DNA of 64,000 nt, taken from NCBI GenBank assembly GCA_958267355.1, contig OY279575.1, positions 1,100,335 through 1,164,334 on the forward strand, in the 5' to 3' direction. Both the position numbers and the translations under genes were made by a program. This DNA is from an uncultured Alphaproteobacteria bacterium (lineage in GTDB: Bacteria > Pseudomonadota > Alphaproteobacteria > JALCBB01). The notes under the pieces are model-generated. The model ran no database searches and had not been told where the DNA came from. It saw only the letters and a program-made list of their open reading frames with translations. Of this stretch, positions 1 through 64,000 are shown in pieces (positions within the stretch are counted from its first letter, which is position 1; each line of letters opens with the position of its first letter).

Positions 1-542
1 TCCAGCACGATTGCGGTCTTGCCTGTTTGGCGGTCACCGACGATAAGCTCGCGTTGGCCGCGTCCGATGGGGATCAGCGCATCAATTGCCTTAATCCCCG
101 TAGACATCGGCTCGCTAACCGACTTACGCGGAATAATCCCCGGAGCTTTTACATCAACCTGCCGCTCTTCATCCGACTCAATCGGACCCTTACCATCAAT
201 CGGCTGACCCAGCCCGTTGACAATCCGCCCGAGCAAGCCCTTGCCCACAGGCACCGACACAATCTTACCCGTGCGCTTAACCGTATCACCTTCACGGACT
301 TCACGGTCATCACCAAAGATAACCACTCCGACATTATCGGCTTCTAAGTTCAGTGCCATACCCGACAAGCCATTCGGCAGGTCAACCAACTCACCCGCCT
401 GGACATTGTCTAGCCCCCAGACGCGAGCGACTCCGTCTCCGACGGATAGCACCTGCCCGACTTCGGCAAGTTCAGCGCGACTGTCAAATTGTTCCAGCTG
501 TTGTTTCAAAACCGATGATATCTCGGCAGGACGCGGTTCCAT
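1..542 (-). CDS. atpA: F1F0 ATP synthase subunit alpha, N-terminal part (cut by window edge)
   Basis: This is the non-catalytic nucleotide-binding alpha subunit of F1, which alternates with beta in the cytoplasmic head of ATP synthase. Reading the minus strand from the ATG at 542 gives an alpha-type N-terminus ([13 protein letters not shown]). A beta-barrel domain follows, then the P-loop region [13 protein letters not shown], whose last residues reach base 1. About 180 residues are present of a usual length near 510, so the C-terminal two thirds lie outside the window. It follows atpH in the same direction, the alphaproteobacterial order atpH-atpA-atpG-atpD-atpC. The gap to atpH is filled by short repeats with no obvious promoter, so cotranscription is likely. 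The identification is certain. Confidence 0.97.
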
Positions 543-551
543 GAGCTTTTC

Positions 552-627
552 CGTTCAGTTGGGTTTCAGTTGAGTTTTAGTTTGGTTTAGTGCGATTTCA
601 GTTTGGGTTTAGTTCGGGTTCAGTTTA
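552..627. repeat. Degenerate tandem repeat between atpH and atpA, first array
   Basis: About seven degenerate copies of a 10-12 base unit resembling TTCAGTTTGGGT lie just upstream of the atpA start codon. The array leaves little room for a normal leader. It is one of many private intergenic arrays in this window. Confidence 0.7.
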
Positions 628-649
628 ACAGCAAGACAATTTCGCCTAT

Positions 650-713
650 AGTCTTCCGTTGTGAGTCTTCCGTTGTTGCATTCCGCTGTTCGTTGTTGCA
701 TTCCGTTGGCAAA
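650..713. repeat. Degenerate tandem repeat between atpH and atpA, second array
   Basis: Two copies of GAGTCTTCCGTTGT-like sequence are followed by two of TGTTGCATTCCGTTG-like sequence. Its unit differs from the 552-627 array beside it, so the two arose separately. Confidence 0.6.
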
Positions 714-747
714 AGTCGCGACAAAGAAAACACCACGCCAAACACCA

Positions 748-1335
748 TCAACCAGAAACCGCCAAAGCAAGATGCAACCGCTTGAGTCGTCCCTGCAACG
801 AACCGTCAAACATACGACTGCCAACATGCACGACAAATCCAGCCAGCAGATTCGGATCTTCCACAACATTAATACGCGGTTTGCGTCCGACAGCACGAGT
901 CAGAATCTCAGCCAGCCGATCACGCTGCGCATCAGACAAAGGAGTCGCCGAAATTACATCGGCAGTGATTTCTCCACGGCGACGGGCTAGCTCAGCCAGC
1001 GTCTCGCGAACCACCGCAACAATCACATCCGCCCGCCGATTACGCACCAAAAGCAAAGCTAACCGCTCCACGGACTGGCAAAACTGATTGTCTTTCAAAA
1101 AAGTCTGCATTACTTGCTCCTGCCCCGCCCGCGAAACCAACGGAGAGCCCAGCATCGCCACAAGCTGCGGCTGACTTTTCAGCGTCTCCATCAGGCGGGT
1201 CAGGTCAGCTTCCAGCGGCTCTGAGCCATCAGCATAGCCCAGCAAAGCAGCCGTATAACGCGCCGCCAGCCCACTCGGAGCCGAGGCAACAGAGCCAACA
1301 GACAGGTCAGGCATAGCCGCATTCATACAGAACAA
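748..1335 (-). CDS. atpH: F1F0 ATP synthase subunit delta
   Basis: Subunit delta (OSCP type) joins the F1 alpha/beta head to the peripheral b stalk of ATP synthase on the cytoplasmic face of the membrane. The 195-residue product has the all-helical N-terminal domain (SGLAARYTAALLGYA) and the typical C-terminal stretch (VEDPNLLAGFVVHVGSRMFDGSLQGRLKRL) of the family. Length matches the usual 180-190. The longest frame begins with TTG at 1335, preceded by a GGGGTGG-like Shine-Dalgarno; an ATG at 1326 is an equally good start. It lies upstream of atpA in the same direction, as in other alphaproteobacteria, where the F0 genes are encoded elsewhere. Confidence 0.95.
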   Translation of the reverse strand: MFCMNAAMPDLSVGSVASAPSGLAARYTAALLGYADGSEPLEADLTRLMETLKSQPQLVAMLGSPLVSRAGQEQVMQTFLKDNQFCQSVERLALLLVRNRRADVIVAVVRETLAELARRRGEITADVISATPLSDAQRDRLAEILTRAVGRKPRINVVEDPNLLAGFVVHVGSRMFDGSLQGRLKRLHLALAVSG

Positions 1336-1433
1336 AATCTACCACCCCTGTGCTTGTCCGTCAAAATCGGGCTTAGAATTGCGCCATTTTTGGGCGGGTA
1401 TTTACGCAGGGTCAGGGAGGTGAATTTATCCGC

Positions 1434-2213
1434 TCAATTTGGGCGGGGCCAATTGCGCTTGGCGTTGGGGCGGATTCCCCACTTGGTTCCATCTACATCG
1501 CTGAAGACAGCTGCATCTACAATGCACGGAAATTCATTACACGCTTCGCAAAGGTTTTGAATTTGGTCAAGGATAAATTCATATCCCAATGGGATTGATA
1601 AATTGATATAGCTAAACTCTTTAGGGCAAGTGGTCTCAGAGCAAAGCCACTTAATGATACGGCTATCTATGGGAATTTCAAAACGGGTAAGACCGAGATA
1701 TTGCAAAATATTCCGTGCTTGTTTAGGCCCGATACCTGAAAGAAGAAGTCTTAGATAGTCGCAAATTTCCCGCTCTACTTCTTTGCTTTGTAGAGTTGTA
1801 AGGCGATTGACTTGATTTAGCAGTTCTTGCCACTTCCCCCCTTCAGTCAGGTTATGAAAATTCTTTGCAGACTCTATACCAATCGCATCAGGAAAACGAT
1901 TGGCTCTATGCTCTCTGAGTGTTTGCGTTACAAACTTCTTTATATCCTTTTGTTGCGAAACAGCTCTATATGACAACGGATAAGGCTTCTTGTGGTTAAA
2001 ATTATACGCCAAACTTCCAGGGCTGTATTTTTGCTGTGTCGTGAGACGCATTGCAATCATACCTTGCCAAAATTGTTCTTTTGTAATTTTCTTCCTGTGT
2101 GTAGCAAGGTTATTGTCTACACGCTCCCAAATCATTTCATTGCTTGCATGTTTGTCTAGCAGAGCATTGACGCAATTTATATCGCGTTTTTTGATTCGCC
2201 ATACAAAAGACAT
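1434..2213 (-). CDS. Helix-hairpin-helix DNA glycosylase-like protein
   Basis: The 259-residue protein carries an HhH-GPD signature near residues 157-190. The hairpin LLLSGIGPKQARNILQYLG contains the Lys (about 164) used by bifunctional glycosylases such as Ogg and endonuclease III. It is followed by PIDSRIIKWL with the catalytic-type Asp (about 183). This suggests base-excision repair of damaged DNA; the substrate cannot be read. Cysteines cluster C-terminally (about 191, 196, 222, 225, 230), but their spacing does not match the endonuclease III iron-sulfur loop. The ATG has a strong AAAGGGGGT Shine-Dalgarno. Codon use is more AT-rich than in atpH or priA, so it may be a later insertion between them. 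The fold call is good; the exact family is uncertain. Confidence 0.72.
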   Translation of the reverse strand: MSFVWRIKKRDINCVNALLDKHASNEMIWERVDNNLATHRKKITKEQFWQGMIAMRLTTQQKYSPGSLAYNFNHKKPYPLSYRAVSQQKDIKKFVTQTLREHRANRFPDAIGIESAKNFHNLTEGGKWQELLNQVNRLTTLQSKEVEREICDYLRLLLSGIGPKQARNILQYLGLTRFEIPIDSRIIKWLCSETTCPKEFSYINLSIPLGYEFILDQIQNLCEACNEFPCIVDAAVFSDVDGTKWGIRPNAKRNWPRPN

Positions 2214-2252
2214 ACTGACCCCCTTTAAGATTTATTTGTGCTGGCTATGATT

Positions 2253-4931
2253 TCACAGGAAGGAGTGGGGGTCAATGTCTATGGCACGGCGGACTGAGCT
2301 GGGGGGAGTAGCTCGGGCAAGCCAGTGCCGCATATAGTCTTGCAAACGCACACCGCTTTGGGCACGCACCAGAAAGCGACAGCGATGACGGCGACGCAAA
2401 ACCGCAATCGGAGCAGGAGCAGGACCCAAAACTTGCACTCCAGCCTGTTGTGGAGCCGCATCGCGCAAACGCACCGCGTATTCTTCAAGAATGCTGAGAT
2501 TAGGCGAAGACAAAATCACCGCCGCAAGTCGTCCGAATGGAGGCATAGCTGCAGCCTGTCGCGCATCACGCTCACGCCGCAGGAAGGCTTCACTATCGCC
2601 CGATAGCAGGGCTTCCATTACGGGGTGTTCGGGCAGGCGGGTCTGCACCAGTACGCGCCCTGCTCTGCCGTTGGCGAGTCCGCCGGCGCGTCCTGCGACT
2701 TGGTGTAGAACCTGCCACGAGCGTTCAAGGGCGCGTAGGTCTCCGCCTTGGAGGCCAAGGTCAGCGTCTATGATGCCGACTAGGTTGAGGCCAGCGAAGT
2801 GGTGTCCCTTGCCGATGATCTGGGTGCCGATAAGAATATCCAGCCGCTTGCTAGACAGACGCGAGAAAACTTCAGCCACGCTACCTTCGGTGCCGTCGCT
2901 GAACTCCACGCGGTCGCTGGACGCCACCGCCACCCGCGCCCGCGGAAAACGATAACGCACTTCTTCGGCAACTCGTTCTACTCCAGGACCGCAAGCCCGC
3001 CACGGACCCAAAAGCGGAGCCGACTCGCTTTCTGTATCCGTGCTGTTGGTAGGCTTCTTGTCTTTCGGATGCGAGACTCCATCAAAGCCGCACGCCGCAC
3101 AGGTGGAGGGCAATTTTTCTGTGCGTCCGCAGTGGTGACAGTGCAGGCGGAGCTTCGGCTCGTGCAACACCAGCCAAGCCGTACAGTCACGGCACTGCAA
3201 GCGCAAGCCACAACTGCCACAGAGCATCAAGGGAGCATATCCACGGCGATTGAGAAACAGTAAAGATTGCGCTCCCGCCTGCAAAGTTTCTTCTAGTGCT
3301 TCCACCAGTGGCGGAGATAACCACGCAGGCTTGCGGCGGCGACTCGGCTTTTTCTTACGGGCTTCTGGCTTTTTGTTTTCTGTGGCTTCTGCTTGCGTGT
3401 TTTCTGTGGCTTTATCTTCTGTGGCTTCTGCTTGCGTGTTTTCTGCCTGCTTATCCGTATGCGCTTTTGAGTGCTCGCCAGTCTTGTCATCTGCTTCTTT
3501 ACCGCCGCTTGTTTTTCTACTGCTATCTATTGCTTTATTGCTCTCTGCCCCTTTGTCCGTATCCGCCACAGAAAAGACAGGCGGAAATTTACGCAGATCC
3601 ACCGCTTCCACTTCAGGCAAAGAAGCCCCGCGTAAAACGCCATGGCGTTCAGGCAGACGCAGACGCTGGTACCTTCCGCGTTCGGCGTTAACCAGACTCT
3701 CCAACGAAGGAGTCGCCGACACCAAAACCACCGCCACCTGCTCGTGTAAGCCACGCGCAACAGCAAGGTCACGAGCGTGATACAGGATTCCATCTTCTTG
3801 CTTGAAGGCGGTGTCGTGTTCTTCGTCCACGATGATTGTCGCAAGGCGGGGCAGGGGCAGAAACAAAGCCGAACGCGCACCCACAATCAATGGAGCCACT
3901 CCACTGGCGGCGGCATGCCAGGTCTCGCGACGCACAGCAGGAGTCAGAGACGAATGCCAAACCAAAGGCGCAAAACCAAGCCGCTGATTTAGCCTTCTTT
4001 GCCAATCGTCCGATAGCGAAATCTCAGGCAGGAGCACAAGCACTTGTCCGCCTGCCTTAAGTGCTTCGCGCAGAGCCGATAAATAGACTTCGCTTTTGCC
4101 AGCACCTGTGACTCCTTCTAGTAGGGTTACTGAAAACTTGCGGTCTTGGATCTTGTCCTGCAGGGTGGCTACGGCTTGGGCTTGCGGCTGGCTCAGCTCA
4201 AGCGGCGGAGTTCTGCCAAGGGCTGCCACCACATCAGGGATTTCAATCGTCTTGCGCCTTTGCTTCGACTCGGACTTCTTGCCCTTTCTGCCTTTTGTGG
4301 CTTTTGTGGCTTCTTTGCGCCCTGTGGCTTCTGTACTGCCTTCTGTGGCTTCTGCCCCCCCTGTGCTGGCTTCTTTGCCTCCTGTGGCTTCTGTACTGCC
4401 TTCTGTGGCTTCTGTGGCTTCTGTGCCCCCTGTGTCCCCTATGCCCCCTGTACTAGCTTCTGCTTGCCCCTGAGCGGGAATTTTCAAGGCTTCCGCCACC
4501 CGAGCCGTAGCCGCAAGCAAAGAGCCAACAGGAATCAGCGTATACAGTGCGCTCCACAGCAGAAAGTCGCGCATGGGCTTATCCAGTAGGGGAGCTGGAA
4601 AAACCGCTTCCAAAGGAGCCATAACAACAGGCTTGGCGGGTTTCCTGTTCGGCTTGGCTTTTGCTCCCTGTCCTGCCCCCTGCCCTACGCCCTGCCCTAC
4701 CCCCTGCCTATTCGCTCCCTGCTGGCTGTAGGGAGCCGCTAGGGGCGTATCCCACACCACCCCTATAGATTTGCGTCCTGCCGCCTTGGCAGCCACCCAG
4801 GAGCCAGCTGGCGGTATTTCCCACCCCGTAGGCACGGCATAGGGATAGGTGCGCTCCACGGGCAAGGAGAGCAGCACATTGACGATTCGTCCGCTTTCTT
4901 CTGCGGACTTGGCGGGGCTTGTTTCTTCCAC
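2253..4931 (-). CDS. priA: Primosomal protein N' (replication restart helicase PriA)
   Basis: PriA recognises stalled or collapsed forks and reloads the replisome. The 892-residue product has Walker A EGVTGAGKS (about 272-280), Walker B VDEEH (368-372) and the eight-cysteine zinc region. The zinc ligands are Cys 571, 574, 580, 583, 598, 601, 611 and 614, inserted in the helicase core. It is about 150 residues longer than usual. The extra length is two low-complexity insertions: a Thr/Glu/Gly/Ala repeat at about 155-225 and a charged Lys/Glu/Thr/Ala repeat at about 455-535. Both come from tandem repeats in the DNA and lie outside the catalytic motifs. Its place next to fsa and xerC is typical of alphaproteobacteria. 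Confidence 0.96.
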   Translation of the reverse strand: MEETSPAKSAEESGRIVNVLLSLPVERTYPYAVPTGWEIPPAGSWVAAKAAGRKSIGVVWDTPLAAPYSQQGANRQGVGQGVGQGAGQGAKAKPNRKPAKPVVMAPLEAVFPAPLLDKPMRDFLLWSALYTLIPVGSLLAATARVAEALKIPAQGQAEASTGGIGDTGGTEATEATEGSTEATGGKEASTGGAEATEGSTEATGRKEATKATKGRKGKKSESKQRRKTIEIPDVVAALGRTPPLELSQPQAQAVATLQDKIQDRKFSVTLLEGVTGAGKSEVYLSALREALKAGGQVLVLLPEISLSDDWQRRLNQRLGFAPLVWHSSLTPAVRRETWHAAASGVAPLIVGARSALFLPLPRLATIIVDEEHDTAFKQEDGILYHARDLAVARGLHEQVAVVLVSATPSLESLVNAERGRYQRLRLPERHGVLRGASLPEVEAVDLRKFPPVFSVADTDKGAESNKAIDSSRKTSGGKEADDKTGEHSKAHTDKQAENTQAEATEDKATENTQAEATENKKPEARKKKPSRRRKPAWLSPPLVEALEETLQAGAQSLLFLNRRGYAPLMLCGSCGLRLQCRDCTAWLVLHEPKLRLHCHHCGRTEKLPSTCAACGFDGVSHPKDKKPTNSTDTESESAPLLGPWRACGPGVERVAEEVRYRFPRARVAVASSDRVEFSDGTEGSVAEVFSRLSSKRLDILIGTQIIGKGHHFAGLNLVGIIDADLGLQGGDLRALERSWQVLHQVAGRAGGLANGRAGRVLVQTRLPEHPVMEALLSGDSEAFLRRERDARQAAAMPPFGRLAAVILSSPNLSILEEYAVRLRDAAPQQAGVQVLGPAPAPIAVLRRRHRCRFLVRAQSGVRLQDYMRHWLARATPPSSVRRAIDIDPHSFL

Positions 4932-5033
4932 AGGCTACTGCGCTGATTCGGAGTGATTCTACGGTGGTTTTGGCGTTCAGGGTTTATACTAGCCCTAGCG
5001 AGTGGCTCGCACCTGTTTTCTGGCTCTTTCTGC

Positions 5034-5115
5034 AAGGGATTATCCGTAAGGGATTACCTATAAGGAATCACCTATAAGGAATCACCTGTAAGGAATTACC
5101 CATTGAGGAATTAAG
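5034..5115 (+). repeat. 14-bp tandem array ending in the fsa ribosome binding site
   Basis: Five or six head-to-tail 14-base units of the form AAGGAATTACCTAT run directly into the fsa start at 5116. Each unit carries an AAGG or GAGG Shine-Dalgarno-like core. The last, partly altered unit supplies the working site GAGGAATTAAG just before ATG. The array therefore appears to have grown out of a ribosome binding site. Confidence 0.85.
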
Positions 5116-5769
5116 ATGAAATTTTTCCTAGACACGGCTAACACCGATGAAATTCGCGCACTTCTGCCAAGTGGCTTGGTGGATGGCATAACCACTAATC
5201 CTTCGCTCATCGCCAAGAGCGGACGCAAAATCGCCGAAGTCATCAAGGAAATCGCAAGCTTAGTCTCAGGCTCGGTTTCGGCTGAAGTCACGGCAACCGA
5301 GACGAAGGCAATGCTTGAAGAAGGCAAGTACCTAGCCAGCCTAGCCGACAACATCACGGTCAAGGTACCGCTCACCCCCGCAGGGATAGAAACCTGCCAC
5401 AGCTTGTCGCAGGCGGGAATTGGCGTGAATGTGACCTTGTGTTTTTCGGCGGCACAGGCTTTGTTGGCGGCGAAGGCGGGAGCGCAATTTATTTCTCCGT
5501 TTGTGGGGCGGCTGGATGATATCGGGCAAGACGGTATGGCTTTGGTCTCGGATATTGTTGAAATGTACGATGCACAAGGAATGGCGACTGAAGTTTTAGT
5601 AGCTTCGGTGCGCCATCCGATTCATGTCGTAGAAGCCGCCCGTATCGGAGCCGATGTTGCAACTCTGCCGCCGAAGGTTTTGCACCAACTTTATCGCCAT
5701 CCGCTGACCGACAAGGGGCTTGAAGCTTTCTTAGCCGATTGGCAGAAGACGGGGCAAAGCATTCTGTAA
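5116..5769 (+). CDS. fsa: Fructose-6-phosphate aldolase / small transaldolase
   Basis: This is a class I aldolase of the short transaldolase (TalC/FSA) group, acting in the non-oxidative pentose phosphate pathway or cleaving fructose 6-phosphate. The 217-residue chain starts [14 protein letters not shown] and has the DGITTNPSL motif. The Schiff-base Lys is in NITVKVPLT (residue 83), and RLDDIGQDG and the FISPFVGR phosphate region follow. Length is standard for the group. Transaldolase and FSA activities cannot be separated by eye, so talC is an equally valid name. It sits between priA and xerC. Both ends are bounded by 14-base tandem arrays, one carrying Shine-Dalgarno cores and one built from its own stop codon. 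Confidence 0.93.
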
Positions 5770-5880
5770 GGTGCATTCTGTAAGACGCATTCTGTAAGAC
5801 GCATTCTGTAAGACGCATTCTGTAAGACGCATTCTGTAAGGCGCATTTTATAGACTGCATCTAACAGGTGCATTTTGGTG
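5759..5880. repeat. 14-bp tandem array seeded by the fsa stop codon
   Basis: Six near-identical units GCATTCTGTAAGAC are followed by three decayed ones. The first unit (5759-5772) contains the last codons and TAA stop of fsa; the later units repeat that gene end downstream. Confidence 0.9.
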
Positions 5881-5947
5881 ACTTGATGAACAGCAACAGG
5901 CGAGCGGCACACAGGCGGGCAGCACAAGGGCAAAAGACCAGCAACGC

Positions 5948-6030
5948 GCAAGCGACAACGCTGACACTAGACACAAGACACAAGACACTAGACTCGCTGA
6001 CACTAGACACAAGACTCGCTAACAACGCAC
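5948..6030. repeat. Degenerate tandem repeat upstream of xerC
   Basis: Copies of GACACTAGACACAAGAC and GACTCGCTAAC alternate immediately upstream of xerC. No promoter or strong Shine-Dalgarno is visible in it. Confidence 0.75.
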
Positions 6031-6040
6031 TGACAGCAAG

Positions 6041-7066
6041 ATGGCAAAGCCTTCCAAGAGCAAAAGCCAAGCGACAACAGGCAAGCCGAGCAAACGCGGC
6101 ACAGTTGCGACCACGGCAGGAATGGAAGGCACAGCAGCACACTTGCAAAACGACATTGCGGCTTGGCAAGCTGTTTTACGCAACGAGCAAAATCGTGCGG
6201 AACGCACTTTGGCTTCGTATCATCAAGACCTAGCTGACCTGCTTTTCTTCCTAGAACAACACCGCAACGCCGCCTTAACCCAAGCCGCTTTATCCGAAAT
6301 CACCTTGAGCGAATTTCGTGCGTGGCTTGCCCATCGCTCGGCTCGTGGCGTGTCTTCTGCGTCTAATGCGCGAGCGGTGGCGGGTGTGCGTTCGTTCTTC
6401 GGCTACCTAAGACGCGAACACGGAGTTGATAATCTGGCTTTGGCGCGTTTGCGTCCTGCGACACCGAAACGCGCCTTGCCACGTCCCTTGGCAAAGGATG
6501 AAGCCAAGATGCTGCTGGCGGCTCTTGATGAATTTTATGCTGGCAAGCCTGCGTGGTTGGCTCCGCGTGACCGTGCGGTTTTGCTACTGCTCTGGGGAGC
6601 AGGCTTACGCCTGGGCGAAGCCCTGTCGCTGACCGTGGCTGACCTACCGCCCCGCGATGCCACAGACGCAGCTCTACGGGTGCTGGGCAAGGGCGACAAG
6701 GAGCGAATTGTACCGCTCCTGCCGATACTGGTGGTGGCTTTGTATGCCTACTGTGATGCTTGTCCGCACCTAGCAGGAGCCACAGGCACTGCACCGCTAT
6801 TTCGTGGCACACGGGGTGGCGTGCTGGCTCCACGGATTGTGCAGATGACGATGCAGGATCTACGCCGCCGTTTGGGCTTGCCTGAAAGTGCTACTCCCCA
6901 CGCCTTGCGCCATTCGTTTGCAACCCACCTGCTCTCAGACGGAGCCGATCTACGAGCCATTCAAGAACTTCTAGGACACGCCAGCCTATCCACGACGCAA
7001 CGCTATACGGGCGTGGATTCAACACGGCTCGGACGAGCCTACAAGCAAGCCCATCCACGGGCGTAA
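6041..7066 (+). CDS. xerC: Site-specific tyrosine recombinase XerC
   Basis: With XerD, XerC resolves chromosome dimers at dif near division. The 341-residue protein has an N-terminal SAM-like core-binding domain (about 35-125). All catalytic residues are present: Arg190 in GAGLRLGEAL, Lys217 in LGKGDKER, His287 and Arg290 in HALRHSFATHL, His313 in LGHASLSTTQ, and the nucleophile Tyr322 in RYTGVD. The first about 27 residues (Ser/Lys/Thr-rich) are extra, and the Met at residue 28 (6122) is a possible alternative start. The family also includes phage integrases, but the position beside priA and fsa fits the chromosomal XerC. It is not part of the phage cluster further right. Confidence 0.92.
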   Translation: MAKPSKSKSQATTGKPSKRGTVATTAGMEGTAAHLQNDIAAWQAVLRNEQNRAERTLASYHQDLADLLFFLEQHRNAALTQAALSEITLSEFRAWLAHRSARGVSSASNARAVAGVRSFFGYLRREHGVDNLALARLRPATPKRALPRPLAKDEAKMLLAALDEFYAGKPAWLAPRDRAVLLLLWGAGLRLGEALSLTVADLPPRDATDAALRVLGKGDKERIVPLLPILVVALYAYCDACPHLAGATGTAPLFRGTRGGVLAPRIVQMTMQDLRRRLGLPESATPHALRHSFATHLLSDGADLRAIQELLGHASLSTTQRYTGVDSTRLGRAYKQAHPRA

Positions 7067-7460
7067 GTGCCATTAGGCTTGGGGTATATACGGGGCTTTC
7101 GTGTGGGGCTTTATCACGGAGCTTTAGTACAGGGCTTTCGTGTGTGGCTTGGCACAAGGCAAAGTATCTACGGAACAAAACAATACCTACGGAGCAAAAA
7201 GTGCAAAAAAAGATCCTTGCGTTCGGGCTATCTTGCTCAGAGACACTTAGGATTCAACATGAGTGCGGCGCAACTCAACTGATTTCGCTTGGTATCCCCA
7301 AAAGCCCGAACGCAAGGAAACTAATCCGAAACAACTTGCGTCTGGTGTTCTGGCTTTGCGTTGTTCGGTGTTCTTTGGATTTTCTATGCCTCGCTTGTTG
7401 GTCTTGTGCGTGTGTTGGTCTTGTGCGTGCCATCGTGTGCCGTGTCTTCCAGCCAAGCCC
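7067..7460. other. Gene-free gap with tandem repeats and a long inverted repeat
   Basis: From about 7078 to 7150 there are degenerate copies of ACGGGGCTTTCGTGT-like sequence. A perfect 16-base inverted repeat (7214-7229 and 7303-7318, TCCTTGCGTTCGGGCT and its complement) encloses about 73 bases. A smaller hairpin near 7261-7276 lies inside it. No reading frame here resembles a gene. The inverted repeat may be a structured RNA or a bidirectional transcription stop between the convergent xerC and the minus-strand gene at 7461. Confidence 0.6.
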
Positions 7461-8096
7461 TTAGTTATTGAGCCGTGTGGTTTGCCGCACACGGATTTCG
7501 CGTGAATGCTGATCAGCTTTGGTCAGGAAGATAATTCTATCGCCGCTATAACGAAGCAGCTTGTTTTCCTGCAACTCGTCTAGGAACATACGGGTAATGC
7601 TTCCGTCTTTGTCGTGGGTTTCAGTGGAGCCAATGAAAGCCAAAACAAAAGAACGCATTTCTTCGTCCAGCAAGATCGGATACTGCAGAGAAGAAATCCG
7701 CAAGACACAGAGATTAATAAACCGTTGCGCACGATTGGCATAAGACTGCATCGGGTCAAACTTAGAAACACTTTCCAAAACTGTCTTATCAATCGCCTTA
7801 TTACTAACCCGCATATTGCGTTCCACGATTTCACTGGTGATACCCAAAGCAAAATGCCTGCCGATGGGGTCAGAGCGGCGGGGCAGATCCCACTTGCGCA
7901 AAACTTCTACGCTTTCGCTGTTGAGCCAAACCACTCCACCTGCCCGCGGAGACCAATAAGAAGCTCCGCCTTTTTCTACAGACTCGTGGTTATCATCACG
8001 CCACAGAGCTTCCGTATCCCAGATGATGCAGGGACGGCCATTGCGAAAGCCCGCTTCCTTGGCTTGCGATTTTGAGAAGATGAAATCTACGTCCAT
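7461..8096 (-). CDS. Unknown protein at the end of the methyltransferase block
   Basis: This 211-residue protein matches no family I recognise. It is soluble and mixed alpha/beta in appearance, with no signal peptide or membrane segment. It opens MDVDFIFSKSQAKEAGF and has Trp-rich segments (WDTEALWRDD, SYWSPRAGGVVWLN). A helical C-terminal half (about 115-190) resembles a small binding domain. It is the last of four minus-strand genes after the NYN, DNA methyltransferase and deoxyribosyltransferase/TIR-like genes. A 330-base AT-rich gap separates it from them, so it may have its own promoter. A role with that block is inferred only from position. Confidence 0.6.
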   Translation of the reverse strand: MDVDFIFSKSQAKEAGFRNGRPCIIWDTEALWRDDNHESVEKGGASYWSPRAGGVVWLNSESVEVLRKWDLPRRSDPIGRHFALGITSEIVERNMRVSNKAIDKTVLESVSKFDPMQSYANRAQRFINLCVLRISSLQYPILLDEEMRSFVLAFIGSTETHDKDGSITRMFLDELQENKLLRYSGDRIIFLTKADQHSREIRVRQTTRLNN

Positions 8097-8429
8097 GGCT
8101 TTACCTTCGTGAGTCCTACCTTTGTGGGTCTTACCTTCGTGAGCTTGATCTTTACCAACTCCTTATAGCACTGAACGGACGGGCTTTTAGAAAGGAAACT
8201 TTTTGCCTGCCTTATTTATGGCACTATTAGAGTCGGATTACAACAAAAATACCGCATTTTAATAGATTTTTTGTAGCTATAAAATTCACGCTATTTACCT
8301 GATTTTGCTTATTAAACAAAGAAAATTTGCTTTTAGAAATCATCTAGTTTCTAAAAATAATTTGAGAATACGCCTAAATCAACAGGAAAAATTGAGTCTT
8401 ACGCTTCTAATTGTGAATATTTTGCGTAA
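8097..8429. other. AT-rich gap with a perfect palindrome
   Basis: Next to the gene at 8096 are degenerate repeats of ACCTTCGTGAGTC-like sequence (8103-8148). The rest is markedly AT-rich. A perfect inverted repeat, TTTTAGAAA at 8331-8339 and TTTCTAAAA at 8348-8356, is separated by 8 bases. It has no T-run on either side, so an operator is more likely than a terminator. This is the probable promoter region for the minus-strand gene 7461-8096. Confidence 0.5.
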
Positions 8430-9569
8430 TTATCCATTTTTCCCTATTTTTTTCTCCTGTTCTTGGCTCTGAGCCGAGCTTTTTTCTGAATTTTGTCCGC
8501 CCGCCAGAACCGCTTCTAGCCGCTTTTCTAAAGCTATTTTCAAGTCTTCGGCGGTTTTCCAGAACAGCACCCCCGACGGAGCCGAAGCCGCTTCCAACGC
8601 CAAAGCCTTGCGTAGCCCCTTATCATCACGGCAAGTCCACAAAATAGGCACACCAAGCCCCGCCGCAAAACCCGCTTCAAACCACAAGCCACCCGGCGGC
8701 ATAGACTTCGCCTCGCCTGTCATCTCCACCACCACCGCCCGTGCCTGACGAATAGCGTGAAGCGGCTCACCCAACGGACGATTCCCCGTCTTAGACCGAT
8801 CCAGCCGCAAAGCCTGCAACTTATATCGTGCCGCCGCAGGAGCTATCGCCTGCTCAAAAATAGCTTGTGCATCTCCGTGGTGCCACTGTGCCGCATACAA
8901 AGTCTGACTCTGCGGCGGCTTAGTCATCTTACGCAAAGCCACCAAATGCTCCTGCCCTTCAGGCAAAAGCGTAAGCCGCTGTTCAGGACCTTCCGCCGAT
9001 ACCCGCGAAGTTAAATCCACGCAAGACCGCCGCTCTAAGTCGCGCAACACCGACCACAAGGCTTCACTCGTCGCCGTCGCCGACCAAGCCTGCGCCAAAG
9101 TCATCAAAGTCACATCAAGAACCAACGGCTCAGAAAACTCTGGAGCCAGCCTATCGGTCAGGAGCAAAACCCGATCGCCCCGCTCGCGCAACGAAAGTGC
9201 TGCTCCCGTAGCCCGTCTTACTTCTCCGCCCGCGATGAGATGCTGAACTCTGCCCAAAACTTCCGTGTTGATCGTCGCAACTGTCTTGCGTAGCTCGTGT
9301 TCAACAATCCAGTTTGTAAGCGCGCGCTTTAAACTCTCGCTATGGCTCGCACTATTCCCCACACCATCACCAGCCGCCGCCTTCGCCGCCGCCAAGACTT
9401 CACCCAGCTTCTTGGCAGCTTCAGCTTCCAAAACAAACCGCCCACCAGCCCGAGCGGAAAAAAATTCCCCTGCTCCTGCTTTAGAGTCTTCTTTAGCCTG
9501 CGCGTCTGTCCCCCAAATCGGACACACCGCCTGCCGCCCAAACCCACTCCGCCAATCACTAAGTGCCAT
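8430..9569 (-). CDS. Protein with C-terminal nucleoside 2-deoxyribosyltransferase/TIR-like domain
   Basis: The 379-residue product has an N-terminal region with CPIWGTDAQ (about 16-24) and an AGGRFVLE motif (41-48). A helical middle follows, then a C-terminal Rossmann-like domain (about 222-313). There, ARAVVVEMTGE is followed by GGLWFEAGFAAGLGVPILWTC, the pattern of nucleoside 2-deoxyribosyltransferase and TIR-like folds; Glu298 sits at the place of their catalytic Glu. The last about 35 residues are charged. It lies 46 bases after the DNA methyltransferase gene in the same direction. By analogy with nucleotide- or NAD-cleaving effectors it could be a defence effector, but that is inference. 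The domain call is moderate. Confidence 0.6.
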   Translation of the reverse strand: MALSDWRSGFGRQAVCPIWGTDAQAKEDSKAGAGEFFSARAGGRFVLEAEAAKKLGEVLAAAKAAAGDGVGNSASHSESLKRALTNWIVEHELRKTVATINTEVLGRVQHLIAGGEVRRATGAALSLRERGDRVLLLTDRLAPEFSEPLVLDVTLMTLAQAWSATATSEALWSVLRDLERRSCVDLTSRVSAEGPEQRLTLLPEGQEHLVALRKMTKPPQSQTLYAAQWHHGDAQAIFEQAIAPAAARYKLQALRLDRSKTGNRPLGEPLHAIRQARAVVVEMTGEAKSMPPGGLWFEAGFAAGLGVPILWTCRDDKGLRKALALEAASAPSGVLFWKTAEDLKIALEKRLEAVLAGGQNSEKSSAQSQEQEKKIGKNG

Positions 9570-9615
9570 ACCAACGCGCCTTCCGCTTCACCCGAAACCC
9601 ATTTACACAACCCGC

Positions 9616-10554
9616 TTACACCACCTTTTTACACGCAACGCCCGCATCTTCAAAACGCCGCTCAATCACCGCCACCGCTTCAGGATTTTCATCCACCAGA
9701 ATACACCGCCTGCCATTCTGTGCCGCCGCCAAACCCGTCGTGCCACTTCCCGCAAAGAAATCTAACACGAGCTCTCCCGCGTTGCTGTGCACCTTGACGA
9801 TACGCTCCAAGATGGCGAGCGGCTTCTGCGTCGGATAGCCCGTCTTCTCCTTGCTGTTGGTCGGGACAATCGTCTGCCACCAAACATCAGTCGGAGTCTT
9901 TCCACGCTTCGCCTTTTCTTCCCCCACCAGCGAAGGCGCCATATACGGCACACGGTCAATCGCTTCATAATTAAAGGTGTAGTCCTTCGGATTCTTAGCG
10001 TAAAACAAAATCGTGTCGTGCTTCGCCGACCAACGCGACTTAGAGCGTCCGCCGTAATCATAAGCCCAGATAATCTCGTTGATAAACGACTCACGTCCGA
10101 AAATCTCGTCAAGCATCACCTTAACATAGTGCGCCTCACGGGCATCAAGATGCACAAACAACGCACCATTGTCCGCCAACACACGCCGTGCCTGCTCCAG
10201 CCGCGGACGCAAAAACGCCGCGTAATCATCAAACGAGTCTCCATACGCCAAACGCGACACTTCCCGCGTTTGATAGTGCTTCCCCCCAAATCCAACTTGC
10301 GTTGAACTTCTTTCATCAGAATCTTCTATTTGCTCTACCTGTAGCGTCCGCCTGACTTGTTCTTTGCCCGTATTAAAAGGCGGATCCACATAAATCAAAT
10401 TAACCACCCCATCCCCCAGCCGCCCCAAGACCGACAAACACTCCCCCTCCACAACCAACGCAGACCCCGCCCTTACAGGCAGACCTAACTGCGAGTTGCC
10501 CCAGTCGTTATCGGCGGATTTCTTTTTCAATGTCATTGAGTATGTGAGCGTCAC
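9616..10554 (-). CDS. DNA N6-adenine or N4-cytosine methyltransferase, beta class
   Basis: This is a solitary SAM-dependent DNA methyltransferase of 312 residues. The catalytic motif IV VDPPF (about 56-60) precedes the SAM-binding motif FFAGSGTTGLAA (266-277), the beta-class order. TGYPTQKPLAILERI (238-252) is typical of this group. No restriction enzyme gene is adjacent; neighbours are a NYN nuclease upstream and a TIR/deoxyribosyltransferase-like gene downstream. The reading frame overlaps the end of the NYN gene by 47 bases from the ATG at 10554, or 29 from the ATG at 10536, implying translational coupling. The recognition sequence cannot be inferred. It may act in self-marking for a defence module or as an orphan regulator. 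Confidence 0.88.
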   Translation of the reverse strand: MTLTYSMTLKKKSADNDWGNSQLGLPVRAGSALVVEGECLSVLGRLGDGVVNLIYVDPPFNTGKEQVRRTLQVEQIEDSDERSSTQVGFGGKHYQTREVSRLAYGDSFDDYAAFLRPRLEQARRVLADNGALFVHLDAREAHYVKVMLDEIFGRESFINEIIWAYDYGGRSKSRWSAKHDTILFYAKNPKDYTFNYEAIDRVPYMAPSLVGEEKAKRGKTPTDVWWQTIVPTNSKEKTGYPTQKPLAILERIVKVHSNAGELVLDFFAGSGTTGLAAAQNGRRCILVDENPEAVAVIERRFEDAGVACKKVV

Positions 10555-11182
10555 TGCATTCTTTTTTCAGTAATTTACTAGCGGAACATCTGTTCCCTTG
10601 GGCATGCCATAGGGTTGTAAATACTCCATCATCTTCTTTCGCGCATTGCACTACGGGTATAAAATCACTATCACCCGTAACTAGACAAATTCTATTGATT
10701 CGTTTTTGAGCAACTAAAGTAGCAATATCTCGAGCAAGAAAGGTATCTACAGCCTTCTGTTCAAATTTTGGTTTGCGATAAAATTCTATCCCCTCGGTAG
10801 AGCTTACTCTATACTTGTATGTACGGCCTCTGCGCTTATGCATGCGACCTTCCCGCACATCATATCCAGCATCATTGAGATAGCTTTTGAACTTTTGGTA
10901 TGCAGACCAACGTGCATCATGTTCAAAAAAACGCCCACCCTTACCTCTCTCTCGAAATGGTGGACAAGTATAAAATCTGCGATAGACTATCTTTTGTTCT
11001 AGATCTTCCATTATCTTTAAGGTCAGCTTTTCATAATCTATTGTTGACTCTGGAAAGTGCTTCTTAATAGGAGATCCTATATCTCCCCAATAACTCTCAT
11101 CGATCTTTGAGAACACATTCGTGACAGCGGCTCTCAAATGGCCTCCGTCAATAAAAATTCCTACTCTTTCTGACATAGTCAA
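10508..11182 (-). CDS. NYN/PIN-like domain ribonuclease-type protein (first copy)
   Basis: The 224-residue protein fits the NYN (LabA-like) branch of PIN-fold nucleases. IFIDGGHLR holds Asp12, KAVDTFLARDI holds an acidic residue at about 146, and LVTGDSDFIPVV holds Asp171 and Asp173; together these make the metal site. A basic insertion (about 110-125, MHKRRGRTYKYR) suggests nucleic-acid binding. It heads a minus-strand block with a DNA methyltransferase, which it overlaps. Its leader (11183-11330) has a TTGACA promoter and a strong GC hairpin before the start codon. A second NYN gene at 40896 is likewise preceded by hairpin units. Substrate and role are unknown; RNA processing or toxin-like action are possibilities. 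Confidence 0.8.
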   Translation of the reverse strand: MTMSERVGIFIDGGHLRAAVTNVFSKIDESYWGDIGSPIKKHFPESTIDYEKLTLKIMEDLEQKIVYRRFYTCPPFRERGKGGRFFEHDARWSAYQKFKSYLNDAGYDVREGRMHKRRGRTYKYRVSSTEGIEFYRKPKFEQKAVDTFLARDIATLVAQKRINRICLVTGDSDFIPVVQCAKEDDGVFTTLWHAQGNRCSASKLLKKECSDAHILNDIEKEIRR

Positions 11183-11330
11183 AATCCGATAAAAACAGAA
11201 AAAAAGATTCCCTGAAGTTGAGAGTACAAGGAAAGGGCGGGGCCACCAATGGCAACCCCGCCCCTAGTGCCCAATGGGCTTATCAGTAGGTGAAAGGTAC
11301 ATTGATTCAAGGATGATTGTCAAGCACTTT
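11183..11330 (-). promoter_or_regulatory. Promoter and hairpin leader of the first NYN gene
   Basis: On the minus strand, TTGACA (11323-11318) is followed after 18 bases by TACCTT (11299-11294), a plausible sigma-70 promoter. The predicted transcript contains GCCCA/TGGGC (11268-11278) and then a strong hairpin at 11234-11262. It reaches the NYN ATG about 50 bases further on. The arrangement looks like a transcription attenuator or a short RNA placed before a nuclease gene. Confidence 0.5.
11234..11262 (-). terminator. GC-rich hairpin between lpdA and the first NYN gene
   Basis: GGGCGGGG (11234-11241) pairs with CCCCGCCC (11255-11262), and on the minus strand TTTCCTT follows. It could end transcription from lpdA, or act as an attenuator for the NYN gene downstream. 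The U-tract is short. Confidence 0.55.
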
Positions 11331-11421
11331 GGTAAAAAATACTGATAAATTAATCAATAAAAACATTGAATTATGTTAGAATCAGCCAAATTTTAGCCAT
11401 GTTTCGCCTTGTTCGGGCGGC

Positions 11422-12807
11422 TTAGATGTGTAAAGCGCCATCGTTTGTGGCTAGGGCGGCTTCTTTGACGATTTCGTTGAGGGTTGGGTGGGCGTGGCTG
11501 GTGCGGGCTAGGTCTTCTGCCGAGCCGTGGAACGCCATTACCAAGCCAACTTCGTGGATCAGGGCTCCTGCGTCGGCTCCTAAGATGTGTGCGCCCAGTA
11601 GGCGGTCGGTTTCTTTGTCAGCCAGCACTTTGACGAAGCCGTCGGTGGCACCCATGGCGCGGGCGCGTCCGTTTGCCATATAGGGAAACTTGCCCACTTT
11701 GTAGGCAATGCCTTTTTCTTTAAGCGACTCTTCGCTTTCGCCGATGCTGGCGGCTTCGGGTTCGGTATAGACCACGCCCGGGATGTTGTGATAGTGCATC
11801 ACGCCCGCGCCGCCTGCGAGACGCTCCACGAGTGCCACGCCTTCTTCTTCGGCTTTGTGGGCGAGCATGGGGCCTTTGATAACATCTCCGATGGCGTAGA
11901 TATTCGGCACGGAAGTTGCGAAGTTGCTGTCTACATCAATGCGTCCGTGGTCGTCTAGCTTCACGCCTGCGGAGTCGGCTCCTGCGGGGTTGGCGCGTCT
12001 TCCGACTGACACCAAGACCGCGTCGGCTTCTACTTCTTCGGTAGCACCGCCTTCTTTTGCCGCTAGAGTGACTTTAACTCCTGCTTTGCCTGTTGCGACT
12101 TTTTCTACTTTGGTGCCGAGCTTGAAGGTGAGTCCTTGCTTTTCTAGCAGGGGCTGGAAGGTTTTAGATATCTCGCCATCCATGCCAGGGAGAATTCTGT
12201 CTAAGAATTCAACCACCACGACTTCGGCTCCGAGTCGTGACCAGACGCATCCGAGTTCTAAGCCGATATAGCCGCCGCCCACAACGATAAGCTTCTTCGG
12301 CACTTCGCTTAAGGCGAGTCCGCCCGTTGAAGACAGCACCCGCTCTTCGTCAAACGGCAAGTCGGGCAAAGCCACAGGCTCAGAACCTGTCGCCCAAATA
12401 ATCTGCTTGCCCTTGAGTGAGTCATTGCCAACTTTGACGACTCCGTCTTTGGCAAGCGTGGCTTCGCCTTTAATCCATTCAATCTTGTTTTTCTTAAACA
12501 AAAACTCAATGCCTTTGGTGTTGGCGGTCACGACTTTGCTCTTGTGCTTCTGCATTGCCGTAAGGTCTAGCGTGGCTTCGGCTTTGATGCCGAATTGCTT
12601 GAGTCCGCCGTGGGCGGCTTCGTGGAACTTCTCGCTTGCCGAGAGCAACGCCTTAGACGGAATGCATCCTACATTCAGGCAGGTGCCACCTAAGGCAGGA
12701 AGTTTTTCCACGCAGGCGGTTTTCATGCCGAGCTGCGAAGCGCGTATTGCCGCTACATAGCCCCCTGGACCACCACCAACGACAACGAGGTCAAAGTCTT
12801 GTGCCAT
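11422..12807 (-). CDS. lpdA: Dihydrolipoamide dehydrogenase (E3)
   Basis: E3 reoxidises lipoyl groups of the 2-oxoglutarate and pyruvate dehydrogenase complexes using FAD and NAD+. The product shows the FAD motif VVVGGGPGGYVAA, the redox disulfide in GGTCLNVGCIPSKALL, and the NAD motif VVGGGYIGLELG. The active-site His-Glu is in SHAHPTLNEIVKEAA near the C-terminus. I chose the ATG at 12807 (MAQDFDLVVVGGG). The longer frame to 12864 adds a Lys/Gln-rich tail overlapping the promoter region shared with the divergent HD gene. Length from this start is 461, usual for E3. Other complex genes are not in the window; in many alphaproteobacteria lpdA follows odhB. Confidence 0.96.
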   Translation of the reverse strand: MAQDFDLVVVGGGPGGYVAAIRASQLGMKTACVEKLPALGGTCLNVGCIPSKALLSASEKFHEAAHGGLKQFGIKAEATLDLTAMQKHKSKVVTANTKGIEFLFKKNKIEWIKGEATLAKDGVVKVGNDSLKGKQIIWATGSEPVALPDLPFDEERVLSSTGGLALSEVPKKLIVVGGGYIGLELGCVWSRLGAEVVVVEFLDRILPGMDGEISKTFQPLLEKQGLTFKLGTKVEKVATGKAGVKVTLAAKEGGATEEVEADAVLVSVGRRANPAGADSAGVKLDDHGRIDVDSNFATSVPNIYAIGDVIKGPMLAHKAEEEGVALVERLAGGAGVMHYHNIPGVVYTEPEAASIGESEESLKEKGIAYKVGKFPYMANGRARAMGATDGFVKVLADKETDRLLGAHILGADAGALIHEVGLVMAFHGSAEDLARTSHAHPTLNEIVKEAALATNDGALHI

Positions 12808-12922
12808 TTTGCTTAATCCGTTTTTATGTTTTCTGCGGGTTTTCTGTGTCTGGGCTTGGCTCACAGAAACAAATAAGATACCACAGCGAGCCGTTCCGTT
12901 AAACCTGTATGATGGGCGGGCT

Positions 12923-14353
12923 ATGCGGATTTTTGACTCGGTGCATGGGCTTATCCCTTTTGAGGGGAATTACGCCGAGCTGCGCGGCGTGATTGACACG
13001 CCTGCCTTTCAGCGGCTTAGGCGTATTCGTCAGCTGGGCGTGTCGGACTTGGTCTATCCAGGGGCTACCCATAGCCGCTTTGCCCATTCGGTCGGAGTGT
13101 TTCATGTTGCGCGTAAGCTGCTGGAAATTGTCCGCCAACAGCTGGGCAATGACTACGATGCAGAGCAAGGCAAAGTTGCAGTCGTAGCCGCTTTATTGCA
13201 CGACATCGGCCACGGGCCTTTCTCGCATGTTTTTGAGTCGGCTTTGGCTTTGGCACACGAAGGCGGCTGGAGTGGCTCGGGAGAAGTTGTGCGCCACGAA
13301 GTTTGGACAGCACGGATTATCCGTGAAGATACGCAGCTTGCGGCGGCGTTAGACAAAGTAGGCAAGGCTTGGGCTGTGCAAAACCTTGGCGACAAGGTAG
13401 CGGCTCTGATTGGCAAGGAAGACAAAAATCAAGTCCGTGGAGTCTATTCTGAAATTGTTTCCTCGCAGTTTGATGCAGACCGCTTGGATTATCTTGTCCG
13501 TGATGCACGGGCAACAGGCGTAGATATCGGCAACTTTGAACGCGAGTGGCTTTTAGACTGCTTGCGAATTGCCCACAACGACAAGGGCGAGCCACACTGG
13601 GTAATTGCGACAAAAGGCAGACAAGCGGTTGAAGCCTATTTATTGGCGCGCTTGCAGTTGCATGAAATTATTTATCAGCATCCGACAGCGTGGCGATACG
13701 AAAGCGCTTTCGGAGCCTTTATCGCAAGCCTGCTTGTACAGCTCAATGAAGGAGCAATTTCTACCGAACAAGTTGAAGGCGATGCAGTCTTGCGTTTTCT
13801 GAGCCAGTGGCGGCAGGGCAAAGCCAACACGGCTTCGTACCTAGCAATGGATGACGCGGCGGTTTGGGCACGGATTGCCGATGAAGCTGATGATTTCCGT
13901 GGCACGGAAGAGACGAGTCCCGCGACTTTCTGGGCACGGTTTTTGACGCGGCGACAGCCACTTCCGTTTATGGATCTGCAACCCTTGCCGCGTGACCCCG
14001 GAGCGACTCCGCGTGATGTAAAAAACCTGCTCGGAAAATTTGCAAAAGAAGCCCGCGAAACTTTAGAGCTTCATCCAGGACAATTACGCTACTATGTTTT
14101 GTCTGCCTATCGTGAAAGTGGCCCTGACCCTGATATCTTAATTCAAGACCGAGACGAAAAATCGGCTCGCCCAATCCACGAAATTTCTCCTCTGGTTAGA
14201 AGCATACGCGGCACTTATTTCTGCCGCGTGTATTTCCCGAACCAGAAGATCTTTGCAGAAAAACGCGAAGCCATTACCAAACTAGAGCAAACATTTTGCG
14301 CACCTTGCGGTGCGGCATCAATGCCAAGCCTTGGTACTTCTACCAGCTGCTAG
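12923..14353 (+). CDS. HD-domain phosphohydrolase (dNTPase/SAMHD1-like)
   Basis: The 476-residue protein, read from the ATG at 12923, belongs to the HD superfamily group that includes dGTPases and SAMHD1. It starts MRIFDSVHGLIPFEGNYAELRGVIDTPAFQRLRRIRQLG, then THSRFAHSVGVFHVA with metal-type His, HDIGHGPFSH (93-102), and FDADRLDYLVRDA (about 184-196). The likely role is hydrolysis of dNTPs, though the substrate is not proved. It is divergent from lpdA. The last roughly 15 codons run into the first unit of a 99-base tandem array, so the true ancestral C-terminus was probably different. The upstream extension to 12809 is not supported, since it overlaps the lpdA start. Confidence 0.85.
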   Translation: MRIFDSVHGLIPFEGNYAELRGVIDTPAFQRLRRIRQLGVSDLVYPGATHSRFAHSVGVFHVARKLLEIVRQQLGNDYDAEQGKVAVVAALLHDIGHGPFSHVFESALALAHEGGWSGSGEVVRHEVWTARIIREDTQLAAALDKVGKAWAVQNLGDKVAALIGKEDKNQVRGVYSEIVSSQFDADRLDYLVRDARATGVDIGNFEREWLLDCLRIAHNDKGEPHWVIATKGRQAVEAYLLARLQLHEIIYQHPTAWRYESAFGAFIASLLVQLNEGAISTEQVEGDAVLRFLSQWRQGKANTASYLAMDDAAVWARIADEADDFRGTEETSPATFWARFLTRRQPLPFMDLQPLPRDPGATPRDVKNLLGKFAKEARETLELHPGQLRYYVLSAYRESGPDPDILIQDRDEKSARPIHEISPLVRSIRGTYFCRVYFPNQKIFAEKREAITKLEQTFCAPCGAASMPSLGTSTSC

Positions 14354-14705
14354 GCTCCATAACTTCAAGGTTAGGCTTCTTGGTTTCACTCCCCCCTTAA
14401 TGTTTAGCGGTGCAGCACCTGTGCCAAGCCTTGGTACTTCTACCAGCCGCTAGGCTCCATAACTTCAAGGTTAGGCTTCTTGGCTTCACTGCCCCTTAAT
14501 GTTTAGCGGTGCAGCACCTGTGCCAAGCCTTGGTACTTCTACCAGCCGCTAGGCTCCATAACTTCAAGGTTAGGCTTCTTGGCTTCACTCCCCCTTAATG
14601 TTTGGCGGTGCAGCACCTGTGCCAAGCCTTGGTACTTCTACCAGCCGCTAGGCTCCATAACTTCAAGGTTAGGCTTCTTGGCTTCACTCCCCCTTAGCGT
14701 TTGGC
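14311..14705. repeat. 99-bp tandem array between two convergent gene ends
   Basis: Four copies of a 99-100 base unit lie between the HD gene and the phage holin gene; the motif TGCCAAGCCTTGG recurs at 14322, 14422, 14521 and 14620. The first copy encodes the C-terminus of the HD protein, and the last contains the stop region of the minus-strand holin gene. Units differ by only a few bases, so the expansion is recent. Each contains AAGCCT and AGGCTT arms able to pair. Confidence 0.92.
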
Positions 14706-15239
14706 GAAGAAGCTACTCAGCATTCCCAGCGGAGATGACACAGCAGCTCCGCTTGCCACAGCTTTGTCGTGCGAGCGTTTGACGACTCCAACACCCAAGA
14801 CTGAAAGGGCGACTCCCCACATAAAGGTAAGTTCAGCGGCGGCGGATAAGATTGCATCCGCCTTATCCGTGCGGAAGACCACCACCCAAGTCAAAGCACA
14901 AGTCTGAACCACCCACGCCGCCGCCACAGCATAGCCAAAAGTTGGCCGCCAACGGCGTACGTAAGCGTCTTGGCTTTGGGCTTCCACACGCAACGAGCGA
15001 TTGACTTCACTCAACAGCGTGGTTTCGTGTTTCAGACGCAAAGCCAAGACTTCTTCTAGGTGGCGATGGGCTTGTTTCAGTTCGCTGGCGTCTTGGCGTG
15101 AGTCCAAAGTTTGACGCAGGGCATCTAGGGCATCAGCGGCGGAATTGCCTTTGCCCTCGGGCAGTTTGCGCAAACTTGGAGCAAGGGCTTCCAAGAGCAG
15201 TGGAATACCCAAGCGGGCGATTAAAGAAGCAGGTAGCAT
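14694..15239 (-). CDS. Phage holin of the GTA/3TM type
   Basis: The 181-residue protein resembles the GTA_holin_3TM group. A hydrophilic coiled-coil N-terminal region (about 20-85) is followed by RRWRPTFGYAVAAAWVVQ and two or three membrane segments between about 103 and 155. Holins permeabilise the inner membrane at the end of a phage or gene-transfer-agent cycle. It is the last gene of the minus-strand phage cluster. No endolysin gene is seen nearby. Its final codons (FFAKR) and stop form part of the 99-base tandem array. The family is recognised by pattern only. Confidence 0.75.
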   Translation of the reverse strand: MLPASLIARLGIPLLLEALAPSLRKLPEGKGNSAADALDALRQTLDSRQDASELKQAHRHLEEVLALRLKHETTLLSEVNRSLRVEAQSQDAYVRRWRPTFGYAVAAAWVVQTCALTWVVVFRTDKADAILSAAAELTFMWGVALSVLGVGVVKRSHDKAVASGAAVSSPLGMLSSFFAKR

Positions 15240-15245
15240 GGTTTA

Positions 15246-15280
15246 TCTCCCCTGTGTGTCTGTGTGTGTCTGTGTGTGTA
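15246..15280. repeat. TG-rich microsatellite
   Basis: The dinucleotide-type run CTGTGTGTGT is repeated three times between the holin gene and the next phage gene. Confidence 0.8.
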
Positions 15281-15290
15281 TCTACTGAAC

Positions 15291-15605
15291 TTAAGGTAGC
15301 CGACCAACAAGCAAATCGTCTAGCTTGCGTTCCATCCGCAGGAGCTGGTGGGCAAGCCGCTGTTCGCATTCGCGCAAAGCCGATTGGGTGGCGTATCCGC
15401 GCACGACTTCTAAGCGGAAACGCGCCACTTCGCCCGCTGTGTCGCGCAGGGCAGTATCTAAATCACTGCGTTGCTTGGCAAGGGCTGCGCTCAACGTACG
15501 CTGTCCGCGTAGGAGCCAGACCACCAAGGCGGCAGCAGCAGGGATTTCCACCACAGAAATCCACCAGACAAGCGCAGGGTCAAGAACGAGCGGCATAGAA
15601 GACAC
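15291..15605 (-). CDS. Small phage membrane protein with coiled coil
   Basis: The 104-residue protein has one membrane segment near residues 10-29 (LVWWISVVEIPAAAALVVWLL). A charged, probably coiled-coil tail (about 35-100) rich in Arg, Glu and Leu follows. It begins 2 bases after the terminase stop and precedes the holin. That size and layout recall i-spanins or small virion-associated membrane proteins, but no diagnostic motif is visible. It belongs to the phage cluster by position. Confidence 0.65.
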   Translation of the reverse strand: MSSMPLVLDPALVWWISVVEIPAAAALVVWLLRGQRTLSAALAKQRSDLDTALRDTAGEVARFRLEVVRGYATQSALRECEQRLAHQLLRMERKLDDLLVGRLP

Positions 15606-15607
15606 GC

Positions 15608-17206
15608 TTAAAATCCCGTGCTGACCTTGCCGAATGGACGGGCAGATGGTTTTACAGGCGGTACAGCTAGGTGTGTACTCCGCGTTGTTGAGTAGGCGCC
15701 ACGCAGGGATGCACTTGTCGTAGGGGCTTCTAAGATTGCCGAAGCAACTGCATCTAATCCATCATCTTTCTGATTGCGAAGACTCGGATGCCAAGAGCGA
15801 AATTCGCCTATCCATGGCGTTTTGTAAATCTTGTTGTGAACACAGAAACGGGCGGCGGCAAGCAGTGGATCAAGGGCACGATGAACCCGCTCGGCTTTTG
15901 ACTTGGACTCGTGAATTTCTTGTACAGTAAGTTTAGCTCCTGTTCGCAAAATAGCTTCCTTCAGGTGGTCAGGAATAAATCCGCCGATTCCGTTATTTTC
16001 AACCGAAATTCGTTCAATATGGTATTCGGAACAAAACTGCACCACTTGATTACAAAACCAATCAAGTTTCTGTCCAGGTACTGATTTGGGCTTGGGCTCA
16101 AGATACTTAACGCGGTGGAGCATCCAGTTACCGTCTTCGTCTTTGAAGAGCGCAACAACAACATTGTTATCGCGTTTGCGCCCATCTTTACCCGGCTCGG
16201 GACCCAGTGCAGGATCCCAACGACACGCCACCTGTATAATTTTGCGTCCGCAAAGCCAGAGTTGTTTTTCTTTGTTGGCTTCACGGCAGATCAGTTCTTC
16301 GTCGTAGCGCACGAGAGACTCCAAGGCGAATGCGCCTTCTTTGCGTGCGTCTAAATCTAGAAGCATCTGGGCACGGAAGTTAAGCGAATGCTTTTCTGTT
16401 TCTTCTAGCACTTCTTTAGAATAGACTTCACCCCAAATCGGATAACCCGTTTCAGGCACACAAGCAGGTACAACCAGTCGGTAATATTCGCCCAGCAAAG
16501 CAGGCTTGCCCGTTTCGTCAGGCTTGGTTCTGTAGATGGAGTCTGTTCCGTGGGGTGTGCCGAGATACAGCGTTGCACCACCAGGCACGCGAATGTATTG
16601 CAGCTCGTCTAGTCTATCGCGCAACTTGCCTTGTAGGTAAAAGTTGCGGGACGAATTCGGTACTTCTAGATCGTCGCAGATTATCAAGTCGGCGCGACTG
16701 CCTGTGATGTTGGCTTCTAATCCGCGAGCCATCAGCGATGGGTCACGCGCTGACGGAGCCGATTGTAAGGTGAAGCTATCTTTGCTCCAAAAGGTACCGC
16801 GTTGCATTTTGGGTACAACTTCGCTCAGGGTCTTCGGATGAGTCTCCAAGACACGGCGCACATGGATAGACATCTTCACCGCCAACGAATGTTCAGCGGC
16901 AAGCAGGAATATCCGCAAACGCGGATTACAAAATAACAGCCAAGCCGCATAAAAGCCCGTGAGCGTACTTTTGCCTGCTCCGCGAAACGCCAGCACCAAG
17001 AGGCCAACGCGCCCTGCTCCGCGTTCGGTCATACAGTGGAGCCAAGCAATCATCCATTGCCAGTGGGCAGGCGTGTTGCGGTTTTGTGCCTGGTGCCAGG
17101 TTTCTACAAACTCACGCAAGGAAAGTACAACTTTCGGCGGCAGAAGTCCGCCAACAAGCGGAGTTTCTGCAGGGGAACCATTCGCCGAAAGCGATGCAAC
17201 TGCCAT
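15608..17206 (-). CDS. Phage terminase large subunit
   Basis: The large terminase is the ATP-driven DNA packaging motor and endonuclease. From the ATG at 17206 the product has about 532 residues. It has Walker A FRGAGKST (about 74-81), Walker B LIICDDLE, the coupling segment GGATLYLGTPHGTDSIY, and a C-terminal nuclease region (ISVENNGIGGF, then KDDGLDAVASAI). The pattern fits podoviral T7 gp19-like terminases. The frame extends upstream to a TTG at 17263, but that stretch is a degenerate GAGAGCAAACG-type repeat, so the internal ATG is preferred. No small terminase subunit was identified. Confidence 0.9.
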   Translation of the reverse strand: MAVASLSANGSPAETPLVGGLLPPKVVLSLREFVETWHQAQNRNTPAHWQWMIAWLHCMTERGAGRVGLLVLAFRGAGKSTLTGFYAAWLLFCNPRLRIFLLAAEHSLAVKMSIHVRRVLETHPKTLSEVVPKMQRGTFWSKDSFTLQSAPSARDPSLMARGLEANITGSRADLIICDDLEVPNSSRNFYLQGKLRDRLDELQYIRVPGGATLYLGTPHGTDSIYRTKPDETGKPALLGEYYRLVVPACVPETGYPIWGEVYSKEVLEETEKHSLNFRAQMLLDLDARKEGAFALESLVRYDEELICREANKEKQLWLCGRKIIQVACRWDPALGPEPGKDGRKRDNNVVVALFKDEDGNWMLHRVKYLEPKPKSVPGQKLDWFCNQVVQFCSEYHIERISVENNGIGGFIPDHLKEAILRTGAKLTVQEIHESKSKAERVHRALDPLLAAARFCVHNKIYKTPWIGEFRSWHPSLRNQKDDGLDAVASAILEAPTTSASLRGAYSTTRSTHLAVPPVKPSARPFGKVSTGF

Positions 17207-17277
17207 TGCCACAAGAGCGAGAGCAAGCGAGAGCAAACGAGAGTTAACGAATACTGCGAGCAAACAAATAGCGCGAA

Positions 17278-17661
17278 TTAACGCGAGATCTGTCCGAGCA
17301 GACGCGCAACAGAAGAGCCATTGCCCGTAGGTGTGACAATTCCAAGACGGCGATTGCGCAAGCCCAACTGCTGAGCGCGAAAATCTTCTTCTTCATTAAA
17401 CTCATCAAGAAGATTACGCTCTAGTTGTCCGAGCGCACGGCTGCCGCCAAATCCTGCAGCCGAGCGACTCGCCCGCAAACGCGCCAAGGCAGTACGATAG
17501 GCACGACTGCGCTCACGCCTTCCTTGCTCGTATTCTAAAAGATTGCGCCTGCGATCTATATCACGCCGCTCGGCGGCGGCACGTTCTTTCGCTTTGGCTC
17601 GGTCACGGCGGGACTTTTCCGCAATGCCCGTAGCAACAAGAATGGGTATTGCTGCGCTCAT
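17278..17661 (-). CDS. Small basic phage protein, possible virion component
   Basis: The product is about 127 residues from the ATG at 17661, which overlaps the TGA of the tail tubular protein B gene (ATGA). It begins MSAAIPILVATGIAEK and continues as a strongly charged Arg/Glu/Ala helical, probably coiled-coil region (about 15-65). A Gly/Ser-containing C-terminus follows. Its place between tail tubular protein B and terminase is where podoviruses carry internal virion or small structural proteins. No family is recognised. Confidence 0.65.
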   Translation of the reverse strand: MSAAIPILVATGIAEKSRRDRAKAKERAAAERRDIDRRRNLLEYEQGRRERSRAYRTALARLRASRSAAGFGGSRALGQLERNLLDEFNEEEDFRAQQLGLRNRRLGIVTPTGNGSSVARLLGQISR

Positions 17662-20267
17662 AGGTCTCCTATTCGTAGTTCGGTTTTTGCCGAAAGAATT
17701 TCGGCAGTGTGTGCGAAAGGCTGCAACCAGATCCATAAAGATCCCGAAGCCGCCTGCCAGTTTGCGCCCCGCAAGCGAAGCGTTTGTAGATCATGTCTTG
17801 TGCTTTGTTGTCCGCTTGTGCCTGATGCGATATGCCGCAACAGGTTTGGCTCAGCCTGCGCAACAAAAACCCGTTCCGCCACTTGGAAGGCTCCAAGGTC
17901 TTCGTTGCTAGATAGAAGCCCGTGGGCGTGGGCTAAAGCACTGCGCTCTGTGCTTGGGGCACGACGGACAAGCAGCTCTAAGGCAACGAGCCGCACCCTG
18001 CCGCGTCCGCTACTTGCTGACAGTGGCAGGTTTATCGGCAAGGGTTGGAGCTGTGTTTCAATCGTGGCTCCCCAGAAGCGGAGTCCACGATCCAGCCCGA
18101 CCCGCGCACTGAAACGTTTGCGCGCGTAATTCGGTGCTGTACGATCCGTAAACAGCGGACGATACCGCGAAATCTGCGCAGGTGCGCCAAGTGCCTGCAT
18201 TCCTGAGTCGCTGTGTGATTGTGCGGGCAAAGGAAAGGGAATGATTTCTAAAACTTCCCAGCGGGTATCTAGGGTTGCGCGGCTATTGTTCTTGCCGCTC
18301 CCCTGTCGCGTGATGGTTTCAGCAACGGAGTTCTGGTGTGCTAGCACAGCAGAATCTAAGCCCAAGTCTTCCAGCATGATTTCTACGGCACGGCGGCCAT
18401 CGCGTTCTGTTGTGACGCAGACGATTCCGCCGCCCGCAGAAACTGATAGGAAGCCACTGGCTCCGACATTGGCTTGTCCGTAATCGTCTTCGCCTGGGTA
18501 GCGGCGTGGAAGCATATCCCAACGTGTCCAAGCCAGAGTGTTTTGTTCGGGGAGCCAAGTCCCGCACGCCATAGTGCCATCGCTACGCACACCAAGCAGT
18601 CTGTCGTGGTTCGGATCCCACGCCAGAGAAACAAAATCCGACGCAATATGCGGAGCCAAGCCACGCAAAGATTCCGATTGGTGCTGTAAAGTCTCACCCA
18701 CCCACCGCAAAGCAGCAGGGCTTCCGTTTCTATCAACGAAGACCGTAGCCCCCGCCGCACGAATGGGCTGCACAGCATACGGCACCGAACGCGAGCCACG
18801 GGTACCAACTTTACGCAAATGGGCTTGAGCGGCAGTAATTGGCTCACCCGATAAAGCCCACTCGCCGCGTTCGGCATAAATTTCTAGCTCGGTGCCACTT
18901 GTTAGACTGCAGATCTTGTCGTCTTCGGTGAGCGATAGGTCTAGTGCATCGTCGGCTTCGGCTTCACCAATTGCGAAGTTGAGCGGATCGTTAATTCCAG
19001 AAAGCCACAATCGTCCCTGTCCCCAGGTGCCACTTCCTGCCAAGACAAGGCGATTTTCGTGGAAGGCAACAGAAGCAGGCCAGCCCAAGTTTTCACCAAA
19101 CGCATGGACACTCCAATCGGCTTGCCATAGATCGGCTTTCGGATCATCCGAGTCTTTGTCTTTGACAAGAAGAGAGAAAACCAGTTCTTCCTTGCTACTG
19201 CGTAAAGGCTCGGGTAAGGGTTCAAAAAATAGCCTAGCGTTTGCGTCTGTTGGCTTTATTGTGCGGCTACCCGAAACCCGAAAGCGAGCCGAGCCAACGC
19301 GCAGCCGTTGGTAGGTGATATCGTTGTGCCAGTTTGGGTGTCCTGAGAAGGCAGAAAAATACGCCCAGTAAATGCTGGCTTGTTCGTTGGACACAAGGTG
19401 ATGAATAAAAATTTCAGAAGCAGGTTCGGGTTTGAAGACAGGGGCGTTTTCTACTTTGGTGATTTTATCGGTGTCCCAATTGAAGGGTTGCACTTCCCAG
19501 ATGGCTTCTGATTGTAGTGGCTCGGTTGGCCCGATGGTGCTGGGTGCTTGCTTACGCAATAGCATTGGCTCGCGGGTTGGCGTGACGAAGATCCAAGTTG
19601 AAGAGTCAATTGAAGTGTAGTGGGCGGCACGGAATTGACTTGCGTTCCAAGCACCGTATTTGTCAGCGTTGGTGACAGGATAGGTACGTCCGACAAAAGT
19701 GTTGTGAATGCGAAAGAAGCCTTTTGTGCGATTTTCTGCGTAGGCGATTTCGTGGAACGGCAGGGTTTGGTCTTTGTGGGTGAGCGTTAGAATTTGCCGT
19801 GCAAGCTCGGGCGAGTAGCGGTGATTATCTAAGGCGTAGGAATAAGTTTTCAGCAGACGCTCATCATCTGAAAGCTGTTTGGCGGCAGGAAGAAGTCCAC
19901 GCAGGCGTATGGCTTCTAGGCGGTGTTTTTCGCGTTGGCTGGCGGGATTTCTTGACTCGTTGGCGACGGCTTCGTGCAGTGGGATTACACGCTCTATTTC
20001 TTCGGCGTTGAATCTGCGCCAGGCTTCTATATTTTCGGCGTGTACTAGAAACCGCGTTAGCACGAAGGCACGGAGTGACTCCACGCCTGGTGTGCGGATA
20101 AACTGCCAAGTGCCAGGGCGTTTTTTTAGTGCGCCGCCTGCTCCGACGACAAGGTTATCTAGGCGGGCGGCACCGTAGCGTAGTGCTGTCAGGTCGGTGC
20201 GCCCTTGGTATTCAGGAGCAATTTCTCCTGAAAGCCAGCCGTTTTGTTCTAGGATAACTTTACGCAT
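17658..20267 (-). CDS. Phage tail tubular protein B-like (T7 gp12 type)
   Basis: The protein is about 869 residues from the ATG at 20267, which overlaps the stop of the upstream gene (ATGCGTAA). It opens MRKVILEQNGWLSGEIAPEY, then GRTDLTALRYGAARLDNLVV and GGALKKRPGTWQF. This is the signature start of podoviral nozzle proteins, which form the tip of the short tail. The remainder is beta-rich, with repeated propeller-like segments (FHENRLVLAGSG, GLAPHIASDFVSLAWD). The longer frame to 20339 is not supported. It is the largest gene of the cluster. Confidence 0.88.
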   Translation of the reverse strand: MRKVILEQNGWLSGEIAPEYQGRTDLTALRYGAARLDNLVVGAGGALKKRPGTWQFIRTPGVESLRAFVLTRFLVHAENIEAWRRFNAEEIERVIPLHEAVANESRNPASQREKHRLEAIRLRGLLPAAKQLSDDERLLKTYSYALDNHRYSPELARQILTLTHKDQTLPFHEIAYAENRTKGFFRIHNTFVGRTYPVTNADKYGAWNASQFRAAHYTSIDSSTWIFVTPTREPMLLRKQAPSTIGPTEPLQSEAIWEVQPFNWDTDKITKVENAPVFKPEPASEIFIHHLVSNEQASIYWAYFSAFSGHPNWHNDITYQRLRVGSARFRVSGSRTIKPTDANARLFFEPLPEPLRSSKEELVFSLLVKDKDSDDPKADLWQADWSVHAFGENLGWPASVAFHENRLVLAGSGTWGQGRLWLSGINDPLNFAIGEAEADDALDLSLTEDDKICSLTSGTELEIYAERGEWALSGEPITAAQAHLRKVGTRGSRSVPYAVQPIRAAGATVFVDRNGSPAALRWVGETLQHQSESLRGLAPHIASDFVSLAWDPNHDRLLGVRSDGTMACGTWLPEQNTLAWTRWDMLPRRYPGEDDYGQANVGASGFLSVSAGGGIVCVTTERDGRRAVEIMLEDLGLDSAVLAHQNSVAETITRQGSGKNNSRATLDTRWEVLEIIPFPLPAQSHSDSGMQALGAPAQISRYRPLFTDRTAPNYARKRFSARVGLDRGLRFWGATIETQLQPLPINLPLSASSGRGRVRLVALELLVRRAPSTERSALAHAHGLLSSNEDLGAFQVAERVFVAQAEPNLLRHIASGTSGQQSTRHDLQTLRLRGANWQAASGSLWIWLQPFAHTAEILSAKTELRIGDL

Positions 20268-20949
20268 TGTCTGTTGTGCCTTTGCTGTTGAAAGCTTGTA
20301 GGTATGTTCCTGCTTTGAGCGAAACTTGCTGTTTTGCATCGGACATACGCAAGCGGCGTAGTTGTTGTGCTTGTCGGATCTGTTCGCGGCGTAGTGTGTC
20401 GTGGAGCGAACGCGAGCCTGTAATCGGCAGGGCTAAGTGGGCGGCGAAGCCGTAGGCGGCGCAGACTTTTGCGTCTTCGGGCAGATCTTGGAAGGCGACT
20501 TGCAGGTGGTAATCGGCGATGGCGTTTTCGGAGGCGAGAAGTATTGTTCCGTCTGCGCTATTGAGTTGCCAGGCGATGGCTCTGTGGGCAACTGGGTCGC
20601 GGACTGCGTTCACGCGCAGAATGGTTTGGTCTGGTTCTTGCCACATCCACTGCAACGCGGGCGGAGTGCTTTGCTTTTGCAATTCTTCTGCTGAAAAGCG
20701 AGCAGAAGCTTTGATGGTTTGCTGTTTGCGGGTGAAGTGCCATGCGCCTTCGGTGAGAAATGCACGGAGCCAAGAGTCTTCGTGTTGGCGGGCAAGGAGA
20801 AATTCTTCGGCACTGCGTAGGGTTTGTGCGGGGATGATTCCGTTTTCGTTGGCGGGCAGGGCGATGCCGAGCAGTCCGAGTGCGCGCAGGGAAAGCGACT
20901 CGGCGGCGGCTAGGTCAGAAATGGGCGGCAGGGATGTAGCGCGGGTCAT
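20260..20949 (-). CDS. Phage tail tubular protein A-like (T7 gp11 type)
   Basis: The 229-residue protein resembles podoviral gatekeeper/adaptor proteins, which join the portal to the tail nozzle. It has an N-terminal helical segment (LNLLGIALP-like: SLRALGLLGIALPANENG). The central ILRVNAVRDPVAHRAIAWQL strand region follows, then AFQDLPEDAKVCAAYGFAAHLALPITGSRSL. That last motif is typical of this group. It is translationally coupled to tail tubular protein B. The upstream gap holds a 24-base tandem array. Confidence 0.82.
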   Translation of the reverse strand: MTRATSLPPISDLAAAESLSLRALGLLGIALPANENGIIPAQTLRSAEEFLLARQHEDSWLRAFLTEGAWHFTRKQQTIKASARFSAEELQKQSTPPALQWMWQEPDQTILRVNAVRDPVAHRAIAWQLNSADGTILLASENAIADYHLQVAFQDLPEDAKVCAAYGFAAHLALPITGSRSLHDTLRREQIRQAQQLRRLRMSDAKQQVSLKAGTYLQAFNSKGTTDNA

Positions 20950-20969
20950 GTGGTGTCTCGTGCGTTGGC

Positions 20970-21183
20970 GGGGGCGGGATATGGGGTGAGAGATGGAGCG
21001 GGATATGTGGTGGGAGATGGCGTGAGAGATAAGGTGATAGGTAGGGTTAGAGATAAGGCGATAGATGGGGTTAGAGATAAGGCGATAGATGGGGTTAGAG
21101 ATAAGGCGATAGATGGGGTTAGAGATAAGGCGATAGATGGGGTTAGAGATAAGGCGATAGATAGAGTTAGGGATAAGGTGAGA
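20970..21183. repeat. 24-bp tandem array inside the phage cluster
   Basis: Six to seven copies of a 24-base unit (GATAAGGCGATAGATGGGGT plus TAGA) occur at about 21025-21183. More degenerate copies run towards the tail tubular A start. Because 24 is a multiple of three, the array is open in several frames and makes a false 88-residue reading frame. The rest of this 400-base gap, to 21353, shows no gene. Confidence 0.92.
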
Positions 21184-21353
21184 AAATTGGTTTTGGCGGG
21201 GTGTCGCCGCACCCCCCTGGACGGTTCAGGGGACTTCAGGGCGTGAAGTGCCTTTCGATGCGCGGCACGAGTCGGAAGCGAGGGGGAATTCGGACTCGGC
21301 TTGATCGAAGTGCGCGGTGCGGCGACGAGCTGTTGGCGTGGGTGGCGGAGTGA

Positions 21354-21593
21354 TTAGACTTCGGTCACGGGCACGCCTTTTTCGCTTAGGGTTGCGCCGA
21401 CGAGAGTCAGCATGGTTGCGTTTGCGGCATTGACTAGGATTACATCGCCTGTGCGGACAATATCGTGCGCGAAGGCAAGTTCGGTTCCGCTGTTTTGTAG
21501 CACGGCGTTTTTGTTGGCTTCGGTTCTGTAGTGCCACAGGGTGAAGCCGTTGGCGTAGGCAAGAACGCTAAGTTTCTTTTCTTCGTGGGACAT
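21354..21593 (-). CDS. Small phage protein beside the capsid gene
   Basis: The 79-residue protein (MSHEEKKLSVLAYANGFTLWHYRTEANK) has alternating hydrophobic residues suggesting a small beta barrel. VRTGDVILVNAANATMLTLVGATL forms the C-terminal half. Directly after the capsid gene, this size suggests a decoration or head-completion protein, but no family is recognised. The coding sequence is clean and bounded by repeats on both sides, which supports a real gene. Confidence 0.65.
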   Translation of the reverse strand: MSHEEKKLSVLAYANGFTLWHYRTEANKNAVLQNSGTELAFAHDIVRTGDVILVNAANATMLTLVGATLSEKGVPVTEV

Positions 21594-21602
21594 ATTTGAC
21601 TC

Positions 21603-21735
21603 CTGGGTTTTGGGTTTGGGTTTGGGGTTTAGGTTTGGTTTGGTGTGTGGCTTGTGTTTTGTGCTTGGTGTTTTGTGGTTTGTGTTTCGTGCTTGGTGTT
21701 TTGTGGTTTGTGGTTTGTGCTTTGCGCTTTATGGC
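21603..21735. repeat. GT-rich degenerate tandem repeat
   Basis: Units of the type TGGTGTTTTGTGGTTTGTG and TTTGGGTTTGGG fill the gap between the small phage gene and the capsid gene. Confidence 0.8.
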
Positions 21736-21803
21736 TTGTGCGGGGCGGAGTTTTTCCGAGAGGTTAGGAATCACTCCGCCCGCACCAAGCGGGTCAGAGC
21801 CGC

Positions 21804-22652
21804 TTACGCTTCGGATACGCTCATCACGGCAACACCTGTCGGATCAATCACGCAGGCACCTTGGCTCATCATGTTGTTGATGAAGTGCGCGGCTCTATCG
21901 CCGTGCCAGGTGATGTCGGTGACGATTTCAGACGCGGCGGCGAAGCCAACTGCGCTTTTGTGGAACCAGAAGCAGCGGCGGCGTTTGCTAACGAAGGGCA
22001 AGTCGCTAAACGGAAGCCACAAGGTACCGAGCCATTGGCGCGGACGGTCTGTGCGTCCGCCTGACAGTGGCAGGTCATCGTCGCCGACATAATCGGCGTT
22101 GGTGAATTCCTCCAACGACAGGAGTTGCGTCCACTGTTTCCAACCAACGACAGCGATACGATCGCCATCGTCAGGCACATTGGCTTGTCCAAGCTCGGCA
22201 AGCACGCTGTGTACATCGCTGGCGGCAAATCCTTTGTCAAAGTTTGCCTTAACCACCTTGGCGGAAGCATCACCAGCGGTTTTGTCTAGTGCATCAACGA
22301 TGAGCTGATCACTTTTGCGTCCGAGAGCGAAGGCACCTGAGTTCACAACGGCTTGTCGCTCTTCAATGCTGACTTTCAGTTCGTCCATGCGGTCTATCCA
22401 CTCGCCTGCGTACCAGTCTTGCAGGTGGCACTCTACGGGCGTGCCGTGGTCAAGGTTCATCGCAGGGATTTGTCCGTGGCGGCCTTTCGTAGAAGCCTTG
22501 CCTTTGCCAATGGTCTGAAAGACTGTGGTTGCGCCTTTCACATTGGTCTTGTTACGAACATACGGACGAAGCTTACTGCCCTGCCGTTGATAGGCTAGGT
22601 GTACTTCGGCTTCAAATTGTTTGATAAAGGCTTTGTCGATTGTCGGGTCCAT
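21804..22652 (-). CDS. Phage major capsid protein
   Basis: The 282-residue protein builds the head shell. Its sequence is typical of an HK97-fold podoviral coat group. The N-terminus FIKQFEAEVHLAYQRQGSKL is followed by HLDHGTPVE-like MNLDHGTPVECHLQDWYAGEWIDRMDELK. VVGWKQWTQLLSLEEFTNADYVGDDDLP and a C-terminal beta region then follow. The call rests on these patterns and on its place directly after the scaffold-like gene and before the tail genes. The start follows a short G/T-rich repeat. Confidence 0.82.
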   Translation of the reverse strand: MDPTIDKAFIKQFEAEVHLAYQRQGSKLRPYVRNKTNVKGATTVFQTIGKGKASTKGRHGQIPAMNLDHGTPVECHLQDWYAGEWIDRMDELKVSIEERQAVVNSGAFALGRKSDQLIVDALDKTAGDASAKVVKANFDKGFAASDVHSVLAELGQANVPDDGDRIAVVGWKQWTQLLSLEEFTNADYVGDDDLPLSGGRTDRPRQWLGTLWLPFSDLPFVSKRRRCFWFHKSAVGFAAASEIVTDITWHGDRAAHFINNMMSQGACVIDPTGVAVMSVSEA

Positions 22653-22761
22653 GGGGGTTTTTCTCCTGTGGGTTTGCGGGTTGGGTTAGGGGTTTGTTGT
22701 TGGCTGCATCACAAGCACAGACGCAGACCAACGAAAAACGGAGTCATCAAGAGCCAAACGA

Positions 22762-23508
22762 TTAAGACGGATAGAGCCGCCGAAATCCTTCACGCACCCG
22801 TGCTAGCAAGGCTGGGTCGCGTTTGCTCCAATAGGCGGGATCTGCCATTAGGCGGCGCAGATCGTTTTCTTCGGTGGCTTGGTCTCCGCTGGCGGCTCCT
22901 TCGGCGGAGATCAGCGAAGGCTCGCTTTGCGCCTGACGCATACGCTGCATCGCCTGAATGCCTTCGGCACTGGCGGCAAGAACAGCAAAGACTTCAGACG
23001 GCAAAGACTTCTTGCCCCAACGCAACAGCTCGGGAGCAAGGGCTTGCCAAGCTTGTTCGCCTCCGAGGGCACGGACCAGCTTGGCGCGTTCGTTTTCGCA
23101 GTCGTGGGCTTCCGCCAAGGCGCAAGCAAGCGGAAGCAAATGCTCTTCGGCGACTGCCAGTACGGCTTCTAGTTGCTCGTCGTCTAAGCCGATGGCTCGC
23201 AGACGGGCAATGGCTTCTTCGTCTAGACCTGCGGCGGCGGCAAGACGCTGAAACTTTTCTTCTTGGTCTTCTGTGTCTTTGTCTTGCTTGTCCGTGTCTT
23301 TGTCTTGGCTGTTGTCGGCTTCGCTAGAAGAGTCTGTGGAGTCCATAGAAGTGGAATCCATAGGAGCGGATTCCATCTTAGCCGAGTTGCCTTTTTGTTC
23401 TGTATTTTTTTCACCACTAGACTCCATTGAGTCCGCAGAAGCCCCGTGTGGATTTTTGTCTTGTGGGTCTTCGGCGTTGTTGCGGTGTTGTTGATCTGTC
23501 TCTGCCAT
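22762..23508 (-). CDS. Phage capsid assembly scaffolding-like protein
   Basis: The 248-residue product lies between portal and capsid, the usual scaffold position. The first about 85 residues are low complexity, rich in Asp, Ser, Lys, Glu and Met (repeats such as MDSTSMDSTDSS and DKDTDKQDKDTED). The middle is helical (LAAAAGLDEEAIARLRAIGLDDEQLEAVLAVAEE). The end has LMADPAYWSKRDPALLARVREGFRRLYP, a pattern seen in podoviral scaffold tails. The N-terminal expansion mirrors DNA repeats seen elsewhere in the window. Confidence 0.75.
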   Translation of the reverse strand: MAETDQQHRNNAEDPQDKNPHGASADSMESSGEKNTEQKGNSAKMESAPMDSTSMDSTDSSSEADNSQDKDTDKQDKDTEDQEEKFQRLAAAAGLDEEAIARLRAIGLDDEQLEAVLAVAEEHLLPLACALAEAHDCENERAKLVRALGGEQAWQALAPELLRWGKKSLPSEVFAVLAASAEGIQAMQRMRQAQSEPSLISAEGAASGDQATEENDLRRLMADPAYWSKRDPALLARVREGFRRLYPS

Positions 23509-23520
23509 AAGAGTTTTCTC

Positions 23521-23755
23521 CTTTTTCTGTTGGCTTGGTTTCTGTTGGTGTCTGTTGGTTTCTGTTCGCTAGGTTTGTGTTCGTTAGATTTCCGTTGGCT
23601 AGATTTCTGTTCGCTAGGTTTCTGTTCGCTAGATTTCTATTGGCTAGATTTCCGTTGGCTAGATTTCTATTGGCTAGATTTCTGTTCGCTAGGTTTCTGT
23701 TCGCTAGATTTCTATTGGCTAGGTGTCTGTTGGTGTCTGGTGGCTTGGCTTACTG
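23521..23755. repeat. 15-bp tandem array between portal and scaffold genes
   Basis: About fourteen copies of a 15-base unit (GCTAGATTTCTGTTG type, alternating ATTGGCTAG and GTTCGCTAG forms) occupy the whole gap. The array overlaps the last few portal codons. Plus-strand frames through it give spurious ARFLFARF-type peptides. Confidence 0.92.
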
Positions 23756-25456
23756 GCTTGTGGCGGGCGAAACACTTTCTGCATCGGCAAGTCGTTCGGA
23801 ATCCAATTCAGGACTCAATCCACGATTCAATTCAGCGTTAAGCTCAGGACTCAATTCAGCCTTCGCTTCAGAGAGCAATTCAGGTGGCGGTTTTAGCAAG
23901 GTTTCAGGTACACCTAACATTTGCGCTCCGTAGCGCACGGCACGATGCAGGTCTACGGTTTCGGTGGCGGGAGTCCCTAAGCCAATGAGTCGCTCCAAGA
24001 ACAAAAAGAAATTTGCTGAGTCGCGTTGCAGCTGCAACTGTGCCAAAGGAGCGCGATGACGGAAAACGACTCCCTGCGGCAGCTTTCCCCCTGCTAGATG
24101 ATCGGAGACAAACGGCGGCGGCAAAAGGTTTTGCGATGCAAGCAGATGCAAAACCCGCAACGCCAAGGGAGTCACCAACTCTGAAGCAAGCCTGCCGTAA
24201 TGCGCTCCTAAGATCCGCGCGTTGTCGGAAGCGTCTGACAGAACTTCGGTGGCGGTGCGCCCACTTCCACGCGGAGCAGGGGCAAGCCTGTCGGCGAGCA
24301 GGGTTGCGCGAATGCGGCTCCGCAGTTCTTCTAAGACGAGCTGATTGTCTTCTCCACGCGGAGACAAATCTAACGGAGTCAATCCACGCGAACCCGGCGC
24401 ACGCGGCAAGATGGTACCAGGTTCAAGATGCACTGAAGTTGGGTCTAGCACTCCATCATCGTCAAGCTGGAATACACCGAGCGAAGCGAAGGCGGCTTTA
24501 CGCAGTGAAAACTCAACCAAGCGGTTTGCGGTGCGGATTTCGGGCAAGGCTTGCATCACGGGTGATCTGCCCCACAGCTCGCCTGGTGCCCGCACCCAAC
24601 GAAAGACAATAAACGGACGCGCTGCCAAGGTGGCGCGATGTAGTATTGTGCCTTCGGCTCCTGAGATGCAGGTGGCTTCGGGTGCGTCGTCTATGAAGGC
24701 GGAGTATTGCCAGCCGCCGCATCCATCGGAGCGCACGGCTTCACTGAAGGCGATACGCGGTGTGGTGGCGGTATCGTTGTGCGGCTTGAGTCCTTCTGTG
24801 GCTTTTGCTTCTACAAGCACAGCGGGAGCGGCGGCGGGAAAGCGGGCTTTGAAGTTTTCCAGCGATAGGCGGCGGCGGCGGAAGACCGTACCGATATCTC
24901 CGCTTTCTGAAGGAGCTAAGGCTAGTTCGCTTAGGGGTACTGCTTGAAACAGCAGGGCTGAACGTGCGCCGCGTCCGCTGACTTCGGCGAGCAGACAGCC
25001 CGTGCCGCCGACGACAAGGTCTAGCAGGGCTTGGTGTAGCTCTACTGAGAAGTTGGATTGGGCGAGATGTTCGCTGAGTATTCGCTCGGTTTGTTCTAGC
25101 GGAGCCGCCAGTGCGAGCCGCTCGGAGTCGCTCAGGTCGGCGGCGGGTTCTATGCCGCACCAGCGGGCGTTGGGCGGAGCGATTTCTCCGAGCAGGCTGG
25201 CGGCGAGCAGGGCGGCGGCGTGGGCGGCTGTGCCGTCGTAGGGAGCGTCAGCGGCAGAGCCTATGCCTGATCGTCCAGATGACTCGTGGTGTGGCAGGGC
25301 GTTTTCGTAGCACTCTTGCCACAGGGTGTTCCAGCGGGAGCGTCGGGCTAGGGCTTCGCGGTGCGTCTGCAAGAGTGCTTCATCGCGGAGCAGTGCGCTG
25401 GCTTGGGCGGGGTGTCGCCTACGCGAGCGGCGGGGATTGTGGATGATCTGCGGCAT
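23750..25456 (-). CDS. Phage portal (head-tail connector) protein, T7 gp8-like
   Basis: The portal forms the dodecameric DNA gate at one head vertex. The 568-residue product shows podoviral connector features. The N-terminus has RSRWNTLWQECYENALPH and, after a Ser/Gly stretch, PYDGTAAHAAALLAASLLGEIAPPNARW. The centre has FRWVRAPGELWGRSPVMQALPEIRTANRLVE, and the C-terminal part has GRTATEVLSDASDNARILGAHYGRLASELVTPL. The tail is expanded with a repeating (LSPELNAELN) segment. It is the first clear structural gene of the cluster. Confidence 0.9.
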   Translation of the reverse strand: MPQIIHNPRRSRRRHPAQASALLRDEALLQTHREALARRSRWNTLWQECYENALPHHESSGRSGIGSAADAPYDGTAAHAAALLAASLLGEIAPPNARWCGIEPAADLSDSERLALAAPLEQTERILSEHLAQSNFSVELHQALLDLVVGGTGCLLAEVSGRGARSALLFQAVPLSELALAPSESGDIGTVFRRRRLSLENFKARFPAAAPAVLVEAKATEGLKPHNDTATTPRIAFSEAVRSDGCGGWQYSAFIDDAPEATCISGAEGTILHRATLAARPFIVFRWVRAPGELWGRSPVMQALPEIRTANRLVEFSLRKAAFASLGVFQLDDDGVLDPTSVHLEPGTILPRAPGSRGLTPLDLSPRGEDNQLVLEELRSRIRATLLADRLAPAPRGSGRTATEVLSDASDNARILGAHYGRLASELVTPLALRVLHLLASQNLLPPPFVSDHLAGGKLPQGVVFRHRAPLAQLQLQRDSANFFLFLERLIGLGTPATETVDLHRAVRYGAQMLGVPETLLKPPPELLSEAKAELSPELNAELNRGLSPELDSERLADAESVSPATSQ

Positions 25457-25469
25457 AGGATGAGTCTCG

Positions 25470-25570
25470 TGTCAGTTGCGGTAGGGTTTGTGGTTCGTTA
25501 CGGGGTTCGTTGCTGGGTTCGTTACGGGTCTAGTTGCTGGGTTCGTTGCGGAGTTAATTGCGGGGCGGTT
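25470..25570. repeat. Degenerate GTTCGTTGCGGG-type tandem repeat
   Basis: About seven degenerate units of 14 bases (GGGTTCGTTGCGGA type) lie upstream of the portal start. The remainder of this gap, to 25674, is G/T-rich without a gene. Confidence 0.75.
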
Positions 25571-25651
25571 TTTATGGCAGGTTTTGTGGCGGATTTTTGG
25601 CTAATGTGGCGGCGGATTGGTGGCGGGTTTTGCGAAAAGCTTCTGTATAGT

Positions 25652-25706
25652 AAATGAGCCAAAAAAAGCGGCTTTCAAATTTTTTTGTGAAAAGTTGGAA
25701 AATATT
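25652..25706. repeat. Imperfect direct repeat, left copy
   Basis: This roughly 55-base segment matches 26501-26556: AAATG[A/G]GCCA, then TTTCAAATTTTTTTGT, then AAAA. The two copies bracket the phage-associated gene between them. The left copy includes that gene's stop codon. Confidence 0.75.
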
Positions 25707-26391
25707 TTTTGTTATTGGCGGTAAAGCTTGGTGTATCTGCGGAAAAATATTTTTTGTGGTGATGGATTGTTGCGAGTCGGCGGTAGAGCCCTGAGGGGCT
25801 GAAACTTAAGGCGGGAATTCCTAGCACTTGCTGTACTTGCCATACGCATCCGCCCAGCGGCAGGGAATGGGCTAGGGAATGCGCCAGCGAGCGGACAGAA
25901 GAGCGCAAAATCCGTAGCCCGAGCCGAAGTGGCTTGAAGCCTAGCTCTGTGCCACGAGGCGAGTGTCTAGCTGTCTGTGAAGTCATCTGTGGGGCTTTCT
26001 GTGGGGCGTAGGGCACGACTGCGGCTTGTCCGCCGAGCAGGACACGATTGAGCAAACGCGCCCCTGTGGCGGGAGATAACCACGAAAGCTCTGTGCGTCC
26101 GTGGCAGGGGTCAAGCAGGAGCCAGCCCTGCGGCTTGCCCCCTGTATCCCCTACGCCGCCTATACCCCCTGTGCTGTCGTGGTTAGAGACAAGAGCAAAG
26201 AGCACAAAGCAGTGCCGCCACGGACGGGGTAGAAAGCGGCTCCACCAGGCACCGATTTCGGCTGAGAAGACGACTAGCCCTGCCCTACCCCGCAGGATTG
26301 GCTCTGTGGGCAGATGGCGAAGCCCTGCCGTGCCTGTGGTCTTGCCTATCGTCTTGCCTGTGGTTTCTGTGGAGTGTTTTTTGTGGTTCAT
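25675..26391 (-). CDS. Phage-associated protein upstream of portal
   Basis: From the ATG at 26391 (Shine-Dalgarno CAGGAG about 9 bases before it) the product has about 238 residues. The core reads WWSRFLPRPWRHCFVLFAL, then GWLLLDPCHGRTELSWLSP. I recall this pattern from small proteins near terminase or portal genes in alphaproteobacterial prophages, of unknown function. The reading frame continues upstream to 26511, but that stretch passes through a repeat and lacks a good ribosome site. The C-terminal about 30 residues (with two KKYF segments) come from AT-rich repeats and may not be original. It is bracketed by 55-base direct repeats. Confidence 0.65.
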   Translation of the reverse strand: MNHKKHSTETTGKTIGKTTGTAGLRHLPTEPILRGRAGLVVFSAEIGAWWSRFLPRPWRHCFVLFALVSNHDSTGGIGGVGDTGGKPQGWLLLDPCHGRTELSWLSPATGARLLNRVLLGGQAAVVPYAPQKAPQMTSQTARHSPRGTELGFKPLRLGLRILRSSVRSLAHSLAHSLPLGGCVWQVQQVLGIPALSFSPSGLYRRLATIHHHKKYFSADTPSFTANNKKYFPTFHKKI

Positions 26392-26500
26392 GGGTGCAAG
26401 TCTCCTGATCGCTAAGGGGCGGAGCAAGGCTTTGCCCGTTTGGCGTAGTTTTCCTGTTTGCCCTGCTGGGCGTTGGGGAGTTATTTTGTTGTCATTAAGG

Positions 26501-26556
26501 AAATGGGCCATTTGCAGGCGATTTCAAATTTTTTTGTAAAAATCGCCGTAAATATT
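26501..26556. repeat. Imperfect direct repeat, right copy, with hairpin
   Basis: This is the partner of 25652-25706. This copy contains the perfect arms GGCGATTT and AAATCGCC (about 26517-26549) around an AT loop, so it could form a hairpin. The left copy has lost most of that pairing. Confidence 0.7.
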
Positions 26557-26586
26557 GCAAAAAAAATTAAAGAAAATTAGAAAAAT

Positions 26587-26848
26587 CCTACGGAAAGTCA
26601 CTGGCTGGTGAATTTCCTTCAACGGCTCCTTACTTGGCGATTTACTTTTATGGGGCTTTTAAGGGTCTAGGGGTAAGCGTCTAGGGGCTTACTGCTCCTA
26701 ACCCCTAAAAGAAAATTCCTACGGAAAATCACTGGCTGGTGAATTTCCTTCAACGGCTCTTTCTTGGCGATTTACTTCTATGGGGCTTTTAAGGGTCTAG
26801 GGGTAAGCGTCTAGGGACTTACTGCTCCTAACCGCTTAACCCCCCTAA
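26587..26848. repeat. 131-bp direct tandem duplication
   Basis: Two copies of a 131-base unit (26587-26717 and 26718-26848) are more than 90 percent alike by eye. They lie in the 460-base gap between the phage cluster and mttB. No gene is seen in them. Confidence 0.88.
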
Positions 26849-26850
26849 CC

Positions 26851-26952
26851 GCTCTGGCTACTCTACTGCCCCAACAGGCTAGCGGGGCTAGGTGCTGAAC
26901 TGCTTTGGCTACTCTACTGCCCCAGCTGGCTAGCGGGGCTAGGTGCTGAAGG
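26851..26952. repeat. 51-bp direct tandem duplication
   Basis: Two copies of a 51-base unit (starts at 26851 and 26902) carry GGCTACTCTACTGCCCC and GGCTAGCGGGGCTAGGTGCT. They lie just after the mttB stop. Confidence 0.88.
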
Positions 26953-26974
26953 GGTTAGCCCCTAGCTGCTCGCT

Positions 26975-28570
26975 TTAGCTGCTCCATGCGTCAGCCATGG
27001 AGCCTTTGCGTTCGGCGATGTAGGCTTTCAGCTCTTCGTCTTTGCCCTCGTCCAGTGGCGGAGCTTCGTACGAAGCCAATTTCTCACGCGCCAGCTTATT
27101 CGCCCGTTCGGTGGCGGACGAGCTGCCTTCGCTCTTCCACTGCTCAAAGGAGTTATTATCCGCCAGCGGATTGCTCCAGAAAGCGGTTTGGAAGTTGCGT
27201 TGCGTATGTTCGGTGCCAAGGTGGTGCTGCCCTGGCGGATTGGCGAGCAGGGTATCCATGGCTTGTCCGTTGTCTGACATATCTAAGCCTTTGAACCAGC
27301 TGTGCCATGATGAAATTTGCTCTGCGTCCATAAGGAATTTTTCGTAGCTGAACGAAAGCCCGCCTTCTAGCCAGCCGCCTGAGTGCAACAGGAAGTTAAC
27401 CCCCGCAGGCAGACAAGACCACAACAGCGCGTTGCTTTCATACGCCGCCTGTGCGTCGGCAATCTTGGACGCAGTTTGCGCTCCGCCTGTGCGGAACGGC
27501 ACACCGAGTCGCCGTGACAGATGCGCCAAGTAGTTCATCATAATCGCGGGTTCGGGCGTGCCGAAGGTGGGAGCACCCGACTGCATAGACATAGAAGTAA
27601 CAAACGAGCCAAAAATCACAGGCGCACCTGGACGAATTAACTGCACCAAAGCCATTCCTGCCATCGCTTCGGCTAAGATTTGCGCCGCCGAACCCGCAAT
27701 CGTACAGGGAGCCATTGCTCCTGACAGTACAAACGGAGTGATTAGGCAGGCTTGATTGGTTTGGGCATAAACCTTCAAAGCCCCGAGCATCGTGGAGTCA
27801 TAAACCAGCGGCGAGTTAACATTGATAAGGCTTGTCATTACGGTGTTGTTATCAACGAAATCATCTCCGAACAGGATTTTGCTCATCTTCACCGAGTCGT
27901 GTGCGCGAGACCAATGGGTGACCGAACCCATATAGGGCTTATCGGAAAACCGCATATGGGCGTAGAGCATATCTAAGTGGCGTTTATTGACAGGAATATC
28001 CGTAGGCTCACAGACCGTACCGCCGGCGTGCTGAAACGGCTTGGTCATGTAGTTCATCTTGACCAAGTTTTGGAAATCTTCCAGCAGGGTGTAGCGGCGT
28101 TCGCCGTCAAGATCCACGATGAACGGCGGCCCATAGACAGGAGCAAAAACCGTGCGCCGTCCGCCGATGATTACATTATTGGCGGAGTTACGCGCATGCT
28201 GGGTATATTCGCGTGGTGCGTTGTCCTGAATGATCTTGCGTGCCAAGCCACGCGGAAAGCGCACGCGATAGTCTTTGATATCGCAGCCTGCTTCTTTGAA
28301 GAGCTTGAGCGGGTCGGGCGAGTCGGGCTCCACATCATCATCATCGCGGAAATCCACGCCGACTTCTTGCAGAATGGTATCGGCGTTTTCTTCTAGCTGG
28401 ACGAGCGTTTCTTCATCGCCCATTTCGTGAAGCTTAAACATCCACGCGGCTTCGCCCATGGACGAACCGCTTGTGTTTCCGCCTTCGCTTCGTGCGGCGC
28501 GTCTTGCGGCGGAGCCGCCGCGTTTGCTGCGTCTTCCTGTGCTTGTGTTTTCTGTTGCGACTTCGCTCAT
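26975..28570 (-). CDS. Trimethylamine methyltransferase family protein (MttB-like, non-pyrrolysine)
   Basis: The 531-residue product is a TIM-barrel methyltransferase of the MttB superfamily. These enzymes move a methyl group from trimethylamine, glycine betaine or related compounds to a corrinoid protein. The first about 40 residues are low complexity (Ser/Arg/Gly), then ETLVQLEENADTILQEVGVDF begins the family core. The coding frame is continuous with no in-frame amber codon, so it is the non-pyrrolysine type, like glycine-betaine methyltransferases. No corrinoid protein gene lies beside it. The Shine-Dalgarno GAGGAG is clear. It is divergent from the first DMGDH-like gene, with the Zorya-like operon between. 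Methylated-amine or betaine use is likely; the substrate is unknown. Confidence 0.88.
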   Translation of the reverse strand: MSEVATENTSTGRRSKRGGSAARRAARSEGGNTSGSSMGEAAWMFKLHEMGDEETLVQLEENADTILQEVGVDFRDDDDVEPDSPDPLKLFKEAGCDIKDYRVRFPRGLARKIIQDNAPREYTQHARNSANNVIIGGRRTVFAPVYGPPFIVDLDGERRYTLLEDFQNLVKMNYMTKPFQHAGGTVCEPTDIPVNKRHLDMLYAHMRFSDKPYMGSVTHWSRAHDSVKMSKILFGDDFVDNNTVMTSLINVNSPLVYDSTMLGALKVYAQTNQACLITPFVLSGAMAPCTIAGSAAQILAEAMAGMALVQLIRPGAPVIFGSFVTSMSMQSGAPTFGTPEPAIMMNYLAHLSRRLGVPFRTGGAQTASKIADAQAAYESNALLWSCLPAGVNFLLHSGGWLEGGLSFSYEKFLMDAEQISSWHSWFKGLDMSDNGQAMDTLLANPPGQHHLGTEHTQRNFQTAFWSNPLADNNSFEQWKSEGSSSATERANKLAREKLASYEAPPLDEGKDEELKAYIAERKGSMADAWSS

Positions 28571-28824
28571 TGTGCCTCTCCTCGTTGTTGTGGCTTTGTA
28601 TATACCACCCCCACGCCCCCCTGTCTCTACTCTCCCTTTACAGCCGATTAGCCCCTAATCTTCCGCCCCAATCTACCACAGGGACGAGCCCTGCTTTCTA
28701 AAACCCCGAACCCACACCCACCAGCCAGACTCCCAATTCCCCTGTCCTTTCTGTATATTCTCCTATTCTCCTAAAGTTGCGAAATTAAAGGCAACTCACC
28801 TCCAATTCCTCAAAAGGCACGAAA
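28571..28824. promoter_or_regulatory. Divergent gap between mttB and the Zorya-like operon
   Basis: Reading minus, the mttB leader holds a G-rich GTGGGGGTGG element about 30-40 bases before a GAGGAG ribosome site. A near copy (GTGGGGGGTGG) precedes the DMGDH-like gene at 32125 in the opposite direction. Near zorA a small hairpin, AGTTGC/GCAACT (28775-28796), and an AAAAGG ribosome site are visible. No strong sigma-70 promoter was found. Confidence 0.45.
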
Positions 28825-30228
28825 ATGCAAAAAACTGTTTTCGCAATAATTGTATTTATGATTTCTCTGGTGTTTTTGCACTATTACAGAGAAGGGTTTG
28901 AGCTACTTAAAATTCCATATGCAATGTTTCTCTCTACAGAGGAGTCTATAATTACATCTATCGCATGTTGGATAATTATGGTTTTCGCTTTCTTATTTTC
29001 TGGAATCATTGAAAGCTCGAAAGGAAATAGAGAAGACCAAATAGCTTTCGCTACTATGGCATCAACAATTTTGCCTACTGTTGGAATACTAGGTACATTT
29101 TTTGGAATCTTTTACGGCCTACTTGATTTTAATTTCAATAATGAAGAAAGTTTCAGCGACTTGTTAGAAGGTCTTAAAGTTGCTTTCGGGAGTAGTGTCT
29201 TGGGTCTCGGTGGTGCTTTACTTTTCCGCTTATGGAGAGATTTAGAAGAAATTAACGATGAAGAAGAAGAAATCACTGCCAAGCATCTACAAGAAGAATT
29301 GCAAGCAATCAATGCGGCAATTATCGGTGGAAATGAAGAGGAAGATAGCCTTCTCGGTGGACTCTACAAAGTGCGTGAAGAATTACACAACGGTTTTGGA
29401 GGACAGCAAGAAACTTTACGACAAGGCTTTACAGAACAAAAAGAAGCATTTGAAAAATTCGCTGATAAAGTTGTTTCCGCTAGTGTTGAGCAAATCATAA
29501 ATGCATTGAAAGAGGTAATTGAGAAATTTGATGGAAAAATTCAGGACCGACTTGCAGAAAGCTTTGACAAACTCAACGAAGCTCTACAATCTCTTCTAAA
29601 ATGGCAAGAAGGACATAAACAACAGCTGCAGGATATTAATGTTGCTCTAAAGAATTTTGTTGAAACACTTGAAGAAGTTGAAAATAAATCTATTCAGGCA
29701 ATCCAAGAAGCCGAAAGGTCACTACAGAACATAAAAGAGTCTGTGGAAAAGATTTCTGGAAGTGCCGACATGATTGGTGAGATTGTAGAGACAATGCATG
29801 ATGAAACCAAAGTCCTTTACGGTAGCCTGAGTGAATTTTCTCAAATAGGGGAAGAGGCAAGAAAGGCTTTGCCGATAATTCAAAAATATTGGACAGAAAT
29901 TGCAGCAAACTTTGATACTAAGTGGCGCGAAATCAACGAAACCATTAGAAAGACAAAGAGTCTTGTTGATGAACAAAACAAAGTAACGGCTGCTTCCATC
30001 AAAAACCTAAAGGAAAGAATAACAGCTATGGATGCAGCAATGCAGAAGGAAGTAGATGGTGTCTTACAAAGAATGGGAGAAAATTTATTAGGTATTACCA
30101 AACAATTTGAAGAAGTACATAAAGACTTCTCAGGCAAAGTGGTAGATGTTGCTAGAATTATAGATACTGCTAGCAGACAAAATGAGAGAGGCGAACCGCC
30201 TGAATCTCTAAGGGTCTCCGATGAGTAG
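28825..30228 (+). CDS. zorA: ZorA-like MotA/ExbB-family motor protein of a Zorya defence system
   Basis: ZorA is the proton-channel stator protein of Zorya anti-phage systems, an inner-membrane pentamer around ZorB with a long cytoplasmic tail. The 467-residue product has four membrane segments (about 4-20, 43-62, 80-101, 116-136). TILPTVGILGTFFGIFYGLL and VAFGSSVLGLGGALLFRLW are the MotA/TolQ core. Residues 137-467 are a long charged coiled coil, matching the ZorA tail and unlike MotA or TolQ. The stop overlaps the zorB start (8 bases). Codon use is markedly more AT-rich than in the flanking genes. The length suits the shorter type II ZorA. Confidence 0.88.
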   Translation: MQKTVFAIIVFMISLVFLHYYREGFELLKIPYAMFLSTEESIITSIACWIIMVFAFLFSGIIESSKGNREDQIAFATMASTILPTVGILGTFFGIFYGLLDFNFNNEESFSDLLEGLKVAFGSSVLGLGGALLFRLWRDLEEINDEEEEITAKHLQEELQAINAAIIGGNEEEDSLLGGLYKVREELHNGFGGQQETLRQGFTEQKEAFEKFADKVVSASVEQIINALKEVIEKFDGKIQDRLAESFDKLNEALQSLLKWQEGHKQQLQDINVALKNFVETLEEVENKSIQAIQEAERSLQNIKESVEKISGSADMIGEIVETMHDETKVLYGSLSEFSQIGEEARKALPIIQKYWTEIAANFDTKWREINETIRKTKSLVDEQNKVTAASIKNLKERITAMDAAMQKEVDGVLQRMGENLLGITKQFEEVHKDFSGKVVDVARIIDTASRQNERGEPPESLRVSDE

Positions 30229-31102
30229 CCGTAAGTCACTTTTTGCGCCTCGGAGAGAGCCCTTCGAAAGCTGGATTTCCATCGCCGACTTGATGGCGGG
30301 TTTGATGATGGTGTTTATGTTGTTGGCAATTTGGCGCAGTGAGATTGCCAACGCGATAAAAGTGAATCCAAAGCAACCAATTGAAAATATAAGCGAGGGA
30401 GTAGGTGAAAAAACAGAGGAAGAAAAAGAAGTAAAGACAGGAGAAAACGAGGTAGAAGGAGAAGGGGGAGAAATAGACGATCCTGACCCAATAGCAAAAA
30501 TCTTACGGGATAAAGAAAAGGAAATACGCGATACCTTGAACAGTATATTTAAAGATGATTTTGGTCACTGGGGTGCTTACATACCGAAAGAGACGCTCAC
30601 CGTCCGTTTCGGTAAAAAGAGTCTCTTTTTTGAGCAAGGAGAAAGCAAACTTAAGGAGGAAGGCAAACAAGTCCTTACATATTTTTTCCCGCTTTATGTC
30701 CGAATTTTGTACGAAAGCTTTAAAGAGGATATCCGCGAAGTTCGTATTGAAGGGCACACTTCTTCGGAGTGGAATGAATATGCACCCGCTGGTCAAGACC
30801 TTGAACAATTTGCTTTCATAAAAAATATGGAATTGTCGCAAGCAAGAACGCGAGCAGCAATGGAATATGTTCTTAATTTACCTCCTATAAGCGAGAATAA
30901 AAAATATGAAAAATGGGTTAGAAAAAAAGTAACTGCGAATGGCTTATCGTCCGCACGCCTGCTGAATTCTAACGGCGGTGAATTACAGGAAGATGAAATA
31001 GAAGATAAAAACCTTTCGCGACGAGTGGAATTTTCTGTGCAGATTGATGCTCAGAAAATACTCCAAAGAGCACAAATTTCTAAAATTTTCTCTAATCCAT
31101 AG
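30221..31102 (+). CDS. zorB: ZorB-like MotB/OmpA-domain protein of a Zorya defence system
   Basis: ZorB pairs with ZorA and anchors the motor to peptidoglycan. The 293-residue protein has one N-terminal membrane helix, SWISIADLMAGLMMVFMLLAI (about 17-37), with the conserved Asp23 expected to carry protons. A charged Glu/Lys/Gly linker (about 55-92) follows, then a periplasmic OmpA-like domain. EVRIEGHTSS (173-182), ELSQARTRAAMEYV (204-217) and NLSRRVEFSV (264-273) are its peptidoglycan-binding motifs. It overlaps zorA by 8 bases and is followed 11 bases later by the HNH gene. MotB of flagella is excluded by the neighbours and by the ZorA tail. Confidence 0.88.
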   Translation: MSSRKSLFAPRREPFESWISIADLMAGLMMVFMLLAIWRSEIANAIKVNPKQPIENISEGVGEKTEEEKEVKTGENEVEGEGGEIDDPDPIAKILRDKEKEIRDTLNSIFKDDFGHWGAYIPKETLTVRFGKKSLFFEQGESKLKEEGKQVLTYFFPLYVRILYESFKEDIREVRIEGHTSSEWNEYAPAGQDLEQFAFIKNMELSQARTRAAMEYVLNLPPISENKKYEKWVRKKVTANGLSSARLLNSNGGELQEDEIEDKNLSRRVEFSVQIDAQKILQRAQISKIFSNP

Positions 31103-31113
31103 GGAGTAGAAGT

Positions 31114-32022
31114 ATGAGCAAAAAATTTGATGATCATTTCTCTGGTCTGGCAGACCAGTTAGATCGTATGGGCGGAAAGCCAAAGCGCTTTCAGCCAAAG
31201 CAGTTTGAGCCTTTGGAGGGAAAATTTTTTGAGCAACGTTTTGTGAAAATTGATCGTAAAGATCTGAGGAGAGTAGAAATTGCTAGTGGCTTGCTATCTT
31301 TCGCAGGCACACAAATAACTCTTCATCTGTACCAACCAGGCTATGCTGACCGAGATGAAATAGAACGAGGCGAAAAGCCAAAATTTCACATTGCATACTG
31401 CGATACGTTAGAACGCATGCGTAAAATAAAAAGGTTAAATAAATACATTATCCATGCTCGTCCAAGTGAGCCATTTCCTGTAAGACACGCCACTCATCCG
31501 ATTGGCTATGAGGTTATGGTGAATTTATCTGTGTGTCAAAATTGCCTAAATGAGATTCGCCGCAGATTGGGTGTATATGTCAGGTCTCCTGATAAATTTG
31601 ACAGGGTAAAATTTTTTGAAAAGCATAAATCAAAATTTTTCTTTAAACCAAAATATGACAAGTACTCTTATCCAGCAGGTGGGTATCCTGAAAATTGGGT
31701 TGAGATATCAACTCGAATTAAAGAAAAGAATGCTTGGTGCTGTAATTGTTGCCAAGTAAATTTATCTCAACAAGAATATCATTACTTGCTTCATACACAC
31801 CATATAAACGGCATTCCTGCAGATGTGGATGATAGCAACTTGGAGCCACTATGTGCTCTATGCCATTACAACCAGCCCCTTCACCGCAGAATGATAGTGG
31901 AGGAAGATGATGAAATGATGATTAGAAAATTGCGCGAAGAACAAGACCTGCCAAATATGTGCCCTGACTGTAATAATAAGGAAAAAGGGCCTGACTCTCC
32001 TCCTGACTTCCCTAGGGCGTAG
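31114..32022 (+). CDS. HNH endonuclease, ZorE-like effector
   Basis: The 302-residue protein is the third gene of the operon. Type II Zorya systems use ZorE, an HNH nuclease, in this position. Its C-terminal half has an HNH/zinc module. WCCNCC (about 208-213) and LCALCH (246-251) supply zinc ligands, with THHINGIPADVDDSNLEPLC between them as the beta-beta-alpha core. A separate CQNC pair (141-144) and a final CPDC (283-286) suggest further zinc sites. The N-terminal half (residues 1-135) is basic and unrecognised. Assignment to ZorE rests on gene order and the HNH motif; I cannot align it to known ZorE. Confidence 0.78.
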   Translation: MSKKFDDHFSGLADQLDRMGGKPKRFQPKQFEPLEGKFFEQRFVKIDRKDLRRVEIASGLLSFAGTQITLHLYQPGYADRDEIERGEKPKFHIAYCDTLERMRKIKRLNKYIIHARPSEPFPVRHATHPIGYEVMVNLSVCQNCLNEIRRRLGVYVRSPDKFDRVKFFEKHKSKFFFKPKYDKYSYPAGGYPENWVEISTRIKEKNAWCCNCCQVNLSQQEYHYLLHTHHINGIPADVDDSNLEPLCALCHYNQPLHRRMIVEEDDEMMIRKLREEQDLPNMCPDCNNKEKGPDSPPDFPRA

Positions 32023-32124
32023 CGACACCCTACCCTGCCCTTATGGGGGAAAACTCCGAGTCTCAAGGTGGGGGGAGATGGGGTATAGTGGGGGGTGGAA
32101 GCAAGGTATTGAGGAGATAGCTAT

Positions 32125-34674
32125 ATGAAGACGCAGGCTAGGGTTGTGGTAATCGGTGGAGGCGCAAATGGTGTCTCTACGCTGTTCCATTTGGCGCGCG
32201 CAGGATGGACGGATCTTGTCCTCTGCGAGCGCACCGAGCTAACGGCCGGCAGCACTTGGCATGCGGCGGGGCTGTTGCCGCTCTATCACTATTCATACAC
32301 CGCAGGGCAATTTCACAAATACTCGGTGGATTTCTACAAAACCCTCGGAGAAGAAACGGGACAAGAAGTTTCCTTTCACATCACAGGCAACTTGCGACTC
32401 GCCCACACCCGCGAGTGGATGGACGAATATCGCAAGTATTGTGGTATTGCCAACACCATTGGCGTGCCGTTTGAGATGGTCACTCCGCAGGAGATTAAAG
32501 AGCTGTGGCCCTTCGCCGAAGTAGATGACTTAATCGGCGGAATTTATCATCCGCAGGATGGGCATATTGCTCCTGCCGATGTTACCTATGCTATGGCGAA
32601 GGGCGCGCGCGCACTGGGGGCTGAGATTTACCAGCACACGCCTGTCCGCGATATTGTCGGGGCGGGCAATCAGCAGTGGCGCGTCATCACCGAAAAAGGA
32701 GAAATCACTTGCGAGCATATCGTGCTTGCCACAGGCAACTATGCACGAGAGATGGGAGCTTTGCTCGGCTTGGATATTCCTGCCATTCCGATGCAGCACC
32801 AATACATTGTGACGGAAGAACATCCAGTACTGGTTGAGCGGCACGCCCAGGGTTTGCCTGAACTTCCTGTGCTACGCGATGCCCGCGGGCAGTACTATAT
32901 GCGCGAAGAGCGTAAGGGTTTGATTTTGGGTCCGTATGAAAAAGACTCGCCCGCTGTCTTCGTTGATGGCGTAGATAAGGGCTTTGAGAAAGATCTATTC
33001 CCTGGCGATCTAGACAGGCTTATGCCCCATGTAGAAGCCGCTATGAAACGTGTGCCGATTTTTGCTGAAGTCGGTATCAAAGATGTAATCAACGGGCCCA
33101 TGCAATACACGCCTGATGGTACGGCGTTGGTGGGTCCAGCTTGGGGCTTGCGGAATGTCTGGCTCAACGAAGGACACACTTACGGTATCGTTGGTGCCGC
33201 TGGCGTAGGTAACGCTCTGTCGGCTTGGATTATAGATGGCGAGCCACCGCTTGATATGTGGGATTACGACCCGCGTCGTTATGGTGACTGGGCGGACAAG
33301 GATTACACCAAGGCAAAGAATGAAGAAACCTATAGCCGTATGTATCATCCGCACTATCCGAACGAAGAATTTCCAGCCGCCCGCCCCAAACGCACCAGTG
33401 CCCTACACGAACGCCTAGACAAGCACACACCCGTGTGGGGACAACGCTACGGCTTAGAAGTTCCGCTCTGGTATTCGGTAGCAGGAGAAAAACGCGAAGA
33501 CACGCCTTCGTTCCGCCGCAGTAATGACTGGGATGCAGTCCGCCGTGAAGTCTTGGGCTTGCACGAAAACGCAGGCTTAATGGATATATCAGGTTTTTCC
33601 AACTTTGAAGTCAGTGGCAGTGGAGCCGAAGCTTGGCTTGACTCCTTGCTGGCGAATAAAGTGCCGACTCAAAATGGCTCGTTGCGTCTGTGCCACGCAC
33701 TACATCGTGACGGAGGAATTCGCAGCGAATTCACCGTCACCCGCCTTGGCACAGATAAGTTTTATGTTGTGGCTCCGACTATGGCAGAGCGTTACGACTG
33801 GGACTTCTTAACCAAAGCCGCCGAAGGTATCACAGGCGTAGAAGTGAAAAACCGCTACAAAGAAATGGGCACTTTAGTCATCGCAGGAGCCAAATCACGC
33901 GAGCTACTGCAACCGCTCACCAACGCAAGCCTTGCCACCGCGGACTTTCCGTGGCTGTCGGGGCAAGAAATCACGGTCGCAGGACAAGCCGCTGTCCGTG
34001 CCTTGCGCGTGAACTTCGTTGGCGACTTGGGCTGGGAGCTACACGCCTCGCGTGAAGCCCTGCCCGCAATCTACGATGCACTCCTAGAACAAAGCGCACA
34101 GCAAAACGCGGGCTTAACCCATGTCGGTATGCGAGCCCTTAACAGCTTGCGGCTTGATAAATCCTACCGCCTGTGGGCAGTGGATTTGACTCCTGATTAC
34201 AGCATTTACGAAGCGGGTATGGGCAGGTTTGTGCGACTCAACAAAGTAGGCGGATTCCACGGACGCGATGCACTCGTCGCAGGCAACGAAGCAGGCTGGA
34301 AAAAATCTTTCGTCACCCTAGAAATCCACAACGACCCTGAAAGCACAGGCACAGGAGCAGGCGGTATGCGCGGCGTCGGAGCAGGCTTACGCGATGATGC
34401 TGATCGTCCTGTCGCTGACCCCTATGTCAACGAACCGCTCTTCCTCGCAGGAAGCGGAACAGGCGCAAGCGGCGATATCAGCGCCATGGTCGGACGCGTA
34501 ACTTCAGGCGGCAGAGCCCATCGCTTAGACAAAACTCTAGCCCTCGCCTATCTAGACACAGAACACGCCGCCGAAGGCACAGAGCTAGAAATTGAAATCT
34601 TGGGTGTGCGCTATGCGGCGATTATCATTAGCGAGTCGCCTTTTGACCCAGAAAATGCCCGCTTGAAGGCTTAA
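32125..34674 (+). CDS. DMGDH-like FAD dehydrogenase with GcvT domains (first paralogue)
   Basis: These flavoenzymes oxidatively demethylate N-methylglycines such as dimethylglycine or sarcosine and pass the methylene to tetrahydrofolate. The 849-residue product has VVVIGGGANGVSTLFHLARAG (FAD binding) and ERTELTAGSTWHAAGLLP, whose His corresponds to the covalent-flavin site of mammalian DMGDH. A C-terminal GcvT region follows (ELHASREALPAIYDALLEQ, GMRALNSLRLDKSYRLW). A Gly-rich insertion of about 30 residues near residue 735-780 is absent from its paralogues. The Shine-Dalgarno GAGGAG is strong. It is the first of three related genes, and the substrate is unknown. Confidence 0.9.
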   Translation: MKTQARVVVIGGGANGVSTLFHLARAGWTDLVLCERTELTAGSTWHAAGLLPLYHYSYTAGQFHKYSVDFYKTLGEETGQEVSFHITGNLRLAHTREWMDEYRKYCGIANTIGVPFEMVTPQEIKELWPFAEVDDLIGGIYHPQDGHIAPADVTYAMAKGARALGAEIYQHTPVRDIVGAGNQQWRVITEKGEITCEHIVLATGNYAREMGALLGLDIPAIPMQHQYIVTEEHPVLVERHAQGLPELPVLRDARGQYYMREERKGLILGPYEKDSPAVFVDGVDKGFEKDLFPGDLDRLMPHVEAAMKRVPIFAEVGIKDVINGPMQYTPDGTALVGPAWGLRNVWLNEGHTYGIVGAAGVGNALSAWIIDGEPPLDMWDYDPRRYGDWADKDYTKAKNEETYSRMYHPHYPNEEFPAARPKRTSALHERLDKHTPVWGQRYGLEVPLWYSVAGEKREDTPSFRRSNDWDAVRREVLGLHENAGLMDISGFSNFEVSGSGAEAWLDSLLANKVPTQNGSLRLCHALHRDGGIRSEFTVTRLGTDKFYVVAPTMAERYDWDFLTKAAEGITGVEVKNRYKEMGTLVIAGAKSRELLQPLTNASLATADFPWLSGQEITVAGQAAVRALRVNFVGDLGWELHASREALPAIYDALLEQSAQQNAGLTHVGMRALNSLRLDKSYRLWAVDLTPDYSIYEAGMGRFVRLNKVGGFHGRDALVAGNEAGWKKSFVTLEIHNDPESTGTGAGGMRGVGAGLRDDADRPVADPYVNEPLFLAGSGTGASGDISAMVGRVTSGGRAHRLDKTLALAYLDTEHAAEGTELEIEILGVRYAAIIISESPFDPENARLKA

Positions 34675-34675
34675 T

Positions 34676-34702
34676 AACTCAACATAACTCAACATAACTC
34701 AA
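34676..34702. repeat. 11-bp tandem repeat
   Basis: Three copies of ATAACTCAACA lie between the first dehydrogenase stop and the outer-membrane gene. The first contains the end of the dehydrogenase gene region. Confidence 0.85.
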
Positions 34703-34716
34703 CGGAAACTTTAATC

Positions 34717-35451
34717 GTGCGTAGCGCATTTCATCTTGCCTTTTGCTTGGTGGTTCTGTTGGTGGCTGTGCTGGCAATGGCTTTTGCTGTCGGCGAGCAG
34801 GCCTATGCTGACGAAAGCTCGGCGAAGCACTTCTACATCGGAGCAGGCTTAAACGAAGTGCGGGTTTCGTTTGATGACTCTGAATACGAAAATTATGTGC
34901 GCGACAAATTCCGTGGAGTTAACCTGTACTTCGGCAAACGCCTATCTTCGCGCACGGCACTGGAATTGGGCTATGTGCGCTTACAGAACTCTAAGCAGTC
35001 GGTGACGACTCCCAATCGGCAGACTCCGTTTCGGCTTTTTGACACGGAAGGGGTAGCGGCTCCGCAGACTACGGCTACGACAAAAGCGACTGTGCAGGGG
35101 TTTCACGCTGACGCTCTGCGTTTCTTTCCTCTACATAGCGGCAGGCAAAGCGACACGAGCCACAGCCGCCAGCCTGCCAAAGCCGAAGCCATCGCCACAA
35201 TCGGAGTCCTACGCCTCAACAGCAAGGTTTCGGTAGAAACCAACAAGCCCCTAACCACCCAAGGCGGAGCCATCAGCCGCTTTGGTGCGGAGAAATCGTT
35301 TTTAACGCCCCGCCTTGGTGGCGGGCTACAATGGCGGCTGGGCGGGAAGGCGCGTTTGCGTGGTTTGCTCCACTATTACCCTGTAGACCGCTTTCAAGAT
35401 ATCATCGGCTCGGCGTGGAGCGGCTCGCTTTCGTTGAATTTCTCTTTTTAA
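34717..35451 (+). CDS. Outer-membrane beta-barrel protein (first paralogue)
   Basis: The 244-residue protein starts with GTG and has a signal peptide (hydrophobic core LAFCLVVLLVAVLAMAFAV, cleavage near QAYA-DES). An eight-stranded-type barrel follows: HFYIGAGLNEVRVSF, RTALELGYVRL, PRLGGGLQWRLGGKARLRGLLHYYP, and the terminal LSLNFSF ending in Phe, as outer-membrane proteins do. It is clearly related to the frame-shifted protein at 41692 (RGLLHYYP versus RGLLRYYP; LNFSF versus FNFSF). It sits between two dehydrogenase genes. Its function is unknown; a small adhesion or porin-like surface protein is possible. Confidence 0.8.
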   Translation: MRSAFHLAFCLVVLLVAVLAMAFAVGEQAYADESSAKHFYIGAGLNEVRVSFDDSEYENYVRDKFRGVNLYFGKRLSSRTALELGYVRLQNSKQSVTTPNRQTPFRLFDTEGVAAPQTTATTKATVQGFHADALRFFPLHSGRQSDTSHSRQPAKAEAIATIGVLRLNSKVSVETNKPLTTQGGAISRFGAEKSFLTPRLGGGLQWRLGGKARLRGLLHYYPVDRFQDIIGSAWSGSLSLNFSF

Positions 35452-35508
35452 CTCGGCGGCTAGCCCTTCAGCTTGGCGGCTAGCCTTTCAACTTGGCAGT
35501 TAGCCTTA
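35447..35508. repeat. About 22-bp tandem repeat after the barrel gene
   Basis: Three copies of GGCGGCTAGCCTTTCAACTT-type sequence follow the barrel stop codon. Confidence 0.8.
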
Positions 35509-35676
35509 AAAAAAATTGTCTAAAATTGCCTTGCTACCCCTTGCCGCTTTTGCCGAGCCTTGGCACGATACGAGTCCTGCAGATTGTTTTGCAAATGTGG
35601 GTACAATACCTGCCGTACACGAACGCACACGAACGCAAGCGGATGAGAAAAGGCAGGAGAAAACGAGAGAGGAATT

Positions 35677-38133
35677 ATGAAAGATAAAGCACGAGTTGTC
35701 GTCATCGGTGGCGGAGTCGTCGGAGTCTCCACCTTGTATCACCTTGCCCGTGCGGGCTGGAGCGATATCGTTCTGTGCGAACGCACCGAGCTAACCGCGG
35801 GAAGCACTTGGCATGCGGCGGGCTTGTTACCGTTGTTTAATATGTCTTACACAGTCGGGCAGATTCACAAGTACTCGGTGGATCTATATAAATCGCTGGA
35901 AGCTGAAACGGGGCAAGATGTTTCTTTCCATGTCAATGGCAATTTGCGCCTTGCTTGCAACCAAGAACGTATGGACGAATATAAAAAGTACTGCGGCACG
36001 GCGAATACAATTGGCGTGCCGTTTCGTTTGATTACCGTTGAGGAAATAAAATCGCTCTGGCCTCCGATTAACGAAAAGGGTTTGGTAGGGGCTTTGTATC
36101 ATCCCGATGATGGACATATTGCGCCCGTTGATTTAACCAACGCTCTTGCTAAGGGTGCGCGTTCTTACGGAGCCGAAATTTATCAACACACCCCTGTGAC
36201 GGGTGTAACCCGTACGCAAAGCGGTGAGTGGCGTGTGGCGACAGAGAAAGGTGAAATCACCTGCGAGCATATTGTCTTGGCGACGGGCAACTATGCACGG
36301 CAAAGCGGCAAGCAGTTTTTCGGCTTGGATGTACCTGCAGTTCCTGTTGAACACCAATACATCGTCACCGACGAACACCCCGTGCTGGTGGAGCGACACA
36401 AGAACAACGAGCCTGAGTTAGCGGTTTTGCGTGAAAGCGATGAATCGTACTATATGCGTGAAGAGCGCAAGGGACTTATCTTGGGCCCATACGAAAAGGG
36501 TGCACCGGCTCGTTTCCTTGACGGAGTAGATGCGGGCTTTGAGAAAGATCTATTCCCAGGCGACTTGGATAGGCTTATGCCGCATGTAGAAGCGGCGATT
36601 AGGCGTGTGCCGATGTTTGAAGAAGTAGGGATTAAAGACATAGTTAACGGGCCCATTTCTTACACGCCTGATGGTAGCCCACTGGTTGGTCCTGCTTGGG
36701 GTGTGCCGAATGTTTGGCTTAACGAAGGGCATTCGTTTGGCGTTACGGCGGCGGGCGGAAGCGGGCACTTTTTGTCGCAGTGGATGATTAACGGCGAGCC
36801 ACCGATTGATATGATGGCAGTAGATCCACGCCGCTTTGGGGCTTATGTAGACCGCGAATACCTGAAAGAGAAAAACGAAGAGTGCTACGCCCATGTCTTT
36901 ATCATTCACTATCCTGATGAAGAGCGACCTGCGGCTCGTCCGAAGAAGACTACGCCGATTTACGACCGCCTAGCCAAGCACGGCGCAGTCTTCGGACAAC
37001 GCTACGGATGGGAACGCGCCAACTGGTTTGCTCCGCAGGGTACGGAAGCCAAAGATGTTTGGTCTTTCCGCCGTAGCAACTACTTCCCGCATGTGGGCGA
37101 TGAGTCTAAGGCTTTGCGTGAGCGGGTGGGTTTGATTGATTTGACTCCCTTCACCAAATACTTCATCAGCGGAGCAGGTGCAGAAGCTTGGCTTGACTCC
37201 TTGGTGGCGAACCGTGTGCCGCGTAAGATTGGCAGAATGGCTTTGTGCCATGCGCTAACCGATGGCGGTGGTGTGCGGAGTGAATTCACCATCACCCGCA
37301 TCGGCGAAGACTCCTTCTATGTTGTCAGCTCAGGAGCGGCAGAGCGGTTTGACGGCGATTACCTAGAAAAGCACCTACCCGCAAGCGGAGTCACACTAGA
37401 AAACCGCACCTTAGAAATGGGTACTTTGGTCGTGGCGGGCCCACAATCACGCGAGCTGTTGCAACCCTTGACCGATAGCGACTTGTCTAACGCGGCGTTT
37501 CCGTGGCTATCGGCGCAAACGATAGCCCTTGGCGGACATAAAAACATTCACGCCCTGCGGGTCAATTTCGTTGGCGAGCTTGGCTGGGAGCTACACCTGC
37601 CAATCGACTCCCTAGCCCCTGTGTTTGATGCGGTGGTAGAAGCGGGCAAGCAGTACGATATTGCCCAAGTGGGAATGCGGGCAATGGATGTACTCCGCAT
37701 TGAGAAATCGTATCGTATGTGGGCACAAGACCTGACGACTGAATACTCAATTCTAGAAGCGGGATTAGACAGGTTTGTCCGCCTTGGCAAAGAGGGAAGC
37801 TTTCGTGGCGAAGCCGCATTAGAAAAGCAGAAAGCCACGGGTGTGCCGCAGGGTTTCGTCACCTTAGAAGTGGATATAGAACAACGCGGCGATAGACCCC
37901 TTGCTGACCCCATCGGCAATGAGCCCTTATTCGCCAATGGCGAGATGATTGGGCGAGCGACTTCGGGGTGTTACGGACACAACTTGGGCAAATCCCTAGC
38001 CTTGGGCTATGTGCGAGCAGGATTAGACACGCTTGGCACAGAGTTAGAGATAGAAGTTTTGCGCGAGCGTTTTGTTGCACGGGTGATTGAAGAGTCGCCG
38101 TGGGATCCTGAAAATGAAAGGCTACGGGCTTGA
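35677..38133 (+). CDS. DMGDH-like FAD dehydrogenase with GcvT domains (second paralogue)
   Basis: The 818-residue product is closely related to the gene at 32125, with long shared stretches (GFEKDLFPGDLDRLMPHVEAA, ELTAGSTWHAAGLLP). It has the same order: N-terminal FAD domain, central domain, and C-terminal GcvT-like folate domain (GMRAMDVLRIEKSYRMW). It starts with a strong GAGAGAGGAATT site. It probably uses a related N-methylated substrate. The pair looks like a local duplication, with an outer-membrane gene now between the copies. Confidence 0.9.
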   Translation: MKDKARVVVIGGGVVGVSTLYHLARAGWSDIVLCERTELTAGSTWHAAGLLPLFNMSYTVGQIHKYSVDLYKSLEAETGQDVSFHVNGNLRLACNQERMDEYKKYCGTANTIGVPFRLITVEEIKSLWPPINEKGLVGALYHPDDGHIAPVDLTNALAKGARSYGAEIYQHTPVTGVTRTQSGEWRVATEKGEITCEHIVLATGNYARQSGKQFFGLDVPAVPVEHQYIVTDEHPVLVERHKNNEPELAVLRESDESYYMREERKGLILGPYEKGAPARFLDGVDAGFEKDLFPGDLDRLMPHVEAAIRRVPMFEEVGIKDIVNGPISYTPDGSPLVGPAWGVPNVWLNEGHSFGVTAAGGSGHFLSQWMINGEPPIDMMAVDPRRFGAYVDREYLKEKNEECYAHVFIIHYPDEERPAARPKKTTPIYDRLAKHGAVFGQRYGWERANWFAPQGTEAKDVWSFRRSNYFPHVGDESKALRERVGLIDLTPFTKYFISGAGAEAWLDSLVANRVPRKIGRMALCHALTDGGGVRSEFTITRIGEDSFYVVSSGAAERFDGDYLEKHLPASGVTLENRTLEMGTLVVAGPQSRELLQPLTDSDLSNAAFPWLSAQTIALGGHKNIHALRVNFVGELGWELHLPIDSLAPVFDAVVEAGKQYDIAQVGMRAMDVLRIEKSYRMWAQDLTTEYSILEAGLDRFVRLGKEGSFRGEAALEKQKATGVPQGFVTLEVDIEQRGDRPLADPIGNEPLFANGEMIGRATSGCYGHNLGKSLALGYVRAGLDTLGTELEIEVLRERFVARVIEESPWDPENERLRA

Positions 38134-38174
38134 AGACAAGCCTGAAGTCTGTGCTTGAGTGAGGAAAAATCACG

Positions 38175-40598
38175 ATGAAGAATGAATGCAAAGTTGCGGT
38201 TATCGGCGGCGGAGTTGTCGGCTGTAGTATTCTCTACCACTTAGCCAAGCTGGGCTGGAAAGATGTGACTCTATTTGAGCGGCGTGAGCTGACAGCGGGT
38301 TCTTCGTGGCATGCGGCGGGTGGATTTCATACGATTAATGCTGATCCGTATATTGCTGAGTTGCAGGCTTATACGATTAAGCTCTACGCCGAGTTAGAGG
38401 AGATGACAGGGCAAAGCACGGGAATTCATCGCATCGGAGGAATTAACTTGGCTTCGTCTCCTGCACGACGCGATTACTTGAAGAGCAGTTTGTCGGTGGC
38501 GAAGACTTTAGGGATTGAGCTTTATTCGGTGACGATGGAAGAAGTCAAGAATATGGCACCGATTATGAATGTGGATGATGCACTCTTTGCCACGTATGAT
38601 CCGTTAGATGGCTACCTTGACCCGACGATGACAACGCATGTCTACGCCAAGGCGGCACGTATGCTAGGAGCAGAAGTCGCAACGCACACCCCTGTTGAAG
38701 AAATGATTCAACGCAGTGATGGCTCGTGGGATTTGGTGACTCCGAATGGTACTGTGCATGCTGAAATTGTAGTTAACGCTGGCGGTTTGTGGGGTAGAGA
38801 AGTTGCGAAGCTGGCGGGGCATTTCTTGCCCCTGCAACCAATGGAACACCACTACTTAGTCACGGAGTCAATTCCTGAAGTTGCGGCTCTAGAAAAAGAG
38901 CTGGTGCATGTCGTGGATTTTGAAGGCGAAAGTTATATGCGCCAAGAAGGACAAGGCGTATTGCTTGGCACCTACGAAACCAATTGTGTGCCGTGGCAGA
39001 CTGAGTCCACGCCGCTAGATTTTGGTCCTGAACTTCTACCTGATGCGCTAGACCGTATTGCCAGTCGTTTAGAGTCGGCGTACAAGCGGTATCCGTGTTT
39101 GCGGGAAGCGGGGATTAAGCGTGTGGTTAATGGGCCCTTCACCTTCGCGGGCGATGGAAATCCGCTTGTGGGTCCTGTGCCTGAAATTCGCAACTACTTT
39201 GTAGCCTGTGGCGTGATGGCGGGCTTCAGCCAGGGGGGCGGAGTCGGCTTAGCCCTAGCGCAATGGATTATTGAAGGCGAGCCAGAAACCAACACGCTTG
39301 CCATGGATGTAACCCGCTACGGTTCGTGGGCGACGCAAGCCTTCGCCACCGAAAAGGTCAAGGAAAACTATGGGCGACGGTTTCAGATTACCTATCCGAA
39401 TGAAGAGTTGCCAGCGGGTCGCCCAGTGAAAACTATGTCCATCCACGACGAATATGTCGCGGCTGGAGCGGGCTTCACCTTCGTCTATGGCTTGGAGTGT
39501 CCGCTATGGTTTGCAGGCTCTCCTGAAGCCGCTCACGAAGAGCCGAGTTTTTACCACTCTACGGCACATCCCTTCGTGGAGCGTGAAGCCAAGGCGACTC
39601 GTGCCAATGTTGGTATCAGTGAAATTGCGATTTACGGCAAGCATTCGTGGCGGGGTCCTGAAGCGACTGCTACCTTGTCAAGGATTATGGCAGGGCGAAT
39701 TCCTGAAGTTGGCAAGGTATCGCTTTGTCCGATGTTATCGCCGCGTGGCAAGATGATTGGCGACTTTACAATTGCTCGTTTGGGAGAAGACGAATACTTT
39801 ATGGTTGGCTCACGAGCTTCTGAAGACTACCACCGCCGCTGGTTCTTGGAGCATATCCCACGCACAGGATTAGATTACGCTCCTTTGAGTAATGACATTC
39901 AGGGTTTCCTGCTATCTGGCCCGAAGGCGCGTGAGCTTCTGCAGGGATTAACCCCTTTGCCGTTAGACAACGCGGCGTTTCCCTTCTTCTCGTGTGCGCA
40001 TACGGAAGTGGCGGGTGTGCCTGCGCGGGTCTTGCGTTTGTCCTTCACAGGAGAGCTTGGCTACGAAGTCTATGTAGCCGAGTCGCACTTGGCGACTCTC
40101 TACCGTGCTTTGCTTGAAGCGGGCGAGGCGTTGAATGCATCGCTTGTTGGTGTGCGAGCGATTTTGTCCTTGCGTATGGAAAAAGGCTTCGGCTCGTGGA
40201 TGCGCGAATTCACGCCCGCCCAAACCGCAGTGCAATCAGGCTTGGACAGATTTGTCGCCAAGAAGCGCAATGACTTCATCGGAGCCGAAGCCTTCCGCCG
40301 TGAGCTAGAAGAAGGCGCACACCAGTACCTACGCCTGTTTGAAATAGAAGCTGACACACTAGACGCGATCGGCAACGAGCCGATACTGCTGAACGGCGAA
40401 TATTCGGGCTTTGTCACCTCGGGCGATAGGGGCTGGACAGTCGGCAAATCGTTAGCTTTGGGCTATGTCAAAAGCGAAGCCCTAACCGCGGGCGAAAACA
40501 GCGGCGATTGGGTGATTGAACTCTTGGGCGAACCCCGCAAGGCACACCTACTCACCGAATGCCCCGTAGACCCAACAGGCGCGCGTATGCGTAGCTAG
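38175..40598 (+). CDS. DMGDH-like FAD dehydrogenase with GcvT domains (third, divergent paralogue)
   Basis: The 807-residue product keeps AVIGGGVVGCSILYHLAKLGW, the flavin-site segment RRELTAGSSWHAAGGF and a C-terminal GcvT region (LSFTGELGYEVYVAESHLATLYRALLEAG). It differs more from the other two (TAGSSWHAAGG against TAGSTWHAAGLL), so it likely acts on a different N-methyl compound. It starts 41 bases after the second paralogue's stop and is probably cotranscribed with it. An inverted repeat (GGGGAATTGCC and GGCAAATTCCCC) follows its stop. Confidence 0.9.
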   Translation: MKNECKVAVIGGGVVGCSILYHLAKLGWKDVTLFERRELTAGSSWHAAGGFHTINADPYIAELQAYTIKLYAELEEMTGQSTGIHRIGGINLASSPARRDYLKSSLSVAKTLGIELYSVTMEEVKNMAPIMNVDDALFATYDPLDGYLDPTMTTHVYAKAARMLGAEVATHTPVEEMIQRSDGSWDLVTPNGTVHAEIVVNAGGLWGREVAKLAGHFLPLQPMEHHYLVTESIPEVAALEKELVHVVDFEGESYMRQEGQGVLLGTYETNCVPWQTESTPLDFGPELLPDALDRIASRLESAYKRYPCLREAGIKRVVNGPFTFAGDGNPLVGPVPEIRNYFVACGVMAGFSQGGGVGLALAQWIIEGEPETNTLAMDVTRYGSWATQAFATEKVKENYGRRFQITYPNEELPAGRPVKTMSIHDEYVAAGAGFTFVYGLECPLWFAGSPEAAHEEPSFYHSTAHPFVEREAKATRANVGISEIAIYGKHSWRGPEATATLSRIMAGRIPEVGKVSLCPMLSPRGKMIGDFTIARLGEDEYFMVGSRASEDYHRRWFLEHIPRTGLDYAPLSNDIQGFLLSGPKARELLQGLTPLPLDNAAFPFFSCAHTEVAGVPARVLRLSFTGELGYEVYVAESHLATLYRALLEAGEALNASLVGVRAILSLRMEKGFGSWMREFTPAQTAVQSGLDRFVAKKRNDFIGAEAFRRELEEGAHQYLRLFEIEADTLDAIGNEPILLNGEYSGFVTSGDRGWTVGKSLALGYVKSEALTAGENSGDWVIELLGEPRKAHLLTECPVDPTGARMRS

Positions 40599-40691
40599 CG
40601 GGGAATTGCCTGATAATTTCCTGCTTTTCTCTGTTTTTTCTGGGCAAATTCCCCCCTTGCTTTTACCTGCTACATCCCGCATAATGTCTGC

Positions 40692-40757
40692 AACATCCCC
40701 ATCGCCCAAGGGCGTTGGCTGCAGGGCCGTCTCCTTCGGGAGACGGCTCTAGCTTTT
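40692..40757 (+). ncRNA. Predicted small RNA, copy 1
   Basis: A sigma-70-like promoter, TTGCTT (40657-40662), 17 bases, CATAAT (40680-40685), predicts a start near 40692. The body forms CTGCA/TGCAG around a 9-pair hairpin (40699-40707 with 40710-40718, one T-T mismatch). A 12-pair stem with a TTCG loop (40723-40750) and AGCTTTTTCT end it. No open frame of useful length is present. It could be a trans-acting sRNA or an RNA linked to the downstream NYN gene. Confidence 0.72.
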
Positions 40758-40798
40758 TCTCCCTTGCTTTTACCCAATAGATACCGCATAATAATTGC

Positions 40799-40866
40799 AA
40801 CGTCCCCAGTGCCCAAGGGTGCTGGTTGCAGAGCCGTCTCCTTCGGGAGGCGGCTCTAGCCTTTTT
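40799..40866 (+). ncRNA. Predicted small RNA, copy 2
   Basis: The promoter is TTGCTT (40764-40769), 17 bases, CATAAT (40787-40792). The body hairpin pairs 40806-40814 with 40817-40825. Against copy 1, a T-T mismatch becomes G-C, a C-G becomes T-G and a G-C becomes G-T, so the stem is kept. The terminator stem (40830-40857, TTCG loop) is followed by AGCCTTTTTA. It ends about 30 bases before the NYN start codon. Confidence 0.72.
40830..40866 (+). terminator. Intrinsic terminator directly before the second NYN gene
   Basis: A 12-pair GC-rich stem closed by a TTCG tetraloop is followed by five T residues. Any transcript reaching the NYN gene from upstream must read through this stop, so NYN expression may be limited by it. 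Confidence 0.85.
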
Positions 40867-40895
40867 ATTCCACCTAAATCCACCTACCTATCAAA

Positions 40896-41525
40896 ATGCA
40901 GAAGAAAAAGACATGCGTCTATTTTGACGGGCATAATTTTTTCAAGTACTACCTGAAAGGCCAACCCGCAGGATACAAGTGGCTTGATCTACAAGCCTTC
41001 ATGGAAAACCTTATGGGGGATGAGTACGATATCCACAAAATACACTATTTTACAGCAGGTGTTCTTGACTTCCCCGACGCCAAGGATAGGCATGGAAATC
41101 AACAAACCTATCTTCGCGCACTCAGAACACTTGATACTGTGCATATCGTACTGGGAAAATTTCAAAAATCAAAAGCTCTTCTTCCACTAGTAAAAGAAAA
41201 ATCCCAACGCGCTTATGTATACGCGATAAAAGAAAAACAAACAGATACGAATCTAATCACACAGATGTTTGAAGATGCGTGGGAGGAAAAATTTGATTCC
41301 GCTGTTCTGGTATCAGCGGACTCCGACTTTGTGGCTTGCGTTATCGCCTTAAGAAGACTTTCTGGCAAGGAGATAGGCGTTGCCTTGGCTCGTGGAGAGG
41401 GCAAAGATTTACGCAAAAATGCGTCTTTCATAAAAGATATTCACCCTGGGCTGATTTGTGGCTCGCAGTTTGCCCCAACCCTGCCTGGCAGAAGAAAGCC
41501 CATTCGCAAGCCCCTTGGGTGGTGA
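40896..41525 (+). CDS. NYN/PIN-like domain ribonuclease-type protein (second copy)
   Basis: The 209-residue protein is a NYN/LabA-like PIN-fold nuclease. VYFDGHNFF has Asp11, KEKQTDTNLI has Asp117, and LVSADSDFVACV has Asp142 and Asp144, the expected metal-binding set. A basic C-terminal tail (GRRKPIRKPLG) follows. It is not a close paralogue of the NYN gene at 10508 but shares the fold. It lies directly after two tandem small-RNA units and a strong terminator, a layout recalling type III toxin-antitoxin loci, where a nuclease gene follows repeated RNA antitoxins. That function is inference. Codon use is more AT-rich than in the dehydrogenase genes. Confidence 0.82.
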   Translation: MQKKKTCVYFDGHNFFKYYLKGQPAGYKWLDLQAFMENLMGDEYDIHKIHYFTAGVLDFPDAKDRHGNQQTYLRALRTLDTVHIVLGKFQKSKALLPLVKEKSQRAYVYAIKEKQTDTNLITQMFEDAWEEKFDSAVLVSADSDFVACVIALRRLSGKEIGVALARGEGKDLRKNASFIKDIHPGLICGSQFAPTLPGRRKPIRKPLGW

Positions 41526-41691
41526 ATTGGGCGTTTTATTACCCGCTCCTTTTTTGTGGTATTCTAAAATCTCCTGTGGGGGCGAGTGGCGACCAAGTCG
41601 TAGCACCTGTCTCTATATCGACATAAATCTCTGCTAGACCTTTAGTCCAGTTGGGTTTTTGATTAAAAATATCCTGAAGGAGTGAAACACC

Positions 41692-42389
41692 ATGACTTTA
41701 CTTAACAAACTCTTACCAAACGCAAAGGGGGGGGGGGGGCATCCCTACTTTTAGTAGTATTCGCTACTTTCCTTCTACTTTCTAGTAATCCAGCGAACGC
41801 TGAATTCAAACCTTACATCGGCGGCGATTTCGGTACCCTCAAAGTAGGCTGGGCAGATGGAGAAGATGGAGGCAACTTTGACCACTTCTCCAAAGATCGT
41901 TTTCGTAGCCTAAACTTTCATGTTGGTGCGCGTTTCACGAATCGGTTCTCTGCGGAGCTCGGGTACACAACTCTGGGCGGAAATAAGAAAACTGCATCTG
42001 AGACAGTGGCTGCAAACACAGTCGAAGAAACTTACACGGAGCTCAAAGCGAAGGGGTTTAATATAGATGGATTCTTTCACTTTCCTATCAGTGGTGGGAA
42101 TATGGAAGCACTCGCTACTGCTGGTGTGTTTCGTTGGAACCTGACGGATAAGGGGCACGGTACAACCATAACGAGCGGCTCGAGAGGAGACCCAGAACCC
42201 TTTGACCTCAAGTATAAATATACGGGGCTACGTCTCGGTGGCGGATTGCAGTACAACATCAATGAAAAATTCTCCATTCGTGGCCTGTTGCGCTACTACC
42301 CTCTAAATGGCTTCGATAGAGAAGATGCAGATATAGAAGTTCTTGACAGTGCGTGGGATGCGACAATTGGTTTCAACTTCTCCTTCTAA
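41692..42389 (+). pseudogene. Outer-membrane barrel protein, out of frame at a 13-G tract (phase-variable)
   Basis: The ATG at 41692 (GGAG about 10 bases upstream) opens a signal peptide interrupted by 13 G residues at 41727-41739. In this sequence the frame ends within five codons (TAG). The body, in another frame, reads ASLLLVVFATFLLLSS, a cleavage site NPANA-EFKPYIGG, barrel strands and the terminal FNFSF at 42389. With 14 or 11 G the two join into one intact pre-protein of about 230 residues. It is a paralogue of the barrel at 34717. Either this is a slipped-strand phase-variable gene caught in the off state, or the homopolymer length is an assembly error. A good terminator follows. Confidence 0.82.
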
Positions 42390-42420
42390 GCTCTGTTCTC
42401 TAGCCTTTTAGGCTTTTATA

Positions 42421-42456
42421 CCCCCGCTTGGCTTTATGCTGGGCGGGGGTTTTTTC
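42421..42456 (+). terminator. Intrinsic terminator after the barrel gene
   Basis: CCCCCGC (42421-42427) pairs with GCGGGGG (42443-42449), followed by TTTTTTC. It isolates the barrel gene from dxs. Confidence 0.9.
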
Positions 42457-42515
42457 TTGTGGGTTCGGGGCTTCACCCCTTGCAAGGAGTGGGGGTAAGG
42501 TGCGACTCTCGCCCT

Positions 42516-44501
42516 ATGACGCGGGTGACTCCACTGCTTGATACGATTGCTCTGCCTGACGACTTGCGCGGGCTGGGGGAGGAACAGCTGTTGCAGCTGG
42601 CTGACGAGCTACGGGCGGAAACAATTTCGGCGGTTTCTGAAACAGGCGGACATTTAGGTGCGGGTTTGGGTGTGATTGAGCTGACGATTGCTCTGCACTA
42701 TGTTTTTGACACGCCGCGGGATCTGCTGATTTGGGATGTGGGTCATCAATCGTATCCGCACAAGATTTTGACGGGACGGCGTGACAAGATACGCACCTTG
42801 CGACAGAAAGATGGGCTTTCGGGTTTTACGCGTCGGGTGGAAAGCGAATACGACCCGTTTGGCACGGCGCATTCTTCTACTTCTTTGTCGGCGGGATTGG
42901 GTTTTGCCGCCGCTCGCAACCTGAAAGGTGGAGACGAACGAGTCGTCTGTGTCATCGGTGATGGGGCGATGAGTGCAGGAATGGCGTATGAGGCGATGAA
43001 TAATGTTGCGATTGGTGACTCGCGGTTTATTGCAATTTTGAATGATAATGATATGTCTATTGCGCGTCCTGTTGGAGCGATGAGTGGTTATTTGTCGCGG
43101 CTTTTGTCTTCGCGTTCGTATCAGGCGGCGCATAATGTGAGTCATCGTATTGCGCGGAAGATTCCGCGTCCGCTGGCTCGGGCGGCTGTGCGGGCGGAAG
43201 AATACGCTCGCGGAATGCTCACGGGTGGCACGTTGTTTGAAGAGCTGGGCTTTTTCTATATTGGCCCTGTTGATGGACATTCCTTGCCGCAGTTGTTGCC
43301 TGTTCTGCGTAATGTGCGAGCGGCGGGAGATAAACCCGGCGGCAGACCGATTTTGCTCCATGTGGTGACCAAGAAGGGCAAGGGCTATCCGCCTGCTGAA
43401 GCCGCTGAAGACAAGTTCCACGGAGTCTCGGCAGGGTTTGACACGCCCGCCACAAAAGCAGATGAGAAGACGAGCGAGAAGACAAGCAAGACAGCAAGCG
43501 AAAGCAAGACACAAACACAAGACTCGCCACAAGACAAAACCCAAGCCGCCAAGCCGATTGCTTGGACTCGGGCTTTTTCTGATGCACTGATTAACGCCGC
43601 TAACAGCGATGACACTATTGTTGCGGTGACTGCGGCTATGCCTTCGGGTACGGGATTAGACAAATTTGCTCAAGCGCATCCGCGGCGGTGTTTTGATGTG
43701 GGGATAGCCGAGCAGCATGCGGTTACCTTTTGTGCGGGAATGGCGGCGGCGGGTTTGCGTCCGTTTGCGGCGATTTACTCTACTTTTTTGCAACGTGCGT
43801 ATGACCAAGTGGTGCATGATGTAGCTTTGCAAAGCTTGCCTGTGCGTTTTGTGTTAGACAGGGCGGGCTTAGTCGGAGCCGATGGCCCCACCCACCACGG
43901 AGCTTTTGACATAGCCTATCTTTGCTGTTTGCCGAACTTTGTGGTTATGGCTCCTAGTGATGGAGACGAGTTAGTGCATATGTTAGAGACGCAGATTTTG
44001 CTTGATGCTTGTCCTTCGGCGATGCGTTTTCCGCGTGGAGCTTTGCCACACCCCGCACGCGCAACGACACCTACCCCCCTGCCGCCCCTGCCCCTTGGCA
44101 AGGGACGCATTCTACAAGAAGGCACTGACCTAGCGATTTTGTCCTTCGGAGCCTTGCTAGGCGAAGCCCAAGAAGCCACCCAGCAGCTTGCCGCGCAGGG
44201 ACTATCTACCACTCTAGCCGATGCGCGGTTTGCCAAGCCCCTAGACACTGACCTAGTGCGTCAGCTTGCTCGCCATCACAAGCGGCTTGCTGTTTTAGAA
44301 GAAGGCGCGAGTGGTGGTTTTGCGACGCAAGTTTTTTCGTGTCTTGCTGGTGAAGGTGATGGTTTGGCGGGTAGGATTATTCCGCTTACCTTGCCTGATG
44401 TTTTCCTTGACCATGCTGAACGCAAAGAGCAGTTGAGCGAAGCCCAGCTCACCGCCACGCAAATTTCCACCCGCCTAGCCACAGCCCTAACCAACACCTA
44501 A
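42516..44501 (+). CDS. dxs: 1-deoxy-D-xylulose-5-phosphate synthase
   Basis: DXS condenses pyruvate and glyceraldehyde 3-phosphate, the first step of the MEP isoprenoid pathway, using thiamine diphosphate. From the ATG at 42516 the product has 661 residues. It has [16 protein letters not shown] (73-88), the TPP motif GDGAMSAG to NDND (148-179), and the transketolase C-half with [15 protein letters not shown]. Residues about 311-346 are a Lys/Thr/Ser/Gln-rich insertion made by DNA repeats in the usual linker position. A longer frame starts at 42459 but overlaps the preceding terminator. dxs is convergent with ispA, the reverse of the usual alphaproteobacterial xseB-ispA-dxs order. Confidence 0.95.
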
Positions 44502-44513
44502 AGGAATAGCCCT

Positions 44514-45602
44514 ATGGATATCGTAATTCTATTTCTGCTGATTTTGATTCTGCTAGGAGTCGCTGTCATTGCCTTCCGTGCCTTTACGGGTCAGCACCAA
44601 GGCGGAGTTGTAGAACTTGACCTTGATTCCGTTGCCAGCGAAGTAGATAAGCAATTCCGTCTCAACCGCAAGGAAGCCACTGACCAAGCAAACGCTTTAC
44701 AGAAAACGGTTAGTGAGTCGATTGCCAATTTGGGCAAAACACAGGGGGAGACTCTAGCCACACAATTCAGCAAATCGTTCGGTCAGGTGAGCGAGCGATT
44801 AGAAAGCGTTCATCAAGGCTTGGGCGAGATGAGCAAACTTGCAACGGGTGTAGATGACTTAAACAGCGTTTTGAAAAATGTTCAGCAACGCGGAGCTTTT
44901 GGCGAAGTCTTGTTGCAATCCCTTCTGCAGGAAACCTTAACCGCAGGGCAGTGGCAGGAACAAGCGGCAGTGACTGAACTTGGGCGTGAACGGGCTGACT
45001 TTGTGATTGAAGTGCCGACTGCAGATGGCTCGTCTGTGCTTTTGCCGATAGATGTGAAATTTCCGCGTGAGAATTACGACAGGCTTATAGAGGCAAGCAA
45101 AAACGCCGATGCCGATGGCGTAGAAGCCGCAAGCCGTGCGTTAGAGAAGACAATTGAAGGCGAGGCAAAAGGGATTGGCGAGAAATATGTGCATCCGCCA
45201 CGGACGACTCCTTTTGCGATGCTGTTTTTGCCGACCGAAGGACTCTTCGCTGAAGTTGCGCGGAATCCTGATTTTTTACAGCGTCTGCGGCGGGAATACC
45301 GCGTTGTCGTCACGGGTCCAACTTCTATTCTGGCGATCTTGAGTGCTTTGCGTATGGTTGTAGATGCCGCCAAGTTTCAGGCACACGCGACAGAAATTCA
45401 AACCATTCTGGCGGGCGTGGCGAAAGAATTTTCCACCTTTGACGAAGCCTTACAGGCGACACGCAAAAGCATTACGGCGGCGGATAAGCATATGGAGAAA
45501 ATGGAAACCCGCACCCGTAAGATGGGGCGGGCTTTAGAGAAAGTGCAAACGATGGAAGGGGCGGCAAGTCCGCAACTGGAGACAAGCGGTGGTGAAGATT
45601 AA
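44514..45602 (+). CDS. rmuC: DNA recombination protein RmuC family
   Basis: RmuC-family proteins are nuclease-fold (DUF/PDDEXK-like) membrane-associated factors that limit DNA rearrangement at inverted repeats. The 362-residue protein has one N-terminal membrane helix (about 3-22) and a coiled coil (about 45-115). The family core is RGAFGEVLLQSLLQETL, RADFVIEVPTADGSSVLLPIDVKFPRENYDRLIEA and YVHPPRTTPFAMLFLPTEGLFAEV. The DxK of IDVKFP is the likely catalytic pair. It begins 12 bases after dxs and overlaps the convergent ispA stop by 4 bases. Confidence 0.93.
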   Translation: MDIVILFLLILILLGVAVIAFRAFTGQHQGGVVELDLDSVASEVDKQFRLNRKEATDQANALQKTVSESIANLGKTQGETLATQFSKSFGQVSERLESVHQGLGEMSKLATGVDDLNSVLKNVQQRGAFGEVLLQSLLQETLTAGQWQEQAAVTELGRERADFVIEVPTADGSSVLLPIDVKFPRENYDRLIEASKNADADGVEAASRALEKTIEGEAKGIGEKYVHPPRTTPFAMLFLPTEGLFAEVARNPDFLQRLRREYRVVVTGPTSILAILSALRMVVDAAKFQAHATEIQTILAGVAKEFSTFDEALQATRKSITAADKHMEKMETRTRKMGRALEKVQTMEGAASPQLETSGGED

Positions 45603-46540
45603 GCAGCCGTGTTTTCTTCTAGCCAGGCAAGGGCGGAGTTGTGGAATTCGGTTTGTGTTGGGGCAAGCTTAAGCAGTCCTAGATTTTGGCGGGCGTGGGC
45701 AAGGCGTTCGGAGAAAAGCTCTTTTGTGCGGGCGCGACCAAACAGCACGGCAAAATTTCTTGGCGGCTTGTCTTGGCACTCGGTTTCAAAATCGCACAGA
45801 TCATCTAACAGCTGAAAGCAGAGTCCGAAGTTTCTGCCGAATTCAATTAGCAAGGCACGGGTGGGGGAGTCGGCTCCTGTGCTTACAGCCCCTAACTCAC
45901 AAGCCGCCATAAAAAGTGCGCAGGTTTTGCCTTGGGCAATGGCAAGCCACGCGGCTTCGTTTTTCGGCGGAGTCTGCATCTCGTGGGCTTGTCCTGCAAT
46001 CATTGCCGTGGTCGCGCTAGACAAGATTTGCGCCAACTCTTGCACCAACTCTTGCGCCAACTCTGCGCCATTGCCCTGCCCTGTTTTCTTTTGTTGCGTC
46101 TGCAGGTGTGCCAATCCTTGAGCCAAAAGCCAATCGCCTGCCAGCAAAGCCGTGGCTTCGCCAAAGCGTTTGTGTAGGCTTGGCAGTCCGCGTCTTGTGT
46201 CTGCGTTGTCCAGTGCGGGAAGATCATCATGGACAAGCGAAAAGCAGTGAATGGCTTCTAAGGCTACGGCAGCTTGGTGGGCTTGCGGGGTTTTGGCTCC
46301 ACAGAGTTGTGCTGTCTCTAAGACTAGGCTCGGACGCAAACGTTTACCGCCCGCCAGCAGTGCGGCTTCTGCGGCTTCAAACAACTCGGGCGGATTTGTC
46401 TCGCTCTGTCGCCAATCTGCTATTGCCGCTCGCAGTAGTTCTTCTACTTGCGCGGCTCTTGTCGCCAAACGGGTTTCAAATTCCACGGAATCAACGGCGG
46501 GCAAGCAGGTTACTTTTTGCGGGCTAATTCTTACGGACAA
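45599..46540 (-). CDS. ispA: Polyprenyl (farnesyl/geranylgeranyl) diphosphate synthase
   Basis: This enzyme elongates isoprenyl diphosphates for quinone and undecaprenyl synthesis. The product (up to 313 residues) has GGKRLRPSLV, the first Asp-rich motif VHDDLPALDNADTRRG (Asp105, 106, 111) and the second QLLDDLCDFE (Asp246, 247, 250). A tandem LAQELVQELAQ segment (about 161-171) reflects local DNA repeats. The frame starts at a TTG (46540) inside a tandem array (46517-46577), so the first about 18 codons are doubtful; a GTG at 46486 is an alternative. It follows xseB as in other alphaproteobacteria, but dxs has moved to the opposite strand. Confidence 0.92.
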   Translation of the reverse strand: MSVRISPQKVTCLPAVDSVEFETRLATRAAQVEELLRAAIADWRQSETNPPELFEAAEAALLAGGKRLRPSLVLETAQLCGAKTPQAHQAAVALEAIHCFSLVHDDLPALDNADTRRGLPSLHKRFGEATALLAGDWLLAQGLAHLQTQQKKTGQGNGAELAQELVQELAQILSSATTAMIAGQAHEMQTPPKNEAAWLAIAQGKTCALFMAACELGAVSTGADSPTRALLIEFGRNFGLCFQLLDDLCDFETECQDKPPRNFAVLFGRARTKELFSERLAHARQNLGLLKLAPTQTEFHNSALAWLEENTAA

Positions 46541-46577
46541 ATTCTTACAGACGAATTCTTACAGACGAATTCTTGCA
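46517..46577. repeat. 14-bp tandem array between xseB and ispA
   Basis: About four copies of AGACGAATTCTTAC fill the gap and enter both gene ends. The xseB stop region and the annotated ispA start lie in it. Confidence 0.85.
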
Positions 46578-46579
46578 GA

Positions 46580-46870
46580 CTACTTCTTACCGCGTGAATA
46601 GGCGGAGCTACCCGTAATCTTACCACCTTCGGTGGCGAGTTTTTCTACTTTCATCTCGGCTTCGCGCAGACGCTCTTCGCAGAGACGCTGGAGCTTGATT
46701 CCTTTCTCGTAGAGCTTGACCGACTCTTCTAGTCCTAAGTCGCCTTGCTCTAGCTTTTCCACAAGCGCGTTGAGGGATTCCATCGCCTGCTCAAAGGAAA
46801 GCTTAGAGACATCGCCTTGGTCTTTGTCTTTCGCCGTAGCCATAGGCACGATGCTAGTCGTGTTTTGCAC
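46580..46870 (-). CDS. xseB: Exodeoxyribonuclease VII small subunit
   Basis: XseB binds the large subunit XseA to form ExoVII, which degrades single-stranded DNA. The 96-residue product has the family core LSFEQAMESLNALVEKLEQGDLGLEESVKLYEKGIKL. A helical tail, CEERLREAEMKVEKLATEGG, follows. The extra N-terminus before about residue 25 is poorly conserved, and Met10 (46843) may be the true start. XseA is not in this window. Confidence 0.95.
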   Translation of the reverse strand: MQNTTSIVPMATAKDKDQGDVSKLSFEQAMESLNALVEKLEQGDLGLEESVKLYEKGIKLQRLCEERLREAEMKVEKLATEGGKITGSSAYSRGKK

Positions 46871-47067
46871 TTAATTCAACGCGCTTTTCAACAAACTTTC
46901 CCCCTGTCGCTCTGGGGTGCATTCTATGGTGGGCTATAGGGTTATCCCTGTGGTATTCCCTGTGGTATTCCCTTTGGTATTTCTGTGGTTTATCCCTGCC
47001 CCGCACAACAGGACTTTACACAGGCTTTGGCTTCATACTTACCCGCCTACAAACGAGGAGAAATCGC

Positions 47068-48186
47068 GTGTCATCGTTAGCCCCTGTACATCTGCGAGAA
47101 GTTCCGCCGCCAGACTCGCAAGACCTGCCAGCGGAAGGAGCTATTCTACCTGCGCAGAAGATCCGCGATATGGTAGCCCGTGGAGAAATTTTAAACACAG
47201 GGGCAGGTGTAGCGGCTCTGACTAGTGATCCGACTTTGAGTGGCAGGCTTCAGCCTGCGGGTTTGGATTTACGGCTTGGCACGCGGGCGTGGCGGGTGCG
47301 GGCGAGTTTTTTGCCTTCGCGGCGCAGTGGTGTGCGCGACATGATGGAAGATTTTGTCAGCCACGAAATTTCGCTGACCAAGGGTGCAGTTTTGGAGACA
47401 GGCGGAGTCTATATCGCTGAGATTCAGGAATCCCTTGCCTTACCGCATAGCGTAGGGGCGCGGGCGAGTGCTAAGTCTTCTATTGGCAGACTTAACTTAT
47501 TTACGCGGCTGATTTCAGAACACGGACCTGCTTTTGACGAAGTTGAAGCGGGCTATCACGGAGCTTTGTATGTGGAAATTGCTCCGAATGCTTTTCCTGT
47601 TTTTGTGCAGAGTGGTTTGTCGCTTAATCAGCTGCGTTTGTTGGCGCACAAGCCCCAGCCACACCAAGAAACCGAAATCCATGTTGACCTGTCAGGACAC
47701 GCCAGCAACGGCGTGGCGGGCTATCGGGCGCAACGCTATACCGATGTTATTGACTTGACCCGTACGGGTGCGGCGAATCCGCGTGGCTTTTGGGATACGC
47801 TACCCGCTCGCTCCGATGGTAGGCTCGTGCTTGACCCGAATGCGTTTTATATTTTGGTTTCTGCACCTGAAGTTTGTGTTGAGCCACAACAGGCAGGAGA
47901 GTTATTTCCGTATGAAGCAGGAATGGGCGAATTCCGCGTGCATTACGCGGGCTTTTTTGACCCGGGGTTTGGCTATGATGCAGACAATCCTGAAATAAAG
48001 GCGCGGGCGGTATTAGAAGTGCGCTCACACGAAGTGCCTTTCGTACTAGAACACGGACAAGCCGTTGGGCGGCTTATGTCTTATCCGCTATCCGAGCCAT
48101 CTGAACAGGGCTACGATAGGCGGGCAGGCCCATCGTACCGCGACCAAGGATTAACCCTGTCACGCTATTTTGCCCCTTGGGATTAA
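47068..48186 (+). CDS. dcd: dCTP deaminase, double-length alphaproteobacterial type
   Basis: dCTP deaminase converts dCTP to dUTP, feeding thymidylate synthesis. The 372-residue protein is the two-domain form common in alphaproteobacteria, about twice the usual 190. It has two dUTPase-like halves: LQPAGLDLRLGTRAWRVRASF, then ARASAKSSIGRLNLFTRLI in the first; FILYSAPEVC-like FYILVSAPEVCVEPQQAGEL, then VHYAGFFDPGFGYD in the second. It starts with GTG at 47068, supported by GAGGAG 7 bases upstream. The preceding gap has a short TGGTATTCCCTG repeat. Confidence 0.93.
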   Translation: MSSLAPVHLREVPPPDSQDLPAEGAILPAQKIRDMVARGEILNTGAGVAALTSDPTLSGRLQPAGLDLRLGTRAWRVRASFLPSRRSGVRDMMEDFVSHEISLTKGAVLETGGVYIAEIQESLALPHSVGARASAKSSIGRLNLFTRLISEHGPAFDEVEAGYHGALYVEIAPNAFPVFVQSGLSLNQLRLLAHKPQPHQETEIHVDLSGHASNGVAGYRAQRYTDVIDLTRTGAANPRGFWDTLPARSDGRLVLDPNAFYILVSAPEVCVEPQQAGELFPYEAGMGEFRVHYAGFFDPGFGYDADNPEIKARAVLEVRSHEVPFVLEHGQAVGRLMSYPLSEPSEQGYDRRAGPSYRDQGLTLSRYFAPWD

Positions 48187-48235
48187 GCCTTCTGAATCTG
48201 CACCCCTTCGCACCGTGCCTTCTGTATCTTGATAT

Positions 48236-49339
48236 ATGTCTGAGACAACAAGCCCGCCAGCCAGTCTTCCGCACGGGCAAAAGCGGATTGCGGGATTAGA
48301 CCTTGCCCGCTACTTGGCGTTTTTGGGAGTGGTCTGGGTGAACTACACGGTTCTGCACTTCCACGAAACGGGCAAGACAGGAATTGAAACTTTATTTCAG
48401 GGCAATGCGGCAGCTCTGTTTGTCACGGTTGCAGGAGTCGGCATTTCTTTGCTGTCGCGCCAAGCCCGAGCCACAAGGGACACGCAAGTTGTGAAGAAAG
48501 CGCAAAGTGTTTTGCGCAAACGGGCTTTGTTTTTAGCCGTGCTGGGAATGATTTTAGTTGCGCTCGGATGGCAAGCCGATATTCTGCACTATTACGCGGC
48601 GTGGCTGTTTATGGCGACTTTTCTTCTGCTGGCTTCTAACCGTAGCTTATGGATTGCGATGGCGGTTTGTGTTGTGGTTTTTTATCTTTCGCTTCCTTGG
48701 TATGAACGCGGCTGGGATTGGGAGACTTTAAACTATACCGATATGTGGACTGCAACGGGTTTTTTACATAATTTGTTTTTTAATGGCTGGCACCCAATTT
48801 TTCCGTGGTTTGTTTTTATCCTTGTTGGCATGCTGGTTGGGCGCGCGGATTTATCTAACTTGAAGACCCGCCGCCGTATCGGCTGGATTGCTCTGGTAGT
48901 CTTTGTGGTTTTTGAAATTTTGTCTATTGGCGCACTACAAATTGCCAAGCACTACGGAGCCGATATTTCCTACGGAGGCGAAGCCGCAGCCCTGCTTGGC
49001 ACGGCATCTATTCCGCCTTCCATCTTTTACCTGACAACAGGTGCAGGAGCGGCAATTGTTTTCTTGGTTATCTGCTTTGACTTCGCCGAAAGGTTTGGCA
49101 CAACGCGGCTTGTCCGTTGGTGTGCGATTACAGGAAGACATCTGCTCACCCACTACACTCTGCACGCTCTTATCTTCTTGGCGTTGTATATGATGAACGG
49201 ACAAAAAATGCCTGCCTATCCTTATTTACTGACTGCCGCTTTTACAAACTTTATCGGCGCAATGATTTTTTCAGTACTGTGGAATCAACGTTTCAATCAA
49301 GGCCCATTAGAAATGGTTATGCGCCGCTTTTCGGGCTAG
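48236..49339 (+). CDS. Polytopic membrane protein, DUF418/HGSNAT-like acyltransferase fold
   Basis: The 367-residue protein has about nine to ten membrane segments. It begins IAGLDLARYLAFLGVVWVNYTV, the start pattern of the acyltransferase-like membrane family that includes heparan-alpha-glucosaminide N-acetyltransferase and DUF418. A conserved-looking WHPIFPWFVFILVGMLVGR lies in the middle. ITGRHLLTHYTLHALIFLALY near the end has His residues that may be functional. It lies 49 bases after dcd without a clear Shine-Dalgarno. Substrate and role are unknown. Confidence 0.75.
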   Translation: MSETTSPPASLPHGQKRIAGLDLARYLAFLGVVWVNYTVLHFHETGKTGIETLFQGNAAALFVTVAGVGISLLSRQARATRDTQVVKKAQSVLRKRALFLAVLGMILVALGWQADILHYYAAWLFMATFLLLASNRSLWIAMAVCVVVFYLSLPWYERGWDWETLNYTDMWTATGFLHNLFFNGWHPIFPWFVFILVGMLVGRADLSNLKTRRRIGWIALVVFVVFEILSIGALQIAKHYGADISYGGEAAALLGTASIPPSIFYLTTGAGAAIVFLVICFDFAERFGTTRLVRWCAITGRHLLTHYTLHALIFLALYMMNGQKMPAYPYLLTAAFTNFIGAMIFSVLWNQRFNQGPLEMVMRRFSG

Positions 49340-49405
49340 CTTTTGCTCTTGCTTTTTGTCGCTCTTGCCTTCTATCGCTCTTGGGTTTGGTTTGTGTGGC
49401 AGTGT

Positions 49406-49639
49406 TTATTCTGTGAGGCGAAGGGTTAAACGCCGTGCTGTGCCTGTGCTGGCTTCGTCAGAAACCAACTGCCAGCCCGTGATTTCACAAAAGGAAGCAA
49501 AGTCAGCAGGGGCTTTTGGATCATCCACCAAAAACACTGCTGTCGCGGGCGGAGTTATAGCTCGCAACAAACGGCGGGCATGGAGAACAGGAAGCGGGCA
49601 TTTCAGCCCTGTTAAGTCGTGTTCTGCTGGTTTGCTCAC
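49406..49639 (-). CDS. tusA: TusA/SirA-family sulfur carrier
   Basis: The 77-residue protein has the TusA signature LTGLKCPLPVLHARRLL, with Cys14 as the persulfide-carrying residue (CPxP). Length is typical. Such proteins relay sulfur for tRNA thiolation and cofactor synthesis. It lies after sdhB on the same strand. The intervening gap (49650-49715) contains repeats of CTAGCCCGTTATCT. Confidence 0.9.
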   Translation of the reverse strand: MSKPAEHDLTGLKCPLPVLHARRLLRAITPPATAVFLVDDPKAPADFASFCEITGWQLVSDEASTGTARRLTLRLTE

Positions 49640-49714
49640 GGCTTCTGTTGTGCCTGTATCTCGCCGCTACCTAGCCCGTTATCTCGCCCGTTATCTAGCC
49701 CGTCTTCTGCGGAC

Positions 49715-50509
49715 TCACGAGCGGCGATTTTGCTCGGCAAGACGACTCTTCAAGCCCGCGATTGCCTTGGCGGGATTCAATCCCTTCGGACAAGTCCGCG
49801 TGCAGTTCATAATCGTATGGCAACGATAGAGTTTAAAGTCATCGTCTAAAGCGGCTAGGCGGGCTTCTGTGTCGTCATCGCGCGAGTCTTCTACCCAGCG
49901 GGCGGTCTGCAACAGAGTTGCGGGGCCAAGGTATTTATCGTCATTCCACCAATAACTCGGACAAGATGTAGAACAAGAAAAACACAAGATGCACTCCCAC
50001 AGCCCGTCTAGCTTCTCGCGTTCTTCGGGCGACTGCAACCGCTCGCGTTCGCCCGCAGGCTTTTCACTGCGAAGCCACGGACGCACTTCGTTATATTGCT
50101 TATACGCATTCTGCAAATCAGGCACTAAATCTTTAACCACCCGCATATGCGGTAGCGGCAGTACGCGAATTTCTCCTTTGAGTTCAGACAGGGCTTGGGT
50201 GCAAGCCAGCTTGTTCGTGCCGTTGATATTCATCGCACAGGAACCACAGACTCCTTCGCGACACGAACGGCGAAAGGTCAGCGATGGATCCATTGTGTTC
50301 TTGATATGAATCAGTGCGTCTAGCACCATCGTGCCGATTTTAGATAAATCCACCGTGAATTTGTCCAGTCGTGGTCTTGCCGCCGTAGCCCCATCTTCAG
50401 GCGGACTCCACCGATAGACTGTAAGCGTGCGCGTGTTGCTTCCGCTTTCAGCAGCCCATTCTTTGCCCTTTTCAGGACGACTCATCGGAGGTAAGCGAAA
50501 TTCAGCCAT
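49715..50509 (-). CDS. sdhB: Succinate dehydrogenase iron-sulfur subunit
   Basis: SdhB carries the 2Fe-2S, 4Fe-4S and 3Fe-4S clusters linking flavin to quinone in complex II. Cluster motifs are [38 protein letters not shown] and [17 protein letters not shown]. The ATG at 50509 (MAEFRLPP) is preferred; a longer frame begins at TTG 50521. About 264 residues is normal length. It is the last sdh gene in sdhCDAB, with a short repeated gap before it. Confidence 0.97.
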
Positions 50510-50524
50510 AGAAATACTCAAGTT

Positions 50525-50612
50525 AGCAGTTGCTGGTTCAGGGTTTGCGGTTATTCCGTTAGCAGTCGTAGTTGTGGCTCGGTTAAGGCTCGGTTAACTC
50601 GGCTAAGGCTAG
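50525..50612. repeat. Degenerate tandem repeat between sdhA and sdhB
   Basis: Units of CTCGGTTAAGGCTAGG type and GGTTCAGGGTTTGCGG type fill the sdhA-sdhB gap. No terminator is present, so sdhB is probably still cotranscribed. Confidence 0.7.
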
Positions 50613-50613
50613 G

Positions 50614-52416
50614 TTAATAGGTACGGGCTTTGAGGGGAATCTGTTCAGCGGGCTCGCTAAGCAAACCTTCCACAGCGGACGAATTTGGCTCTAAGGCGAC
50701 GGGGCGTTTGGCAAAGCGCGACTCCCACTTGCCGTCTAGCCACACCAGCGTGTGGGCAAGCCAGTTTTCATCGTCTCTATCAGGATAATCTTCACGCGAA
50801 TGGGCTCCACGCGATTCCGTGCGCCAGTGCGCAGAAGTAATTGTCGCTAGGGCTTGTCCCATCAGGTTTTGGAGCTCAAAAGTTTCCATTAAGTCTGAAT
50901 TCCAAATCAGCGACTTGTCAGCAACGCTGACATCTTTCAAGCCATCTTGGGCGAGTTGCGTAACCTGTTTGACTCCTTCTTCTAATACTTCTCCCGTGCG
51001 GAATACCGCCGCATGATCCTGCATAGATTTCTGCATCTGCAAACGCAACTCCGATGTAGAAACTCCGCCACTCGCGTGACGGGTTTCATCAAACCGCGAC
51101 AAGGCAAATTCTTCACTCGCCTTTGACGGATTGGGTGCAGACGCAGGCTTACCTAAGACCGCCGCACACCGTTTGCCCGCCGCCCGACCAAAGACCACCA
51201 AGTCCAAAAGCGAGTTAGACCCCAAGCGATTGGCTCCATGAACCGAAACGCAAGCCGCTTCGCCAACAGACATTAAGCCTTCACGCAAAGCCCCTTGTTC
51301 ATCATCCAAGACTTCGCCGTGAATGTTGGTCGGAATCCCCCCCATATTGTAATGACAAGTCGGAATAATCGGTATCGGCTCTTTTGTGATATCCACACCC
51401 GCGAAAATTCGTGCCGTTTCTTCAATACCTGGCAAACGCTCGTGAATCACCGAAGCGTCTAAGTGCTCCATATGCAAGTCGGCGCAATCTTTGTTCTTGC
51501 CTGTGCCGCGTCCTGCCCGCACTTCTAAAGTAATGGAGCGACTCACCACATCACGCGAAGCCAAATCCTTCGCGTTCGGAGCATAATCAGGCATAAAGCG
51601 TTTGCCTTCTGAGTTGGTTAAATATCCACCTTCGCCACGCGCACCTTCGGTGATTAAGCACCCGACTCCGTAAATACCCGTTGGATGAAACTGCACGAAT
51701 TCCATATCTTGCAAAGGTACACCGAGCCGTTGCGCCATACCTGCTCCATCGCCCGTGCAGGAATGCGCCGAGGTACAAGAAAAATAAATCCGCCCGTAGC
51801 CCCCCGTAGCCAAGATTACCCGCCTGCCACGGAAACGATGCAAAGTCCCATCGTCTAAGTTCCAAGCCAAAACCCCAACAACGGCTCCGCTTTCATCACA
51901 AAGCAAATCGGTAGCGAAGTACTCAACAAAAAACTCCGTGCCGTGGGCAAGACACTGCTGATAGAGCGCATGCAGAATTGCGTGTCCTGTTCTATCTGCT
52001 GCGGCACAAGTGCGCTGGGCTGTGCCTTTACCGAACTCGGTGGTCATTCCACCAAACGGACGCTGATAAATCTTGCCTTCTTCAGTCCGCGAGAAAGGCA
52101 CGCCGTAATGCTCCAGCTCTATAACCGCCCGCGGAGCTTCGTGCGTCATATAGGCAATTGCATCTTGGTCTCCGAGCCAGTCGCTACCCTTGACCGTGTC
52201 GTACATATGCCACCGCCAATCGTCGGCTCCCATATTGGCGAGTGCTGCTGATATTCCGCCCTGTGCCGCCACCGTATGCGAACGCGTCGGGAAAAGCTTT
52301 GACACACAAGCCACACGCAATCCTGCTACTGAAAGCTCTAGGGTTGCGCGTAGGCCTGCACCGCCGGCTCCGACGATGACAACATCGCTTTCGTGGTCAA
52401 TGATTTCGTACGACAT
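50614..52416 (-). CDS. sdhA: Succinate dehydrogenase flavoprotein subunit
   Basis: SdhA oxidises succinate to fumarate on a covalently bound [19 protein letters not shown] binds FAD, and [19 protein letters not shown] includes the His that carries the flavin (SHT). Substrate motifs [22 protein letters not shown] and [16 protein letters not shown] follow. From the ATG at 52416 ([10 protein letters not shown]) it has 600 residues, the usual size; the frame to 52431 adds five residues. It is followed by sdhB after a repeat-filled gap. Confidence 0.98.
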
Positions 52417-52427
52417 AGGATATGCTC

Positions 52428-52787
52428 TCAACCGCGAGCGAGTAGAAACAGCCCGACCAACCCAAAGCCCAAGGAAAGCCCCAGCACAAAGTAGATTACA
52501 TTCTTCACCACACTACGGCGGGCAGGATTGTGAATGTAATCGGTAAGAATTTCTGTGGCTCCTAAAGCGGCGTGCCAGTAGGCGACAAGGAAGAAAGTCG
52601 AAAACAACACCAGCGACAGCGGATTATCCGCCCAACGCACGACTTCTTCGCGCGAGCTACGAAACAGATTGATTGAAGCCGCAACAAACCAGACTCCCAA
52701 CGGAGTCAAAAGCACAGCCGTAACTCTTTGTGCCGCCCAATGGCGAGTCGTGCCACGATGCAAAGCAAAAAGTGCGAGCGGTTTCAT
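52428..52787 (-). CDS. sdhD: Succinate dehydrogenase membrane anchor SdhD
   Basis: The 119-residue product (ATG at 52787, [27 protein letters not shown]) is a three-helix membrane protein. Helices lie at about 23-42, 51-72 and 93-115. [23 protein letters not shown] includes the heme and quinone-side His. It overlaps or abuts sdhC and sdhA as expected. Confidence 0.93.
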
Positions 52788-52798
52788 GGTTGCGCTCC

Positions 52799-53191
52799 TT
52801 AGGTTCCGACCCACACGGCAAGGGTGAGTAGCAGAGTTAAAACAATAACGATATATCCCGAGCGATAGACCTGCGGAAGCTCTAAGCCGAGATTAAAGTC
52901 CCACAGCAGATGGCGCACGCCGTTGAGCAGGTGGTAGAAGAAAGCGGCGGTGAATCCGATTTGCACCAGCTTGCCGAACCACGAGAAGAAGATAATTTTT
53001 ACCAGTGCGCTTGCCTGTGCGTTTTGTCCGAGGAAGAAGAGCCAGAAAGACAGCGCGACGAGTCCGATGATTAGCGCGACTCCTGACAGGCGGTGGGCGA
53101 TGGACAGCAACGAAGTCAGCTGCCAGCGATAGGCACTCAGGTGCGGCGAAAGCGGACGATCAGCCTGCGGCGTATTGTCGGAAGAAGTCAT
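52799..53191 (-). CDS. sdhC: Succinate dehydrogenase cytochrome b556 subunit SdhC
   Basis: SdhC is the first gene of the minus-strand sdhCDAB operon. The 130-residue protein has RPLSPHLSAYRWQLTSLLSIAHRLSGVALI, the SdhC signature with the Ser-x-x-His-Arg quinone site, and HLLNGVRHLLWD with the heme-axial His. Three membrane helices are evident. The operon promoter should lie in 53192-53286, which also contains GAAGCCTG-type repeats. Confidence 0.95.
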   Translation of the reverse strand: MTSSDNTPQADRPLSPHLSAYRWQLTSLLSIAHRLSGVALIIGLVALSFWLFFLGQNAQASALVKIIFFSWFGKLVQIGFTAAFFYHLLNGVRHLLWDFNLGLELPQVYRSGYIVIVLTLLLTLAVWVGT

Positions 53192-53286
53192 TGGCAGTGC
53201 GGACTAGCTTCCCTATGGTAGGGGTAGGGGGCATAAAGTGCAAAGCCTGTCTTGTAGGCTTCACTGGCAGGCTTCAGGGGCGGGCT

Positions 53287-54570
53287 TCAGGGACTTGCGC
53301 GTCTTGCTTGGTCTTGCACGGAAAGAGCCAACCAGGCGGCGACAGCGGTAATGGCGGGAAAGGCGTAGATTCCAGGCACGAGCAGGGGGTTTGCGGCTAC
53401 AAGGTCAAGCCAGAAGTTGGCGCAAAGCACCAGCACGATGGCGGCGGAGAAGGCAAGCGAGAGCCTACGGCGGCGGCTTGCGGGGGTATGGACTAAGATT
53501 GCGGCAAGGGCGAGCAGAGCCAAGGCGGGAGGCCATAAGGGCAAGGCGATTCTGCGGTGTGCTTCGGCTAGGAATTCGCCTTTTCGTTCGGCGTAATTTT
53601 GGCTGTAATTTTGCGCGTAGTTTTGCGGCAGGGTTGCGGACAGGTTTGTCTGCCCTTCGCTTGGGTCAGATCTGTTGGCGCGGATTCCTGTACTTGGCGG
53701 ATGATCTGCACTGGCTAGATTAAACAGCTCATTCAAGGAAAGTTCTACGCGATGCACACGCCTTGGAGACTCAGGCGGTCTTTCAAGTACTAGGCTATGG
53801 CGGTCAAACTGCAACCAATAGGCGGAAGAATTTTCTGCCTTGTTTATTTCTGGGTTTGTTTCTGGGTTTATTTCTGGGTTTATTTCTGGGTTTATTTCTG
53901 AATTTGTTTCTTGTTCTGGTTCTGCTTCTGTGTGTAGTTCGTGGCGCACACCTTCGGCGAGTAGCAGGCGAAAGCCATCTTCGTGAATGGAAAGCCTGCC
54001 ACTACGGGCATATAAAATGCTTGTGCGGGTTGGTTCGCGATGGTCATAGATCATTAAGTTGCGCAGGTCTCCGTTGGGTGCGCGTTTTTCCATCCACAGG
54101 ATTACGCCGTCGGTTAGGGTGATGAATTGTTCGGCTTGCAGTACGGTTGAGAAAAGTTCTGTTGAACGGGCTTCGCGTAGGTCCATAAACCGCTTAAACG
54201 CCAAGGGAGCAACCAGCATTGTATTTAGCACCAAAAAGCATGAGACGACTCCTGCGACTGCTAAAATCGGTATGGCGATTTTGCGTTTTGACATACCTAG
54301 AGCTTGGGCGGCGATGATTTCGCTATCGTCTTCTAGGTTTACAAAGGCTGAGACGACAGCCAGAAACAACGCTAAGGGCAGGAACACATCTACGTACCGC
54401 CAAATCAGCAAGAACAGGAGCCACAAAACCGTCAGAGCTGACCAACTGCGTTCTAGTGAAGTTTCGGCAAACCGCGGAGCCTGAACCAACCAGAAAAGCA
54501 TCAGAAACGCGGGCGCGATAACGATGAAGTTAAGCGCGACATGGCGCAGGAAGTGGCGGCTTAAGGTCAT
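53287..54570 (-). CDS. lptF: Lipopolysaccharide export permease LptF/LptG family
   Basis: LptF and LptG form the membrane part of the Lpt ABC transporter, which pulls LPS from the inner membrane. The 427-residue product has six membrane segments, three on each side of a periplasmic domain. It shows family features (LEDDSEIIAAQALGMSKRKIAIPIL). Residues about 223-243 are an Asn/Pro/Glu/Ile repeat (EINPEINPEI), and there is an NYAQNYSQNYA run near 325. Both expansions are in the periplasmic linker. No partner gene is adjacent, and F versus G cannot be settled. Confidence 0.86.
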   Translation of the reverse strand: MTLSRHFLRHVALNFIVIAPAFLMLFWLVQAPRFAETSLERSWSALTVLWLLFLLIWRYVDVFLPLALFLAVVSAFVNLEDDSEIIAAQALGMSKRKIAIPILAVAGVVSCFLVLNTMLVAPLAFKRFMDLREARSTELFSTVLQAEQFITLTDGVILWMEKRAPNGDLRNLMIYDHREPTRTSILYARSGRLSIHEDGFRLLLAEGVRHELHTEAEPEQETNSEINPEINPEINPETNPEINKAENSSAYWLQFDRHSLVLERPPESPRRVHRVELSLNELFNLASADHPPSTGIRANRSDPSEGQTNLSATLPQNYAQNYSQNYAERKGEFLAEAHRRIALPLWPPALALLALAAILVHTPASRRRRLSLAFSAAIVLVLCANFWLDLVAANPLLVPGIYAFPAITAVAAWLALSVQDQARRASP

Positions 54571-54988
54571 CGTGGTGGCGGGGTTAGCAAAGCCATAGAA
54601 GGGATGCAGATGGGCAGGGTGCAGATAGGCGGGGTATAGATAGGCGGGGTATAGACAGGCGGCGTGCAGATAAGCAAGGTGCAGGTAGGCAGGGTACAGG
54701 TAAGCAAGGTGCAGGTAGGCAGGGTATAGATAAGCAAGGTGTAGGCAGGGTACAGATAAGCAAGGTGCAGGTAGGCAAGGTGTAGTTGGGCGGGATTTAG
54801 GTGGCGGCTAGGCGGAGTGTAAATGAGCCAAGTTTTACGCAGCTTTATCGGAGCGGGCTAGCGTGAATTATGGCTGGACGGAGCGAAAAATGCTAATTTA
54901 GATTTGTCTGCGGGGGGTTTTGCGTATATCGGAGGGTTACCCTCCCCTATGATGCCGAGTTAGAGAGCCTGAAGCCTCCTGAAGCCAT
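54571..54988. other. Gene-free gap: tandem array and palindrome before trxB
   Basis: From about 54590 to 54790 there are many degenerate 14-16 base units (GCAGGTAGGCAGGGTATAG, GATAAGCAAGGT types). Beyond this is ordinary sequence with a perfect palindrome, GGAGGGT-T-ACCCTCC, at 54931-54945, about 45 bases before the trxB start. Direct repeats CCTGAAGCC also occur just before the start codon. No gene is seen. Confidence 0.75.
54931..54945. promoter_or_regulatory. Palindromic site upstream of trxB
   Basis: The 15-base palindrome GGAGGGTTACCCTCC has 7-base arms around one base. It sits near where the trxB promoter or leader should be. It could be an operator for the neighbouring LysR-type or another regulator; no partner is established. 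Confidence 0.4.
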
Positions 54989-55936
54989 ATGAAATGCGAA
55001 ATTTTGATACTGGGCTCTGGTCCTGCGGGCTGGACAGCTGCTCTCTATGCGGCGCGGGCTAATCGTCGTCCTGTTGTGGTGCGCGGGCTTCAGCCTGGCG
55101 GACAGCTTTCCATCACGACCGATGTGGAAAACTATCCAGGCTTTGCCGAAGTGATTCAAGGCCCATGGCTAATGGAGCAAATGGAAGCCCAAGCCCGCAC
55201 GGCAGGCACCGAAGTCATAGACGATTTGATAACCGAAGTGCGTTTAGAGCAGGGGACTCCGTTTGTCTGTGTCGGTGATGGCGGGGCGGAGTACTACGGC
55301 GAAACGCTTATCATCGCCACAGGAGCGCAAGCCCGTTGGCTCGGCTTGGAGAGTGAAACAAAGTTTCGCGGACACGGTGTGTCCGCCTGTGCGACCTGCG
55401 ATGGATTTTTCTTTCGCGGCATGGAAGTAGCTGTCGTGGGCGGCGGCAACACGGCGGCGGAAGAAGCTTTATTTTTGACTAACTTTGCCAGTCGGGTGCA
55501 TTTGGTGCATCGGCGTGATGTGATGCGGGCGGAAAAGGTTTTGCAGGATCGGGTTTTGCGTAACGAGAAAATTGTTCCGCATTGGAATCGTGAAGTGGCT
55601 GAAGTGCTAGGAGATAACGAGCCGCTTGGAGTTACGGCTATTCGGCTTCGGGCGACTGGTGATGGAGCAAATGGAGCGGCAGATGAAACCTTGCCTGTTG
55701 CGGGGGTATTTATTGCGATTGGACATGATCCTGCCACGGGTTTGTTTAAGGGCAAGTTAAAAATGGATGCACACGGCTATATTCAAACGGCTCCTGACTC
55801 TACGGCGACGGAAATTCGCGGAGTCTATGCTGCGGGTGATGTGCGTGATGCGGTCTATCGGCAGGCGGTAACGGCGGCGGGAATGGGCTGTATGGCAGCT
55901 CTGGAAGCCGAGCGGTTTCTTGCCGAGCGAGAATAG
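54989..55936 (+). CDS. trxB: Thioredoxin reductase
   Basis: TrxB transfers electrons from NADPH through FAD to thioredoxin. The 315-residue protein has LILGSGPAGWTAALYAARA (FAD), GGQLSITTDVENYPGF, the redox-active SACATCDGFFFRG (Cys134, Cys137) and AVVGGGNTAAEEALFL (NADPH). YAAGDVRDAVYRQAVTAAGMG lies near the C-terminus. Length is typical. It is followed by a LysR-type gene, a pairing common in alphaproteobacteria, after a repeat-filled gap. Confidence 0.97.
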   Translation: MKCEILILGSGPAGWTAALYAARANRRPVVVRGLQPGGQLSITTDVENYPGFAEVIQGPWLMEQMEAQARTAGTEVIDDLITEVRLEQGTPFVCVGDGGAEYYGETLIIATGAQARWLGLESETKFRGHGVSACATCDGFFFRGMEVAVVGGGNTAAEEALFLTNFASRVHLVHRRDVMRAEKVLQDRVLRNEKIVPHWNREVAEVLGDNEPLGVTAIRLRATGDGANGAADETLPVAGVFIAIGHDPATGLFKGKLKMDAHGYIQTAPDSTATEIRGVYAAGDVRDAVYRQAVTAAGMGCMAALEAERFLAERE

Positions 55937-55939
55937 GGC

Positions 55940-56085
55940 AAGGCTAAAGCACGGGGCTACGGGGCAAGGTTAAAGCACAGGACTACGGCACAGGGTTAAA
56001 GCGCAAGGCTACGGATACGATTACGGCACGGGGCTAAGGATACGATTGCGGCACAAGAGTACAAGACAAGGTTAAAGCGCAGGAG
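55940..56085. repeat. Degenerate tandem repeat between trxB and lysR
   Basis: Seven or eight units of about 18-20 bases (AAAGCACAGGACTACGGCAC type) fill the gap completely, from the trxB stop almost to the lysR start. Confidence 0.85.
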
Positions 56086-56093
56086 TAAAGCAA

Positions 56094-56990
56094 ATGGATT
56101 GGGACAAGCTACGCGGCTTTCACACAGTCGCAGAACACCTAAACATGGCACACGCCAGCCGTGTGCTGGATATTTCGCCCAGTGCGATTAGCCGCCAGAT
56201 TTCTTCTTTGGAAAGCGATTTGGGGTGCAAGCTGTTTCACCGTCATGCGCGGGGTTTGTCGCTGACCGAGCAGGGGAACTTAATGTATCAGGCGGTGCAC
56301 GAAATGGTGAACCGCTTCGCCCAAGTGGAAGCCCAAGTCGGAGAGTCACGCACCGAACCCAAGGGCTTGGTGCGGATTGTTGCAGGTACTTCTTTGGGGG
56401 GTGATTGGGTGGCTCCGCGTTTGGCGGCTTTTTTGGATACCTATCCTGAAATTCGTGCGGAACTTGCTTTGCGTGAAGATATTGTTTTGGAAGATGGCGC
56501 ACACGATATAGCAATCGTCTATGAACGCCCACACGAAGCGCACTTGGTCTTCCGCCACCTGATGGAGTTCAGTATCTGCGCCTATGCATCTCCTGAATAC
56601 TTGGCAAAATACGGAGTGCCAAGCACTCCCGACGACTTAGACAATCACCGCATTATTAGCCACCACGGTTTGAGTCCCTTTCCGGGGATTGATTGGCTTT
56701 TGAAAATCGGACGTGACAATCACCGTCCGCGTCAGCCAACCGTGCGTATGGATAACACCTTCGCCATGCGTCGTGCCGCCAGCACCAGTGCGGGGCTTGC
56801 GCCAATTCCGCACTTTATGGCAGAAGCCCGCTCTGACCTTGTCCGCGTCTTGAGCGACTATGAAGCTCCGCGCCTTGATGTTTGGCTTGTCTATCCTGAA
56901 GCCTTGCGTAAAAATCGCCGTATAGAAGTTTTGATTGAATATTTGGTGGCTGAGGCAAAGCGCGATTGTCTGACACTAGAAGCGGCGTAA
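56094..56990 (+). CDS. LysR-family transcriptional regulator
   Basis: The 298-residue protein has an N-terminal winged helix-turn-helix (about 3-62: LRGFHTVAEHLNMAHASRVLDISPSAISRQISSLE). A substrate-binding domain follows (GLVRIVAGTSLGGDWVAPRLAAFLDTYPEIRAEL). The helix-turn-helix signature is complete. Its position downstream of trxB suggests control of redox or nearby metabolic genes, but the inducer is unknown. Confidence 0.93.
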   Translation: MDWDKLRGFHTVAEHLNMAHASRVLDISPSAISRQISSLESDLGCKLFHRHARGLSLTEQGNLMYQAVHEMVNRFAQVEAQVGESRTEPKGLVRIVAGTSLGGDWVAPRLAAFLDTYPEIRAELALREDIVLEDGAHDIAIVYERPHEAHLVFRHLMEFSICAYASPEYLAKYGVPSTPDDLDNHRIISHHGLSPFPGIDWLLKIGRDNHRPRQPTVRMDNTFAMRRAASTSAGLAPIPHFMAEARSDLVRVLSDYEAPRLDVWLVYPEALRKNRRIEVLIEYLVAEAKRDCLTLEAA

Positions 56991-57048
56991 GCCTGCGACT
57001 AGACGAATACGCCCACAAGCAAACGATTAAGCCTACGGTTAGACGATT

Positions 57049-57723
57049 ATGAAACGCGGCTTTATGAAACGTGGCGGGGCGATACTGCTCTTGGTGCTTG
57101 GCGTGGCGGGCTATGTGCCGCCTGTATCTGCCGCTACCAACGAAACGCCAACGGCAAACGCCGAAGCCTTAGCACAGGAAAATGCATCTTTCCGCCGTGC
57201 CTTAGATTGGCTGAGTGGAATTAACAATATGTCAGGCGAGTTTTTTCAAATCTCGTCCGATGGTACGCAAGACGCAGGACGAATTGTACTGTTGCGTCCG
57301 AACCGCGTGCGGCTTGATTATGTTTCGCAACCGATTATCTTGCTTGCCGATGGAATCAACTGGGTTTTGTATGATCGCAAGCAACAGACCAAAGGCGAAG
57401 TGCTTTTGTCTTCTTCGCCTCTTAGCTTTTTGTTGGCAAACGAGCCAGACCTATCGCGGATTTATATTTCAGCCATCGCCGATGAAAGCGCATTCCTAGA
57501 AATCACTATGAGCGACTCCAAGCACCCCGAAGCAGGGACTCTTACACTAGAATTCACGCAAGCCCCCTTCGCCCTACACGGCTGGCGGATACGCGATGCC
57601 CAAGGTACCCATACCCGTATTACTTTGGTGAATCCGCGTTGGAACCTAGAAGACGATCTAGCCCCCAAACGCTCTGTATTCCGCAATGACCAGTTTAAGG
57701 TTAAGACTACCCCTGAGCGTTAG
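57049..57723 (+). CDS. lolA: Outer-membrane lipoprotein carrier LolA-like
   Basis: LolA carries lipoproteins across the periplasm. The 224-residue product has a signal peptide (core ILLLVLGVAGYVPPVSAA) and the LolA fold: WLSGINNMSGEFFQISSDGTQDAGRIVLLRPNRVRLDYV, then LLADGINWVLYDRKQQTKGEV. The Met-Lys-Arg-Gly start is duplicated (MKRGFMKRGG) by a local DNA repeat, so either Met may start. It overlaps the convergent gene's end by 17 bases. Confidence 0.88.
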   Translation: MKRGFMKRGGAILLLVLGVAGYVPPVSAATNETPTANAEALAQENASFRRALDWLSGINNMSGEFFQISSDGTQDAGRIVLLRPNRVRLDYVSQPIILLADGINWVLYDRKQQTKGEVLLSSSPLSFLLANEPDLSRIYISAIADESAFLEITMSDSKHPEAGTLTLEFTQAPFALHGWRIRDAQGTHTRITLVNPRWNLEDDLAPKRSVFRNDQFKVKTTPER

Positions 57724-58507
57724 GGCTTCGCAGACTAACCTGCCCTTTGTCTTTGTAGCCTGCCTTTAAGAATGGGCGGGCAAGGAGCAGTAAAAAGCTT
57801 CTATCCCCTGACACGCCTACGACACCGATTGGCATATCGGCAAACCGCTCCGAGTCGGTAGTCGTAGAAAAAAGTTTATCCCAAAACGAAAAAATCGTGC
57901 CGTAGCGCGAGTCGGTATCACTCCGCACGGCATGGTGATGCACCCAGTGAATGGAAGGCGTAATAATCACCTTTGACAAAATAGCTTCCAAACGCGGCGG
58001 CAAACGCAGATTAGAGTGATGAAAAATTGCCGCCAACAAAACCAAAGTCTCAAAGATAACCACCGAAGCCAACGGCACAGCCAAAAGAAAAATAAACGCT
58101 CCACGGACAAACGCCGACAAAGCCACTTCGCCAAAATGAAAGCGCAAAGCCGTGGTTACATCCAGCGTTTCGTCTAGGTGATGAACTTCGTGAAAACGCC
58201 ACAGAAACGGCACTTCGTGATTGGCACGATGCCACGCCCAAATCCACAGATCTAAGATGATTAAATCCACTGCTAACGCCCAGCCGCCTGAAAAGAAGTC
58301 AGGTCTCCACGCCAAGGAATGCATCGCCGCAAAGATCGTAACAGGCAAAACCAACAGAGGCGAAAGTAACACCGTGCCAAGCCACAAACCCAGATTGCGT
58401 AGCATACGGCGGGCGGGCAAAGCAGGAGACGCAGGGGCAAGCCGCTCGGCAAGTGCCAAGCTGACAAACCACAAAGGCACCAGAAGAACTTTGAAGAGAA
58501 GAAACAT
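57707..58507 (-). CDS. Sterol desaturase/fatty acid hydroxylase-type membrane protein
   Basis: The 266-residue protein belongs to the di-iron fatty-acid hydroxylase superfamily. His clusters HRANH (93-97), HEVHH (106-110), HH at 163-164 and HWVHHH (187-192) are the expected metal ligands. Four or five membrane segments are present. Family members hydroxylate or desaturate lipids, carotenoids or sterols; the substrate is unknown. It lies 39 bases after soxG in the same direction but probably acts in lipid metabolism. The 3' end overlaps lolA convergently. Confidence 0.85.
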   Translation of the reverse strand: MFLLFKVLLVPLWFVSLALAERLAPASPALPARRMLRNLGLWLGTVLLSPLLVLPVTIFAAMHSLAWRPDFFSGGWALAVDLIILDLWIWAWHRANHEVPFLWRFHEVHHLDETLDVTTALRFHFGEVALSAFVRGAFIFLLAVPLASVVIFETLVLLAAIFHHSNLRLPPRLEAILSKVIITPSIHWVHHHAVRSDTDSRYGTIFSFWDKLFSTTTDSERFADMPIGVVGVSGDRSFLLLLARPFLKAGYKDKGQVSLRSPNAQG

Positions 58508-58546
58508 CTTGTGTGCGAACTAGACACACGCGCAAGCACGACTTGC

Positions 58547-59191
58547 CTAATCAATTACCACTCCGTAGGGACGAGCGGTTTCGCGAACCAGATTCAAGAA
58601 CCAGCGGGCGTAAGAACGGCGCATAATACACCGCCACGGCAAATCAGAGTCTTCGCTGTGGTGCAAGACCGCAGGGATTTGCGCCACCACTGTTCCCGTT
58701 GCTGTGCCGACGGGCAAGCTGTCAAAATCCAGCGGACAAAACTGCGCCATCACAGTTGTGAATTCAGCTCCGCCAAGTGCGACTAGTACCCGCTCGTTGG
58801 AAAGATCGGTAGCTTGTCCGTGCGCCCCCGCCGATAGAGCCGCTTCGCACTGGGCTTCTAGGGCTTCGCCTGTGGCACCGATTCCCTGCCCCGTGGCTTG
58901 CCCCGTATCTTGCCCTGTGGCTTGCCCCGTATCCTGTATGGGGGCTTGCACCAGTAGCGCACTATCAGGACCTATCCGCAGAAAGCCTGTATTGCCTCCC
59001 TGAGCCGATTCGGTGACGGGGGGCAGTGATACACCCACAGCTTCGGCAAACTGCTCCAGAACGGCTTCTGAGCCGCGTACAGACACCACCACCGCAGGCC
59101 ACAGGGTCTGCGCCCGAAACCCCGCCTGTCCGCCCACCAGATGACTATGGGCAGTGTCAGCAAAAGGAGTCGCCGCTTGGTAGGTCTTCAT
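58547..59191 (-). CDS. soxG: Sarcosine oxidase gamma subunit
   Basis: SoxG is part of heterotetrameric sarcosine oxidase, which demethylates sarcosine to glycine. The 214-residue protein fits the family, with FRAQTLWPAVVVSVRGSEAVLEQFAEAVGVSLP near the start and RCIMRRSYARWFLNLVRETARPYG at the end. Residues about 86-104 are a Gly/Gln/Ala/Thr repeat (DTGQATGQ copies) absent from typical SoxG, from local DNA repeats. It is the last sox gene, 18 bases after soxA. Confidence 0.9.
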   Translation of the reverse strand: MKTYQAATPFADTAHSHLVGGQAGFRAQTLWPAVVVSVRGSEAVLEQFAEAVGVSLPPVTESAQGGNTGFLRIGPDSALLVQAPIQDTGQATGQDTGQATGQGIGATGEALEAQCEAALSAGAHGQATDLSNERVLVALGGAEFTTVMAQFCPLDFDSLPVGTATGTVVAQIPAVLHHSEDSDLPWRCIMRRSYARWFLNLVRETARPYGVVID

Positions 59192-59209
59192 GGCTCGTAT
59201 CCCCTGTCT

Positions 59210-62200
59210 TTATGCGTCTTCGCCGCGCAACCGCTCGCCGTCAGGGTCCAGAAACATCGGCGGGACAATCTTGCACGGCACTGCCGCTCCTTTGACAAGA
59301 GCCGATATGGTTTCTCCGTGGCGTTTGTGTCCGCGGCGTAGAAGCCCCATCGCAAAACCACGCTTCAAAGTCGGACTCATATACGACGAAGTAACATGCC
59401 CCAAAATCGGAAACGGCGGCGTTAACTCTCCTGCCCCCAAAGGCACACCTTCAGGCAAAACCAAAGTCTCGTTTTCAGGCAAAAGCCCAACCAACTGCTT
59501 ACGATCTTCACGGCGCATTCCTGCGCGTTCGGCTCCGCGTCTGCCAACATAATCCTTCTTGGTAGAGCAAAGCCCTGATAAACCCAAATCGTCAGGCGTA
59601 GTCGTACCTTCGTTATCTTGTCCCGCAATAATGAAACCCTTTTCAGCTCGCAACAGATGCATTGACTCCGTGCCGTAGGGCGTAATCTTGTACTCAGCAC
59701 CCGTTTCCATTAAGTCTTCCGCAACCGATACCGCCGCTTCAGGTGCCATATGAATTTCGTACCCCAGCTCACCCGTAAAAGACACACGCAAAATTCGCGC
59801 TTTGGCTCCGCAGACTTGCCCTTCACGGAAACGCATATAAGGAAACGCTTCGTGTCCTAAATCAATGTCGGTCAGCGGCTGTAAAACCTTACGCGCCTTC
59901 GGACCATTCAACGCCAAAGCCGCCCATTGCTCGGTGATGGAAGTAAGCCAAACTTCTAAGTCTGTCCATTCGGTTTGTAGCCACAACTCCAGCCACGCCA
60001 AAACCCGCGGTGCCCCCCCCGTAGTCGTAGAAATAAAGAAACGATCATCAGCCAGCCGCGAGATGACTCCATCATCAAACAGCGTACCTTCTTCGTTTAA
60101 CATCAAACCATAGCGACAAGCCCCCGCAGGCATTTTCAGCATTCCATTGGTATAGACACGATTCAAAAACTCTGCCGCGTCTTTGCCACGCACTTCAATC
60201 TTGCCAAGCGTAGATGCATCCATAAAGCCCACCGACTCGCGCACCGCCGCCGACTCGCGTTGGACTGCCCGGTGCATATCTTCTCCCGCCTTCGGATAGT
60301 ACCAAGCCCGCATCCACTGCCCGACAGGCTCAAACGCCGCTCCGAGAGTCACAGACCAATCGTGCAGGGGGGTAATCCGCTCGGGCTGTAAGAAGTCATC
60401 CAGCTCCCGCCCCGCAAAAGCCGCCAAAGTCGTAGGCGTATAGGGAGCCCGAAAAGTTGTGACTCCAACTTCGTTCATCGGCAAACCGCGTATCTTAGAA
60501 ACAATCCGTATCGCATTAACATTGGCAAGCTTACCTTGATCCGTTGCCATACCCGTTGTCGTATAGCGTTTGACATGTTCAATCGACTCGTAGCCTTCAC
60601 GAATGGCAAGCGCCAAGTCTTTAGCCGTAGAGTCGTTTTGTAAATCCACGAAGGCTTTACCGCGTTTGCCTTTAATCCACGCGATGGAGTCGCAATCCAA
60701 CGCGCCTTCTGCGCCGTGAATGGCTCCATAGGCAGGAGCTGTTGCGCCGACAGCACTTGCCCCTGCTGTAGCTCCTTCTTGCACCGCCTGTGCTAAGGCG
60801 AAAGAAGCGGCGGCTCCGCCAACGATTGCCATTCCTGCAGGAGCTTCCGCGACAATGAAGCAAGCCTGTTCTTCGTTCCACTGTACTTTTGCTCCCTGAT
60901 GGGAAGGCAGGTGAATCACCGGAGACCAACCACCACTCACCGCCAAAGAATCACAAGACATCAAAACCCCGCCGCGTTGGGCGACTCCTTCTTCGTCAAT
61001 CGGAGCAATCCGCAGGTGGTGCAAGTCGTGCCAGCCACGGGCGCGTGAAATTCCGTGGCCAGGGAAAATCGTCACCCCGCACTCCAAAAGCCGTTGTGCC
61101 ATAGCTCCACTCGGAGCAGGGCGCGTATCCACAATTGCCTTAACCTCAACTCCCGCTTCTATCAAACTAAGTGCCGAAACATAGCCGCTGTTGTTATTGG
61201 TAAAGACAATTGTTCTGTCCCCAGGCTTTACCGCAAAGCGATTGGCATAGGTAGCTGCAGACGAAGCCAGAGTCACTCCGGGCAAATCGTTATTGGCAAA
61301 AACCATCGGACGCTCAATGGCTCCTGTGGCAATCACCGACCGCGGAGCCCGCAGCCACCACATTCTTTGCCGTGGAGCATTCGGCTTGTCCTGCTCGGTG
61401 CCGTGATGGCGTAGCCGCTCCAATAGCCCCCACATTCCGTGTTCGTATGCCGCAAAGCAAGTGGTGTTCGGCAAAACTTGCACATTGTCCATTGCCGCGA
61501 GTTCGCGTTGCATCTTGGCGAGCCAAGCCCGTGCAGGCTCTCCGTCTATGGTCTCGCCTGTGCGGGCAAGCAGACTCCCCCCTAGAAGCCAATCCTGCTC
61601 TACCAGCACAACCCGCTTGCCGCTCTGCCCAGCGGCGTGGGCGGCGGCTAAGCCTGCGGCTCCACCGCCGACGACCAGCACTTCAGCGTAGGCATAACGC
61701 CGCTCATAGGAGTCAGGATCAGCCTGACCCGATGCACATCCCAAACCTGCGCTACGGCGAATCATCGGCTCGTAGCGTTTGTGCCACCAAGCCGCAGGAC
61801 TCATAAAAGTCTTGTAATAAAACCCCGCTGGCAAAAACGGAGACAAAAAGTTATTCACCGAAAGCAAGTCAAAGTCCAAACTTGGCCAGGCGTTTTGTGG
61901 CACGGCGTTGAGTCCTTCGGTTAGCAGAACTTCTGTTGCTCGCAGGTTGGGAGTCATCCGCCCGTTGCGTCCGACTGTGACCAGTGCGTTGGGCTCTTCT
62001 ACGCCTGCCGTATAGATCCCCCGCGGACGGTGATACTTGAAGCTACGTCCGACGAAGTGGATTCCGTGAGCAAGCAAGGCACTTGCTAAGGTATCGCCGT
62101 GAAAGCCGTGCAGGGTTCTTCCGCCCCAAGAAAATTGGAGCAGTTGCGAACGATCGATATGTCCGCCGCTTGGCAGACGATATTTTGCGACAGCTTTCAC
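59210..62200 (-). CDS. soxA: Sarcosine oxidase alpha subunit
   Basis: SoxA binds NAD+ and contains a folate-binding GcvT-like C-terminal half, passing methylene to tetrahydrofolate. The 996-residue product has FSWGGRTLHGFHGDTLASALLAHG and RGIYTAGVEEPNALV near the start. The dinucleotide fold VLVVGGGAAGLAAAHAAGQSG (about 174-194) follows, then a C-terminal aminomethyltransferase region (MPAGACRYGLMLNEEGTLFDDGVISRL). Length is typical. It is in the operon soxB-soxD-soxA-soxG. Confidence 0.96.
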   Translation of the reverse strand: MKAVAKYRLPSGGHIDRSQLLQFSWGGRTLHGFHGDTLASALLAHGIHFVGRSFKYHRPRGIYTAGVEEPNALVTVGRNGRMTPNLRATEVLLTEGLNAVPQNAWPSLDFDLLSVNNFLSPFLPAGFYYKTFMSPAAWWHKRYEPMIRRSAGLGCASGQADPDSYERRYAYAEVLVVGGGAAGLAAAHAAGQSGKRVVLVEQDWLLGGSLLARTGETIDGEPARAWLAKMQRELAAMDNVQVLPNTTCFAAYEHGMWGLLERLRHHGTEQDKPNAPRQRMWWLRAPRSVIATGAIERPMVFANNDLPGVTLASSAATYANRFAVKPGDRTIVFTNNNSGYVSALSLIEAGVEVKAIVDTRPAPSGAMAQRLLECGVTIFPGHGISRARGWHDLHHLRIAPIDEEGVAQRGGVLMSCDSLAVSGGWSPVIHLPSHQGAKVQWNEEQACFIVAEAPAGMAIVGGAAASFALAQAVQEGATAGASAVGATAPAYGAIHGAEGALDCDSIAWIKGKRGKAFVDLQNDSTAKDLALAIREGYESIEHVKRYTTTGMATDQGKLANVNAIRIVSKIRGLPMNEVGVTTFRAPYTPTTLAAFAGRELDDFLQPERITPLHDWSVTLGAAFEPVGQWMRAWYYPKAGEDMHRAVQRESAAVRESVGFMDASTLGKIEVRGKDAAEFLNRVYTNGMLKMPAGACRYGLMLNEEGTLFDDGVISRLADDRFFISTTTGGAPRVLAWLELWLQTEWTDLEVWLTSITEQWAALALNGPKARKVLQPLTDIDLGHEAFPYMRFREGQVCGAKARILRVSFTGELGYEIHMAPEAAVSVAEDLMETGAEYKITPYGTESMHLLRAEKGFIIAGQDNEGTTTPDDLGLSGLCSTKKDYVGRRGAERAGMRREDRKQLVGLLPENETLVLPEGVPLGAGELTPPFPILGHVTSSYMSPTLKRGFAMGLLRRGHKRHGETISALVKGAAVPCKIVPPMFLDPDGERLRGEDA

Positions 62201-62256
62201 TTTACGCTTCTCGGGGTAATTCTCGGGGCAATTCTTGGTGCAATTCTCGTTTGTGG

Positions 62257-62550
62257 TTAGACTTCCTTGCGCTCGGGCACCGCTGGCGGAGCTTCAAGCA
62301 TCGGAGCTGACCCGTAAATCTGATTAGAAACCGTATCACGCACGACACGGAAGTATTTTCCGCATCCGTGCAGGTGGAGCCACAGCTCGTGGTGTGTGCC
62401 CTTCGGGTTGTGGCGGTAATAGACATAATCCGCCCACTCTTGGTCGGAAAGCTCAGGCGGATTTTTCGGACGCGCAATTCCGCCTTCACCTGCGTAGGTG
62501 AATTCGGCTTCGGCGCGTTCGCCACACCAAGGACAAGGTATCAGCAACAT
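62257..62550 (-). CDS. soxD: Sarcosine oxidase delta subunit
   Basis: The 97-residue protein is the small zinc-binding subunit. MLLIPCPWCGERAEAEF has Cys6 and Cys9, and LWLHLHGCGKYFRVVRDTVSN has His59/61 and Cys63, the zinc ligands. Length is standard. A different frame over the same bases gives an unsupported 107-residue reading frame. The gap to soxA contains a GGGGCAATTCTTG-type repeat (about 62215-62250). Confidence 0.94.
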   Translation of the reverse strand: MLLIPCPWCGERAEAEFTYAGEGGIARPKNPPELSDQEWADYVYYRHNPKGTHHELWLHLHGCGKYFRVVRDTVSNQIYGSAPMLEAPPAVPERKEV

Positions 62551-62564
62551 AATTGTCTTCTTGT

Positions 62565-62675
62565 GTCTTTTTGTGTCTCTGTGTTTGTTCGTGCGTTGAT
62601 TGGCGCGTTCGTTAGCGTGTGGGTTAGCCTATTGGTTAGCCGTTGGTTCGTGTGTTCGTTAGCGTCTTGGTTGGT
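62565..62675. repeat. Degenerate repeat between soxB and soxD
   Basis: Short units of GTTCGTTAGCGT and TTTTGTGTCT types fill the soxB-soxD gap. No terminator is seen. Confidence 0.75.
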
Positions 62676-62680
62676 GGGCT

Positions 62681-63928
62681 TTAGTGTGCGACAGCGGCGG
62701 CGGAGTGTTCATCAATGATAAGTCCGCTGGCGAAGCGGTTGAGCGTAAAGCCTTCTGCTTTGGGATGCGGTGAGCCATTTGCGACCAAGTGGGCAAACGC
62801 TAGAGCCGAGCCAGGAGTCGCTTTAAATCCGCCTGTTCCCCAGCCGCAGTTGATGAAAAGGTTTTCCACGGGTGTTGGCGAAAGTATTGCCGAAGCGTCA
62901 GGAGCAATATCAACGACTCCGCCCCACGAGCGCAACATACGCAAGCGGCGGAACTGCGGGAACAAGTGGCATACGGCTCCGATACTTCCTGCCAAGACAT
63001 GTGGCGAGCCGCGTTGTGCGTAGCCGTTGTAGGCGTCAGCTCCGCCGCCGATGACTAGCTCACCTTTGTCGGATTGGCTGACATAGCCGTGGATTGCTCC
63101 AGACATAATCACGGTGTTCAGGCAGGGCTTGAGCGGCTCTGACACCAGAGCCTGCAACGGACGCGACTCAATCGGCAAACGAAACCCTGCAAGGTTTGCC
63201 AAAACGCTTGCGTGTCCTGCGGGAACAAGCGCGACTTTATCGGCTTCAATAGCTCCGCGTGTGGTTTCAACGCCGCGCACTTTTCCGCCTTCAATACGGA
63301 ATCCATTGACGGTGCATTGTTCAATGATATCTACACCGAGTGCATCGGCGGCGCGTGCATATCCCCAAGCGACGGCATCGTGTCGGGCTGTGCCTGCTGT
63401 GCGTTGTAGTGAAGCTCCTAGCACGGGCAGGCGCGGACAAGCTACATGCATTTCGGGTACTTCTTTTTTGATTTGTGCGGGTGTTAAAAACTCTCCTTCT
63501 ATTCCGCTGGCTTGGTTGGCAAGGACTCGTCTCTGCACTCCTTTCAGATCGTGTTCGTCGTGACACAGGTTCAGCACGCCACGCGGAGAAAACATTACAT
63601 TGTAATTAACTTCCTGCGACAGAGTCTCCCACAGGGAGCGGGCAAGTTCGTAGAGTCCGCCTGACTCGTCTTGCAGATAGTTTGAGCGAATGATTGTGGT
63701 GTTGCGTCCTGTATTGCCGCCGCCGAGCCAGCCGCGTTCTAGGACTGCGATTTTGCGTAGTCCGTGGTGTTTGGCGAGATAGTATGCGGTGCCGAGTCCG
63801 TGTCCGCCTGCGCCGACGACGATGACATCGTAGTGCTGGCGTGGCTCTGGGGAACGCCAGGCGCGTTGCCAGTGGCGGTGTCCGCGAAAGGCGTGATAGG
63901 CGAGCGAGATGGCGGAATATTTCTGCAC
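62681..63928 (-). CDS. soxB: Sarcosine oxidase beta subunit
   Basis: SoxB carries the covalent and non-covalent flavins and the sarcosine-oxidising site. The 415-residue protein has [24 protein letters not shown], then [23 protein letters not shown], typical of the heterotetrameric type. [42 protein letters not shown]-like sequence ends it. It is the first sox gene; its promoter should lie in the 72 bases to the window edge or beyond. Folate-linked demethylation links it to the DMGDH-like genes. Confidence 0.96.
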   Translation of the reverse strand: [415 protein letters not shown]

Positions 63929-64000
63929 GGAGAGTCCAAACGATACGAAAAGGTGTCAGGAAAGCCACCAACAAAGCCCCAACACAGATGGGACACAAAT

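Follow-up and report, generated by a model that had tools for sequence, protein, structure and literature searches.

In the window, as we call the whole 64,000-nt stretch of alphaproteobacterial DNA analysed here, a gene for a predicted NYN-domain RNase is preceded by two tandem units, each with a promoter, a structured RNA and an intrinsic terminator. We found that a conserved structured RNA is strictly paired with NYN genes. This arrangement is most likely an RNA-antitoxin/RNase module that would work like the type III toxin-antitoxin systems. We judge it probable that the module has two components, a structured RNA that binds and inhibits the NYN RNase in trans and a nuclease that is freed when the RNA is lost. 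That the RNA is abundant, that it binds and neutralises NYN, that NYN is toxic, and what biological role the module plays are all inferences on our part.

The two units are 107 nt long, lie in tandem at 40649-40755 and 40756-40862, and are 82% identical to each other. Each contains the promoter pattern TTGCTT-N17-CATAAT that the earlier note had described. On the forward strand it lies at 40657-40685 in unit 1 (TTGCTT at 40657-40662, CATAAT at 40680-40685) and at 40764-40792 in unit 2 (TTGCTT at 40764-40769, CATAAT at 40787-40792), with a 17-nt spacer in both. The -35 and -10 hexamers agree between the copies at 6/6 positions each and the spacer at 12/17, and the longer shared promoter pattern occurs in the window only at these two units, where shuffling gave an expectation of zero. 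RNA unit 1, about 65-70 nt in length (40690-40760, forward strand), has a body hairpin at 40699-40718 and a terminator at 40723-40750, followed by a T-run to 40758. RNA unit 2 (40797-40867, forward strand) has a body hairpin at 40806-40825 and a terminator at 40830-40857, with a T-run to 40865. Measured against shuffled sequences, the folds of RNA units 1 and 2 gave z values of -4.64 and -5.24, respectively, and in these folds the body hairpin is separate from the terminator, with no overlap. The 12-pair TTCG-loop terminator stems that had been claimed are present in both units, and the stem differences between the copies are indeed wobble-compatible. A body hairpin is also present in each copy, but not with the nine pairs described earlier: copy 1 has seven pairs and one mismatch, and copy 2 has eight pairs extended by a 4-pair GCAA/TTGC base. 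The reported changes in this hairpin, from T-T to G-C, from C-G to T-G and from G-C to G-T, are all there, and they keep or improve pairing. The NYN gene, which the earlier note had placed about 30 bases past the last terminator, starts at 40896, 28 nt past the last T-run of unit 2. The spacer between this T-run and the NYN start holds no promoter-like match, and NYN is probably expressed via read-through of the second terminator. A scan of the window with Rfam gave no family at the gathering threshold.

The NYN gene (40896-41525, forward strand) encodes a predicted RNase of 209 aa. NYN (PF01936, E 3e-12) was the sole Pfam result for this protein, and PADLOC identified it as the candidate anti-phage defence protein HEC-09 (E 4e-31), a match also obtained for 27/27 of its aligned relatives. 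The AlphaFold model has a mean pLDDT of 95, and the best Foldseek matches for the model are 2qip (Vibrio VPA0982) and the NYN domains of MARF1. Eleven positions are invariant in 33 homologues, including D11, N14, E113, K114, D117, D142 and D144, and we take these residues to be the ones expected in an active NYN/PIN-like nuclease. The profile, the predicted fold and the conserved acidic active site place the protein in the NYN family and in HEC-09, and we count the NYN fold, as modelled, and the active-site residues among the settled parts of this analysis.

RNA units adjoin NYN genes of the HEC-09 family in Alpha-, Beta- and Gammaproteobacteria, Leptospira, Acidobacteria, Actinobacteria and phage contigs. 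Within the window's own class, the sister genome and further genomes have comparable units of different sequence directly 5' of NYN. We collected 135 usable NYN loci from whole genomes, named genome contigs, plasmids, phages and viral contigs. A scan of the named genome contigs with the window NYN gave no close relative, and a Xanthomonas member was used as the query there instead. As control genes we took, without curated annotation, open frames of 150 codons or more in the same loci, choosing the longest that did not overlap. A strict hairpin-plus-terminator rule was satisfied by 105/135 NYN starts compared with 25/298 control genes, and several of the NYN loci that it missed have wrong start codons or long loops. 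A terminator was present within 130 nt upstream of 113 of the 135 NYN genes, as against 50 of the 298 control genes and 94 of 675 shuffles, and a promoter-like score of at least 9/12 was reached by 63/135 NYN loci and 11/270 controls. A loosened hairpin rule was dropped in favour of the strict one, because 124/275 controls also passed it. Some labels in this census (L010, L017, L074, L242 and L251, for example) were assigned by eye from sequence and folds, without a model match. No member of the main NYN clade was found without the RNA, which in L036 lies about 90 nt upstream. Some outgroup members are without this RNA (L042, L043, L046, L062, L064-L067 and L245). As an observation in its own right, a sister NYN clade without this RNA (L064, L066, L067 and L245, with L062 and L065 in part), which includes a Thermus plasmid, has a common structured element upstream of NYN, GACGCC..GGCGTC followed by GGGCC-GAGAT..ATCTC-GGCGGGG, and this element is possibly a second RNA class.

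The RNA types of the Alphaproteobacteria could not be aligned together by MAFFT, and the subtypes were therefore counted apart. The 40 beta/gamma RNAs of alignment A2 held 124 double-change cells compared with 33 after shuffling, the 14 RNAs of A4, which include both window copies, held 58 compared with 17.8, and the ten RNAs of A5 held 22 compared with 7.1 (0/500 shuffles in each case). Compensatory change in these three alignments was far above both the shuffled and the slid controls. The body helix covaries in every alignment, at 12/12 pairs in A2 and at 7/8 in A4; the terminator helix in the alignments is partly selected, since the RNAs were picked for a visible terminator.

A covariance model built from A4, which we call R2, scores RNA unit 1 at 61.8 bits and RNA unit 2 at 59.4 bits, both units being in its training set. 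We tested R2 on viral-contig NYN loci fetched afterwards, and it matched RNA beside NYN in 20/23 of these new loci (E <= 1e-11). The independent viral-contig matches held 76 double-change cells compared with 22.7 (0/500), in an alignment that was fitted to the R2 model and in which some loci are near-copies. The earlier note had proposed a covariance-model search for co-occurrence, naming an RNA family that occurs without NYN genes as the telling counter-example. Across 385 alphaproteobacterial genomes, all R2 matches of at least 42 bits adjoin NYN or an NYN remnant, and just two RNAs have no complete NYN at their side, one of these being a clear case of NYN deletion. With model R1, all four matches of at least 46 bits in 398 genomes of the window's phylum precede NYN; below about 46 bits R1 matches generic bidirectional terminators, so weak R1 matches were ignored. 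Rfam holds no family corresponding to the NYN-associated RNA.

The RNA part takes several forms. In most members it is a single hairpin plus terminator; the two-unit layout is special to the window's lineage. Two complete units are common in the window's family, occurring in the window, at L014 in the same genome, and at L013 and L009 in the sister genome. L014 (G000 C1:835819-836699) carries a second, distantly related NYN of the window's genome, again with two tandem RNA units, the sequence of which differs from the window's. Plasmids of 4.5-4.6 kb from E. coli, Salmonella and Klebsiella carry hairpins of about 33 nt in tandem, followed by a single terminator and NYN. The array has four hairpins in five of these plasmids and five in L250 (L244, L246-L250), and hairpin array, terminator and NYN together are the classic type III layout. 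Two further arrangements were seen. ColE1-like small plasmids of Klebsiella, E. coli and Salmonella (L017/L018) have a longer multi-hairpin leader (about 917-1127 in L017) with repeated GCGATTAAGTTACGC motifs 5' of the terminator and NYN, and at L185 (G001 contig C7) NYN stands between a hairpin-terminator on its upstream side and a second RNA unit that follows it immediately in the same orientation.

The earlier note had likened the layout to type III systems while pointing to the different toxin. As a conserved genetic association this likeness holds, but membership in the known type III systems does not, owing to the toxin fold. The module resembles ToxIN, CptIN, TenpIN and AbiQ in its structured RNA, intrinsic terminator and following RNase gene, which by their layout would form one unit through read-through. 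It also resembles them in its carriage on plasmids and prophages, and the E. coli plasmid relatives have 4-5 tandem repeats; in the window, two entire transcription units take the place of such an array. Unlike the type III toxins, the nuclease has an NYN (PIN-like) fold, with Pfam and Foldseek returning NYN only and no ToxN/AbiQ-fold toxin. Because the NYN fold differs from the folds of both type III and AbiF toxins, we do not file the module as a type III member. Broadly taken, NYN shares a PIN-like nuclease fold family with VapC and other type II toxins that have a PIN domain. In contrast to these type II systems, the window NYN has no gene for a small protein antitoxin next to it, and the RNA gene lies in that place. 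AbiF-RCd22 of C. difficile is a precedent for a layout of promoter, RNA, terminator and toxin: its terminator sets the RNA over the toxin mRNA, and the ncRNA is reported to neutralise the toxin (PMC12373285). AbiF has been linked to ancestral Cas13 proteins, and the transcript of its RNA, 98-132 nt long, contains two abiF motifs (PMC12373285). AbiF-RCd22 and the NYN module are alike in promoter, ncRNA, Rho-independent terminator, a toxin expressed by read-through and a toxin other than ToxN. They differ in that the AbiF toxin is of the Abi_2 family, while the Pfam scan of the window protein gave NYN only and no Abi_2/AbiD/F domain, and no Rfam match connects the two RNAs.

NYN genes of the HEC-09 family are carried on 441 of 72,556 plasmid records, with 207 of the 441 in Klebsiella, and also on prophages. 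One NYN member is found on plasmids of 10/5,426 E. coli genomes and on no chromosome. The chromosomal distribution is patchy, at 22/385 genomes of the window's class. This carriage pattern would fit a mobile addiction or defence module, short of proof. PADLOC lists the same family as a protein candidate, and the sole paper that we found using the name HEC-09 makes no mention of an RNA; in the one Pseudomonas survey that it reports, HEC-09 correlated with phage susceptibility, not resistance (PMC12447246). Our literature search, with subscription papers and preprints outside its scope, found no experimental study of HEC-09 and no earlier description of a module of NYN and RNA. A member on the Salmonella plasmid pUA1144 was considered as evidence for defence and rejected, because its paper credits phage resistance to other plasmids.

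The position of the RNA could also be explained by a cis-acting leader, with the RNA serving as an attenuator or riboswitch for NYN expression and doing nothing in trans. Most members do run from promoter to hairpin, terminator and gene, with the RNA about 20 nt 5' of the start codon, and the window and beta/gamma branch usually have one upstream RNA unit, which taken alone is also an attenuator layout. The RNA lies in the 5' leader in the window and in other branches, but not in the Actinobacteria. There, on a Paenarthrobacter plasmid as well as in mycobacterial prophages, the RNA is encoded in trans: its gene follows shortly after NYN, is read from the opposite strand and has a TTGACA promoter to itself, so the RNA is not an NYN leader in these members. 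On a Thiothrix plasmid, the RNA and NYN are separated by an extra small gene. Also at odds with a leader are the separate promoters and terminators of the two units at both NYN loci of the window's genome, the lack of overlap between body hairpin and terminator, and the survival of the RNA after NYN loss. In G278 (L165, 1459-1660) the body of NYN has been deleted with the last ~17 codons left, the flanks are syntenic with G185 at 84-88% identity, and the RNA with its promoter is 95% identical over 117 nt to that of G185 (L031), an intact relative. In G242 the RNA (39.9 bits) is likewise present without NYN. An RNA outliving its nuclease, and not the reverse, is what would be expected of an antitoxin-toxin pair, and these are two such cases. 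The opposite-strand RNA of the Actinobacteria, the RNA that survived NYN deletion and the hairpin arrays of the E. coli plasmids argue, from position, that the RNA acts in trans, and we consider a purely cis-acting leader quite improbable.

An RNA acting in trans could instead be a guide, scaffold or activator that forms an active effector with NYN. The RNA and the nuclease are strictly paired, as such an effector would predict, and many RNA-nuclease defence systems act as RNPs. Against this, the RNA alignments have no obvious variable guide-like stretch, the RNA is sometimes found alone whereas the main clade yielded no NYN lacking it, and a terminator that limits nuclease expression fits an excess of RNA; we therefore regard an activating RNA as unlikely. 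The RNA could also be a substrate of NYN in a housekeeping processing pair, or a regulatory sRNA that NYN matures. NYN proteins include RNA-processing enzymes, such as the CRISPR-associated NYN ribonuclease of PMC11346440. The patchy distribution, the carriage on plasmids and prophages, and the divergence of RNA sequences between paralogues of one genome are difficult to reconcile with a housekeeping or maturation role, which we hold to be very unlikely. The main alternative of the earlier note was a pair of ordinary duplicated AbcR-type sRNAs, which would then lie 5' of an unrelated NYN by chance. Two similar tandem sRNA genes in an alphaproteobacterium-like genome do recall such a pair, but the window RNAs match no known sRNA family of Rfam, the R2 matches of at least 42 bits in the 385 genomes all keep to NYN or its remnant, strong matches to the RNA family far from any NYN were not seen, and the association of RNA and NYN recurs across phyla. 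We found this alternative unsupported, and its probability is negligible.

Under the RNA-antitoxin explanation that we favour, a strong promoter would produce an abundant RNA of about 65-70 nt that begins with an A/C-rich stretch, folds into a C-rich body hairpin and ends in an intrinsic terminator. In a minority of cases, transcription would continue past this terminator to give NYN mRNA, and the structured RNA would bind the NYN RNase in trans and keep it inactive. Should the supply of RNA end, because the plasmid is lost or a phage shuts off host transcription, the nuclease, as the more stable partner, would be freed to cut RNA, resulting in addiction or abortive infection. The dose of RNA would be raised in the window's lineage by doubling the whole transcription unit, and in the enterobacterial plasmids by a hairpin array in one transcript.

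More broadly, we lean towards the view that these RNAs form a widespread and so far undescribed family, whose members inhibit NYN RNases in trans as antitoxins. The family would span at least four phyla and hundreds of plasmids and prophages, and would evolve between single hairpins, duplicated units and arrays. If this is true, NYN would be the third unrelated nuclease fold under RNA neutralisation, after ToxN and AbiF, and RNA neutralisation of nucleases would have arisen with yet another fold. A large group of genes annotated as "NYN domain-containing", among them the ones carried by common small plasmids of Klebsiella and E. coli, would then change from unknowns into toxins or defence genes under RNA control, and their mechanism could be tested directly. 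Since Rfam lacks the RNA family and no RNA partner is listed for HEC-09, any experiments done on the protein by itself may have left out its regulator.

A separate observation concerns 41692-42389 of the window. A run of 13 G at 41727-41739, the only homopolymer of at least 10 in the window, lies 35 nt past an ATG. In the assembly, this ATG is in a different reading frame from the downstream open frame, an outer-membrane-like beta-barrel with a signal peptide and the ending ...IGFNFSF. Judged from its sequence, this frame likely encodes a phase-variable surface protein.

What the first reader, a model, noticed from the sequence alone, without database searches (positions are those of the whole stretch)
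41692..42389. Phase-variable outer-membrane barrel switched off by a 13-G tract in its signal peptide
Thirteen G residues (41727-41739) follow the start of a signal peptide. As written the frame stops after a few codons; with 14 or 11 G it joins a full signal peptide and barrel ending in Phe. Slipped-strand poly-G switches are classic for surface proteins, and this is the paralogue of an intact barrel at 34717. It might be a phage receptor or immune-escape switch.
Basis: partly seen in the sequence, partly recalled or inferred. Interest (0 to 1): 0.75.

Follow-up and report, generated by a model that had tools for sequence, protein, structure and literature searches.

The report
Poly-G switch in outer-membrane barrel gene
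A run of 13 G's in the export signal of a small outer-membrane protein puts its gene out of frame, very probably as a reversible on/off switch of a kind familiar from pathogens, here in an unnamed alphaproteobacterium whose nearest sequenced relative carries similar runs at the starts of several genes.

Summary
There are 13 G's at 41727-41739, 35 nt into a gene with a good ribosome-binding site. As written it makes a 20-residue peptide. The rest of the signal peptide and an intact 8-stranded barrel (PF13505; predicted fold like OmpA, NspA and Ail) lie in another frame with no usable start of their own. It is the longest G/C run in the 1.86-Mb genome and the only one of 10 or more inside a gene. 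Best explanation: a translational phase-variation locus switched by slippage. In the only same-family genome held, the barrel's closest homologue has a 13-C run about 100 nt upstream of its start, a TRAP binding protein has a 14-C run inside its signal peptide (also out of frame as assembled), and a type I methylase gene has a 12-G run upstream. Of 13 runs of 10 or more in the two genomes, 3 fall in signal-peptide DNA, against about 1% for random positions. Length variation between cells was not testable, so a miscounted tract in a normal gene remains the main rival. Nothing specifically supports a phage-receptor or immune-escape role. New member of a known kind.

The parts
41676..41682 (+). 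Shine-Dalgarno-like GAAGGAG, 9 nt before the ATG
   Evidence: read
41692..41738 (+). start codon and N-terminal part of the signal peptide, up to and into the tract; as written the frame ends in a 20-residue peptide
41727..41739 (+). 13-G homopolymer tract, the proposed slippage switch
41739..42389 (+). rest of the signal peptide and 8-stranded outer-membrane barrel (PF13505), open for 216 codons, in a different frame from the ATG
42420..42450 (+). intrinsic-terminator-like hairpin with T run after the barrel gene, before dxs
   Evidence: 13 pairs; consensus match only
41516..41545 (+). weaker terminator-like site between the NYN-domain gene and the barrel gene
   Evidence: consensus match only
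34717..35451 (+). intact paralogous barrel without a homopolymer tract
34674..34703 (+). three perfect copies of ATAACTCAAC directly before the paralogue's start; the only place in the genome where the repeat occurs

Best explanation
The locus is a translational phase-variation (contingency) locus. Replication slippage in the 13-G tract between the charged start and the hydrophobic core of the signal peptide changes the tract length. One length class in three gives a full signal peptide and an exported 8-stranded outer-membrane barrel; the other two end within about 20 residues and leave the cell without the protein. The sequenced copy is in an OFF length. Shown: the tract, the split frame, the intact barrel frame, the absence of another start, and similar tracts in the sister genome. 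Inferred: that the length varies between cells, that the protein reaches the outer membrane, and that switching is selected.
For: Anatomy: tract, frames and missing alternative start; the barrel frame is conserved and not decayed (PF13505 E 9e-14; eight strands, mean pLDDT 75; VIA-align Z 18.6, rmsd 2.3 over 165 residues to OmpA 1bxw, and Z 17.8, rmsd 2.6 over 153 to NspA 1p4t). The gene has its own ribosome-binding site and terminator-like hairpin, so only it would be switched. It is the only run of 10 or more in a gene of this genome. Sister genome G001: 13-C run 97-109 nt before the ATG of the barrel's best homologue; 14-C run inside the signal peptide of an intact DctP-type binding protein, out of frame as assembled; 10-G run in the signal peptide of another DctP protein, in frame; 12-G run 92-103 nt before hsdM. 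Runs of 10 or more in signal-peptide DNA: 3 of 13 in the two genomes; random positions 85 of 7000; P about 0.0005, or 0.009 when the window's own tract is set aside. Runs of 8-9: 1 of 85. In the window's genome, 8-nt runs spanned by a Pfam domain are in frame in 3 of 3 genes so checked (MTTB, LptD, HisZ), so short homopolymers are called well.
Against: No reads or second strain could be examined, so variation is not shown. A 13-G tract is the kind of sequence that assemblies miscount. Only 2 of 23 homologous barrel loci in 12 genomes carry a G/C run of 8 or more, so the trait is not conserved across the wider group. Of the other tracts of 10 or more, one is inside gcvH, a housekeeping gene, in frame, and several are in non-coding DNA, so some long tracts arise without being switches. 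The signal-peptide test was devised after seeing the case. MutS is present in both genomes, so no mutator background is evident.
Confidence: 0.72

Rival explanations
1. The tract length is miscounted in the assembly. The gene is in frame in most cells and is an ordinary outer-membrane barrel with a glycine run in its signal peptide.
For: Long homopolymers are error-prone; the rest of the gene is intact; the same kind of break occurs at the 14-C tract of the sister genome.
Against: Runs of 8 in this genome and of 10 in the sister genome that lie in genes are in frame. Even a miscounted 13-14 tract would be hypermutable, so this rival removes the OFF state but not the switch.
Confidence: 0.13
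2. Neutral slippage in a region of low constraint: the gene is recently and permanently inactivated, an early pseudogene, and not a selected switch.
For: The paralogue at 34717 could cover for it; several other long tracts in both genomes lie in non-coding DNA; tandem repeats are abundant in the window.
Against: There is no other damage in 216 codons (chance of an open frame about 8e-5). Long tracts are enriched in signal-peptide DNA in two genomes. The closest homologue has its own 13-nt tract upstream.
Confidence: 0.1
3. Transcriptional slippage or ribosomal frameshifting at the G run makes a mixture of products from one DNA length, so the protein is always made at a low level.
For: Long homopolymers can cause slippage by polymerases and ribosomes (general knowledge, no call).
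Against: Nothing in the sequence points to a programmed site; long runs in both genomes vary in length, position and base, which fits DNA-level slippage better.
Confidence: 0.05

Closest known systems
Neisseria Opa proteins
   Same: 8-stranded outer-membrane barrels (Opa60 among the structural matches, Z 12.8, rmsd 3.4 over 111 residues) that are phase variable (passages of PMC5953494); that the repeats lie in the leader-peptide coding region is recalled
   Different: Opa uses CTTCT pentamers; here a G homopolymer, and no sequence-level relationship to Opa was seen in Pfam
Treponema pallidum TP0126 (OmpW homologue)
   Same: small outer-membrane barrel controlled by a poly-G tract near the gene start (passages of PMC7864442)
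   Different: there the tract lies between -35 and -10 and changes transcription; here it is inside the coding sequence
Campylobacter autotransporters CapC and CapD
   Same: within one group of genes, G tracts sit either upstream of the start (capC) or in the coding sequence (capD) (passages of PMC7168839), as in the sister-genome and window barrels here
   Different: large autotransporters, other phylum; for capC the tract length did not track inactivation
N. meningitidis porA and opc promoters
   Same: poly-G or poly-C tracts controlling outer-membrane proteins (described in PMC7864442)
   Different: promoter tracts that grade transcription, not frame

Membership tests
Translational phase-variable (contingency) locus with a homopolymer | long homopolymer inside the 5' part of an open reading frame | tested here: met
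Translational phase-variable (contingency) locus with a homopolymer | length classes alternate between an open and a prematurely closed frame, with no other start | tested here: met
Translational phase-variable (contingency) locus with a homopolymer | tract length varies between cells, strains or reads | not testable with these tools
   no reads and no second strain; searches for the gene elsewhere found none
Translational phase-variable (contingency) locus with a homopolymer | expression switches with tract length | not testable with these tools
   needs proteomics or reporter assays
Translational phase-variable (contingency) locus with a homopolymer | tract recurs in homologous or functionally similar genes of relatives | tested here: inconclusive
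   2 of 23 barrel loci have a G/C run of 8 or more; signal-peptide tracts in two DctP genes of the sister genome
PF13505 OMP_b-brl, 8-stranded barrels of the OmpA/NspA fold | score above the curated cut-off | tested here: met
   52.4 bits against 28.7
PF13505 OMP_b-brl, 8-stranded barrels of the OmpA/NspA fold | eight transmembrane strands and C-terminal Phe | tested here: met
   (predicted model, not solved)
Opa | CTTCT repeats as the switch | tested here: not met
   the tract is poly-G
AcfA-family outer-membrane protein (NF033908) | score above the curated cut-off | tested here: not met
   21.6 bits against 100

The most novel reading that the evidence does not exclude
This uncultured alphaproteobacterial family runs a small set of contingency loci in which G/C tracts embedded in signal-peptide DNA, or just upstream of genes, switch surface barrels, periplasmic TRAP solute-binding proteins and a type I methylase on and off. 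Cells of one population would then differ in surface, nutrient uptake and DNA methylation.
Probability: 0.3. Interest if true: 0.6.

Novelty: new member of a known kind. Interest (0 to 1): 0.42.

Why it matters
Poly-G switches are best documented in host-adapted pathogens. A deep-branching, apparently uncultured family of alphaproteobacteria with the same arrangement would suggest that on/off variation of surface and uptake proteins is also used outside that setting. It would give concrete loci to test in metagenome reads. The pairing of a coding tract in one genus with an upstream tract on the closest homologue in another is a natural comparison of how such switches arise.

Tried and rejected
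Alternative starts for the barrel: none in frame before 42006. Loss of mismatch repair as the cause: MutS is present in both genomes; MutL was not searched. Close relatives with the same gene: none in genome contigs or viral contigs; a dxs search gave only distant relatives (best 64% identity), so the organism could not be named beyond Alphaproteobacteria. L014 from that search is not the sister genome (best stretch 73% identical). Other candidate switches in the window's genome: the other three runs of 10-11 are intergenic; one run of 8 near the start of an ABC permease passed the signal-peptide filter, but its hydrophobic stretch lies well downstream and it is in frame. Runs of 12 or more occur in 108 of 337 genomes of the class; among the 30 loci returned several lie at contig ends or beside N's, and the looser filter found 1 signal-peptide-like case (L259). 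Rfam and tRNA scans of the window found nothing. Literature: no paper held all terms. One search listed seven papers on slipped-strand phase variation that mention Alphaproteobacteria, of which I read passages of one (Bartonella BadA, PMC8859334). Searches were search listings. Searches listed 3 and 2 papers; from them I read only passages of PMC7168839. These searches do not show that the idea is absent from print.

Full report
Observation. The 13 G's are at 41727-41739. The ATG at 41692 follows a GAAGGAG and reads MTLLNKLLPNAKGGGGHPYF before a stop. Downstream, the frame from 41739 is open for 216 codons and encodes the hydrophobic core of a signal peptide, an ANA/E cleavage-like site (by eye) and a protein ending in NFSF. 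In that frame the sequence before the tract has a stop at 41703, and the first ATG, GTG or TTG after it is at 42006, inside the barrel. So the copy as written cannot make an exported barrel, and only one length class in three would.

What the protein is. It scores 52.4 bits to PF13505 (cut-off 28.7) and 28.7 to OmpA_membrane (cut-off 21). A five-sequence alignment gave an AlphaFold2 model with mean pLDDT 75 and eight long strands. Foldseek's best solved matches are OmpA, Ail, NspA and OmpX, and VIA-align gives Z 18.6 (rmsd 2.3, 165 aligned) to OmpA 1bxw, 17.8 (2.6, 153) to NspA 1p4t and 12.8 (3.4, 111) to Opa60 8qwq. It is not an AcfA-family protein by NCBIfam (21.6 against 100 bits). The gene lies between a NYN-domain gene and dxs and has its own terminator-like hairpin at 42420-42450, so a frame switch would affect it alone.

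Is the tract unusual? The genome is one contig of 1,859,045 bases. It has 43 G/C runs of 8 or more: 29 of 8, 10 of 9, 2 of 10, 1 of 11 and 1 of 13. Ours is the longest and the only one of 10 or more inside a gene; the other three are intergenic. Where a Pfam domain spans an 8-nt run in this genome (MTTB, LptD, HisZ), the frame is intact in 3 of 3 genes so checked; eight candidate genes were scanned, and in the other five no Pfam domain was seen to span the run in the best stretch shown. This argues against general homopolymer miscalling, though not against an error at 13.

Relatives. Of 59 genomes called relatives, only the window's own and one other, G001 (same family, other genus), have homologues at E 0.001. 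With the alignment as query, 12 of 337 genomes of the class have 23 homologous places at E 1e-6. Only 2 of those 23 loci carry a G/C run of 8 or more, and both runs at their starts are 13 long: ours, and the G001 gene most similar to it, which also has a 10-G run downstream. In G001 the 13-C run lies 97-109 nt before the ATG. With 4 runs of 11 or more in that genome and 3 barrels, such a coincidence has a probability of about 0.0016 (uniform placement). The G001 run sits in a repeated-looking intergenic stretch beside a G-rich complement (by eye), and no promoter is evident, so its function is open. Another G001 homologue (L012) lies between genes that look like those around the window's barrel (by eye) and has no tract.

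The wider pattern in G001. Its 56 G/C runs of 8 or more are 43 of 8, 4 of 9, 5 of 10 and one each of 11, 12, 13 and 14. The 14-C run lies inside the signal peptide of an intact DctP-type TRAP solute-binding protein and is out of frame as assembled (Pfam DctP E 1.7e-40 for the part after the tract). A 10-G run lies inside the signal peptide of another DctP protein, in frame. The 12-G run lies 92-103 nt before the likely start of hsdM (N6_Mtase and HsdM_N, with a Methylase_S gene behind it), and by eye a TTGACA-17-CATAAT pair lies between. The hsdM frame is also open through this run, so it could instead be an N-terminal extension. So all four runs of 12 or more in the two genomes lie in signal-peptide DNA or about 100 nt upstream of an outer-membrane or methylase gene. 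That grouping was noticed after the fact. Against it, a 10-G run lies inside gcvH, in frame, and the remaining runs of 10-11 were not assigned to a switchable gene.

Statistics. A strict filter (ATG, Shine-Dalgarno-like motif, hydrophobic N-terminus, 90 or more open codons after the tract in any frame) was met by 3 of 13 runs of 10 or more, by 1 of 85 runs of 8-9 (85 of the 86 known; one run, in the window at 60013, was left out), and by 85 of 7000 random positions (35 of 4000 in the window, 50 of 3000 in G001 loci, the latter including the tract loci themselves). P for 3 or more of 13 is 0.0005; for the 12 runs other than ours, 0.009. In a class-wide sample, runs of 12 or more occur in 108 of 337 genomes, and 1 of the 30 loci returned met a looser filter. 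So long G runs as such are not rare in the class, but their place in signal-peptide DNA is.

Mechanism. The best-supported account is replication slippage in the tract, giving ON cells with an exported barrel and OFF cells with a 20-residue peptide. Passages in PMC5953494 state that longer poly-G tracts have higher switching rates and that tracts up to G14 have been assayed in meningococci. The tract adds glycines between the charged and hydrophobic parts of the signal peptide, a place likely to tolerate them (inference). MutS is present in both genomes. What the barrel does is unknown; adhesion, complement or phage interaction are all possible for this fold and none is tested.

Known relatives of the mechanism. 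Coding and promoter poly-G switches of outer-membrane proteins are well known: TP0126 and Tpr proteins of Treponema (passages of PMC7864442), CapC and CapD of Campylobacter, where the tract is upstream in one family and coding in the other (passages of PMC7168839), and Opa of Neisseria with its own repeat type. This locus is a new member of that kind, in a lineage that could not be named; the closest dxs in genome contigs is 64% identical.

Noticed in passing
34674-34703: Three perfect copies of ATAACTCAAC directly before the start of the paralogous barrel; the repeat occurs nowhere else in the genome. It could be a second, spacing-type variable site.
   Followed up: partly
window, whole: Tandem repeats are very abundant: 58 rows in 64 kb, many with units of 12-15 or 24-30 bases, for example 14307-14696 (99-base unit) and 23559-23731 (15-base unit).
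   Followed up: no
40654-40866: Two copies of a 107-base unit, each with a strong terminator-like hairpin (CCGTCTCCTTCGGGAGACGG), between the FAD/GcvT gene and the NYN gene.
   Followed up: no
L246 (G001:C79:8346-8359): 14-C run in the signal peptide of a DctP-type TRAP solute-binding protein, out of frame as assembled, with the rest of the protein intact.
   Followed up: yes
L165:2768-2779 (G001:C37:5267-5278): 12-nt G run about 100 nt before a type I hsdM gene with hsdS behind it; a possible phase-variable methylase.
   Followed up: partly
G000:C1:700259-701333 (L140): Four G/C runs of 8-9 within 1.1 kb, on both strands, in similar sequence contexts; TTTGGCAATT plus a G run recurs near several genes and may be a mobile repeat.
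   Followed up: no
32125-40598: Three large genes in a row (849, 818 and 807 codons) that look alike, the third with FAD-oxidoreductase and GcvT domains, with the paralogous barrel between the first two.
   Followed up: no
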